From NCBI GenBank assembly GCA_003153935.1, contig PMCA01000021.1:1-35629 (forward strand): DNA of 35,629 nt, written 5' to 3'. The stretch is from Elusimicrobiota bacterium. GTDB lineage: Bacteria; CAYTYR01; UBA6262. Positions within the stretch are counted from its first letter, which is position 1. Every line of letters starts with the position of its first letter. The notes beneath the pieces are model-generated. The model did no database searches. It was not told where the DNA came from and saw only the letters and a list, made by a program, of their open reading frames with translations. Shown here piece after piece: positions 1 through 35,629 of the stretch. A program made the translations under genes and the position numbers.

Positions 1-529
1 GCGGCCCGAAGACGTTGAAATAGCGCAGGCACACGGTTTCCAGGCCATAGACCCGGTAAAAGTTGCGACAGTAGTTCTCCCCGGTCAGTTTAGCGGTGGC
101 ATAGGGAGATAACGGAATAGCTGGCATAGTCTCTACTTTGGGCAGGGTCGGCGTATCGCCGTAGGCAGAGCTCGAAGCCGCGAAAACTACTCTTTTAACC
201 TTGGCATCCCTGGCCGCCAGCAGGACATTGAGCGTGCCTTCCACATTAACTTCATTACTGGTAAAAGGATCGCTGACCGAACGGGCAACGGACGGCAGAG
301 CGGCCTGGTGCAGGACAAAATCCACCCCTTTAACCGCTTTGGCTACCGCTTTTTTGTTGCGGATATCGCCTTTGACCAGTTCTATTTTAGATAATAACCC
401 AGACAAGTTTTCCGTCTTGCCTGTGGAAAAATTGTCCAGGACCCTGACTTTGTGCTTCCTTTTCAGCAGGGTTTCAACAATATTGGAGCCTATGAAACCG
501 GCTCCGCCAGTTACTAAGAATTTAGCCAT
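1..529 (-). CDS. NAD-dependent sugar-nucleotide epimerase (extended SDR), 3' part missing
   Basis: The reading frame starts with ATG at 529 and runs off the left edge, giving about 176 residues. The N-terminus has the Rossmann motif GGAGFIGS at residues 7-14. Further on come a Ser-rich stretch ending in AYG, the catalytic YATAK (YxxxK) motif and RYFNVFGP near the edge. This is the signature of UDP-glucose or UDP-GlcNAc 4-epimerases and related dehydratases. The RYFNVFGP form resembles WbpP/GalE-like 4-epimerases, but the substrate cannot be fixed without the C-terminal half. The likely role is cytoplasmic supply of UDP-galactose-type sugars for envelope polysaccharide. It follows the GH35 gene by about 45 bases but has its own promoter. 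There is no Shine-Dalgarno sequence before the ATG. Confidence 0.88.
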   Translation of the reverse strand, partial: MAKFLVTGGAGFIGSNIVETLLKRKHKVRVLDNFSTGKTENLSGLLSKIELVKGDIRNKKAVAKAVKGVDFVLHQAALPSVARSVSDPFTSNEVNVEGTLNVLLAARDAKVKRVVFAASSSAYGDTPTLPKVETMPAIPLSPYATAKLTGENYCRNFYRVYGLETVCLRYFNVFGP

Positions 530-537
530 AGGTAAAA

Positions 538-566
538 ACTATACCCCGAAATCAACGATTTGTCAA
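538..566 (-). promoter_or_regulatory. sigma70-type promoter of the epimerase gene
   Basis: On the minus strand TTGACA (566-561) is followed by a 17-base spacer and TATAGT (543-538), a near-consensus promoter. The ATG at 529 lies only eight bases beyond the -10 box, so the transcript should begin within a few bases of the start codon and have almost no leader. The promoter begins right after the GH35 stop codon and separates the epimerase from the sugar operon. Confidence 0.75.
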
Positions 567-573
567 GCGGCTC

Positions 574-3132
574 CTACTTCAGATAGATCAAATATCGCTG
601 GAAATTACGCGCCAGGTCACCAGCGGTAAATTTGATATTCTTGCCCTGCGGCGAAAATGAAATTCCCACCTGTCCGGCGGCGTCTATCGCCACTACCGAC
701 TTAACCTCTTCCGCGCTGAGCGGAATCATAACCTCTGCTGTATCCCCGCTGATAATATTGGTCAGCGTTAATTCATAATACCCCTGTTGTTCCACCAGGG
801 CCAGATCACAGCCAAGACTGGCGGCTAACGCCCGGTCGCCGAGGACCAGACGGGGTTTGGTCGAACTGCGGCGGTGGTCATTGGTACATTTAAGCAGAGC
901 GGAATTTATACGGCCCTTCTTGATACCCACGACCGCCGCGGTATTGGCGCAAAGCTCCACTGTGAAATATTGCGCCTGGTCATGTTCGTCGGTATAACGG
1001 ATCAGCCGGCTGACCGGGAAACTATCGCGGGTCAGGATAAAAAGATATTGTTTGCCGGCGCTTTTATCGTCATATTGCGTAACGTCCACGCGCGGGCTCA
1101 GGGCGCAATTAAAAGCCCGGCTGTTGGGAGTAACCTTGAACCGTTCCAGCAGGTATTCTACCAAGCCTTCGTTCTCCCAGACATTTTCCGCGGTCAGCCA
1201 GGGAATGAAACCCAAAAACACGCCCCGGCCCTTGCCTTTAGCCACCACATAACCGCAATCGATCTTTTTATCGTTATAAAACGCATGCGCCAGGGGCTTG
1301 TGTTCCTCCCCGAGTTCAGTTTGCAGCACCGTTCCCAGAACGAGGCAGTTAAATCTGAGCCGGTCCAAGGTAACCGCCAGCGCCTTAGTCAGGCCTATTT
1401 TATTAACCTGTGCAGAGAAAATATTATACTGCAAGGTCCGGCAGGGCAGCATGTCCTCGTTCAGGTACGGGACGGTCCCGGTCATGACCAGGGTCCCGCC
1501 TTTGCGTATATAGTCTACGAGTTTGCGCTGGGTAGCGCCGTCCATCCAGTCAAACCCGTTAGTAAAGATCATTTTATATTTCAACAGATCGGATAGTTTG
1601 TCTTCTTTAAGATACGCCAGATCGCTTTCGGTATCGCTTTTGGCCAGCATGCGCAGGAAGGGATCCCAACCATAAGCCACGCCGCGGCATACATCGCTAA
1701 AGCCCGCTTTTTGCCATTCACCAGGATCCTGCTGCCAGGCCGCTGCCTGGCTGTAAGGTGTGTACAGTCCCCAGGCGATCTGGGCCCGTTTCTTTTTCCG
1801 GGTCAGGTTCACGCCTTCCCGGTTTAAAAATGAAGCCATCTGGTACAGCGTCCAGTATTTGGGGCGCACCGAGCCGTCTTCCGCGATCGGCGGATGATGA
1901 GGATATGGCGGTAAATGCCCCCGGTCCAGCTGTTCGTTCCAGCCGTCGGTGGCAGCCATGGTGTAAATGTTCAGGCCGGTAGCGCCGAAAGCGATGTAGG
2001 CCATGGACTGGAAATAGCTGGGCTGGCAGAATTCATAAGCCGGGTCGTAGATCTTGCTGAAGCCCCAGTTCTCCTCCAGGCAGATACCGCGTGACCTGGT
2101 AGCCATCTGCCGGTACCGGCAATAATCTTCCCATTTGTCGTAGATAACTCCCAGCCAGTTGGTGAACCCGTAATGCGCTTCCTTGTCCATCAGCCGCTGG
2201 TTATTCTTGGCGAAATACGCTTCCTGGTGCGCCGCATCGGTGCCGGGCGGGTTGAAATTGGTCAGGTAAGGGACCTGGATACCCTTCATGAAACTCTTGT
2301 ATTTTTTCACGATCAAGGGTATGAAAGTGCCGACATACTCTCCCCAATCCATATAGGGCAGGATAGCGCGCCGGCGCCTGACCCCCTGCCATTCCCGGGG
2401 GAATTCCACATCGTTGAAACTGCTATAGTCCCGTCCATAAACCTGGCTCAAACGGCCGGCGGTTTTATATTTTTTCTTCAGGAATTTCCGCCATTCGTGG
2501 AGAGAGGATTTGGAATAATCATAGGCGTTTATTTCATGACCGGCATCCGAATAAATGCCTTCATTCAATATTTGCACGGCGATGATCGGACCCGCCGGGT
2601 ATTGGTATGGTTTGAGGATCTCCCTGGCGACCGTCTCCAGCCAGATCTTGACGTATTTTAAGTATTTAGGGTCCAGAGGCGCCGGCAGTGCCTGTTCTTT
2701 GACGTTGGTCCAGGTCCTGGCCGCTCCTTTATTATTAGTAATTGGCTCGATACCTGTTGTCTCACCCGGCTCGACATAATCTGGTAAACCACCGTAATTC
2801 AACTCGGCATGGACGAAAGGCCCGGGTTTGGCGACTACCAGCAGACCCAGTTTTTGGCACAGTTCCAGCAGGTACTTGACATCGCGGTTAGGCTGGGTCT
2901 TGCCGGCAAAATCATATTTGACCTGGCCTGACATCGGGTCCTCAGGCATATGATGGCGCCAGGGCAGATAAAAAGTGACATACTTGACGCCGCATTCTTT
3001 TATCCTGGTCAACTGCATTTCCCAGTCTTCTTTATGGTCGCGGTAATAGGGATAATCCGCGCTCAATAGGAATACCGGAGAACCATCGAGATGTAAAGCG
3101 CCGTCTTTAATTGTGGAACGCTGCCATTTCAT
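574..3132 (-). CDS. GH35-type beta-galactosidase, cytoplasmic
   Basis: A protein of 852 residues with no signal peptide, so probably cytoplasmic and acting on imported oligosaccharides. The N-terminal TIM barrel carries the GH35 hallmark KPGPFVHAE...GGLP near residues 102-117 and the acid/base motif ILNEG (Asn190-Glu191). A CLEENWGF segment near residues 351-358 probably holds the nucleophile glutamate. The segment around residues 500-560 looks like the glutamine-amidotransferase-like middle domain known from GH42-type enzymes, and beta-rich domains follow. I chose the second ATG (3132). The first ATG (3138) overlaps the upstream permease stop and directly abuts the AAAAGG ribosome site, while the second sits six bases from it. 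It is the last gene of the LacI-controlled operon. The exact galactoside substrate is unknown. Confidence 0.8.
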   Translation of the reverse strand: MKWQRSTIKDGALHLDGSPVFLLSADYPYYRDHKEDWEMQLTRIKECGVKYVTFYLPWRHHMPEDPMSGQVKYDFAGKTQPNRDVKYLLELCQKLGLLVVAKPGPFVHAELNYGGLPDYVEPGETTGIEPITNNKGAARTWTNVKEQALPAPLDPKYLKYVKIWLETVAREILKPYQYPAGPIIAVQILNEGIYSDAGHEINAYDYSKSSLHEWRKFLKKKYKTAGRLSQVYGRDYSSFNDVEFPREWQGVRRRRAILPYMDWGEYVGTFIPLIVKKYKSFMKGIQVPYLTNFNPPGTDAAHQEAYFAKNNQRLMDKEAHYGFTNWLGVIYDKWEDYCRYRQMATRSRGICLEENWGFSKIYDPAYEFCQPSYFQSMAYIAFGATGLNIYTMAATDGWNEQLDRGHLPPYPHHPPIAEDGSVRPKYWTLYQMASFLNREGVNLTRKKKRAQIAWGLYTPYSQAAAWQQDPGEWQKAGFSDVCRGVAYGWDPFLRMLAKSDTESDLAYLKEDKLSDLLKYKMIFTNGFDWMDGATQRKLVDYIRKGGTLVMTGTVPYLNEDMLPCRTLQYNIFSAQVNKIGLTKALAVTLDRLRFNCLVLGTVLQTELGEEHKPLAHAFYNDKKIDCGYVVAKGKGRGVFLGFIPWLTAENVWENEGLVEYLLERFKVTPNSRAFNCALSPRVDVTQYDDKSAGKQYLFILTRDSFPVSRLIRYTDEHDQAQYFTVELCANTAAVVGIKKGRINSALLKCTNDHRRSSTKPRLVLGDRALAASLGCDLALVEQQGYYELTLTNIISGDTAEVMIPLSAEEVKSVVAIDAAGQVGISFSPQGKNIKFTAGDLARNFQRYLIYLK

Positions 3133-3134
3133 AC

Positions 3135-3974
3135 TCATCCTTTTACCGCCCCCATGGTCATTCCTTTAATGATATATTTCTGCATGATCAGAAAAATGAT
3201 GACCATCGGAATAATAGTGATGGTCGCCCCCGCCAGCAGCAGGTGGTACTTGCTGCCGGATTGGGTCATCAGCATGCCCAGGCCCAGCGGCAGGGTGAAC
3301 TTATCCTGGCTGGTGATCAACACCAGCGGCCATGTGAAGTTGTTCCAGTTGAACATGAAAGTGAAAATACCCACCACCGCCAGCACCGGCTTGGACAAGG
3401 GAATGATCACATGCCAGAAGATACCGAAGCGGGAACAGCCGTCCAAGGTAGCCGCTTCCTCGAGCTCTATCGGTATGCCGATAATGAACTGCCTGATGAG
3501 GAAGACATTGTAAACGGACATGCAGACGGGAATGATCAGGCCCCACAGCGAATCGTACATGCCCAGGTTCTTGGTAATGTACACCAGCGGTATCATGATG
3601 ACATAGAACGGTATCATCAGCGAGGCCAGCATGAAGCCAAATATTTTTTCTTTGAAGGGGAAATTGATCCGGGCGAAGGCATAAGCCGCCAGGGTGTTGA
3701 AGAACAGGTTGAATAGTGTGGCCACTATGGCTACAAAAAGGCTGTTCAGGAACATCCGGCCGAAGGGCAGCTGCGCCATCACTTCCCGGTAATTGTTCAG
3801 GGTGACGCTCAGTCGTCCGGTCTCCGGGTCAGTTGGCAGTAATCTTACGCCGTGGCTGTACAGGTCCTCCGGCTGGCGCAGGGAGGCACTGGCCATCCAG
3901 ATGAAAGGCACGACCATAACCAGCACGAATGCACACAAGCACAGGTAGATGAAAATTCTGGAGATCCGGTCCAT
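3135..3974 (-). CDS. ABC sugar transporter permease, MalG type
   Basis: Inner-membrane permease of 279 residues, the usual length of the MalG/UgpE family. An N-terminal membrane segment (about residues 8-28) is followed by five more hydrophobic segments. The cytoplasmic EAA loop that docks the ATPase is visible at residues 173-192 (EEAATLDG ... IIPLSKP). It is paired with the MalF-type gene just upstream (eight-base gap) and should form a heterodimeric channel fed by the lipoprotein at 5920-7134. The start is supported by GGAGT nine bases or fewer upstream. No ATPase gene is in the window, as is common in operons that share an MsmK/UgpC-type ATPase encoded elsewhere. Confidence 0.93.
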   Translation of the reverse strand: MDRISRIFIYLCLCAFVLVMVVPFIWMASASLRQPEDLYSHGVRLLPTDPETGRLSVTLNNYREVMAQLPFGRMFLNSLFVAIVATLFNLFFNTLAAYAFARINFPFKEKIFGFMLASLMIPFYVIMIPLVYITKNLGMYDSLWGLIIPVCMSVYNVFLIRQFIIGIPIELEEAATLDGCSRFGIFWHVIIPLSKPVLAVVGIFTFMFNWNNFTWPLVLITSQDKFTLPLGLGMLMTQSGSKYHLLLAGATITIIPMVIIFLIMQKYIIKGMTMGAVKG

Positions 3975-3982
3975 GTTAACTC

Positions 3983-4891
3983 CTAATCATAACTCTGCGG
4001 TACAAACTTAAACTGTATCCAAGTGATCACCAGTATGATCACGAACAATATATAACTCATGGCGCAAGCCAGGCCCATCCGGTAATAACGGAAGGCCTGG
4101 TTGAATAAATTCAGGATATAGACAAAAGTTGAATGTTCCGGACTGCCCAGACCGCTGGTCAGCACATAAATTTGGTCGAAGACCTGGAACGAACCGATGA
4201 TGGAGGTCACCAGGAGGAAAAAAGTTACCGGCCGCAAAAGCGGCAGGGTTATGTTCCAGAACTGCTGCCAGGCATTAGCCCCGTCGATGCGCGCGGCTTC
4301 GTACAGTTCCTCCGGTATGCCTTTTAGCCCGGCCAGAAAAATGATCATGCCGTAGCCGGCTCCCTGCCAGACGCTCATGGCGGCGATGGCCGGTAACGCG
4401 GTTCCCACTTCATTGAGCCAGTTATGCTGAGTCATTTGGGCCAAAGCCAGGCTCTGGTTGATAAACCCGGTGACCGGGTCGTACAGCCATTTCCATAAGG
4501 CGGCGATAGCGATCACCGAGGTGATCATCGGGATGAAATAGCACAGCTTGAAAAAATTCTCCCCGCGGATACGGCTGTTCAGCAACAAAGCCAAAAATAA
4601 TGAGAGCGCCAGGCCGACCGGCACTCTCAATATTATGTATTTAACGGTGACCAGCAAAGACGGCCAGAAATAGGGCTGTTTTTGCTTGTTGAAGAGCAGT
4701 TCCGCGTAATTCCTGAAACTGACAAAATGCGGGGTTGACCGCATGGTCCAGTCGGTGAAACTGTAATAGAAGGATATCAATATAGGGATCAGCACAAATA
4801 TGGCGAAATAGAGCAGTAAGGGCAGGACGAATAAGTACCCGGCCAGCCCTTCCCTGAACTTTTTCTGTCGCAATAATGAAGCAAACTTCAT
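3983..4891 (-). CDS. ABC sugar transporter permease, MalF type
   Basis: Inner-membrane permease of 302 residues. A cytoplasmic N-terminus is followed by a membrane segment at about residues 18-42, and several more follow. The EAA loop lies at residues 198-221 (YEAARIDG ... LPLLRP). The C-terminal region with FDQIYVLTSGLG is typical of UgpA/LacF-like permeases. It pairs with the MalG-type permease downstream. GGAGC upstream of the ATG supports the start. It lies 19 bases after the secreted domain protein gene, within the LacI operon. Import of a mono- or oligosaccharide released by the neighbouring glycosidases is the natural inference. Confidence 0.93.
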   Translation of the reverse strand: MKFASLLRQKKFREGLAGYLFVLPLLLYFAIFVLIPILISFYYSFTDWTMRSTPHFVSFRNYAELLFNKQKQPYFWPSLLVTVKYIILRVPVGLALSLFLALLLNSRIRGENFFKLCYFIPMITSVIAIAALWKWLYDPVTGFINQSLALAQMTQHNWLNEVGTALPAIAAMSVWQGAGYGMIIFLAGLKGIPEELYEAARIDGANAWQQFWNITLPLLRPVTFFLLVTSIIGSFQVFDQIYVLTSGLGSPEHSTFVYILNLFNQAFRYYRMGLACAMSYILFVIILVITWIQFKFVPQSYD

Positions 4892-4910
4892 TTTTGCTCC
4901 TGTATCATTT

Positions 4911-5834
4911 TTACTTTGCGAAATTGATCGTCACGTAAGACTGGCTTATCTGGGCAAAGCTGGCTATTTCGCCAGGCCGGCCATCCGCCGCATAGCTGCC
5001 TAATTCCTTTTCCTGGATCTCGCTGCTGGGGCTGGCCAGGTCAAAAATGTCGGAATCAACGCCATCCTCATTATCCTTGCCTTCGCCGCCGCCACCATGC
5101 CATTCAGTTCCTTCAGCGTAAACTTCCCGTAAGTGGCTATTCTCTTCCTGCCCGACGCCGACGATCACTTTCCAGGTCTGTCCGGCCGGGTTGCCAATAA
5201 TGGAAATAGGGATAGCCACTTCCACCGCGTTCCAATTATCATCATCGACTTGGAAGCCTTGGGTATCAGTCTTTTCCCCGAGTTTCCTGGCTACCAGCTT
5301 GCCTTTGTCATCCCAGATGAATCCTTTGAAGGTACCGAAGATCGCCACGGTATAATGCAGTGACAGCTCCGGGGCTACGCGCAGTTCGCCGAAGCAACCC
5401 GTAGTCGGGTCGATAGTATCAACATCGCCCTGAGGGAAGAAACTCATGCCGCCCGGTTGCCCCTCTTTATGAATGCCGATGAGGCGGTAAGGGGTCCACC
5501 AATTACCGGGACGAGTGGTCTTGAACAGGAAATAGACATTTTGGGCATCATACGTGACCCGGAATTCCAACAGGTCAGCTCCTTTGCCCAAATCCTGGTT
5601 GGAAGGATAATAATATTTCCCATTCCCAGTGTCGTCTCCCTTGGCGTCTTTCCAGATAAATTCATTGTTGGAAACACAGGAGGTATTTTCCTGCGTGGGC
5701 GGTACACCGGTCCAATCCATTATGTTCTTGTCCACCTTTATGGTCTTGCGTCCTACCAGGTCCGCGGCAAAAACTGAACTTGCCAATAAAAAAACAGCGA
5801 TCAACAACGTTAACAATATCTTCGTGCGTTTCAT
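4911..5834 (-). CDS. secreted stand-alone DOMON-like/glucodextranase-type binding domain
   Basis: A 307-residue exported protein. A signal peptide spans residues 1-23 (KR, hydrophobic core, VFA-A cleavage). The remainder is one domain beginning TIKVDKNIMDW. It closely matches the last 270 residues of the GH2 enzyme at 7261-11733: shared motifs include DKNIMDW, NEFIW/DEFIW, EFRVTYD, RLIGI, EWHGGGG and LASPSSEIQ, and both end in NFAK/TFAK. The fold resembles the DOMON/CBM9-like beta-sandwich found at the ends of glucodextranase-type enzymes; this assignment is from memory of the family. A role in binding carbohydrate outside the cytoplasmic membrane, next to the substrate-binding lipoprotein, is inferred. 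AAAGGAGG precedes the ATG. Confidence 0.7.
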   Translation of the reverse strand: MKRTKILLTLLIAVFLLASSVFAADLVGRKTIKVDKNIMDWTGVPPTQENTSCVSNNEFIWKDAKGDDTGNGKYYYPSNQDLGKGADLLEFRVTYDAQNVYFLFKTTRPGNWWTPYRLIGIHKEGQPGGMSFFPQGDVDTIDPTTGCFGELRVAPELSLHYTVAIFGTFKGFIWDDKGKLVARKLGEKTDTQGFQVDDDNWNAVEVAIPISIIGNPAGQTWKVIVGVGQEENSHLREVYAEGTEWHGGGGEGKDNEDGVDSDIFDLASPSSEIQEKELGSYAADGRPGEIASFAQISQSYVTINFAK

Positions 5835-5853
5835 GTTGCCTCCTTTTAATTAA

Positions 5854-5917
5854 GTTTCGAGTTGACGAGTTACCAGTTACGAGTTTTGGGAACTCGAAAC
5901 ACGAAACTCGCTAACTG
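5854..5917. repeat. palindromic GTTNCGA element, copy 1 (core-less)
   Basis: An intergenic inverted repeat between the binding-protein gene and the secreted-domain gene. The left arm is a run of heptamer-like units (GTTTCGA, GTTGACGA, GTTACCA, GTTACGA, GTTTTGG). The right arm is their complement: GTTTCGAGTT at the left matches AACTCGAAAC at the right perfectly. Copies 2 and 3 are longer because they have an AT-rich core between the arms. In mRNA this would form a hairpin. There is no U-tract, so it is not a plain terminator. Confidence 0.75.
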
Positions 5918-5919
5918 CT

Positions 5920-7134
5920 TCATTGTTTTTCTTCCGCCAGAACGGCGTCGCAATCTTTGGCCGCGTCGTTCAGCGCCGCCGCAGCGGTCTTGCGTTTATT
6001 CAGGGCCTCATCGATGGCCCTGGCCAGTATCTCGTCGTTTATCTTGGTCCAGGATTCCACCATCGGCTTACTTACCGCGTACTGGAGCTGTTCCATGAAC
6101 ATTTTCAGGTCCGGATCGCCCTGGAACCGCGGATGGTTGATCAGGGTCTTCTTGACCGGAAAATTACCGGTGACCTCGCTCATAACTATCTGGTTTTCAT
6201 CCAGCATCAGGTAACGGATAAAATCCCAGGCCGCCGGGGGATCCTTAGCGTTCTGGTAGATAACCAGGCTCTCGCCGCCAAGGTTAGTGGCAAACTGAGT
6301 TTTTTTCGGTATCAGCGCCACGCCGTATCTCAGTTTGGGGAAATTGGTCTTGATGCCTTCTATCACCCAGGGACCGTTCAGGGTCATGGCCACCCGGCCC
6401 AGTTCAAAAGCGTTGGCGCTGTCGGTGATCAGGCGAGGCGAGTATTGCAGAAGTTCCTGCCAGAGTTCTAACGCCGCCACACCCGCCGGCTGATTAAAGA
6501 CAGCTTTGGTTTCGTTTTCGTTCAGCATACTCCCGCCGGCGCTAGCCACGAATCCAGGAAACTCCCAGGCGCCATAGCCATCGCCATTGGGCACTACGAA
6601 TCCCGCCACTTTCCCGGGCACATAGGCCTTTTTTGCGATGGCCAACAGTTCGTCCCAGGTTGCAGGCGGGGTTTTGACCATATCCTTATTATAGAATAGC
6701 GCGATGCACGTCTGGTTCAAGGGTATGCCGTAGAAGCTGTTGTTGTATTTCACCATCTTCAAGGCGCCGGCGTAAAAATCTTTCAGGTCGAGGTCGCCGC
6801 CGTTGACGAAATCATCCAGGTTGAGCAGGATATTGTCCTTGGCGAAGCGGGCCACCAGACCGCTGTCGAGATAGGAACAGTCCGGGTTGGCGCCTACAGC
6901 GATGGCCGTATTAATTTTGGTATTGAAATCGCCTTTGGAGACAAAGAACAGCTTTACCCTGGTGCCGGGATGCTCCTGATTATATTTATCAACTAGGGTC
7001 TCGACCTTCTGGTTTCGCGCCTGGTCCCCCGGTGCGTAAGCCCAGAACGAGATCTCCCGTTCAGTGGGCCCCTTCTGCCCGCAACCGGCGAGTACCAATA
7101 AACTTAACATTAATATGCTGAAGATTCTGCGCAA
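5920..7134 (-). CDS. ABC transporter sugar-binding lipoprotein (extracellular solute-binding family 1)
   Basis: A 404-residue MalE-type substrate-binding protein. The N-terminus has a lipoprotein signal with the lipobox LAGC (Cys18), so the mature protein should be lipid-anchored in the envelope. The fold signature of family-1 binding proteins is visible: ISFWAYAPG after the signal, DCSYLDSG, a central YGIPLNQTCIALFYNKD, TWDELLAIAKKA, NGPWVIEGI and a C-terminal helix-rich part. The start is a TTG codon with AGAGG seven bases upstream. The next ATG would leave too short a signal peptide. It is flanked on both sides by palindromic repeats (copies 1 and 2), which could stabilise its part of the operon mRNA. 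It should capture the sugar for the two permeases downstream. Confidence 0.93.
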   Translation of the reverse strand: MRRIFSILMLSLLVLAGCGQKGPTEREISFWAYAPGDQARNQKVETLVDKYNQEHPGTRVKLFFVSKGDFNTKINTAIAVGANPDCSYLDSGLVARFAKDNILLNLDDFVNGGDLDLKDFYAGALKMVKYNNSFYGIPLNQTCIALFYNKDMVKTPPATWDELLAIAKKAYVPGKVAGFVVPNGDGYGAWEFPGFVASAGGSMLNENETKAVFNQPAGVAALELWQELLQYSPRLITDSANAFELGRVAMTLNGPWVIEGIKTNFPKLRYGVALIPKKTQFATNLGGESLVIYQNAKDPPAAWDFIRYLMLDENQIVMSEVTGNFPVKKTLINHPRFQGDPDLKMFMEQLQYAVSKPMVESWTKINDEILARAIDEALNKRKTAAAALNDAAKDCDAVLAEEKQ

Positions 7135-7161
7135 GATAAGACCTCTTAGAAAACTTACAAA

Positions 7162-7256
7162 GTTTCGAGTTGACTAGTTACGAGTTGCGAGTTTTGGTAC
7201 AAATTCTTTATTAATAAATACCTTAACTGGAAACTCGGAACCCGGAACTCGTAACT
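7162..7256. repeat. palindromic GTTNCGA element, copy 2
   Basis: About 95 bases between the GH2 stop and the binding-protein start. Two inverted arms of roughly 36 bases each are built of GTTNCGA-like units. They flank an AT-rich core containing TTTATTAATAAA. The left arm ends in TTTTGG and the complement of the right arm ends in TTAAGG. Copy 3 at 21459-21558 shares the same layout and a similar core. Confidence 0.78.
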
Positions 7257-7260
7257 TCTT

Positions 7261-10200
7261 TTATTTCGCGAACGTTACTGTCACATAAGAATCCTTAATC
7301 GTGCAGAATCCGTCCGGATCGCCAGGATTAGCCGAGCCCTTATAACTGCCCAACTCCTTGGCTTGTATCTCGCTGCTGGGACTGGCCAGGTCAAAGCAAT
7401 TGGGGCTCGATCCCGGCTTTCCATCACTGCCTTGGCCGCCGCCGCCATGCCATTCGGTCGCCTCTTGATATACCTCGCGAAAATGGTCATTGTCCTGTTG
7501 GCCCACCGCGACGATGAATCGCCACGTTTTGCCGGACGGCTTGCCACCCAGGAGAGACCAGGGGATGGCCACTTCCACATTGTTCCAGTTATAATCGTCG
7601 ATCTGGAACCCTTCGGTGTCCTTATCGCCGCCCTTTTTCTCGGCGATGACTTTGCCGGAGCTGTCCCAGACAAAACCTTTATAGGTGCCGGATATGCCGA
7701 CCGCGTATTCGCACGCCAGGTTCGGCGCCACTTTTATCTTGGCCTGACCGGGCAAGGTTATCATTCCTTTTGTTTCCAGGCCGCCTTCGACCCCGTTGGT
7801 GTCGATACCGATCAACCGGAAAGGCGCCCACCAGTCGCCGGGGCGGGAACATTTAATCATAAAATACAGATTTTGAATGTCATATGTTACCCGGAATTCC
7901 CGCAGGTCGGATGATTTTTCAAAGGCCTTATTGGTCGGGTATTTGTATTGGCCGGGACCGGTATCATCGTTCTTGGCGTCGGTCCAGATAAATTCATCGG
8001 CATTAACTGTCCAGGTGTTTTCCGCCGGCGCTATCCCCACCCAGTCCATGATATTTTTATCCACCTTGATAGAATGGCCTTTCAGGGGCATGCCGATAGT
8101 TACTTTTATAGAATCAGATTCCCTGACGCCATTTTTGGCTATTTCCGTTACGGTGATAGTGTGCACCGACTGCGGTTTATATTTAGCCGAGATAGTCCAA
8201 ACCGCTTCATAAAGGCCTTTTTCATTTTTTACCAGGGGAATTTCCTTGCCCTTGTCTATGACCGCGAAGATCTTCTCAATATCACTATGGGCTTTGGGAA
8301 TGGCGGAAATGGCGCAGGTTTTATAAACGGTCCCATCGGCTAACGGCGCGACAATGGCTACCTTATTATAAATATAGAGGTTCTCTTCAATCTGCCCTAT
8401 CTGGCCAATGCGGTCAACGGCCCGGACGAACAGTTTATACGCTCCGTCTTTGAGTATAGTCGTATCCAGGGTTCCTCCGTAAAATTCATTCCCGGTAAGT
8501 GTTAGCGGGGTCCAGACAGCGTTATCCAGGGAATACTCCGCCTTGACTATAGATTCTCCCTTGATCTGGGTGGCAATCATCTCTTTGCCGCCGCAGAGAG
8601 ATTCCGCTTGTGGGCTGTTAACCTTTATCTCAGGGATATTGAAATCGATCTTTTCCCCATCCAGGGTGATGGCGAAAATGTGCAGTCTCGGTTCATTCGG
8701 GACTATAATAGCATGCAGTATTTTTTTAGGGTCAGCGGCCATTGTTTGCGAATATATGGCCACTCCGGGCAGACGCAAACCGGGCTTTTCATGATGATAC
8801 GAAGTAACAATAACCGGCTCGTCATCGAACACGGGGTTGCCGCCCCACCAGTCGGAATAGCCAATTTTTTTCGTTTCTTCGGTGCCATCGGTGTATTTAA
8901 ACACCATTTCCACTTTCTCACTGCCGTTGTGTATGGAGGCCAGAACATGGACCTTGTCATAACGGCCATTAGGAACGATTATCTGCTGGCCGATGCACTC
9001 TACATTATTATTCTGCCCGTCTTCCTTCGGCCCGAATTTATATTTTATCTTTTCTTTGCCCATAAAGATGAAGTCGCGATTGGAGTCGGGCAGCTGCTCG
9101 GCCGGGAAGTCCCAGCCGGTCGCCTCTTCCAGGTTCTTGGCGGTGGTGATCCAGTCATGATTGAAAGCCAGATCCACGTAAATTCCCGGGGTATTGTCAA
9201 TGGTTACTTTAGCTTCCTGCGCTACCACATTCTTACCGGTGTCCTCTACCTGGAATTTAATCACATGGGTGGAACCGTTGGCCAGGGAAGCCACGTCCCA
9301 ATCCGCCAGGTACATCCCGTTGCCTTTTTCGGTCATATCTGCCGCTGGGCCGTCGTCTATAGTATATTTGACGGAAGCGATGCCGCGATCATCCTCGGCC
9401 ATCACTTTCAGCATCACCTTATTCATGACAAAAGCGCCGTCCTTAGGTTCGCTCTTTACCACCGGCGGGTCATCGACATTGTCAACTATCACATTGGCCG
9501 CTTCGGAAACCGTGACCCCGTTTTTGTTCACGGTCCGGAAGACAAATGAATGGAATCCCTCACTAAGGACCTTAGTGTCCAGAGTGTAACTGTAATAACT
9601 ATTGCCTTGTGAAGCCAGCTTGTAAGTTTTTTCTCCATCAACGGTGACTTCTTTAACTACCCAGTCCTTACCCGCCATGAACCCAGCTTTTAACTCGGTT
9701 TTGCCCGCGATCTTGCTGTCGGTTTTGGGGCTAACCACCTGGATACTGGCATCCGGACGTCCGTATTCCCGCTGCACAGCGGTAAATATTTTTTTGTAGA
9801 ATTTCCGGTCCATGGTCATGACACCCATGGTGCCCGGATCATTGATCATGGTGTGCCAGTCAAAGGCCGTCCACCAGACGTAACCGCACACGCCGGCAGA
9901 TTCATTAAAGGCCTTCATGGTATTCTTGAACAGGTCCACTTGTTTCAACTGCATATTATCTTCTTTATAAGGAGCCCAGATACCGAATTCAGTGGCGATT
10001 ATAGGCTTGTCCGGGAAAGTTTTGCGCATGTCAGCTAAAGCATTCAGAGTATCTTCATAATAGTCCGCACCGTAGAATACGCCGTAGTACATGGTGTAAC
10101 CGATCACATCGGCTTCTTTCTGGGTAGGGTCCTTGGGATCGCTGCCGGAAGCGGACTGGGACACGAAGCGAGTACCATCCACTTTATAGGCCAGGTCATG

Positions 10201-11733
10201 CAGATCGTGAATATATGCCCCGCGTTCCGTTTGCCAGCTGCATTCGTTGCAGGTGCTCCAAAAAGCGACCGCGGCCCGGTTATAATCCTGGTAGATCATC
10301 TCCAGCCACATCTGCCGGGCAAGGCCGCGCTCTTTGCGTTGTATATCGAACTCCGGCCCGCCGAACCAGTAAACCGGTATCTCTTCCCAAATAACAAAGC
10401 CCATCCGGTCCGCCAGGATCTGCGTAAACGGGTGATTGGGATAATGGGCGGTACGGATGAAATTGCAATTGGCTTCCTTGATCATTTTAAAATCTTTATA
10501 TAGTATCTGCTGGGTGGTCTTATTTCCAGGGACTTCTTTACTGCCGGGATAGACTTCGTGCCGCGCCAGGCCTTTCAGGAGCAATGGCTGGCCATTCAGC
10601 AAAATAGCCGGTTTGGTTTTATCTATGGTAAATTCCCTGATGCCGAACTGGGTATAGAATTTATCCACTAATTGTTTAGTATTGAGGTCATACAGTTTCA
10701 CTTGCAGCACATAGAGGTTAGGCTCAGACGGGGACCACAAGACGGCTTTATCGGATTCCAGGTCGAAATCAACTACTCCGGCTTCCTGCACGGCCAGGGC
10801 TATCTCTTTGGATTTGGTCCCGGTTACCGCCAGTTCCTGGGAAAAGTCGGCTATGTCCTTGGCGCTTTCGGCCAGGATATTTTTATCGGTCAGCTTGGCC
10901 CGGCAGATATACACTTCCGCTTTAAGCTTCTGCGCGGCGGTTTTGTTATCGATAACCACGCGGGCGGAAACCTGGACCTTGTTGGCGCCCAGCAGTTTGG
11001 TTTTAACGTCCGCGCGGACGATATTGGCCAGCGGGCAAACATCGATATAGACATCTCTCTTGATGCCGCCGTAGCTCCACCAGTCGCCGATAAAACAGGG
11101 AACAATAACATTCTTTTGTTCGCGGTTATTCAAAGGAACCCAGGGAATATTGTCAACCCTGACCGCGATCGTATTTTTCTGGTCGTAGTTCACCAGGGAG
11201 CTGATATCAAAAGCGAATGGCGTGTAGCCTCCTTCATGGCAGCCGAGCCACTTGCCGTTAATCCAGACATCGGTGAAATAATTGGCAGCCAGGAAAACCA
11301 GCCTTAAGAATTTCCCCTGGTTATCCTTGCCGACGGTAAAGGTGCGGCGGTACCAGGCGCCATCCTGGTAACGGTCCGGGGACGGGTTCTCTACCCCAGG
11401 GATAGCCATGTCCTGCCAGGCGGAATCGTTAAAATCTGCCTGGTACCGGCCCTGGCTCTCTTTCTCCACCGCGGCGACAGTATCGGGGGTGCGGCTGGCC
11501 AGGGTCAAGTCATGGTTCATTATCTGGCGTTCTTTTTTCCAGGTGCCAGCCAGGTTAATTACGCCACGATCCTGTTTCTCGAAACTTGGTAAAGGGAGGC
11601 CGTTCTGGAAAGGAACCACGGCCGCGCCGATGTCTTTGAGTTCCAGGGTCGGCGGCTGTAAAGTATTGGCGAAAGACCAGCCGGATAATATGATCCCCAT
11701 GGCACAAAAAAACAAAATCATCAGCTTTTTCAT
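7261..11733 (-). CDS. giant secreted GH2 glycosidase with C-terminal DOMON-like domain
   Basis: A 1490-residue exported enzyme with a signal peptide (residues 1-22). Domains in order: GH2 N-terminal jelly roll (about 60-235, ending YGGIKRDVYI), immunoglobulin-like domain (240-370), and GH2 TIM barrel (375-660). The acid/base is Asn496-Glu497 (STCNECS) and the nucleophile is Glu582 (IATEFG). Ig-like repeats follow at about 665-850, then a jelly-roll-like domain (850-1030), another Ig-like region (1035-1215), and a DOMON/glucodextranase-type domain (1220-1490) nearly duplicating the protein at 4911-5834. GH2 includes beta-galactosidases, beta-glucuronidases and beta-mannosidases. Beta-galactosidase is favoured by the GH35 gene in the operon, but this is not proven. 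AAAGGGAG precedes the ATG. The length is well above the usual 600-1050 residues because of the added modules. Confidence 0.9.
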   Translation of the reverse strand: MKKLMILFFCAMGIILSGWSFANTLQPPTLELKDIGAAVVPFQNGLPLPSFEKQDRGVINLAGTWKKERQIMNHDLTLASRTPDTVAAVEKESQGRYQADFNDSAWQDMAIPGVENPSPDRYQDGAWYRRTFTVGKDNQGKFLRLVFLAANYFTDVWINGKWLGCHEGGYTPFAFDISSLVNYDQKNTIAVRVDNIPWVPLNNREQKNVIVPCFIGDWWSYGGIKRDVYIDVCPLANIVRADVKTKLLGANKVQVSARVVIDNKTAAQKLKAEVYICRAKLTDKNILAESAKDIADFSQELAVTGTKSKEIALAVQEAGVVDFDLESDKAVLWSPSEPNLYVLQVKLYDLNTKQLVDKFYTQFGIREFTIDKTKPAILLNGQPLLLKGLARHEVYPGSKEVPGNKTTQQILYKDFKMIKEANCNFIRTAHYPNHPFTQILADRMGFVIWEEIPVYWFGGPEFDIQRKERGLARQMWLEMIYQDYNRAAVAFWSTCNECSWQTERGAYIHDLHDLAYKVDGTRFVSQSASGSDPKDPTQKEADVIGYTMYYGVFYGADYYEDTLNALADMRKTFPDKPIIATEFGIWAPYKEDNMQLKQVDLFKNTMKAFNESAGVCGYVWWTAFDWHTMINDPGTMGVMTMDRKFYKKIFTAVQREYGRPDASIQVVSPKTDSKIAGKTELKAGFMAGKDWVVKEVTVDGEKTYKLASQGNSYYSYTLDTKVLSEGFHSFVFRTVNKNGVTVSEAANVIVDNVDDPPVVKSEPKDGAFVMNKVMLKVMAEDDRGIASVKYTIDDGPAADMTEKGNGMYLADWDVASLANGSTHVIKFQVEDTGKNVVAQEAKVTIDNTPGIYVDLAFNHDWITTAKNLEEATGWDFPAEQLPDSNRDFIFMGKEKIKYKFGPKEDGQNNNVECIGQQIIVPNGRYDKVHVLASIHNGSEKVEMVFKYTDGTEETKKIGYSDWWGGNPVFDDEPVIVTSYHHEKPGLRLPGVAIYSQTMAADPKKILHAIIVPNEPRLHIFAITLDGEKIDFNIPEIKVNSPQAESLCGGKEMIATQIKGESIVKAEYSLDNAVWTPLTLTGNEFYGGTLDTTILKDGAYKLFVRAVDRIGQIGQIEENLYIYNKVAIVAPLADGTVYKTCAISAIPKAHSDIEKIFAVIDKGKEIPLVKNEKGLYEAVWTISAKYKPQSVHTITVTEIAKNGVRESDSIKVTIGMPLKGHSIKVDKNIMDWVGIAPAENTWTVNADEFIWTDAKNDDTGPGQYKYPTNKAFEKSSDLREFRVTYDIQNLYFMIKCSRPGDWWAPFRLIGIDTNGVEGGLETKGMITLPGQAKIKVAPNLACEYAVGISGTYKGFVWDSSGKVIAEKKGGDKDTEGFQIDDYNWNNVEVAIPWSLLGGKPSGKTWRFIVAVGQQDNDHFREVYQEATEWHGGGGQGSDGKPGSSPNCFDLASPSSEIQAKELGSYKGSANPGDPDGFCTIKDSYVTVTFAK

Positions 11734-11762
11734 TATTTTCTCCCTTTAGTTCGTCTTATTAT

Positions 11763-12299
11763 TTACCAGGATATATAAGAAGTACCCTTAGTATCCACGC
11801 CTTGCACATTTACATAGACCTTGCCCCATACGGTAAGCCCGGAGACAGTATCGGTAGTGCGGTAATACCACCAGCCAACGTCAGGCGGGCCGGGAGTGGG
11901 AACGGTATCGGGCCAGTGTATGCCCTCGTGCCAGATATCATACCTGGTGTGTTGGGCACCGGTCGGCTCCGGCCCGATACGGCACAGCGGTATCTCATAC
12001 AGATATTGCGAGAAATCGCTGTTCAGAATCCAGCCAAAACCATCATCAAAGTACATCCGCACGGGAAAAGCCGGGTCGTAAGAAATGAAAAGCGGAAAGA
12101 ACGTATTATCCGAATAATAAATATTCAAGGCTGAGCGGATCGCGCCGAGGTTGCCCTTAGTCGCTCCTTCTTTGGCCCGTAGGACAAAATTGAGGTAACG
12201 TGGAACAGCCACGCCGGCCAGTATGCCGATGATCGCTACCACGATCATCAACTCTACCAATGTAAATCCGAATATACTTTTCTTGTTTTTAGCGAGCAT
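11763..12299 (-). CDS. type IV prepilin-like / pseudopilin protein
   Basis: A 178-residue protein with a textbook class III signal: a short basic leader (KNKK), then cleavage after Gly11 before Phe12. A hydrophobic helix (FTLVELMIVVAIIGILAGVA) follows, with the conserved Glu at mature position 5. The region after the helix (RAKEGATKGNLGAIRSALNIYYSDN) resembles GspG/PulG-type pseudopilins. The C-terminal part is a short beta-rich head that I do not recognise. AAGAAGG precedes the ATG. It sits 18 bases after the LacI gene and 29 bases before the GH2 gene, so it is probably co-transcribed with them. A surface or secretion role linked to polysaccharide use is inferred from position only. No pilus assembly genes are in the window. 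Confidence 0.88.
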   Translation of the reverse strand: MLAKNKKSIFGFTLVELMIVVAIIGILAGVAVPRYLNFVLRAKEGATKGNLGAIRSALNIYYSDNTFFPLFISYDPAFPVRMYFDDGFGWILNSDFSQYLYEIPLCRIGPEPTGAQHTRYDIWHEGIHWPDTVPTPGPPDVGWWYYRTTDTVSGLTVWGKVYVNVQGVDTKGTSYISW

Positions 12300-12317
12300 A
12301 AAGCCTTCTTCTTACGC

Positions 12318-13349
12318 CTAAAAATTCCAAAGATGAGAGCAGGATTCCCTGACGATCAATTCCGTCGGCAGGATCTTACCAAAGTCATTCCTTTGCCCTT
12401 CTTCATAATCGATCAAGAAAAGAGCTGCTTCCTCTCCCAACCTGAATATCGGCTGTTTTACTGTCGTCAGAGGCGGATTCATCTGACTGGCTATGTTTAT
12501 GTCGTCAAACCCGACTACGGAAACGTCTTTGGGAACCTGCAGGCCGCTATCCCGCAGGGCGGTGATCGCGCCCTTGGCCATCAAGTCGTTGGCGGTAAAA
12601 ACAGCGGTGAGGCGGATCTTATTCTGCAGCAATCTCTGCATCGCCTGATAGCCGCGGTCCTCGGAAAAATCCCCCTGGTCCATTAACGACTCCTGAACCT
12701 TCAAACCGTGACTCATAAGGGCCTTGCGGAAACCGAACTCGCGTTCCCGCGCGTCGCCGCGGTCGAAAGGACCGCCAATAAAGCCGATGCTTTTGTGTCC
12801 CAGGCCGATCAGGAAGTCAGTCGCTTTAATCGCCCCCGCTATATTATCCACATCCACATAATTGATATTTTTAAAGCCCGCGTGCCCGCCCGCGACGATA
12901 AAAGGAATATGCTCATCCTTGAGCTTCCTCACCAGTGGCGAGGTCATGGGCGGCGCCAGCACGATGAAGCCCTTAATCAGCTTTGAATAATACCAGCTGG
13001 TCAGGTGGCTGATGTTAATCTCGTGCCGGGTGGAATAGTTCAATATGATCAGGTCGTAGCCGTTATCGTCCACGGCTTTTTCGATGCCTTGTAATATTTC
13101 GCTGAAATAGTAGTTGGTGAACAGGTGTTCATACTGGATGACCAGCGCCAGGGTTTGGGGCTCCATTTTGGACAGGTTGACGGCGGTCATATTGGGATGG
13201 AATTTGAATTTTTTGATCAGGGCGCTGATTTTCAGGCGGGTTTTGGGACTGACATAAGGGTGGTTATTGATGACCCGGGAAACGGTCATCTTGGAAGTGC
13301 CGGCTTTTTCCGCAATTGTGGAGATGGTAACGTTGGTTGGCTTTTGCAT
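12318..13349 (-). CDS. LacI-family transcriptional repressor of the sugar operon
   Basis: A 343-residue protein of standard LacI length. The N-terminal helix-turn-helix is intact (VTISTIAEKAGTSKMTVSRVINN, residues 6-28), followed by the hinge region (NLSKMEPQ). The effector-binding domain resembles periplasmic sugar-binding proteins, with LVIQYEHLF, GFIGGPFDRGDA, AVFTANDLMAKGAI, VSVVGFDDI and PPLTTVKQP. A perfect palindromic operator lies just upstream of its own start, so it probably autoregulates and controls the whole downstream run (prepilin, GH2, binding protein, secreted domain, permeases, GH35). The inducer is probably the imported sugar, which is unknown. AAAGAGG precedes the ATG. Confidence 0.95.
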   Translation of the reverse strand: MQKPTNVTISTIAEKAGTSKMTVSRVINNHPYVSPKTRLKISALIKKFKFHPNMTAVNLSKMEPQTLALVIQYEHLFTNYYFSEILQGIEKAVDDNGYDLIILNYSTRHEINISHLTSWYYSKLIKGFIVLAPPMTSPLVRKLKDEHIPFIVAGGHAGFKNINYVDVDNIAGAIKATDFLIGLGHKSIGFIGGPFDRGDAREREFGFRKALMSHGLKVQESLMDQGDFSEDRGYQAMQRLLQNKIRLTAVFTANDLMAKGAITALRDSGLQVPKDVSVVGFDDINIASQMNPPLTTVKQPIFRLGEEAALFLIDYEEGQRNDFGKILPTELIVRESCSHLWNF

Positions 13350-13361
13350 TTTAGCCTCTTT

Positions 13362-13379
13362 TATGTTACCGGTAACATA
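13362..13379. promoter_or_regulatory. LacI-type operator, perfect 18-bp palindrome
   Basis: TATGTTACCGGTAACATA is fully self-complementary with a central CG, as in many LacI/GalR-family operators. It lies between the predicted transcription start and the repressor's ATG, about a dozen bases from each. Bound repressor would therefore block initiation or early elongation. Confidence 0.85.
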
Positions 13380-13390
13380 CTTTCAATACT

Positions 13391-13418
13391 AATATAGCAT
13401 AAGCGCGGCTTTTGTCAA
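13391..13418 (-). promoter_or_regulatory. sigma70-type promoter of the LacI-led sugar operon
   Basis: On the minus strand TTGACA (13418-13413), a 16-base spacer and TATATT (13396-13391). The expected start is about 13383-13385, just before the operator. It is the only convincing promoter seen before the prepilin, GH2 and transport genes. Confidence 0.78.
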
Positions 13419-13479
13419 GTAAAAAACTTAAGAAAGAACTGGAACTATTTTAGCATAGAAACGGCGACAAAACAAACTT

Positions 13480-14985
13480 TTATTTCCTGGCCCACATTTC
13501 CGAGCCTATATCCTTCAGCATGCCGGCTGTCTTCTGCTCACTGACCAGCGGATTGAACCCGGTCATGCCGATTATGCGCCATAAAGAGCTGGCTAAAGAG
13601 GTGACCCAGCGGCCGTCTTTGCCCCGGGGTATTTCCCAGCCGTAGAAGAAGGTGTTTAGCACTTCGGTGTCTTTGGGCTGGATGCTGGTATAGGGCAGTA
13701 CGCCCTGCGGCAGGCCGGCGATACGGGACATCCGGTCCTCTTCTTTTAGATATTTCAGGGCTTTACCCTGATATTCGGTCATCTGGTCTATATCCCCGGT
13801 TTCCCGGCAGTATTGGGCCATTACCTGGTACATCAGGATCATCTGGCCGGTACCCTCCCACCAGATCAAACGCGGGCGGTTCGGGTCTTTGTATTTTTCA
13901 TCGGTAAAATCGAATCCTTCGATGACTTCGCCGTTCAGTTCCTGCCTGACCAAAAAATTATCTTCGGCGAATTTAACCATCTGGAACGGATCCACCCCCC
14001 ACTGCTTCAGCTCGCCCGGGGTGAGCGCCGCGATGCCCCAGCTGACCGTGTCCAGGGCCTTGGTCTTATCGGCGCCGAATTCGTTATAACCGCAGTTAAA
14101 GCTCCGGTATTCCTGGTTAAAACCAACCGTCAACAACCATTTCCTGATGCAAGCCATCTCGTACTGTATCTCCCGAAGCGAGAAATTCTTCTGGACGAAT
14201 ATGCCCCGGACTTTCTCATCGGCCTGGTTATAGATCTTTTCCAGCCATTTCAGGACCGCGTAGTTATCAATAATATTTTCCGAGGAAAAAACTGTGCTCC
14301 AGTCGGGTCCCCAGCCGCTGCCCATGCAGACCGCGCCGCGGGTGCCGTCGGCGAACTGGAAATGCGGAAGGTCGTAGGCCCAGCGGGCCATGTCCAAGAC
14401 GAACGGCAGGAAATCTTTCGTACCGCTGAACTGGTCATACTGCAGGGCAGACAGGGCCAGCCACATATTCGGGCCGACATGTATGCGGTCGCCATCGATG
14501 CCCATATCCAAACCGTTCTCCTCAGAGGTATTAAAATCGGTGATAACGTATGAATTCAGCAAACCCTTATTGCCGTTTTTCTCAGTGTAAAAGTTATCTC
14601 GCATGACGGTCAGCATCCGTTTGGCCCTGTCGTACTGCCCATTCAGGGTATAAACCATGATCGCCAGCGCCAGGTCGTAGGTAAAGCCCTGCTGGTCCAG
14701 GATGCCGGCCTTGTCAGGGTAATATTGGTTGCTGGCCGAGTCAAAATAATAAGCGGAAGAACCGTGGAAGCTTTCCACCAAACCTGTGTTCGCAGACCGT
14801 TCCGTATCCAGAAAAAGCAAAGTCGCGTTATCGACGCTCTTTAGTTTTTCCAGGTACGGGTTGCCGATAGTCTCCTGATTTAAACTGGCCAAAACTATAC
14901 CTGGCTCAGCCGCCGCCGTACGGGAAATAAAAACGAATAATACCAAAAAGGCACAAAAAAAATAACCTACGGCATTACTGTGCAT
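13480..14985 (-). CDS. secreted protein of unknown family, paralogue B (possible helical-barrel glycosidase)
   Basis: A 501-residue exported protein with a signal peptide ending near ISRTAAA (residue 26). I do not recognise a named family. The sequence is mainly helical with repeated aromatic, Gly-rich turns (FHGSSAYYFDS, DGDRIHVGPNMW, GSGWGPDWSTVFSSENIIDNYAVLKWL, RPRLIWWEGTGQMILMY). This pattern recalls (alpha/alpha)-barrel carbohydrate-active enzymes, but no catalytic residues can be assigned with confidence. It aligns end to end with the next upstream gene (15001-16521); by eye well over half of positions match, so the two arose by tandem duplication. It is the last gene of the riboswitch-led operon. 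AAGGGG precedes the ATG. A role in processing or binding extracellular polysaccharide is only an inference. Confidence 0.75.
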   Translation of the reverse strand: MHSNAVGYFFCAFLVLFVFISRTAAAEPGIVLASLNQETIGNPYLEKLKSVDNATLLFLDTERSANTGLVESFHGSSAYYFDSASNQYYPDKAGILDQQGFTYDLALAIMVYTLNGQYDRAKRMLTVMRDNFYTEKNGNKGLLNSYVITDFNTSEENGLDMGIDGDRIHVGPNMWLALSALQYDQFSGTKDFLPFVLDMARWAYDLPHFQFADGTRGAVCMGSGWGPDWSTVFSSENIIDNYAVLKWLEKIYNQADEKVRGIFVQKNFSLREIQYEMACIRKWLLTVGFNQEYRSFNCGYNEFGADKTKALDTVSWGIAALTPGELKQWGVDPFQMVKFAEDNFLVRQELNGEVIEGFDFTDEKYKDPNRPRLIWWEGTGQMILMYQVMAQYCRETGDIDQMTEYQGKALKYLKEEDRMSRIAGLPQGVLPYTSIQPKDTEVLNTFFYGWEIPRGKDGRWVTSLASSLWRIIGMTGFNPLVSEQKTAGMLKDIGSEMWARK

Positions 14986-15000
14986 ATTCTTACCCCTTTT

Positions 15001-16521
15001 CTAAGGATTTAACTTATTCGCTTTAGCTCTCATTTCCTCGCTGGTGTGTTTCAACAGTCCGGCGGTTCTTTGTTCGTGGACGAGCGGATTGAACCCGGTC
15101 ATGCCGAGGATCCGCCACAAGGTGCTGGAGAGAGCGGAAACCCACCGCCCGCCACGCCCGCGGGGTATCTCCCATTCATAGAAGAAAGTGTTCAATACTT
15201 CCCGGTCCTTTGGCTGTATACTGGTATACGGTAGCACCCCTTCCGGCAAACCGGCCTGCTCGTTCATCCTCTCCATCGCCATCAGGAATCTTAACGCTTT
15301 TTCCTGGTACGCTTCCGCCCGGGCCGGGTTCCCTTGGCGCTGACTGTAGTCAGCCATCACCTGGTAAGCCAAGACCATCTCCCCCGTCCCCTCCCACCAG
15401 ATCAGCCGCGGGCGGTTTTTGTCCTTGCCTTGCTCATCGGTGAAATCAAATCCTTCGATCATTTCACCATTGATCTCCTGCTGGACCAGGAAATTCTCCT
15501 CGGCGAACTGGATCATCTTGACCGGGTTCAGGCCCCAGCTGACTAAAACTTCGGGACCCAGGGCCGTGATGCTCCAACTGACCGTATCCAGCGCCTTGGT
15601 CTGGTCCACTCCCTTCTCGTTATAGCCGCAATTAAAGCTCTGGTAGTTCTTATTGAAACCGACGCGCAGCAACCAGTTCTTGATACATTGCTTTTCATAC
15701 TGGATCTCTTTTAAACCGAATTTATTTGCGGCGAATATACTTTTCTCCTGCTCATCGGCTGTTTTGTATAATTCTTCCAGCATCTGCAGGACCGCGTAAT
15801 TATCGATGATGTTCTCAGTGGAATATACGGTGCTCCAATCGGGCCCCCAGCCGCTGCCCATGCTGACCGCGCCGCGACTGCCGTCGGCGAACCTGAAATG
15901 CGGCAGGCCATAGGCCCACTTGGCGATGGCGATGGCAAAATCCAGGTATTTGGCGGTGTGGCTCAACCGGTCGTACTGTAAAGAGGCCATAGCCACCCAC
16001 ATGTTCGGGCCGACATGGATGCGGTCGCCGTCCACGCCCATGAGCAGGTTATCCTGTCCCCAGACGTCAAATTCGGAGGTTTGGTAAGCGTTCAGCAGAC
16101 CGATATAACCGTTCTTTTCCACGAAGAAATTATCCTTAAGCACCGCCAGGATATCATCCGCCTTCTTGTTCTGGCCGTTGATGACGTAGACGATAACCGC
16201 CAGGGCCAGGTCATAAGTGAACGCCTGCTGGTCCAGCAAGCCGGCTTTCTGCGCGTAATACTGCTGGCTGGCTTCGTCATAATAATAATTGGAAGAGCCG
16301 TGGAAACTTTCCAGCAGGCCGGTGCCCTGGTTGCGCTGTCTTTCCAGGAAACTCAGGACCTTATGGTCCAGGGTATTCAGTTTTTCGAGATAATAATTTT
16401 TCTCTCCGGGAGTATTCAGGTTGGCCAGCACGAAACCGGTCTGCGCTCCGGCAACCGGCGCGGCTAAGCCCAGGCTGAGCAACAAGAAAGCGATAAGGAC
16501 CGGAGAATTATTCTTTACCAT
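15001..16521 (-). CDS. secreted protein of unknown family, paralogue A (possible helical-barrel glycosidase)
   Basis: A 506-residue exported protein with a signal peptide (residues 1-26, ending VAGAQ). It is the tandem paralogue of the gene at 13480-14985 and shares the blocks TGL(V/L)ESFHGSS, FTYDLALA, GDRIHVGPNMW, MGSGWGPDWST, FNCGYNE, TKALDTVSW, GFDFTDE, RLIWWEGTG and LPYTSIQPKD. The conserved Asp, Glu and Trp residues in these blocks are candidates for a sugar-binding cleft. The start codon overlaps the stop of the PorV-like gene by seven bases (ATGGTAA), indicating translational coupling. Expression should depend on the riboswitch leader at 20 kb. No C-terminal sorting domain is visible, so it probably ends in the periplasm or is exported by another route. 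Confidence 0.75.
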   Translation of the reverse strand: MVKNNSPVLIAFLLLSLGLAAPVAGAQTGFVLANLNTPGEKNYYLEKLNTLDHKVLSFLERQRNQGTGLLESFHGSSNYYYDEASQQYYAQKAGLLDQQAFTYDLALAVIVYVINGQNKKADDILAVLKDNFFVEKNGYIGLLNAYQTSEFDVWGQDNLLMGVDGDRIHVGPNMWVAMASLQYDRLSHTAKYLDFAIAIAKWAYGLPHFRFADGSRGAVSMGSGWGPDWSTVYSTENIIDNYAVLQMLEELYKTADEQEKSIFAANKFGLKEIQYEKQCIKNWLLRVGFNKNYQSFNCGYNEKGVDQTKALDTVSWSITALGPEVLVSWGLNPVKMIQFAEENFLVQQEINGEMIEGFDFTDEQGKDKNRPRLIWWEGTGEMVLAYQVMADYSQRQGNPARAEAYQEKALRFLMAMERMNEQAGLPEGVLPYTSIQPKDREVLNTFFYEWEIPRGRGGRWVSALSSTLWRILGMTGFNPLVHEQRTAGLLKHTSEEMRAKANKLNP

Positions 16522-17453
16522 TTGAACCCCAGGGAGATGCGATGAGTATCGCCCAGCAGGCCATACGGCATCCAGGCGTAGTTCAGGTTGACGCCGGCTA
16601 CTTTAAAGCCCATGCCGGCGCTGACCCCGGTGAAATTCTCGATATCATTGATGTTGGCGGTATCATAACCGGCGCGGAAAGCGAAATTCTTGCTGACCCA
16701 GTATTCCAGGCCGACGTTCTCGCTCAGTTTATTGGTCTCTTTGGGCTGGTACTTGGCGTCGGCTGACATGCAGAAAATATCTTCGACAAATATATACAGG
16801 ATGCCGAATTTAAAGGTGACCGGCAGTGGATCCTTTTCCTTGACGAAGGTCACGCCCGGGCCCAAATTCTGCACCGCCAGGCCCAAGGACAGGTTCGGTT
16901 TAACTTTATAAATGGTGCCCAGGTCGACGGCGTAACCATTGGCGCTTTCCGCTTCGATCTTCTGCTGAAAAGCCTTGAGGTTGGCGCCCAGCGCGAACCG
17001 GCTGCCGAAATTGTGGGCGTAGGTCAGCATCACCAGGCTCTGGTTGCTGGAGAAGGTTCCTACCTTGGTGCCGGACAAATCAGTCTGGTCGATAATGCCG
17101 GAATTTAAATAAGCCAGGGCCACGCCAAAGTTGTCCTTTTGGCCGACCGGCTGGATGTACCCGACATAACCGTAAGTGATGCCCTGCAGGTAATCGATAT
17201 AGCTGGCAATGGCTTCTTTATTCTGGTTCCAGCCGATACCCGCCGGGTTGTATTGCGGACCATTGGCGTCATTAGCCAAGGCGGTATAGGCTCCGCCCAT
17301 GGCTACCGGCCGGGCGCCCGCGCCTAAACGCAGGAATTGCGCGCCGGTGGTGCCGGTCCCGGAAGCTAAGGAATAAGATGGCATGATGGTTACTAAACTA
17401 AGCGCCAGTTCGACTATTTTGAACATCATGGTAATTTTTCTTTTAATGATCAT
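16515..17453 (-). CDS. PorV/PorQ-family outer-membrane beta-barrel protein
   Basis: A 312-residue protein with an N-terminal signal peptide (to about residue 30). The mature N-terminus GAQFLRLGAGARPVAMGGAYTALANDANGPQYNPAG is the hallmark of the PorV/PorQ (UPF0164) family. The rest alternates in short amphipathic strands and ends in an aromatic-terminated strand (ISLGFKW), as outer-membrane barrels do. In Bacteroidetes, PorV (LptO) shuttles cargo from the type IX secretion translocon. Here the gene follows directly after a protease with a T9SS/FlgD-like C-terminal domain, so it may help that protease reach the surface. GAGGG upstream supports the start at 17453. No other T9SS component (SprA, PorU, gliding-motility proteins) is in the window. 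Confidence 0.85.
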   Translation of the reverse strand: MIIKRKITMMFKIVELALSLVTIMPSYSLASGTGTTGAQFLRLGAGARPVAMGGAYTALANDANGPQYNPAGIGWNQNKEAIASYIDYLQGITYGYVGYIQPVGQKDNFGVALAYLNSGIIDQTDLSGTKVGTFSSNQSLVMLTYAHNFGSRFALGANLKAFQQKIEAESANGYAVDLGTIYKVKPNLSLGLAVQNLGPGVTFVKEKDPLPVTFKFGILYIFVEDIFCMSADAKYQPKETNKLSENVGLEYWVSKNFAFRAGYDTANINDIENFTGVSAGMGFKVAGVNLNYAWMPYGLLGDTHRISLGFKW

Positions 17454-17462
17454 CGTACCCTC

Positions 17463-19946
17463 TTATTTTATTATGGCTAATTTCCCGGCTTTGTGTTTGC
17501 CGTCCGGGCTATTGACCAGGAATATATACAGGCCGCTGGCCGCTTTCTGGCCGCCGTCATTGCTCGCGTCCCAATCCACCTGGCCCTGGGCGCTATCGTC
17601 GCTGAGAGTGCGGACCAGCGCTCCGGTCAGGTCGTAGATCTTAATGGTAGATTCAGGTATCAGGTTGGTAAAGGTGATCTTGGTGTGACCCAAACCGCTG
17701 TTAGGCTTGTAGGGATTCGGGAACACTTTAACTTCGTCCAGGGTCTCCAGGGAACCGGCCATAGAGAACAAACGGAATACTTTGCCCTGGACCAGAGTGC
17801 TGCCGGGTATTTCTACAGAGACGTTTCTTTCGTCACGGTGCACTATCTGCTGGCCGGATACTTCTTGCCACATGGTCGTGCTTTCATCCAGGGTGTAGAT
17901 CTTCAGGTTGGATTCCTGCCAGCCAACGATGCCGGCGGGATAACTTAATTGGACGGTGACACAGCCATTCAGAACCTCATTGCTCCTGAATTCCATAACG
18001 GCGGAGGAGAGCTCTTCAACCGTGGCGGTCTTAATCTGGGCTAACAGCTTATTGTCAGCGGAGCTGACCATGTTGATCTTATTTTCGGCCGGCTGGGTGA
18101 TATTCAGTATCTTCTGGTCATTGGTGGGATCCTGGGGCAGAATGACTTTGGTCTGGTAATCAGAACCCCAGAATATGGTGTCGGGACCGTTGCTGGTCCT
18201 GACAATATTATGTACCGGATAAACCGGCTGCGTGGAAGACAAGGTACCGGCAGCGCTGGCTGATACGGAGGATATACGGCTGTTGGTGGAGTTCAGTGAA
18301 GCCACAACGGCTATGTAGTAGCCTTGGCCTTCAGCTAATCCGGAGATAACGCACTGGGTGGCTTGCGGATCGCTGACCGGGGAATTAATGCAAACCTGGA
18401 CCCCGTCATCGGTAATGCCGGTGAAAGGATGCAGGGCGTAATAGACGGCGTATCCTTTAATGGCGGCGCCGGAATTGGCGGGCCAGGTAACGGTCAGGCT
18501 GTCGCCGTCATCGCTCGGAGTATCAAAGGCGTTGAAATCGGCGATCTTGACCTCTTCGCTGGTATCCAGGGTAAGGGCCCGGGCCGCGTCCACTTCGCCA
18601 TAGCCGTAATAATCGTCTTTACCGGCCTGGCCCAGGTCGTTAGCGGACTTAATGATCGCGTCTTCAACTTGCAGATTGGTGAATTCGGAATCTTTGGCTA
18701 AAATGAGGGCAGCCAAACCGGAGACAAATGGGGTAGCCATGCTGGTGCCGCTGGCGCGATAATAATTCACGCCAACAATGTCAGCCTCGTTATGGCTCAT
18801 ATCCGTCCCTTTTGCACGAAGGGAAAGGATGTCCACGCCGGGGGCGGTGACATCCACTATTGCGCCATAATTGGAGAATGAGGCTTTTTGACCGTTGGCA
18901 TCACAAGCTGCCACGCAAATGGCATGGATGTAATTGCCGGGGAAGAACCTTCCAGCATCGGTGTTGTTGTTTCCGGCGGCTGCCACAATTACGCAATTAT
19001 GATTATAGGCGTAATCCAGAGCGTCTTGGATCAAAGCGGAGGTACCGTACCCACCCCAACTGATGTTGATCACTCTGGCGCCATGATCGGCCGCGTAAGC
19101 TATGGCGCGCGCTAAACTGGTAGAAGCCCCGTTGCCGCTGTCAGACAGGCCTTTCAGGGCCATTATCTTAACCTGCCAGCAGACTCCGGTTATACCCATG
19201 GCATTGTTGCCCACCGCGCCAATGATCCCGGCTACGTGGGTGCCATGTCCGTGCGTGTCCATAATATTGTTATTGTCATCTACAAAATTCCAGCCCATAT
19301 CGTCATTTTCTAAACCATCGAAGATACCGCTGGTATTGTGCCAGACATTGTCTATAATATCGGGATGAGTGTAATCCAGCCCGGTATCGATCACGGCTAC
19401 TATAATATCACTGCTGCCGCGGCTGACGTTCCAGGCCTTCTCCATTTGCATCGCCTGCAGGCCCCACTGGTCGGAATAAGCCTGGTTCCAGGTACCGGTT
19501 TCATTGAAAAACTGGTCATTGGGGGTGCTGGCAATGCCGTACTCGTAAACCGGCTCCGCGCTTTCCACAAAGCCGCTGTTCTGGTAGGCCTTGATAACCT
19601 GTTCTGGATCTTGATCTGCGGAGAGAGAAACGGTGAACCACTGAGAAAGCTCATTACTCTTCTGGAGATCCTGGGGGACTATCGCTTGACCTTGACCGCT
19701 GTTATGGGAGGCGGTACTGAAAACCTGGTGCATGGACTTGATTCCAAGCTGTTGGCTTACATTATTAATACCGGATGATACGAACTGAGCGCTTGAGCCG
19801 GTATTATCGTGCCTTACCTTGATCAGGATCTCCCCCGCTTTTCTCAGTGGCGCCATTTCCTGTGCCTGGACTATAGAAGGGCTCGGGCTGTTAACCAGTC
19901 CGCTGATGATCGCTATTACTATCAGGCCCTTCTTCATGCTGTCCAT
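17463..19946 (-). CDS. secreted subtilisin-like protease with FN3 and FlgD/T9SS-type C-terminal domain
   Basis: A protein of 827 residues, numbered from the ATG at 19946. A signal peptide covers about 1-28. A fervidolysin-like propeptide follows (35-140). The S8 catalytic domain (165-455) has the triad Asp187 (AVIDTGLD), His234 (HGHGTHVAG) and Ser402 (SGTSMATP), all intact. A fibronectin type III-like domain (about 470-570), a beta-rich linker and a C-terminal FlgD-Ig/type A sorting-like domain follow (VKVFPNPYKP ... IKIYDLTGALVRTL ... ASGLYIFLV). I prefer the ATG at 19946: it lies six bases after AAAGGGAG, whereas the TTG at 19952 directly abuts it. The gene is first in its operon and sits just after two riboswitch-terminator modules, so cyclic dinucleotide levels probably control it. 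It may cleave surface or adhesion proteins; the target is unknown. Confidence 0.93.
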   Translation of the reverse strand: MDSMKKGLIVIAIISGLVNSPSPSIVQAQEMAPLRKAGEILIKVRHDNTGSSAQFVSSGINNVSQQLGIKSMHQVFSTASHNSGQGQAIVPQDLQKSNELSQWFTVSLSADQDPEQVIKAYQNSGFVESAEPVYEYGIASTPNDQFFNETGTWNQAYSDQWGLQAMQMEKAWNVSRGSSDIIVAVIDTGLDYTHPDIIDNVWHNTSGIFDGLENDDMGWNFVDDNNNIMDTHGHGTHVAGIIGAVGNNAMGITGVCWQVKIMALKGLSDSGNGASTSLARAIAYAADHGARVINISWGGYGTSALIQDALDYAYNHNCVIVAAAGNNNTDAGRFFPGNYIHAICVAACDANGQKASFSNYGAIVDVTAPGVDILSLRAKGTDMSHNEADIVGVNYYRASGTSMATPFVSGLAALILAKDSEFTNLQVEDAIIKSANDLGQAGKDDYYGYGEVDAARALTLDTSEEVKIADFNAFDTPSDDGDSLTVTWPANSGAAIKGYAVYYALHPFTGITDDGVQVCINSPVSDPQATQCVISGLAEGQGYYIAVVASLNSTNSRISSVSASAAGTLSSTQPVYPVHNIVRTSNGPDTIFWGSDYQTKVILPQDPTNDQKILNITQPAENKINMVSSADNKLLAQIKTATVEELSSAVMEFRSNEVLNGCVTVQLSYPAGIVGWQESNLKIYTLDESTTMWQEVSGQQIVHRDERNVSVEIPGSTLVQGKVFRLFSMAGSLETLDEVKVFPNPYKPNSGLGHTKITFTNLIPESTIKIYDLTGALVRTLSDDSAQGQVDWDASNDGGQKAASGLYIFLVNSPDGKHKAGKLAIIK

Positions 19947-19962
19947 TGCCAACTCCCTTTCT

Positions 19963-20001
19963 AAAACAGAAAACCGAGCTTTCTTCGATCCGAAAGCCCG
20001 G
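19963..20001 (-). terminator. intrinsic terminator A of the proximal riboswitch
   Basis: On the minus strand CCGGGCTTTC pairs with GAAAGCTCGG across an eight-base loop (one G-U pair), followed by TTTTCTGTTTT. It ends three bases before the AAAGGGAG ribosome site of the protease gene. It is probably the expression platform of aptamer A. Confidence 0.82.
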
Positions 20002-20016
20002 GTGGCATGAACAAGG

Positions 20017-20035
20017 GAAGATTATGGTAATCTTC
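20017..20035 (-). promoter_or_regulatory. alternative hairpin overlapping the aptamer A P1 strand
   Basis: The minus strand reads GAAGATTA, CCA, TAATCTTC, a perfect 8-bp stem with a three-base loop. It contains the GATTAC strand that would otherwise close aptamer helix P1, so the two structures exclude each other. This is a plausible ligand-controlled switch element. Confidence 0.6.
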
Positions 20036-20130
20036 GGTAGCACGGCTGGCTTGGAGTAAGCTTGCGCTTATTGTTAGCCCCTTTGGCTTTGCGTCCCCCG
20101 CTTTCGCGGGGTTTGCCTTTTTCGGATCAC
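20027..20130 (-). promoter_or_regulatory. cyclic di-GMP-I (GEMM-I) riboswitch aptamer A, proximal
   Basis: The minus strand shows the GEMM-I core in order: AAAGGCAAACC, a P2 stem of CCCCGC and GCGGGG capped by a GAAA tetraloop, GGGACGCAAAGCC, then a P3 arm (GGGGCTAA ... TAAGC-GCAA-GCTTA ... GCCAGCC) and the closing CTACCGAA. P1 is formed by GTGATC (20130-20125) with GATTAC (20032-20027). The base before GCAAACC is G, the c-di-GMP form rather than the A found in the cGAMP-sensing subclass. Known members bind c-di-GMP and control motility, biofilm and surface-protein genes. This copy sits nearest the protease gene and is followed by terminator A. Whether ligand turns expression on or off cannot be decided by reading. 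Confidence 0.9.
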
Positions 20131-20181
20131 TATTCAGTTGTTAACTCGGTTTCCTCACTTTCTTGGTTTATCAGGTCCTTT

Positions 20182-20225
20182 AAAATACTAAAGCCGACCT
20201 GTCTATTAATATCCGACAGCTCGGC
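20182..20225 (-). terminator. intrinsic terminator B of the distal riboswitch
   Basis: The minus strand has an 11-base stem, GCCGAGCTGTC with GACAGGTCGGC, around an 11-base loop, followed by TTTAGTATTTT. It lies 18 bases after aptamer B and mirrors the position of terminator A after aptamer A. Confidence 0.8.
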
Positions 20226-20242
20226 TGGCATGCATAAGTCTT

Positions 20243-20342
20243 CATACTTCGGTAACTAGGCTGGCATCAATAAGCACGGCTTATTTTTAGCCCCTTTGGC
20301 TTTGCGTCCCCGGATTTCTCTGGGTTTGCGTTTTCGGATATG
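20243..20342 (-). promoter_or_regulatory. cyclic di-GMP-I-like (GEMM-I) riboswitch aptamer B, distal variant
   Basis: The same core as aptamer A is present: GCAAACC, a P2 arm with a GAAA loop (CCCAGA/TCCGGG, one A-C mismatch), GGGGACGCAAAGCC, AAGGGGCTAA, GCCAGCC and TTACCGAAG. P1 is CATAT with GTATG. The base immediately before GCAAACC is C, not the usual G. From memory of the V. cholerae Vc2 structure this is position G20, which contacts the ligand. It may bind another ligand, bind weakly, or be decaying. It is followed by terminator B and lies upstream of aptamer A on the same transcript. Confidence 0.82.
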
Positions 20343-20383
20343 TATTTAGTTGTCAAATGCAGACGTTCTTCAACTACCCCACT

Positions 20384-20415
20384 ATAATAAGTAGCACCGA
20401 TCCCCATTTTGTCAA
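20384..20415 (-). promoter_or_regulatory. candidate promoter of the riboswitch-led protease operon
   Basis: On the minus strand TTGACA (20415-20410) lies 20 bases before TATTAT (20389-20384), within TATTATAGT. The spacing is longer than ideal, but the boxes are good and no better site precedes aptamer B. It begins 22 bases beyond the tsaD stop codon. Confidence 0.55.
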
Positions 20416-20436
20416 GCGGTTTTTTCAGGGTTTTTT

Positions 20437-21447
20437 TCAGGCCAATTCCAGGTTGGGTTCAGCCTTAAATTCCAGCATTTCTCGACGGTATTTGGGCGAA
20501 CGGTTCCTGATCTTATAGTAGGCGGCACAGGCGATCATGGCCGCATTATCGGTGCACAGGACCAGGCTGGGGTAAAAAAGCTTCAGCCCGGTACCCCTGA
20601 TCTTTTCATCAAAAAGACGGCGCAGGGCTGAATTAGCGGCTACCCCGCCGGCTAATACCACTCTTTTTACTTTCAGCTTTTTGGCGGTTTGGAGGGTCTT
20701 GTTAACCAGGACCTCCACTACCGCCTGCTGAAAGCCCGCGGCTATATCTGCCGTCCGCTTAGCGCCTGATACCTGATGACCTGAGACATAATTGACTACT
20801 GAGGTTTTAAGACCGGAGAAACTGAAATCATAGGAACCTTCAAGATAGGGCCGGGGGAATTTTATGGCCGCGGGGTCACCCTGCCTGGCCAATTTGTCGA
20901 TGATCGGCCCTCCGGGATAGCCAAGCTTGAGCAGTTTCGCTACTTTATCGAAGGCTTCGCCGGCCGCGTCATCCCTGGTGCGTCCGAGTATCTTATATTT
21001 TTCGTGCCCCTGCTGCCAGACGAGCTCGGTATGGCCACCGGATACCACCAGTGCCAGGAACGGCGGCTTTAGTTCAGGATGTTCCAGGAAATTAGCGTAA
21101 ATATGGCCCTCGATATGGTTAACGGGAATCAGGGGTTTTTGATAGAGAGAGGCCAGCGTTTTGGCCGCCATAATGCCGACCAGCAGGGAACCTACCAATC
21201 CCGGGCCTTGGGTTACAGCCAGGACGTCGATCTTTTTCATATCCAGCCGGGCCAGGTCCAGGGCTTCCTGCACCACGAAATTGATATTCTGCAAATGATG
21301 GCGGGAAGCCAGTTCCGGCACCACACCGCCATACTTTTTGTGGATATTGATCTGAGAGGAGATAACGTTGGAGAGGAGTTTCCTGCCATCCTTCAATACA
21401 CTGGCGCTGGTCTCATCGCAGGAGGTTTCGATGGCTAAGATGTACAT
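20437..21447 (-). CDS. tsaD: tRNA N6-adenosine threonylcarbamoyltransferase
   Basis: A 336-residue protein, full length for TsaD. With TsaB and TsaE it transfers the threonylcarbamoyl group from TC-AMP to A37 of ANN-decoding tRNAs. Visible signatures are the N-terminal ILAIETSCDETS, the metal-binding NHIEGH (His111, His115), the nucleotide-fold motif VVSGGHTEL, DDAAGEAFDKVAKLL, FSFSGLKT and VVLAGGVAANSALR. It is the last gene of the long galT-to-tsaD run. A 115-base gap with a palindromic repeat separates it from the deacetylase gene, and it ends just before the promoter of the riboswitch operon. Identification is near certain. Confidence 0.98.
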   Translation of the reverse strand: MYILAIETSCDETSASVLKDGRKLLSNVISSQINIHKKYGGVVPELASRHHLQNINFVVQEALDLARLDMKKIDVLAVTQGPGLVGSLLVGIMAAKTLASLYQKPLIPVNHIEGHIYANFLEHPELKPPFLALVVSGGHTELVWQQGHEKYKILGRTRDDAAGEAFDKVAKLLKLGYPGGPIIDKLARQGDPAAIKFPRPYLEGSYDFSFSGLKTSVVNYVSGHQVSGAKRTADIAAGFQQAVVEVLVNKTLQTAKKLKVKRVVLAGGVAANSALRRLFDEKIRGTGLKLFYPSLVLCTDNAAMIACAAYYKIRNRSPKYRREMLEFKAEPNLELA

Positions 21448-21458
21448 AATATCCTTTT

Positions 21459-21558
21459 AGTTGCGAGTTACGAGTTAACGCGTTACGAGTTTAGGAATAA
21501 TTTGTTAATAAAAGCTTCATAACCTTAGCCCGTAACTCGAAACCCGAAACTCGTAACT
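21459..21558. repeat. palindromic GTTNCGA element, copy 3
   Basis: About 100 bases between the deacetylase gene and tsaD. Two inverted arms of about 36 bases made of GTTNCGA-like units enclose an AT-rich core with TTAATAAAA. The left arm ends in TTTAGG and the complement of the right arm ends in CTAAGG. The layout matches copy 2 at 7162-7256, 14 kb away in an unrelated operon. Confidence 0.78.
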
Positions 21559-21562
21559 GTTT

Positions 21563-22663
21563 TTATTCAGTTAACTGTGATACCGGTACTATTTCTATGC
21601 CCTTCGATTTAAATTCGGGTAGTTTTTCCTGCAGGGCAATTAAGGTTTGCTTTCTTTCGCAGTGCCCGATCGCCACTACCCGGCCGTTCTTGATCGCCAT
21701 TTCCTCAACCAGGTCCAACTGCTTTTTGATATAATCCAGGTCATTCTGGTTGTCCAGGAAAGCCTGGTTATAGGCCGCTCTCAGCCCAGCTTTCTTGGCG
21801 ACCCTATAAGCCACCGATTTAGTGCTGGTACGACTGTCCACGAACAGCAGATTATGTTCTTTCAGGATGCCGACGATCTCTTCCATCTTGGTTACATCTT
21901 CCGTCACTTTTGACCCCATGTGGTTGTTAACGCCGTCGGCATAGGGCACATCCCCGATATTCTTGAGCAGCATGGCCCTGGTCTCGGCCGGTGTCATCAG
22001 CACTAAAATAGCCCGCTTGCCGGGATCGTCTTTAGGATAGTCCAGCGGTTCCATCGGCTGGTGCAGCAGTACCTCGTAACCGGCTTTAGCCACCTCTTCG
22101 GCAATGACCTTGGTATAATGTTCGCCGGGCAAAATCGCAAAAGTCAGCGGTTCACGCAGAGCCAGCAGTTCCAATACTACCTTATTATCATAACCCAGGT
22201 CATCTATCAGAATAGCCACCCGGTATTTTTTCTGCGCGCTTTTGGCCCGCAGCAGTAAAGATTCCAGTATAACCTGGTTCAGTCCCGCTTTTAAACTCAG
22301 GGTTTTCTTGTCGGCCGAGATATTCAGGGAAATAACCTTGGCCCCTTTGGCGTTAACCGCCTGGGTCAGGGCCTTGGCCAGCGCCGGCAAATCGGTATCC
22401 TTAAGCAGCCGCACTTCCTTAGTGGTCTGTATCCATTTAACATTATTAAGTTTTTTCTCTTCGCGGAAAACTTTGATAATATCGGCGGTGCCGATGCCGC
22501 TGTTCACCAATATCTTGTCGATATCCTGGTCCAGCTGGACGCCTTTTTCCGTGTAATCAAGCAGCGGCGGATTTATATAGGTCAGGTACAAATAGTATCC
22601 GGCCAGCGCCAACAACAGGATAATTATAAGTGAACGGAAAAAACTCTTTACTGCCGAAGCCAT
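21563..22663 (-). CDS. divergent polysaccharide deacetylase family protein (YibQ/DUF610)
   Basis: A 366-residue protein anchored by an N-terminal membrane helix (about residues 10-28). A linker and a small domain (30-140) precede the divergent polysaccharide deacetylase domain (147-360). Motifs typical of that family are visible: VAILIDDLGYD, LTFAILPG, VLLHQPMEP, NNHMGS, LLFVDSRTS and a C-terminal VAIGHC. The family resembles NodB-type deacetylases, but its biochemical role is not settled. It follows ctpA by three bases. The order envC, ctpA, yibQ is a widely conserved cluster linked to cell-wall remodelling, which supports the assignment. Confidence 0.93.
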   Translation of the reverse strand: MASAVKSFFRSLIIILLLALAGYYLYLTYINPPLLDYTEKGVQLDQDIDKILVNSGIGTADIIKVFREEKKLNNVKWIQTTKEVRLLKDTDLPALAKALTQAVNAKGAKVISLNISADKKTLSLKAGLNQVILESLLLRAKSAQKKYRVAILIDDLGYDNKVVLELLALREPLTFAILPGEHYTKVIAEEVAKAGYEVLLHQPMEPLDYPKDDPGKRAILVLMTPAETRAMLLKNIGDVPYADGVNNHMGSKVTEDVTKMEEIVGILKEHNLLFVDSRTSTKSVAYRVAKKAGLRAAYNQAFLDNQNDLDYIKKQLDLVEEMAIKNGRVVAIGHCERKQTLIALQEKLPEFKSKGIEIVPVSQLTE

Positions 22664-22666
22664 ATT

Positions 22667-23875
22667 TTATCCTTTAACCGGCGGTTTTCCCGTTTTCAGG
22701 GTATCTATCGCTTTCTCTAATTGAAGATCTTTTACCGCTTTGTCGCCGGCTTTCAGGGGAATGCCGTCATTCTGCATCATCAGCTTAACTTCGTCTTCCT
22801 TGGTCATTTCCACCACCGTATCCGGAGTGATCCCGATCTCGTGGATGGAACGCCCGCTGGGCAGGTAGTACTTGGCGGTGGTCAAGCGCAGGCCGCAGCC
22901 GTCGCTCAAGGGGATGACCGTCTGCACGCTGCCCTTGCCCCAGGACTTGGTACCCATGATCACGCCGCGTTTGTAGTCCTGGATAACACCCGACAGGATC
23001 TCGCTGGCGCTGGCGCTGCCCTTGTTGATCAGCACCACGATGGGCCATTGGGCGTGCTTAAGTGTTTTGCCGGAACGGAATTCCTGGTTCATTTTCTTGT
23101 CCCGCCCTTTGATGGAAAGCAGCAATTTGCCGTCGCCGACAAATTGGGAACAAACGTCCAGGCAGGTGTTCAGCAGCCCGCCCGGATCATTGCGCAGGTC
23201 AATGATCAGCTTATTGGCCTTCTGCTTCTCCAGGTCCGTTAAGGCACTGTCCACGTCCGCGGCTGTTTTTTCGGTAAACTCATTTATCTTTAAATAGGCT
23301 ATATTGTCGGACAGCATTTTATATTTGACGCTGTCGATCTTGATGATATCACGCTCGATAGTGAAATCCAGCAGGTCCTTCTCGCCTTCGCGGTATACGG
23401 TGATGGTCACCGATGTACCCTTGGGCCCGCGCAGGCGCTTGACCGCCTCCAGTAAACTTAATCCCTTGGTTTCCTTGCCGTCGATCTTCACGATGCGGTC
23501 ACCGGGGAGCACGCCTTTACGGTAAGCGGGAGTGCCTTCGATCGGCGCCACGACGGTCAGTATCTCGTCCTTGATCTCTATCCGGATACCCAGGCCGCCG
23601 AATTCGCCTTCGGTCTCAACCTTGGTTTCCTTGTACATATCCGGTTCCATGAACTGGGAATACGGGTCCAATGACCGGGCCATGCCGGACAAAGCGCCAT
23701 AGATCAATTTTTTAGGCTCGACCTCTTCCACATAATTCGTTTGGATCAGGGACATGGTATCGGTGAACAGCTTAAGCTCGTCGTACATTTTCGTGGTGGT
23801 GCCGCTGAAGCTTAAAAAGCCGAACACGATGATAAACATGCTCATCAAAAGGTACTTGCTGCTGATTCTCTTCAT
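22667..23875 (-). CDS. ctpA: C-terminal processing peptidase, S41 family with PDZ domain
   Basis: A protein of 402 residues. An N-terminal membrane anchor or signal (8-24) is followed by a helical region, a PDZ domain (about 90-175, with GGLGIRIE and GVLPGDRIVKIDG) and the S41 protease core (185-355). The nucleophile is Ser289 in GSASASEI and the general base Lys314 in WGKGS. This 25-residue spacing is the same as in the D1 processing protease. It is exported and trims C-termini of envelope proteins, often cell-wall hydrolases. I chose the ATG at 23875: GGAGG lies five bases before it, and the ATG at 23887 overlaps that site. It sits between the envC-like and deacetylase genes. Confidence 0.95.
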   Translation of the reverse strand: MKRISSKYLLMSMFIIVFGFLSFSGTTTKMYDELKLFTDTMSLIQTNYVEEVEPKKLIYGALSGMARSLDPYSQFMEPDMYKETKVETEGEFGGLGIRIEIKDEILTVVAPIEGTPAYRKGVLPGDRIVKIDGKETKGLSLLEAVKRLRGPKGTSVTITVYREGEKDLLDFTIERDIIKIDSVKYKMLSDNIAYLKINEFTEKTAADVDSALTDLEKQKANKLIIDLRNDPGGLLNTCLDVCSQFVGDGKLLLSIKGRDKKMNQEFRSGKTLKHAQWPIVVLINKGSASASEILSGVIQDYKRGVIMGTKSWGKGSVQTVIPLSDGCGLRLTTAKYYLPSGRSIHEIGITPDTVVEMTKEDEVKLMMQNDGIPLKAGDKAVKDLQLEKAIDTLKTGKPPVKG

Positions 23876-23910
23876 TAAAACCTCCATTTCATATTAGAAA
23901 ACAGTTTTGT

Positions 23911-25116
23911 TTATTTCAACCACAATAACGGGTCTTCCGGCTTGCCGTCCTGCCTTATTTCAAAATATAGATTGGGTATCGCGGTATGCCCGTTCTTCCC
24001 GCTGCCCACCTTGCCGATAACCTGCCCCGGTAACACCTTATCGCCCTCCTTCACCAGGGCCATCCCCAAGTGAGCGTAAACCGTATAAAAATCATCGCCA
24101 TGGTCAATGATGACCATCAGGCCGTAACTTTTGAAAGTGTTGGCGTAAAGCACGCTACCCTGGTCGATGGCCCGCGCTTCCGTCCCTGCGGCCGCCTTGA
24201 TCTCGATGCCGTTATTTATCACGAACGCGTTCAGCTCGGCGTTTTTCTGCTTGCCAAAATTGCTGATGACCGGGCCGGCCAGCGGCCAGTCTAATGAAGC
24301 CTTTTTATGTACGTATTCCCGTTTCTTGTTCTTGGCCGCCGCCGCTTTCTCTTTTTCCAGGTGACTGACCTTGGACCGGAATTTATCTACCAGGTGCTGC
24401 AGGTCTGAGGACTCTTTTTTCAACTGGGCAATTTCATCTTCCGTACTTTGTCGCTGTTCCCTAACCTGTGCCAGCAGGCTGGCTTTCAATTGCTGCTGTT
24501 TGACCGCCACCTCTTCTTGTGCCCGGACCTGGCCCTGCAGCTCTTCCAACTGGCTTTCCTTGGCTTTAAGGTCGGTCTCCACTATCAAAATATCCGCTTC
24601 CTGCTGTTTGATCTGCTGGTACAAACTTGTATTCTGCCCGGTTATTACTCTTAAATATTTGTCATTGCGCACCAGCTGCTCATACGGTGCATTGCTTAAA
24701 ATTATGGGCAGGTATTCAAGATTGGCTCGCTGGTATTTATAGAGTATATACAGGTGCCGCCGCAACAGGTTCTGAGTCTGGATCGAAGCGGCCCTTTTAG
24801 CTATCAACCGCGCGTGGGCAAAGTCGATATCTTTCTGCACCTGGACTATTTTTTTGTTTAATTTATTGATATCCGCCTGGATCTTAGCCAACTCCCCGTT
24901 GATCCTGGCTAATTCCGCCGAGATGCCTTTCTCCCGGACCTTTAATTTTTCCGACTGCTGGTTCTTTTCCTTAATTTTACTTTTTATCTCGTCCAGGTTC
25001 TTATTCTTTTGCTGTATCTCATTCTTGTAGTTGTCGATATCCTCGGCGCGCGACCCGGCAGCGGCCGCCAGCAGGAACACCAGCAAAACCAGACAATTGA
25101 CCTTTGTATTTTTCAT
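23911..25116 (-). CDS. EnvC-like murein hydrolase activator (coiled coil plus degenerate LytM/M23 domain)
   Basis: A protein of 401 residues from the ATG at 25116, which overlaps the ftsX stop as TAATG. A signal peptide (1-25) is followed by a long coiled coil (about 25-255, rich in Lys, Glu and Gln) and a LytM domain (about 280-400). The first zinc ligand region reads INNGIEI instead of the active HxGID, so the zinc site is incomplete. A single HL of the HxH motif survives in YAHLG. This is the pattern of EnvC, which does not cut peptidoglycan but activates amidases when FtsEX changes shape. The adjacent ftsX supports this. A start at 25125 is also possible. Confidence 0.9.
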   Translation of the reverse strand: MKNTKVNCLVLLVFLLAAAAGSRAEDIDNYKNEIQQKNKNLDEIKSKIKEKNQQSEKLKVREKGISAELARINGELAKIQADINKLNKKIVQVQKDIDFAHARLIAKRAASIQTQNLLRRHLYILYKYQRANLEYLPIILSNAPYEQLVRNDKYLRVITGQNTSLYQQIKQQEADILIVETDLKAKESQLEELQGQVRAQEEVAVKQQQLKASLLAQVREQRQSTEDEIAQLKKESSDLQHLVDKFRSKVSHLEKEKAAAAKNKKREYVHKKASLDWPLAGPVISNFGKQKNAELNAFVINNGIEIKAAAGTEARAIDQGSVLYANTFKSYGLMVIIDHGDDFYTVYAHLGMALVKEGDKVLPGQVIGKVGSGKNGHTAIPNLYFEIRQDGKPEDPLLWLK

Positions 25117-25877
25117 TACGCGCATTTTTCTTTTACCCGCGGATGGAACAGGGAAAGTTGCAAGCCGGCCGTTTGGCACAGCAGAGTAATTAACGCGAAC
25201 TTTACCAGGTCATGGTTACTGAAGAATATGAAACGTCCCAATGGTTTGAGCATGAACGCGTAACCCCCACCCAGGATGATCAGGGCGCCGATCACGCTGC
25301 CCAGGTAGATCAACAGGGCCTCCGGATACAATTTTTTCTTATCTACCGCACCGGAGGAAGCCAGGCTGAAACTGTAAGCGTAGAATAACAGTAACAAACA
25401 GGTGCCATAAACCAGTATCGCGATGCCGCCTTTGGCCAGGTCCATCAAGCTGGCCATTTTCTGTATGCGTACCGCCTCCTGTTCCCCATATTTTATCTCA
25501 TCTACCCCCGGCATAGTCATGAGCCGGTCCACTAAAGGACGGACTCTTTGCAGGCTGGGGTCAGCTACCCTGATGACCAAAGACGCCGGTAAGGGATTCT
25601 CCCCCGCTACCTGTACCTGCCGGGCGATGCTGGTATCCTGGGTGAAATCAGCCAGAGCCTGGTCGGCGGAAACATATTCCAGGGACTGTACATTCGCCAG
25701 CATTTTTACCTGGTCGGTCAAAACCTGGACCTGGTCCGGCGGTAAGCCCGGCTTCAGGAATACGACCACCGACAATTTCTGCTCCAGGCGGTTAAGCAAA
25801 TGATTAAAATTGGCCACTCCCAGTAAAAAAAGACCGATAACCAGGAATACAATGCCGGTTATAAATTTATTCAACAT
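25116..25877 (-). CDS. ftsX: cell division ABC permease FtsX
   Basis: A 253-residue membrane protein with the FtsX layout. A first membrane helix (about 8-28) precedes a large extracytoplasmic domain (30-150, with VVFLKPGLPPDQVQVL and EYVSADQALADF). Three more helices and a loop follow. FtsX transmits ATP hydrolysis by FtsE to periplasmic amidase activators, and the next gene encodes an EnvC-like partner with its start codon fused to this stop. FtsE is normally encoded directly upstream, but here the upstream gene is csaB. GAGG upstream of the ATG supports the start. Confidence 0.93.
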   Translation of the reverse strand: MLNKFITGIVFLVIGLFLLGVANFNHLLNRLEQKLSVVVFLKPGLPPDQVQVLTDQVKMLANVQSLEYVSADQALADFTQDTSIARQVQVAGENPLPASLVIRVADPSLQRVRPLVDRLMTMPGVDEIKYGEQEAVRIQKMASLMDLAKGGIAILVYGTCLLLLFYAYSFSLASSGAVDKKKLYPEALLIYLGSVIGALIILGGGYAFMLKPLGRFIFFSNHDLVKFALITLLCQTAGLQLSLFHPRVKEKCA

Positions 25878-25887
25878 AATTTTATCC

Positions 25888-26946
25888 TCAGGTTTCGCGA
25901 TTTATCAGTTCCAGGGCCAGACGAGCGTTCTCCCTGGCGCCGTTCCGTAAATTTTCCAGCAGTAAATTCTGTTCTTTGACGATGGCATTCTTGGTGACAA
26001 CCGCTTCCTCCACTTTTTTTATGATCCTTTCCTTGCCGACCGCGCTCTGGCGGAATAAGCGCAGAAAATTATCTATCTTGGGATCATAATTTATGCCGAT
26101 CATGGGCTTGCCGCAGACCGCCGCCAGGATCAAGGCGTGCAGGCGCATGGAAACCAGGATATCCACCTCGTCGTAAAAAGCGAAAATATCGGTCAACTTA
26201 TCCCAGACCTCCAGTTCCACTGTGTCTTTGAGATTTTCTTTTATCGCCAGGCTCAACTTCAAGTCATTGGGATCCTGGAACGGCAGCAGGACAACCCGGA
26301 CATTACAGGTGTGTATCATCTTGAGCAGGATATCGCACCAGGATTTCACGCTTTGGAGCTTTTCCTTATCCTGGCGCAGCACCACTCCCACGCCCAGCTT
26401 GCCGCGGCTGGCACCGGACGGACAGTCCGGATGCGCTAAACCTAGAACCGGGTCGGCAGTGATCTTAATGATCCCTTCATTTATCCCCAGGTCGCGCAAT
26501 AACTCCAGTGATTTATCTTCCCGCAGGGTGATCAGGTCCATTTTATTGAGCCAGCGCCTGACCAGTGAGCGGGACAGGGACCGGTTCAAAGGGCCGATTC
26601 CCTGGGCGTAAAGCATTACTTTCTTATGGAATATTTTCTTGGCGATATAACCCCAGCCCAGGTAATAAAGTACGCTGCCCTGGCCGGTGGTATCCTGCAA
26701 AAGCCCGCCGCCGCCGCTGATAAATAACTCGCACTGGCGCAGGGCCTTAATTATGTGCGGTATATTCATCCGGGAAACGGAATTTATCGACGGATGCAGG
26801 TTAACCGTGCGCCAGGGACTGGCGCTGATCACGGTTATATCCATATTAGGGTCAAGCGCGCGCAAATGCTCAATGATCGCTTTCAGGATCAACTCGTCGC
26901 CCAGGTTATCAAAACCATAATAACCGGAGATCAGAATTTTAGACAA
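25888..26946 (-). CDS. csaB: polysaccharide pyruvyl transferase CsaB
   Basis: A 352-residue protein matching CsaB. It opens with ILISGYYGFDNLGDELIL, followed by LFISGGGGLLQD, YAQGIGPL, the ITLREDKSLELL block and the C-terminal LVSMRLHALILAAVCGKPMIGI. CsaB adds pyruvate ketals to cell-wall polysaccharide, which in Gram-positives lets SLH-domain proteins attach. In a diderm a similar modified polysaccharide may anchor S-layer or outer-membrane proteins. Its start overlaps the end of the DUF5693 gene by 16 bases. These two genes are frequent neighbours in other bacteria, so they probably work on the same polymer. Confidence 0.93.
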   Translation of the reverse strand: MSKILISGYYGFDNLGDELILKAIIEHLRALDPNMDITVISASPWRTVNLHPSINSVSRMNIPHIIKALRQCELFISGGGGLLQDTTGQGSVLYYLGWGYIAKKIFHKKVMLYAQGIGPLNRSLSRSLVRRWLNKMDLITLREDKSLELLRDLGINEGIIKITADPVLGLAHPDCPSGASRGKLGVGVVLRQDKEKLQSVKSWCDILLKMIHTCNVRVVLLPFQDPNDLKLSLAIKENLKDTVELEVWDKLTDIFAFYDEVDILVSMRLHALILAAVCGKPMIGINYDPKIDNFLRLFRQSAVGKERIIKKVEEAVVTKNAIVKEQNLLLENLRNGARENARLALELINRET

Positions 26947-28847
26947 AGCTGCTCCCCTTTTTCATCGGTTTTGATATAACGCTGGTAGATCCAGATCAGG
27001 ACCCAACCGGCCAGCAGGCCCAGCCACCAGCCGTTGAACGATCGCAGCAATGAGATCTTAAGCGGCGTATGCGCGTGGCAAAAGGTGTTCAACAGGGAAA
27101 CCTGGCCGATCAATCCGCCGAGCCAGAGCAGTATATTCTGGCGGCGCTTTAGTCCCAGGAATATGGCCAGCAAAAGCAATGGATGCCCGAACAAAAACTC
27201 TTTGGTGCGGGGACGGACCCATAGTACCCGCTCCAGCCAGCCGCGCAACTGTTCTTCCTGCGCGCTGACGAAAATACTGCCGTTGTTGCCGCTGCGCCAC
27301 AGGTAGATGACCAGCCCGCCGGTCACGATCGCCAGTATTAATAGATGCTTATAAGAGACCTTTTGTTCCCAAAACTTTTTCCAGGGATAATCCCGGTCGG
27401 TATAAACGAACCAGGAGAAGATCAGCAGCGGCGGCAGGGTCAGGGCGAGCTTGGTGCCGGAGAAAGCGCCTAATTTCTGCCAAAAATATTGGCCATGAAG
27501 CAACCCGGTTATTAATATCGCCCCCGCCAGGGTCAGCGCCGTGCCGGCGGTGAATACCTGGGCAGCTTTAAAATAATTGGGCCCGGGGTTCTTCTCTATC
27601 CGGGCCTGAATAGCGATCATTGCCCAGGTCGGGAAAATCACGCTGGCGGCCAGCGCCATAAATTTTGCCGCAGTTACGGCCGGCAGGAACAACGGCAGGG
27701 AAAATAACAGGATACCTCCCGCCAATAAAAATCTCAGGGTTGACTCGCCCCAGTGAAAAACCTGTTCCAGCATCAGTAACAGAGCGGCCAGCACTCCCAG
27801 ACCGAGCAGGAAAATATTAAGCCGGCGGACCGGCACCGCCGTCGTAGCGGCAACCCCGTCCAATATAAAGCCGCTCCGTTCAAGCCGGGAAGATATTTGT
27901 TTCAGATAGCCAAGATTAAAATCGTAAAGGCTCAAACCGTCGCCGTTAATAGTTTTATTGAAGAATTGGATGTAAAGCAACCGTACGTTCCTTTCGCGTA
28001 CGGCCCGCAACCACCGTTCCACCAGACCGGTAAGGGTTACTTTGTGTTTCTCATCCTCGATATCACGGATCTCTTTTTCACTGATACTATGGACCCGGAC
28101 CACATTGGCCTGCAGCCGGGCGGACCTGAGCAAGGTATCCATACCCGCCTGGGAAGTAAATTCAATAACTCCCAGACGCGCCTTAATATTCTCCAAGCCG
28201 CTAATAACCTGGGGTAATTCAACCGGATATCCGGGTATTGTCTTGCCCGCGAAAATAATCGCGTCTACTTCCGGCCAGTCGGACGGTGCCAATCCGGAAA
28301 ACAGAGGGAAACTGCGTGGCCGCAGGACGACCGGTAAACCGGCCTGCCGGGCCAGTTCTATCAGGCCGGCGTCAAAACCCAAGCCCGCTTCCTCTTCCAG
28401 GTCGGGGTCTACCGCGGTCAGTCGTATCACCGGGGTGCCGGAGTCGTTGTAAACCTTTATCCGGTCCTGACCCAGAAGGCCAGACAAGCGTTCCGCCAGA
28501 CGTTTATTCAAAGAGTTGTCTTCAGGCAGGATATAGGTACAGCGCGGACTGCTGAATATAGGATTAAGCCGGCTGCCGTAGATAATATCGATACGGCCCC
28601 GTTTTTTCAATGACGAAAGAGTGTCTTCACTTATGGCCAGGGCAGTGGCGCCGCTGGCTTTCATCTCGGCCAAAGCCTGGGGGAAAGATTTCCCGGTGCG
28701 CCGGGCAAGGTCGAACAGGCCGTCGCCATCTACCGCGATCTCCACATAACGGTCATGGTTTTCCAGCAAGATCCTCTGGGCCGCTAATACCAGCGCCCAC
28801 AGCAGGCTCATTATGAAGATAGCGGGAAGTATATATTTTTTTAACAA
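26931..28847 (-). CDS. DUF5693 family multi-pass membrane protein
   Basis: A 638-residue protein. A single N-terminal helix (about 5-24) anchors an extracytoplasmic domain of roughly 320 residues with a TIM-barrel-like run of motifs (LFDLARRTG, ALAISEDTLSSL, LPVVLRPRSF, LGVIEFTSQAG, VVRVHSISEKEI). About eight or nine membrane helices make up the C-terminal half. The pattern matches DUF5693, a family of unknown function that often sits next to csaB, as it does here with a 16-base overlap. A role in synthesis or modification of the pyruvylated polysaccharide is likely from context but unproven. It begins at the base directly after the glgA stop codon. Confidence 0.85.
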   Translation of the reverse strand: MLKKYILPAIFIMSLLWALVLAAQRILLENHDRYVEIAVDGDGLFDLARRTGKSFPQALAEMKASGATALAISEDTLSSLKKRGRIDIIYGSRLNPIFSSPRCTYILPEDNSLNKRLAERLSGLLGQDRIKVYNDSGTPVIRLTAVDPDLEEEAGLGFDAGLIELARQAGLPVVLRPRSFPLFSGLAPSDWPEVDAIIFAGKTIPGYPVELPQVISGLENIKARLGVIEFTSQAGMDTLLRSARLQANVVRVHSISEKEIRDIEDEKHKVTLTGLVERWLRAVRERNVRLLYIQFFNKTINGDGLSLYDFNLGYLKQISSRLERSGFILDGVAATTAVPVRRLNIFLLGLGVLAALLLMLEQVFHWGESTLRFLLAGGILLFSLPLFLPAVTAAKFMALAASVIFPTWAMIAIQARIEKNPGPNYFKAAQVFTAGTALTLAGAILITGLLHGQYFWQKLGAFSGTKLALTLPPLLIFSWFVYTDRDYPWKKFWEQKVSYKHLLILAIVTGGLVIYLWRSGNNGSIFVSAQEEQLRGWLERVLWVRPRTKEFLFGHPLLLLAIFLGLKRRQNILLWLGGLIGQVSLLNTFCHAHTPLKISLLRSFNGWWLGLLAGWVLIWIYQRYIKTDEKGEQLCLKF

Positions 28848-30308
28848 TTACCGCGTTTCCTTCTTGTGTGCCGCTTTTTCGTACAATTCAATATATTCCG
28901 GTATCACTTTATCCCAGGAGAAATCGCTTTTCATGGCATTGCTCACCAGCTTGGCCCATTCGGCTTTTTTCTGGTACAGGGCCACGGCCCTCTTAATGGT
29001 TTGGACCAGGGTGGCGCCGGTATATTCTTTGAAAGAGAACCCGTTGCCCTTGCCGCTGGTCGGGGAATATTCTTTGATGGTGTCGGCTAATCCGCCGGTT
29101 TCATGCACGATCGGGATAGTTCCGTACTTCAGGGAAATAAGCTGTCCCAGCCCGCAGGGCTCGAAATAAGAAGGCATCAGGAACATATCGCTGCCGGCGT
29201 AGATCTGGTGCGCCACTTTATTGTCAAAAGTAATGTTAATGCTGGTCTTTTTTGGATATTTCTTGCCGATGGCTGCAAACAGATTCTGCAGGTCGGTATC
29301 TCCTTTACCCAGCAGGACAAATTGCAGGTCCAGTTTCATTATTTCTTCCATGGCTTCACCCAAAATGTCGAATCCTTTTTGCGGATCCAGCCGGGAGACT
29401 ATGCCGATCACCGGCGTCTTAGCGCTGTAGGGAAGTTTGCAATTCTGCAGGAATTTCTTTTTGCCCTCTTCCTTATTGGCTAAGGTCTTGGCATCATAGT
29501 TAAATTCCAGGTGCGTATCGGTGCGAGGATTCCATTCATCGTAGTCGATGCCGTTAATGATCCCATACAGATGCTCCTGGCGGTTCTTCAAAACGCCGTC
29601 GAGACCGCGGCCGAATTCTTCGGTCAGGATCTCCTTGGCATAGGTTTTACTGACGGTGGTAACGATATCGCTGTAAACAATACCGCCTTTGATAATACAC
29701 ATACTGCCCCAAAACTCCAGTTTCTCGGGGGTAAATTCCTCGAAGGAAACCCCGGCCAGGTACATCAACTCGCGCGGGTAACTGCCCTGGTAAGCCAGGT
29801 TGTGTATGGTGAAAACCGTGCCGGTCTGGGCGAAGAATGAATCGTATTTATAGCTGGTCTTCAGGAAGGTGGGCACCATCCCGACTTGCCAGTCGTGGGC
29901 ATGGATGATATCGGGCTGGAAATCTATGGCTTTCAGCCCCTCCAGCACCGCTTTGGAGAAGAAGACGAATCTCTCGCCGTTATCTTCATAGTCGCCCGTC
30001 GCCGTGCGATAAAGCTCATCGCGGTTGAAATAGCCCGGGTTATCCACGAAATATACCGGAACACCTTCCACCTTGGTGGAGACTTTCAAATCGGCTTTTT
30101 CTATTTTTTCTCCCATGGGTATCTGCAGGCCCTGGTAAACGGTTTTTAAAGCAAAAGCCTTGGCGTCAACTTTTTTGTAATTCGGTAAGAAAACGACTAC
30201 GTCATGACCTTGCTGTTTCAGGACTTTGGCTAAAGCGCCAGCTACATCGGCCAACCCGCCGGTCTTGACAAAAGGCACGCATTCCGAAGCTGTAATTACG
30301 ATCTTCAT
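28848..30308 (-). CDS. glgA: glycogen synthase (GT5)
   Basis: A 486-residue protein of standard GlgA length. It transfers glucose from ADP-glucose to the end of an alpha-1,4-glucan in the cytoplasm. The ADP-glucose-binding KTGGLAD motif is at residues 15-21, with the HAHDWQ block in the N-terminal domain. The C-terminal Rossmann domain carries IVSRLDPQKGFD and the SYFEPCGLGQL motif with the catalytic-region Glu. It lies 18 bases after galT and abuts the DUF5693 gene with no gap. Branching enzyme and ADP-glucose pyrophosphorylase are not in the window. Confidence 0.97.
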   Translation of the reverse strand: MKIVITASECVPFVKTGGLADVAGALAKVLKQQGHDVVVFLPNYKKVDAKAFALKTVYQGLQIPMGEKIEKADLKVSTKVEGVPVYFVDNPGYFNRDELYRTATGDYEDNGERFVFFSKAVLEGLKAIDFQPDIIHAHDWQVGMVPTFLKTSYKYDSFFAQTGTVFTIHNLAYQGSYPRELMYLAGVSFEEFTPEKLEFWGSMCIIKGGIVYSDIVTTVSKTYAKEILTEEFGRGLDGVLKNRQEHLYGIINGIDYDEWNPRTDTHLEFNYDAKTLANKEEGKKKFLQNCKLPYSAKTPVIGIVSRLDPQKGFDILGEAMEEIMKLDLQFVLLGKGDTDLQNLFAAIGKKYPKKTSINITFDNKVAHQIYAGSDMFLMPSYFEPCGLGQLISLKYGTIPIVHETGGLADTIKEYSPTSGKGNGFSFKEYTGATLVQTIKRAVALYQKKAEWAKLVSNAMKSDFSWDKVIPEYIELYEKAAHKKETR

Positions 30309-30326
30309 ATTCCTACCCCCGCTCTC

Positions 30327-31337
30327 TTATAGTTTAAAATCAATTTCGGCTTCGCGCAAATATTTGGTCGCGTCTTCGGGCAAGGTCGGGTTGATGTGGA
30401 ACCCAGTGCCCCACTCAAAGCCCGCCACCCTGGTAAGTTTCGGGATAATTTCAATGTGCCAGTGGTAATAAGGCAGGTTGCTCATGTTCAACGGCGAATT
30501 GTGCAGGATAAAATTATAGGCCGGCTTGACCAGGACCTTATCCATGCGCAACAAAATATCTTTCAAAATTCCCGATAGCTGGGAGATCTCTTTTTTCTGG
30601 ATATCTTCAAAGGAAGCGGCGTGGCGCTTGGGCATGATCCAGGTCTCGAACGGGAAACGCGCCGCGAACGGGGCGATGGCGATATGCGATTCGTTCTCGC
30701 TGATCAGTCGGACCTTGGAGGCGATCTCCTGCTTGATCATGTCGCAGTAGACGCAGCGCTCTTTATAGTCATAGTATTTTTTACTGCCGGCAACTTCTTC
30801 ATTCACGCGCTTGGGGATGATCGGCGTAGCGATCAGCTGGGAATGTGAATGCAGCAGGGACGCCCCGGCGGCAAAACCATGGTTCTTGAAGATCAGGATA
30901 TATTCGAAGCGGGAATCTTTCTTCAGGTCCACGATCCGGTCCCGGTAGGCCCAGAGGATCTCCTCGATATGCTTCAGGTCCAGGTCAGCCAGGTTCTTCT
31001 GGTGGTCGGGACTTTCAATGATCACCTCGTGGGCGCCGATGCCGTTCATTTTATCGTACATGCCTTCGCCGGTCCGGTTCAGAGCGCCCTCTATTTGTAG
31101 AGCCGGGTATTTGTTGGGCACAACTCTTACCCACCAGCCGGTCTCGTTGGGCTTGGACCCGTTGGTCCGGTAAGCCAGGATCTCCGGGGGGGTCTTGCTT
31201 TCATTACCCGGACAAAACGGACAATGCTTAAAATCGGCCTGTTCTTCTTCTTTTTCAAAGTCGGTGGGCCGCTTGGAACGCTCGGTAGCGATAATAACCC
31301 AGCGCCCGATAATGGGATCTCTTCTAAGTTCCGGCAT
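30327..31337 (-). CDS. galT: galactose-1-phosphate uridylyltransferase-type HIT nucleotidyltransferase
   Basis: A 336-residue protein of the GalT branch of the HIT superfamily. It opens with LRRDPIIGRWVIIA, has a zinc-type pair Cys39 and Cys42 (CPFC), His103 in the GAHEVIIESP block, and the catalytic HSHSQ (residues 163-167). GalT swaps UMP between UDP-glucose and galactose-1-phosphate in the Leloir pathway, which would suit the beta-galactosidases and epimerase in the window. The HxHxQ motif is HSHSQ rather than the HPHGQ of enteric GalT, a form shared with related ADP-sugar phosphorylases. With glgA next door the substrate is therefore not fully certain. GAGGAG lies upstream of the ATG. It is the first gene after a strong promoter. 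Confidence 0.9.
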   Translation of the reverse strand: MPELRRDPIIGRWVIIATERSKRPTDFEKEEEQADFKHCPFCPGNESKTPPEILAYRTNGSKPNETGWWVRVVPNKYPALQIEGALNRTGEGMYDKMNGIGAHEVIIESPDHQKNLADLDLKHIEEILWAYRDRIVDLKKDSRFEYILIFKNHGFAAGASLLHSHSQLIATPIIPKRVNEEVAGSKKYYDYKERCVYCDMIKQEIASKVRLISENESHIAIAPFAARFPFETWIMPKRHAASFEDIQKKEISQLSGILKDILLRMDKVLVKPAYNFILHNSPLNMSNLPYYHWHIEIIPKLTRVAGFEWGTGFHINPTLPEDATKYLREAEIDFKL

Positions 31338-31383
31338 TTTTACTCCTCGGGTTCAGATCTCGGATAAGCAGCGTATAAAGTAC

Positions 31384-31413
31384 ATAATATAGAAATAAAA
31401 CGAACCTTGTCAA
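31384..31413 (-). promoter_or_regulatory. sigma70-type promoter of the galT-glgA-envelope operon
   Basis: On the minus strand TTGACA (31413-31408) precedes overlapping -10 candidates TATATT (16-base spacer) and TATTAT (18-base spacer, 31389-31384). The galT ATG is about 47 bases further on. It lies in a 94-base gap, the largest between 35.5 and 21.6 kb apart from the repeat-bearing gap before tsaD. Confidence 0.72.
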
Positions 31414-31431
31414 GAGATTAATACAGTCCGT

Positions 31432-33222
31432 TCAGGGGGTTTTGAGCTGGGCCAAACTATCTTTGGCCATAGTCGAATTTGGGTTAAGCGCCAGGGCTTT
31501 TTCAAAGGCCGCGCGCGCGGCCGGCAGATGTCCCAGCACCAGCTCCGTGATCCCGTAATTAACATATATTTCTTCATAACCGAAATTAATTTCCAGGGCT
31601 TCCTGGTAAGTGCTCTCGGCTTCCAAAAGCCTTTCTTGGCGGTAATAAGCATTGGCCAGATCGTAGGCGATATCTATATTGAACGGAAAAATGGCAAAGG
31701 CCTTTTCCAGCTTGTCGACTTCCGCCGCTAACAGGGTCTTTCTCTGGGTCTCCGGCAGATCCGCCTGCATACTTACCGCCAGATAGCGCATAGCCCGGAA
31801 ATGACCCAGCGAAGCCGTCATCTTAAGGACGTTATACCCGATAATCATCATGAAAACAGCAAAAGTGACCAGCCAGGTCATTTTACTGGCCCAGGAAGAA
31901 AAACTGATATTCTGGACGCTTTCACCGGTTAAGCCTAATCCCATTATTAGCCCTACCCCGCTCCAGAAAAACAATGCCGGGGAAACAAAATGCAGGGAAA
32001 CGTTGAACAGGCTGTCAGTTATCATACCCAGCAGCCCGGCAAATACAGCGACCGCCAGCAGTTTATCGGCCGGCAGGGTTTCCGCCCTCAGGACCAAATT
32101 GGTCCGCTTGAACAGGATCCTGAGAAAATATAACCCCAACAACAAACCGAATATCCCCAGTTCCGCGGCCACCTGCAAAATTTCGTTATGGGCATGGTTA
32201 GCATGGGTCCGTAGCGGAGCTACCGCCGGGTTCAGGAGATAACTGGCCTGGTAAGAAGGATAAAACAGTTCAAACAGTCCCCAGCCCTGCCCCAGGAGAG
32301 GATGCTTGATGAACATCTCCCCGGCACAGGACCACATCAGGAACCGCTGGTTTAACGAAGTGCCCATTCCCATGGGATTAAAAGAAGCTGTGCCCCTTTC
32401 CAACAACAATTCTTTTTTGGATGATAACAATACCGTCCCGGCTGCCAGCAACAGCACTACCGCCAGGATCTTCAATATCATCCCGGTTTGCTTCTTTAAA
32501 CCCAATTGTAACAGGTAGATCATCAGCACCGCTATCGACACTGTGATACCCAGCCAGGCGCTGCGGGCGGAAGTGGCGACCAGCGTAGTCACCGCCAGTA
32601 ACAATAGAAAGCCCAGGACCGCTTTTAGCTTAATACCCGTGGCTGCCAGCCAGTTTACCAGGATAACCGGGATCGCCAGAACGAGGAAGCTGGCCAGGAA
32701 AGCCGGATTGCCGAAAGTGGAGGTAACCCGGCCCTGGAAATAGTCAATTGGCTTGGGGAAGAAAGGCTCCACGCCGAAGTACTGCAGGAGTCCGTAAACG
32801 CAGGCTAAGAAAGTTACGATAAAAATCACCCTGGTAAAAGCTGTTTTAAAGAACTCCGATCGGGCCAGGTAAAAAGCCAGGTAAAACACCAGCACGCAAT
32901 TCAGGACCAGGAAAAGCAGGTTGTCCATGCCCATAAAAAAAACGGCTTTGATCCCCTGAGGGTTGTGCCAGGCAGCTCCGGCTAAAGATAAAAAGGCCAG
33001 GGCCAGCCAACCGGACCAAAACAGGTCCAGAGGCGACGCCGGCAAACGCATGCCATCTTTGAACGAGAGCATTAAAAGGACCAGCATGACCAGGGAAATT
33101 CCGCAGTTCAGCAAAACCCCCTGTATCAGGAAAGGGTTCTTGGCCAGGTTCACCAGGAATACCAGAGGCGTGACCAGCAGCAAGCCCAGGAAAATTTGCG
33201 CCACTAATTTTTCTTTGTTCAT
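31432..33222 (-). CDS. O-antigen-ligase-like (Wzy_C) membrane protein with TPR tail, second copy
   Basis: A 596-residue protein with about twelve membrane helices. The O-antigen ligase/polymerase core shows FGNPAFLASF, a conserved Arg in SARSAWLG, KHPLLGQGWG and the HAHNEILQVAAELG block. The last 110 residues are TPR-like repeats (ANAYYRQERLLEAESTYQEAL, NYGITELVLGHLPAARAAFEKALALNP). Such proteins join or polymerise surface glycans on the outer face of the inner membrane. Some family members glycosylate proteins instead, such as pilins. It overlaps the upstream paralogue by four bases (ATGA). The acceptor is unknown; the prepilin in this window is one possible candidate. Confidence 0.86.
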   Translation of the reverse strand: MNKEKLVAQIFLGLLLVTPLVFLVNLAKNPFLIQGVLLNCGISLVMLVLLMLSFKDGMRLPASPLDLFWSGWLALAFLSLAGAAWHNPQGIKAVFFMGMDNLLFLVLNCVLVFYLAFYLARSEFFKTAFTRVIFIVTFLACVYGLLQYFGVEPFFPKPIDYFQGRVTSTFGNPAFLASFLVLAIPVILVNWLAATGIKLKAVLGFLLLLAVTTLVATSARSAWLGITVSIAVLMIYLLQLGLKKQTGMILKILAVVLLLAAGTVLLSSKKELLLERGTASFNPMGMGTSLNQRFLMWSCAGEMFIKHPLLGQGWGLFELFYPSYQASYLLNPAVAPLRTHANHAHNEILQVAAELGIFGLLLGLYFLRILFKRTNLVLRAETLPADKLLAVAVFAGLLGMITDSLFNVSLHFVSPALFFWSGVGLIMGLGLTGESVQNISFSSWASKMTWLVTFAVFMMIIGYNVLKMTASLGHFRAMRYLAVSMQADLPETQRKTLLAAEVDKLEKAFAIFPFNIDIAYDLANAYYRQERLLEAESTYQEALEINFGYEEIYVNYGITELVLGHLPAARAAFEKALALNPNSTMAKDSLAQLKTP

Positions 33223-35558
33223 GGCTCCAACCCTTTAAGAACACGATTAACCTCGGGATCATCCGGGATAGCCTGCCGGGTGATCTCCAGTTCACGCCGG
33301 GCCTCGACGCGCCGGTTCAGGCGCAGGTATAATAAACCCAGGTTACGGTGAGCGTTGATATTATATTGGTCCAGCTTCACTGCCTGCAGGTATTCCTTTT
33401 CCGCTATGTCCAGTTTATGCTGCATAAAATATACGTTGGCGAGGCTGACGTGGATGTCCGCTGAGTTGGGTTCCAAACGGGCGGCTTGCGCGAAATTATC
33501 CAGGGCTTTATCCAGCTGCTGGGTGTTGATATAGATCAATCCCAGGCGGAAATAGGTCTGGGGATAGACCGGATCCAATTGCAGCGCCTGCTGGAATTCT
33601 TCTACGCTTTCACGGTATTTCTGTGTTTTCATATAGACGATGCCGCGCTGGTAATGCACCATTACGTAATTGGGAGCCATTTTTATTACTTCGTCATACT
33701 TCTCCAGAGCGCGCTGGTCGTCCCCCTGCTGCCAGCGGTCGTTATAAACGTTACCGAGGAAATAGCGGCTCATGACAAAAAACGGATTCAGCCTGATACT
33801 GGCTTCATATTCAGCAATAGCGTCGTCCCAGGCGTGCATTTTAGAATAATAAATGCCAATGTTGTGATGATCATCGGCCAGGAAGAACCTTGCATATAAA
33901 ACGATAGAGAGCGCGGTTAGGATGATGATCATCGTTTTTAACAAGCCGGATCCGCCTCGACTCGCCAAGCTTGTCGGGCGAGGCTGGGTAGGCGCGCAAG
34001 CGTCATCTGGTCGAGCGCCGTTGATCACACCTAAAAATAGCCAGAGGAAGAACCCGCTGGAAACAAATCTCAAGTTAACGCAAAAAAGATTATGTGATAA
34101 CAGGCCCAGCCAGCCGGCCATAAATCCAGCCAGGTAATATACCTGGTAACTTGGTGGCGGCGGCGCCGTTTTGTTGGATTTTATCGGCAGGTCGGCCCGG
34201 GCCTTATATTCATCCAGGCGCGCCAGTCCCCGCCGCAGTACTGTCCACACCAGCCAGAGGAATAACAGGATGCCGACGATACCTTCATCGTTGGCTATTT
34301 CCAGGTATTCGTTTTCCGGATGCTGGGTCTCGGTCTGGTGCCGGCCTTCTATGCGAAAAATTTCCTTATCCCGGTACGCCGGGTAGATCAGGCGGAAAGA
34401 ACCCAATCCATTGCCGATTATGGGGTGGAGCTTGATCATTTCTATGGTACTGCGCCAGGTCAGTAACCTGAACCGGATGGAATCTTCTCTTTTTCTGGAA
34501 TATTGATAAACGCCTAAAACGCTGACCAGCAAGGCCAGTAAAGTAAAGACGGCCAGGTAAGTTTTGACCCGGCGATCAGTTATCGCGTATTTGATCATGA
34601 ACAGGGAAAAAAAGAATAAGGCGCCGGCTATCCCCAGCCACCCGCCCTTACTGCCGGTAACGAACAGACTGATGATGTCGGTCAGGAATAACAGGGAGAA
34701 TAAAACGCGGTTAACCTGACTGCGGGTCTTGAAAATGAAAGCCAGGATCAGGGGAGCGGTCAGCACTAAAAAGGCCGCGTAGAAGTTCGGATTACCGAAG
34801 GTGGAAAACACCCGGGTGCCAAAAGCTCCGCCCCAGGCAAAAGGATCCCCGCGGAAATAGGCAAAAAGTATATAGACCGCGCTCAACAGAAGAGCGATGA
34901 CCGTTAGATAACCAAGAGAACGGTCATTTTTCAACTGCTTAAACCGGTACCCGACAAAAACCGCTAGCAACCCCAGCAGGAATAAATAGAACCCGGGATT
35001 GCCGAAAGTTAAATGGATAAGGGAAACAAACACTTCTTCAATGTGGCCGAGTGATAAGTTCTGCGCCAGGCCGGCGCTGAATATTTCGCGCAGGGAAAGG
35101 AAACTGTATTCCAGGCCGGTAAATTGCAGGAAACCGTAAATTATGGCTACGGCCACAGTAGCCAACAGCAAGTTGGCGATGGTTTTTATCTTGCCATCCT
35201 GGCTGAAGAAGTCGCTGGCCGCCAGGTAAATACCTACGTAGTAAACCAACCGGATCAAATCATCAACCGTAGAAGAAAACTTATAAGGAGATTGCAGATA
35301 GCTGAAGATGCTCCAGGAAAAATAAAGAACAACCGGCAAATCCCAGAGCAAGCGCTGTTTATTCAGCCGGCCTTCGGCCAGGGCCCGGAACAACCAGGAA
35401 GCCAGGATCAGGGCGCCACCGATCTGCAGGATGGTGATCTTGATCATGCAGGAATCATAAGTCACCAAATAAAACGCCAGCGGGATAGCGATGATGCAGA
35501 AATACATGGTGACGGTTAAGATGCGCGCGGCTAAAGAGCCATTCTTGCTAAATAGCAT
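33219..35558 (-). CDS. O-antigen-ligase-like (Wzy_C) membrane protein with TPR tail, first copy
   Basis: A 779-residue paralogue of the next gene with the same architecture: about twelve membrane helices, ligase motifs (FGNPNFYAAF, GSKGGWLG, LHPIIGNGLGSF, HPENEYLEIANDEG) and a longer TPR tail (about residues 590-775, five to six repeats such as MVHYQRGIVYMKTQKYRESVEEFQQAL). Between the last membrane segments an odd Ala/Pro/Arg-rich stretch (INGARPDDACAPTQPRP, then SLASRGGSG) is encoded by an inserted palindrome at 33955-33983 and its flank. It starts 22 bases after the tRNA, with AGGAG upstream of the ATG. The expected function is glycan ligation or polymerisation in the envelope. Confidence 0.86.
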   Translation of the reverse strand: MLFSKNGSLAARILTVTMYFCIIAIPLAFYLVTYDSCMIKITILQIGGALILASWLFRALAEGRLNKQRLLWDLPVVLYFSWSIFSYLQSPYKFSSTVDDLIRLVYYVGIYLAASDFFSQDGKIKTIANLLLATVAVAIIYGFLQFTGLEYSFLSLREIFSAGLAQNLSLGHIEEVFVSLIHLTFGNPGFYLFLLGLLAVFVGYRFKQLKNDRSLGYLTVIALLLSAVYILFAYFRGDPFAWGGAFGTRVFSTFGNPNFYAAFLVLTAPLILAFIFKTRSQVNRVLFSLLFLTDIISLFVTGSKGGWLGIAGALFFFSLFMIKYAITDRRVKTYLAVFTLLALLVSVLGVYQYSRKREDSIRFRLLTWRSTIEMIKLHPIIGNGLGSFRLIYPAYRDKEIFRIEGRHQTETQHPENEYLEIANDEGIVGILLFLWLVWTVLRRGLARLDEYKARADLPIKSNKTAPPPPSYQVYYLAGFMAGWLGLLSHNLFCVNLRFVSSGFFLWLFLGVINGARPDDACAPTQPRPTSLASRGGSGLLKTMIIILTALSIVLYARFFLADDHHNIGIYYSKMHAWDDAIAEYEASIRLNPFFVMSRYFLGNVYNDRWQQGDDQRALEKYDEVIKMAPNYVMVHYQRGIVYMKTQKYRESVEEFQQALQLDPVYPQTYFRLGLIYINTQQLDKALDNFAQAARLEPNSADIHVSLANVYFMQHKLDIAEKEYLQAVKLDQYNINAHRNLGLLYLRLNRRVEARRELEITRQAIPDDPEVNRVLKGLEP
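33955..33983. repeat. GC-rich palindrome inserted in frame in the ligase-like gene
   Basis: The 29-base segment has arms CCTCG(ACTCGCC) and (GGGCG)AGG around AAGCTTGTCG, with CTCGCC pairing GGCGAG. Its base composition and the Pro/Arg/Ala/Ser-rich peptide it encodes differ from the hydrophobic sequence on both sides. The matching paralogue downstream has no such stretch. It resembles dispersed REP-like palindromes that sometimes land in coding regions. Confidence 0.5.
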
Positions 35559-35580
35559 TCTTGATCACTCCTATAAAACT

Positions 35581-35629
35581 AGCCGAGGGCGGGACTTGAA
35601 CCCGCGACCTACGGTTTACGAAACCGTTG
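35581..35629 (-). tRNA. tRNA-Thr (anticodon CGU), 5' part beyond the window
   Basis: The minus strand shows the 3' two-thirds of a tRNA. The anticodon stem is ACGGT/ACCGT around the loop TTCGTAA, so the anticodon is CGU (reads ACG, threonine). A five-base variable loop and a T arm follow (GCGGG, TTCAAGT, CCCGC), then the acceptor strand CCTCGGC. CCA is not encoded. The D arm and 5' acceptor strand are outside the window. It sits 22 bases before the first ligase-like gene on the same strand. Confidence 0.93.

Follow-up and report, generated by a model that had tools for sequence, protein, structure and literature searches.

A tandem of GEMM-I aptamers, predicted to form two OFF switches in series, ahead of an exported-protease operon in Elusimicrobiota

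Tandem arrangements of c-di-GMP-I riboswitches are already known. In the published set they number 347 doublets and 12 triplets, more than for any other class (PMC9481103), which contradicts the sequence-only reading of the present locus, in which tandem c-di-GMP aptamers were called uncommon. In these tandems, as in the Bc3-5 triple tandem (PMC4759541), repeated aptamer-plus-terminator units stand before one operon and a steeper response is expected. Cd1 of Clostridioides difficile is a single OFF switch with a transcription terminator as output; its antiterminator draws on the 3′ strand of the aptamer, termed A (PMC9262584). A natural change of the pocket in an otherwise ordinary GEMM-I aptamer is known from the c-AMP-GMP aptamers (GEMM-Ib), such as the cluster-3 aptamer of D. 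acetoxidans (PMC9481103), which have A at position 20. At the level of physiology, C. difficile makes ZmpI/PPEP-1 (type I) at low c-di-GMP and CD2831 (type II) at high c-di-GMP (PMC6447587).

Here, we analyzed a stretch of 35,629 nucleotides from an Elusimicrobiota bacterium (assembly GCA_003153935.1, contig PMCA01000021.1), referred to in full as the window. NCBI assigns its lineage, UBA6262, to Elusimicrobiota. The leader of an exported-protease operon in this window likely holds two complete c-di-GMP-I family transcriptional OFF switches in series, with read-through in the ligand-empty state by way of a decoy. The sequence, its conservation, the complementarity and the predicted energies are what we observed; the identity of the ligand, the direction of switching, the promoter and the biology of the leader are what we infer. 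The leader shares with the known tandems its repeated units before one operon and the steeper response expected of them. Bc3-5 are ON switches, whereas the window pair is predicted to be OFF and has a fixed C20/G20 difference between its copies. With Cd1 it shares the aptamer core, the P2/P3 architecture, the terminator output and, as predicted here, the OFF direction. In contrast to Cd1, the 5′ strand (P) of each aptamer would pair with a decoy of that aptamer's 3′ half, making the proposed antiterminator P-T in the P/A/T/H notation of PMC9262584, and the upstream aptamer, t1, carries C20, where GEMM-Ib has A20. As far as the limited literature shows, the conserved C20/G20 difference in one leader, the platform built on a decoy of the 3′ half, and the operon and lineage seem to be new.

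Anatomy and conservation of the leader

Flanked by tsaD (stop at 20437) and the subtilase gene (ATG at 19946, Table 1), the leader is on the minus strand, as are the operon genes; the sequence-only reading named no strand. An Rfam cmscan of the whole window found both GEMM-I copies on this strand. Both copies exceeded the RF01051 gathering cut-off of 35 bits, t1 with an E value of 1.3e-10, and they are thus real, as the sequence-only reading had proposed when it called for a covariance-model search. The motifs that it quoted for the two aptamers are present, and each aptamer is followed by its own stable hairpin and U-rich tail. Since both aptamers are complete, belong to a single class and have an expression platform apiece within one leader, the arrangement is a tandem riboswitch. 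In the window scan, t2 also matched RF03167 (c-di-GMP-I-GGC, same clan) with 63.1 bits, above that family's cut-off of 59. Its place in the GGC subclass is equivocal and was set aside: t2 clears the score threshold yet lacks the consensus G, with GACGCAAA at the place of the GGC consensus GACGCGAA. The genome (1.75 Mb, 36 contigs) holds four GEMM-I copies, namely the tandem pair and two singles.

Table 1. Features of the tandem leader and its operon (window coordinates)
Feature	Position	Strand	Evidence
Promoter-like element: TTGACA 20415-20410, 16-nt spacer, extended -10-like TACTTA 20393-20388	20388..20415	-	Kept in the leaders of four genomes despite different upstream genes
t1, upstream GEMM-I/c-di-GMP-I aptamer	20248..20340	-	RF01051 64.7 bits; C (20330) at the Vc2 G20 equivalent
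t1 5′ strand AUAUCCGA, able to pair with decoy	20334..20341	-	Perfect 8-nt complement of 20216-20209, 4/4 genomes
Decoy of t1 aptamer 3′ half, overlapping terminator 1 5′ arm and loop	20209..20238	-	Local alignment, 2/1000 shuffles as good
Terminator 1 hairpin	20192..20226	-	-19.0 kcal/mol, z -6.36; kept in four genomes; tail TTAGTATTTTA at 20191-20181
t2, downstream GEMM-I/c-di-GMP-I aptamer	20032..20126	-	RF03167 63.1 bits, RF01051 65.3 bits; G (20117) at the Vc2 G20 equivalent
t2 5′ strand GAUCCGAAA, able to pair with decoy	20120..20128	-	Perfect 9-nt complement of 19995-19987
Decoy of t2 aptamer 3′ half, overlapping terminator 2 5′ arm and loop	19987..20010	-	1/1000 shuffles as good; not significant with shorter query
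Terminator 2 hairpin	19974..20001	-	-15.8 kcal/mol, z -4.31; found by consensus terminator scan; tail TTTTCTGTTTT at 19973-19963
Subtilase (S8) with fn3 and C-terminal FlgD-Ig/type-A sorting-like tail	17463..19946	-	PF00082 3e-61; TIGR04183 25.7 bits, cut-off 23
PorV/PorQ-family outer-membrane protein	16515..17453	-	NF033709 201 bits, cut-off 90; under PorV and PorQ equivalog cut-offs
About 500-aa protein, signal-like N-terminus, (alpha/alpha)-barrel-like	15001..16521	-	No Pfam family; AlphaFold2 model
Paralogue of the 15001..16521 protein, about 61-62% identical	13480..14985	-	Sequence identity

The two terminators differ in their tails. Hairpin 2 is followed by the U-rich TTTTCTGTTTT, and hairpin 1 by the weaker TTAGTATTTT in the window, where its U-tract is poor, and by TTAGTTTTTT or TTAGTTTTT in the relatives. 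A simple terminator scan of the minus strand reported hairpin 2 alone; the 11-nt loop of hairpin 1 exceeds the length allowed by that scan.

The same aptamer pair precedes subtilase orthologues in three genomes (G001-G003) of the same family and another genus. A PorV/Q-like gene follows the subtilase in G001 and G002, and the G003 contig ends inside the protease. The promoter-like element (TTGACA, 16 nt, TG.TA..T), t1, terminator 1, t2 and terminator 2 all align across the four genomes and two genera. Because all of these parts align though the upstream neighbors differ, the leader is a self-contained unit, and its TTGACA/TACTTA element presumably acts as the promoter. The P2 helix showed covariation, with five of six pairs changing on both sides, and P2 cells were paired in 98.4% of cases versus at most 42% in slid controls. 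A more distant genome, G004 (other family, same class), encodes a full-length subtilase orthologue with 45% identity (C21:9414-11843), preceded by a single GEMM-I at C21:9055 with G20 and a shorter, 5-nt complement. Most simply read, these sequences point to a duplication as the origin of the pair, with t2 as the ancestral type.

Two further observations were made on these leaders. The G004 contig in question (C21, L116; 14 kb) carries three GEMM-I switches, at 2214, 6244 and 9055; one is ON-type, and two have the terminator placement of the window pair together with UCCGA/UCGGA complementarity. Between terminator 1 and t2 (20180-20131), a Shine-Dalgarno-like GAGGAAA is kept without a long reading frame downstream. 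It is similar to the site ahead of the subtilase start, whose ribosome-binding site is AGGGAG at 19958-19953, and may be a duplication remnant.

Operon proteins and c-di-GMP signaling

The operon content described in the sequence-only reading was borne out, with a subtilase, a PorV/PorQ-family protein and two paralogous proteins of about 500 aa with signal-like N-termini. The type-A sorting tail of the subtilase and the PorV/PorQ-family protein, each above its model cut-off (Table 1), make up a type IX cargo/PorV combination. A search of the genome for SprA gave no PF14349 match, and its controls were equally silent. An AlphaFold2 model of the 15001..16521 protein (pLDDT 74.5, pTM 0.82, 8 sequences) resembles the (alpha/alpha) barrels of sugar 2-epimerases and GH76 enzymes, with a best E value of 5.6e-7, a TM of about 0.5 and about 10-13% identity. 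The model suggests a carbohydrate-acting fold, a fold that by itself gives no activity. Elsewhere in the genome, at G000:C18:129743-131044 (L134), lies the gene of another and more distant paralogue, with 45% identity to the two operon proteins and counterparts in G001-G003. Downstream of the operon (window 7261-13349) lie genes for a LacI-family regulator, a pilin-like protein and a large glycoside hydrolase family 2 protein, in the same order as in G001.

The genome has ten GGDEF matches and 17 HD_5 matches, and no EAL domain was matched in it. Seven of the ten GGDEF domains were readable at the selectivity motif, and all seven have ND. These domains support c-di-GMP signaling with HD-GYP-type turnover in this genome. 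The operon would presumably come under second-messenger control. A single ON-type GEMM-I was also found at L035 2133-2225 (G000:C33), beside a PilB-like ATPase gene and ahead of an exported operon with tail-bearing and PorV-like proteins. This switch recurs in three relatives (L037, L038, L039).

The decoy platform and the direction of switching

In all eight copies from the four genomes, the aptamer 5′ strand is perfectly complementary over 7-9 nt to the terminator 5′ arm and loop. The t1 pairing is AUAUCCGA with UCGGAUAU in 4/4 genomes, and the t2 pairing is GAUCCGAAA with UUUCGGAUC in the window and GAUCCGA with UCGGAUC in the relatives. Shuffling gave a complement of at least the same length 27-57 times in 5000 for t1 and 36 times in 5000 for the window t2; that of the relatives' t2 was modest against shuffles (224-502 of 5000). 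At other GEMM-I-like loci, the longest such match was mostly 3-6 nt.

The segment in which this complement lies mimics the 3′ half of the aptamer (e.g., CUUAUUGAUGCCAGCCUAGUUACCGAAGUAU versus CUUAUGCAUGCCAGCCGAGCUGUCGGAUAU). No more than 6 of 1000 shuffles aligned as well in any of the eight tandem copies, and the two G004 copies did not pass this test. In a control with a shorter query, seven of the eight copies were still clear and the window t2 failed. The t2 decoy is clearer in the three relatives than in the window. The other loci with low shuffle counts in this control (L045, L106, L115) failed the P2 check.

Folding was examined by energy modeling, which includes neither tertiary contacts nor ligand. 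At the length reached before the terminator 3′ arm is made, the antiterminator fold was the minimum-energy structure in 8/8 copies, 7-16 kcal/mol below the aptamer plus remainder, with a pairing probability of 0.54-0.98 for the antiterminator helix. For the full-length RNA at equilibrium without ligand, the terminator was favored in seven of eight copies, and the antiterminator dominated in the window t2. Since equilibrium favors the terminator in these seven even without ligand, the model needs kinetic trapping.

In the proposed mechanism, the aptamer 5′ strand would leave P1 when ligand is absent and pair with the downstream decoy. Because the decoy segment doubles as the terminator's 5′ arm and loop, this pairing would block the terminator and RNA polymerase would read through. 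The antiterminator would be held kinetically and would be prevented once ligand closes P1; a ligand-bound aptamer would stay closed, leaving the decoy free and allowing the terminator to form. Ligand OFF is the natural reading of this modeled anatomy. Two OFF switches in series would give a NOR output, with the operon made only if both are empty, and not the AND-like logic of the sequence-only reading. If both copies bind c-di-GMP, repression would be tighter and steeper. The affinity of t1 (C20) probably differs from that of t2 (G20), which would set a second threshold.

The opposite direction, with both copies acting as ON switches like those of the triple tandem in Bacillus thuringiensis, was weighed against the placement of the terminators. 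Tandem ON switches of the c-di-GMP-I class exist (PMC4759541), and the main singles of these genomes show an ON-type arrangement, in which the aptamer end pairs with the terminator 3′ arm (e.g., CCGAGUUA...UAACUCGG in G001). In the tandem leader, however, the terminators are placed wholly downstream of the aptamers; their hairpins start 22 and 31 nt past the aptamer ends and share no strand with them, which led us to reject the ON layout for the pair. The competitor of each terminator is, moreover, the aptamer 5′ strand, which ligand would sequester. We therefore give ON switching of the pair a very slight chance.

Position 20, alternative readings and significance

The base just before the core GC pair is what we take to be the equivalent of G20 in Vc2. 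This placement fits G11 of Cd1 (PMC9262584). In 4/4 genomes, t1 has C and t2 has G at position 20; t2 thus carries the G20 of c-di-GMP selection and t1 does not, and all 23 other position-20 readings among the loci of the relatives search were G. By sequence, t1 belongs to the GEMM-I structural family, and ordinary c-di-GMP sensing cannot be assumed for it, because C replaces G at this position. Neither this base nor the decoys in the terminators figured in the sequence-only reading. The P2 region is identical in t1 and t2 of G002, and unusual P2 bases are common to both copies in G003. These sequences suggest that P2 was homogenized between the copies in both genomes while position 20 stayed different.

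An exact pattern scan of GTDB returned 75 stretches, 52 of them with a P2-compatible C20 core, and 22 of these 52 cores have a non-C20 core within about 250 nt. Rfam confirmed most of the sampled C20 stretches. C20 aptamers are spread over many phyla and often neighbor a copy that lacks C20. In Ca. Fermentibacteria-type genomes (Sabulitectum, Aegiribacteria and relatives), two GEMM-I-like cores lie about 90 nt apart and nearly abut (L042, L049, L050, L068, L072, L074, L075, L076, L078, L080, L091, L093). One core of these pairs has C20 and the other has G, A or U at this position; both copies were above the RF01051 cut-off in L049 and L075, the two tested.

Published data on this position conflict: A20 in GEMM-I shifts preference toward c-AMP-GMP (PMC9481103), whereas replacing the corresponding G of Cd1 by C or A produced no large effect (PMC9262584). 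Because of this conflict, we favor an altered affinity of t1 over a new ligand. We rejected a GEMM-Ib (c-AMP-GMP) identity, as neither t1 (C20) nor t2 (G20) has A20 and the seven GGDEF domains that were read carry the canonical motif. A two-input device, in which t2 senses c-di-GMP and t1 another cyclic dinucleotide or related compound, would draw on the retention of the C20/G20 difference in all four genomes despite the apparent P2 homogenization in G002 and G003, on the known effect of A20 on specificity and on the frequent adjoining of C20 and non-C20 copies across phyla. The lack of a large effect of G-to-C in Cd1 speaks against it, the canonical ND of the seven readable GGDEF domains gives no hint of a hybrid cyclase, and no candidate second ligand is indicated. 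We consider this device unlikely; should it hold, the leader would be a naturally occurring NOR gate for two ligands, with two GEMM-I paralogues as its parts, and C20 would mark an unrecognized specificity subclass. It is more improbable still that t1 is a relic whose pocket lost ligand binding after duplication and that now serves as a fixed attenuator ahead of a working t2. The lack of G20 in t1 would suit a relic, and the single switch of G004 suggests that the tandem derives from one ancestral switch; t1, however, retains the other core bases, the P2 covariation and the decoy complement in two genera, more strictly than t2. Two OFF switches of the c-di-GMP-I family in series, with altered affinity in t1, thus remain the reading that we prefer.

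This leader provides a compact, testable case of two paralogous aptamers on one mRNA that differ at a ligand-contact position, conserved across genera, with a proposed expression platform that is a decoy of the aptamer's own 3′ half. As with ZmpI and CD2831 of C. difficile (PMC6447587), high c-di-GMP is predicted to turn an exported protease OFF and a second exported operon ON. The two cases differ in protease family, in lineage and in the riboswitch class of the ON arm. By analogy with the C. difficile protease/adhesin pair, these predictions suggest that c-di-GMP may reciprocally control exported operons in a largely uncultured Elusimicrobiota lineage.

Follow-up and report, generated by a model that had tools for sequence, protein, structure and literature searches.

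Two c-di-GMP-I aptamers lie in series on the minus strand of the window (the whole stretch of DNA that was analysed, 35,629 nucleotides), between tsaD, which ends at 20437, and a subtilase gene that starts at about 19952. The distal (5') aptamer, B, spans positions 20248..20340 and matches the Rfam family RF01051 with 64.7 bits (E = 1.3e-10). The proximal aptamer, A, spans positions 20033..20127 and matches the same family with 65.3 bits; both scores are above the gathering cut-off of 35 bits. Aptamer B is followed by the hairpin of terminator 1 (20192..20226) and then a U-rich tract, and aptamer A by the hairpin of terminator 2 with its U tract (19974..20001), which was found in a consensus scan and in the folds. 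The initial annotation had placed two aptamers on one mRNA, and the leader indeed contains two complete riboswitches.

Our set contained five genomes of the phylum. Four of these are members of one family, namely the genome of the window (G000) and G001 to G003, with three from one genus. Between tsaD and aptamer B, a TTGACA motif (20410..20415, minus strand) is, judged from its sequence, the -35 element of a probable promoter with an uncertain -10 element. The motif is invariant in all four family genomes and absent from the output of a consensus promoter scan.

The controlled gene encodes an exported subtilase (Pfam Peptidase_S8) with fn3 and FlgD_ig/sorting-like sequences at the C-terminus (17463..19952, minus strand). 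An orthologue lies 3' of the tandem in each of the four family genomes, and the three outside the window have 58–60% protein identity to the copy in the window. The second gene of the operon, on the same strand, codes for a PorV-like outer-membrane protein (16515..17453, Pfam PF19572), and this order is kept in G001. The third encodes a 506-residue exported protein (15001..16521, minus strand), which has a counterpart in G001 and gave no match in a Pfam search. At the far end of the window (35581-35629) a tRNA gene is truncated by the contig end.

Expression platforms and direction of switching

Each terminator carries, in its 5' arm and loop, a complement to the P1 5' strand of the same riboswitch, and this strand is also the predicted antiterminator. 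In riboswitch B this strand (AUAUCCGA, 20334..20341, minus strand) is a perfect 8-nt complement to UCGGAUAU (20209..20216, minus strand) within terminator 1. In riboswitch A, the corresponding strand (GAUCCGAAA, 20120..20128, minus strand) is complementary over 9 nt to UUUCGGAUC (19987..19995, minus strand) within terminator 2. Both partners were assigned from complementarity together with a pairing computation. Complements of this length occurred in shuffled terminators with a frequency of 0.002 for B (8 nt) and 0.0001 for A (9 nt). When only the RNA 5' of the terminator's 3' arm was folded, the pairing of the P1 5' strand with the terminator had a probability of ~1 in all eight riboswitches of the four genomes, in a calculation without pseudoknots or kinetics.

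A terminator hairpin with a U-rich tract is predicted after both aptamers in all four family genomes, and terminator 1 is the MFE fold in each of them. By prediction, each aptamer is served by a separate expression platform with mutually exclusive pairings of the P1 5' strand, kept in all four genomes, as is characteristic of tandem complete riboswitches. Without ligand, the P1 5' strand would pair with the terminator and block its formation. Ligand binding would close P1 and free the terminator, so that transcription would end. Under this model both riboswitches would switch transcription OFF.

The base at position 20 and its conservation

Structural work names G20, A47 and C92 (Vc2 numbering) as the ligand contacts of this fold (PMC4744006, PMC3764141). 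In the cmscan alignment to RF01051 (model position 11), the base of aptamer B at the G20 position is C, at position 20330 on the minus strand. It lies within the segment 20315-20342, where the initial annotation had reported C in place of the expected G. This C20 sits directly 5' of the pairs G21-C46 and C22-G45. A shifted register that places a G at position 20 would break both pairs, and no register restores the G that the initial annotation had named as evidence against its reading. Aptamer A carries G20 (20117, minus strand) in all four family genomes. A47 and C92 are present in both aptamers and kept in all four genomes, in agreement with the earlier view that the rest of the core of aptamer B is intact. 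We class aptamer B as a fold variant of RF01051 with putative c-di-GMP sensing.

The tandem precedes the orthologous subtilase gene in all four family genomes, each time with C20 in the distal and G20 in the proximal aptamer. Across these four genomes, 77% of the columns are invariant in aptamer B, 92% in terminator 1, 63% in aptamer A and 74% in terminator 2, compared with 36% in the spacer that separates terminator 1 from aptamer A. Aptamer B and terminator 1 are thus the best-conserved parts of the leader, above aptamer A, which argues that selection maintains B as a functional switch. C20 is not a random private mutation, since it recurs in the distal aptamer of all four genomes while so little of the spacer is invariant. 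On these comparisons, aptamer B is a selectively maintained C20-A47-C92 variant, and the conservation agrees with the initial suggestion of something other than simple decay.

In G003, the P2 helix of aptamer B is replaced by a different, fully paired helix that resembles P2 of aptamer A from the same genome, and the substitutions are compensatory. In G002, both aptamers have an identical P2, and in the window P2 of aptamer B contains one A·C mismatch. The pattern in G002 and G003 is suggestive of an exchange of P2 between the A and B copies, yet aptamer B has C20 and aptamer A has G20 throughout. The exchange tracts could start just 3' of position 20, which would weaken the point that C20 and G20 were retained.

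C20 aptamers in other genomes

A pattern scan of ~85,000 genomes, in which A47 but not C92 was required and hits were filtered by P2 pairing and RF01051 score, yielded ~50 further C20 loci in many phyla; nearly all of them retain C92. According to the record titles, they belong to Chloroflexota, Omnitrophota, Actinomycetota (four Actinoplanes-like), Bacillota, Nitrospirota, Desulfobacterota, Fermentibacteria and others. The initial annotation had considered C to be neither of the known forms. The base itself is real, but it is a recurrent natural form in many phyla and not an isolated oddity.

C20 accounts for ~1% of GEMM-I aptamers in the sampled genomes, which indicates that it is usually selected against. 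In Omnitrophota, Chloroflexota and Desulfobacterota, position 20 was counted with a fixed-gap pattern, leaving out the seed genome and repeat-like chance matches in each phylum. Among 149 listed Omnitrophota aptamers, two had C, three A and ~144 G. No C was found among ~32 sampled aptamers of Chloroflexota (2 A, ~30 G), ~21 of Desulfobacterota and 31 of other relatives. Scans of viral contigs gave too few real aptamers for counting this position.

C20 loci are over-represented in tandem arrays, where G20 aptamers are often their neighbours: outside the phylum of the window, 11 of 47 belong to such arrays vs ~4 of 106 other loci listed from the same hosts (Fisher p ~4e-4, a rough comparison). 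This suggests that C20 differs from the common form in function, or at least does so depending on the context. Mixed arrays occur in the order C-then-G (L070, L087, L089, L112) as well as G-then-C (L110, L116, L135, L141), and the array in L117 reads A, C, C. Three arrays of adjacent GEMM-I aptamers (L117:3064-3340, L143:1983-2384 and L145:207-388) mix A20 and C20, in one case also with G20, on a single transcript. A quadruple array from Erysipelotrichaceae (L089:520-975) carries C20, C20, G20 and G20 from 5' to 3' in aptamers that are otherwise near-identical, and so provides a natural near-isogenic comparison.

One genome, Geobacteraceae bin-1988 (G073; L240-L254, L119), contains ~18 GEMM-I aptamers in which position 20 is variously G, A, C or U. 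Those read comprise approximately 5 G, 6 A, 5 C and 1 U, and several precede sensor- or chemoreceptor-like genes. The gene contexts in this genome do not sort by the base at position 20.

Ligand of aptamer B and comparison with known riboswitches

The reading that we favour, with middling confidence, is that of tandem OFF switches of the c-di-GMP-I fold over a subtilase/PorV-like operon, in which B is a C20 variant whose threshold for c-di-GMP most likely differs from that of A and is probably higher. The retained C92 implies that one ligand base should be guanine, and C92 should still pair with it (the beta base). C20 would take over the contact of G20 to the other ligand base, probably through a protonated C+·G Hoogsteen-type or an alternative pair. 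This pairing chemistry rests on general nucleobase geometry and was not computed. The c-di-GMP affinity of B would be altered, probably weakened, which would give a two-threshold repressor. The pair of B and A would then widen or deepen repression and not form a two-signal gate.

At the contact edge, the donors and acceptors of neutral C are arranged like those of adenine, which on paper would favour adenine in the ligand, and hence cGAMP. In Vc2, mutation of G20 (to a base that is not named) is reported to cut binding 30,000-fold (PMC4744006). In Cd1, mutating the equivalent base leaves c-di-GMP binding in place, and the position was called a selectivity factor, not a hard filter (PMC9262584). 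Aptamers with A20 prefer cGAMP, and A20G converts such a sensor to c-di-GMP (PMC6456294); the A20 aptamers of Desulfobacca acetoxidans follow the same cGAMP trend (PMC9481103). An affinity weakened 30,000-fold, as in the Vc2 mutant, might still be physiological; alternatively, B might prefer another ligand.

Each of the four family genomes contains 9-13 GGDEF matches, and a DAC (c-di-AMP cyclase) is encoded in all four; a SMODS cyclase was not found in these genomes. Among the GGDEF domains checked, a set that covers the weaker matches in part, none has Ser at the D344 equivalent that marks Hypr enzymes, and the residue is mostly Asp. Asn occupies this position in one GGDDF protein of G000 and in one GGDEF protein each of G001 and G003; promiscuous dinucleotide synthesis by these Asn-bearing proteins is conceivable. 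With many GGDEF proteins, no SMODS cyclase found and Hypr Ser missing from the GGDEF domains checked, c-di-GMP with altered affinity is the favoured reading. The genome content offered cGAMP no support as the ligand, given that no recognised synthase was found among the domains checked. The genome of the window encodes two proteins with a GGDDF motif (L261 and L262; G000:C11 and C12), and the Asn-bearing protein of G000 is one of them. In Geobacter, an enzyme with a GGDDF motif actively synthesises cGAMP (PMC8835794).

A possible, if rather unlikely, alternative is that C20 switches specificity, which would make 3',3'-cGAMP or another guanine-containing cyclic dinucleotide the ligand of B, with c-di-GMP as that of A. 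The initial annotation's logic gate would exist only if the two ligands differ; two OFF switches would then make it a two-input NOR gate. Position 20 does set specificity in this fold (PMC6456294; for Desulfobacca acetoxidans, PMC9481103), C20 and G20 are kept apart in all four family genomes despite the apparent P2 exchange, and C20 shares arrays with G20 and sometimes with A20. Against this, none of the GGDEF domains checked had the Hypr Ser, a SMODS cyclase was found in none of the four genomes, and the hosts of C20 are phylogenetically scattered. We are similarly doubtful, perhaps a shade more so, about the broader proposal that C20 marks a further GEMM-I specificity subclass (CAC type) for a dinucleotide other than c-di-GMP, with the mixed C20/G20 arrays of several phyla as natural two-dinucleotide NOR/AND gates. 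The data are accounted for at least as well by c-di-GMP sensing at a changed affinity as by altered specificity.

It is improbable that C20 is near-neutral, binding c-di-GMP about as tightly as G20 does, with the tandem acting as an ordinary digital doublet for one ligand. In favour of this, 347 c-di-GMP-I doublets are known (PMC9481103), responses become more digital when c-di-GMP riboswitches are in tandem (PMC4759541), and the Geobacteraceae genome carries each of the four bases at the position; the low overall share of C20 and its excess in tandem arrays speak against it. Very improbable indeed is a decaying aptamer B that has lost ligand binding and become a passive leader segment: C at a contact base and the P2 mismatch in the window would fit, but not the high conservation of B with terminator 1, the compensatory P2 changes in G003 or the antiterminator pairing kept in four of four genomes. 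For B, c-di-GMP with altered affinity comes first in our ranking, ahead of cGAMP or another guanine-containing dinucleotide and, in third place, c-di-GMP with equal affinity.

In the commonest cyclic-dinucleotide riboswitch, no specificity switch is better known than position 20: ligands have been assigned to G and A, and the UAU type has an Rfam family. In the literature covered, C carries no such assignment, yet C20 turns up across many phyla and holds its place next to G20 aptamers. The identity of its ligand would show either that arrays tune thresholds to one messenger or that another messenger-sensing subclass exists.

The fold and the tandem architecture are already known, whereas the C20-A47-C92 type appears to be new. 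We found no report of a measurement on it in a literature search that fell short of key primary studies. Aptamer B resembles c-di-GMP-I riboswitches (RF01051) such as Vc2 in its fold, P2/P3, GNRA tetraloop, A47, C92 and conserved junction, and in the terminator expression platform. It differs in position 20, which is G in that family and in aptamer A but C in aptamer B of all four genomes. The 3',3'-cGAMP riboswitch (GEMM-Ib) has the same fold and a specificity change at the same position; it carries A20, however, whereas B has C20, and the enzyme domains checked in the four genomes included no recognised cGAMP synthase. GEMM-Ib aptamers are sometimes close to G20 aptamers; in Desulfobacca acetoxidans, neighbouring clusters contain related aptamers of the A20 and G20 types (PMC9481103).

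The variant subfamilies c-di-GMP-I-UAU (RF03168) and c-di-GMP-I-GGC (RF03167) have the consensus U20-A47-U92 and G20-G47-C92, respectively, matching their names. Aptamer B has C instead of U at both 20 and 92, and both aptamers have A47 and not G47; the combination in B is without a family in the Rfam release searched. Aptamer A scores past RF03167 at 20032-20126, but its A47 excludes it from the GGC type. An annotation by best clan match would mislabel aptamer A in this way, and likewise several C20 loci. Architectural parallels are the tandem c-di-GMP-I doublets and triplets, for example Bc3-5 of Bacillus thuringiensis (PMC4759541), in which independent riboswitches are arranged in series, each with a terminator, as here. 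Bc3-5 was reported to be an ON system, whereas the present tandem is predicted to switch OFF and its aptamers differ at a ligand-contact base.
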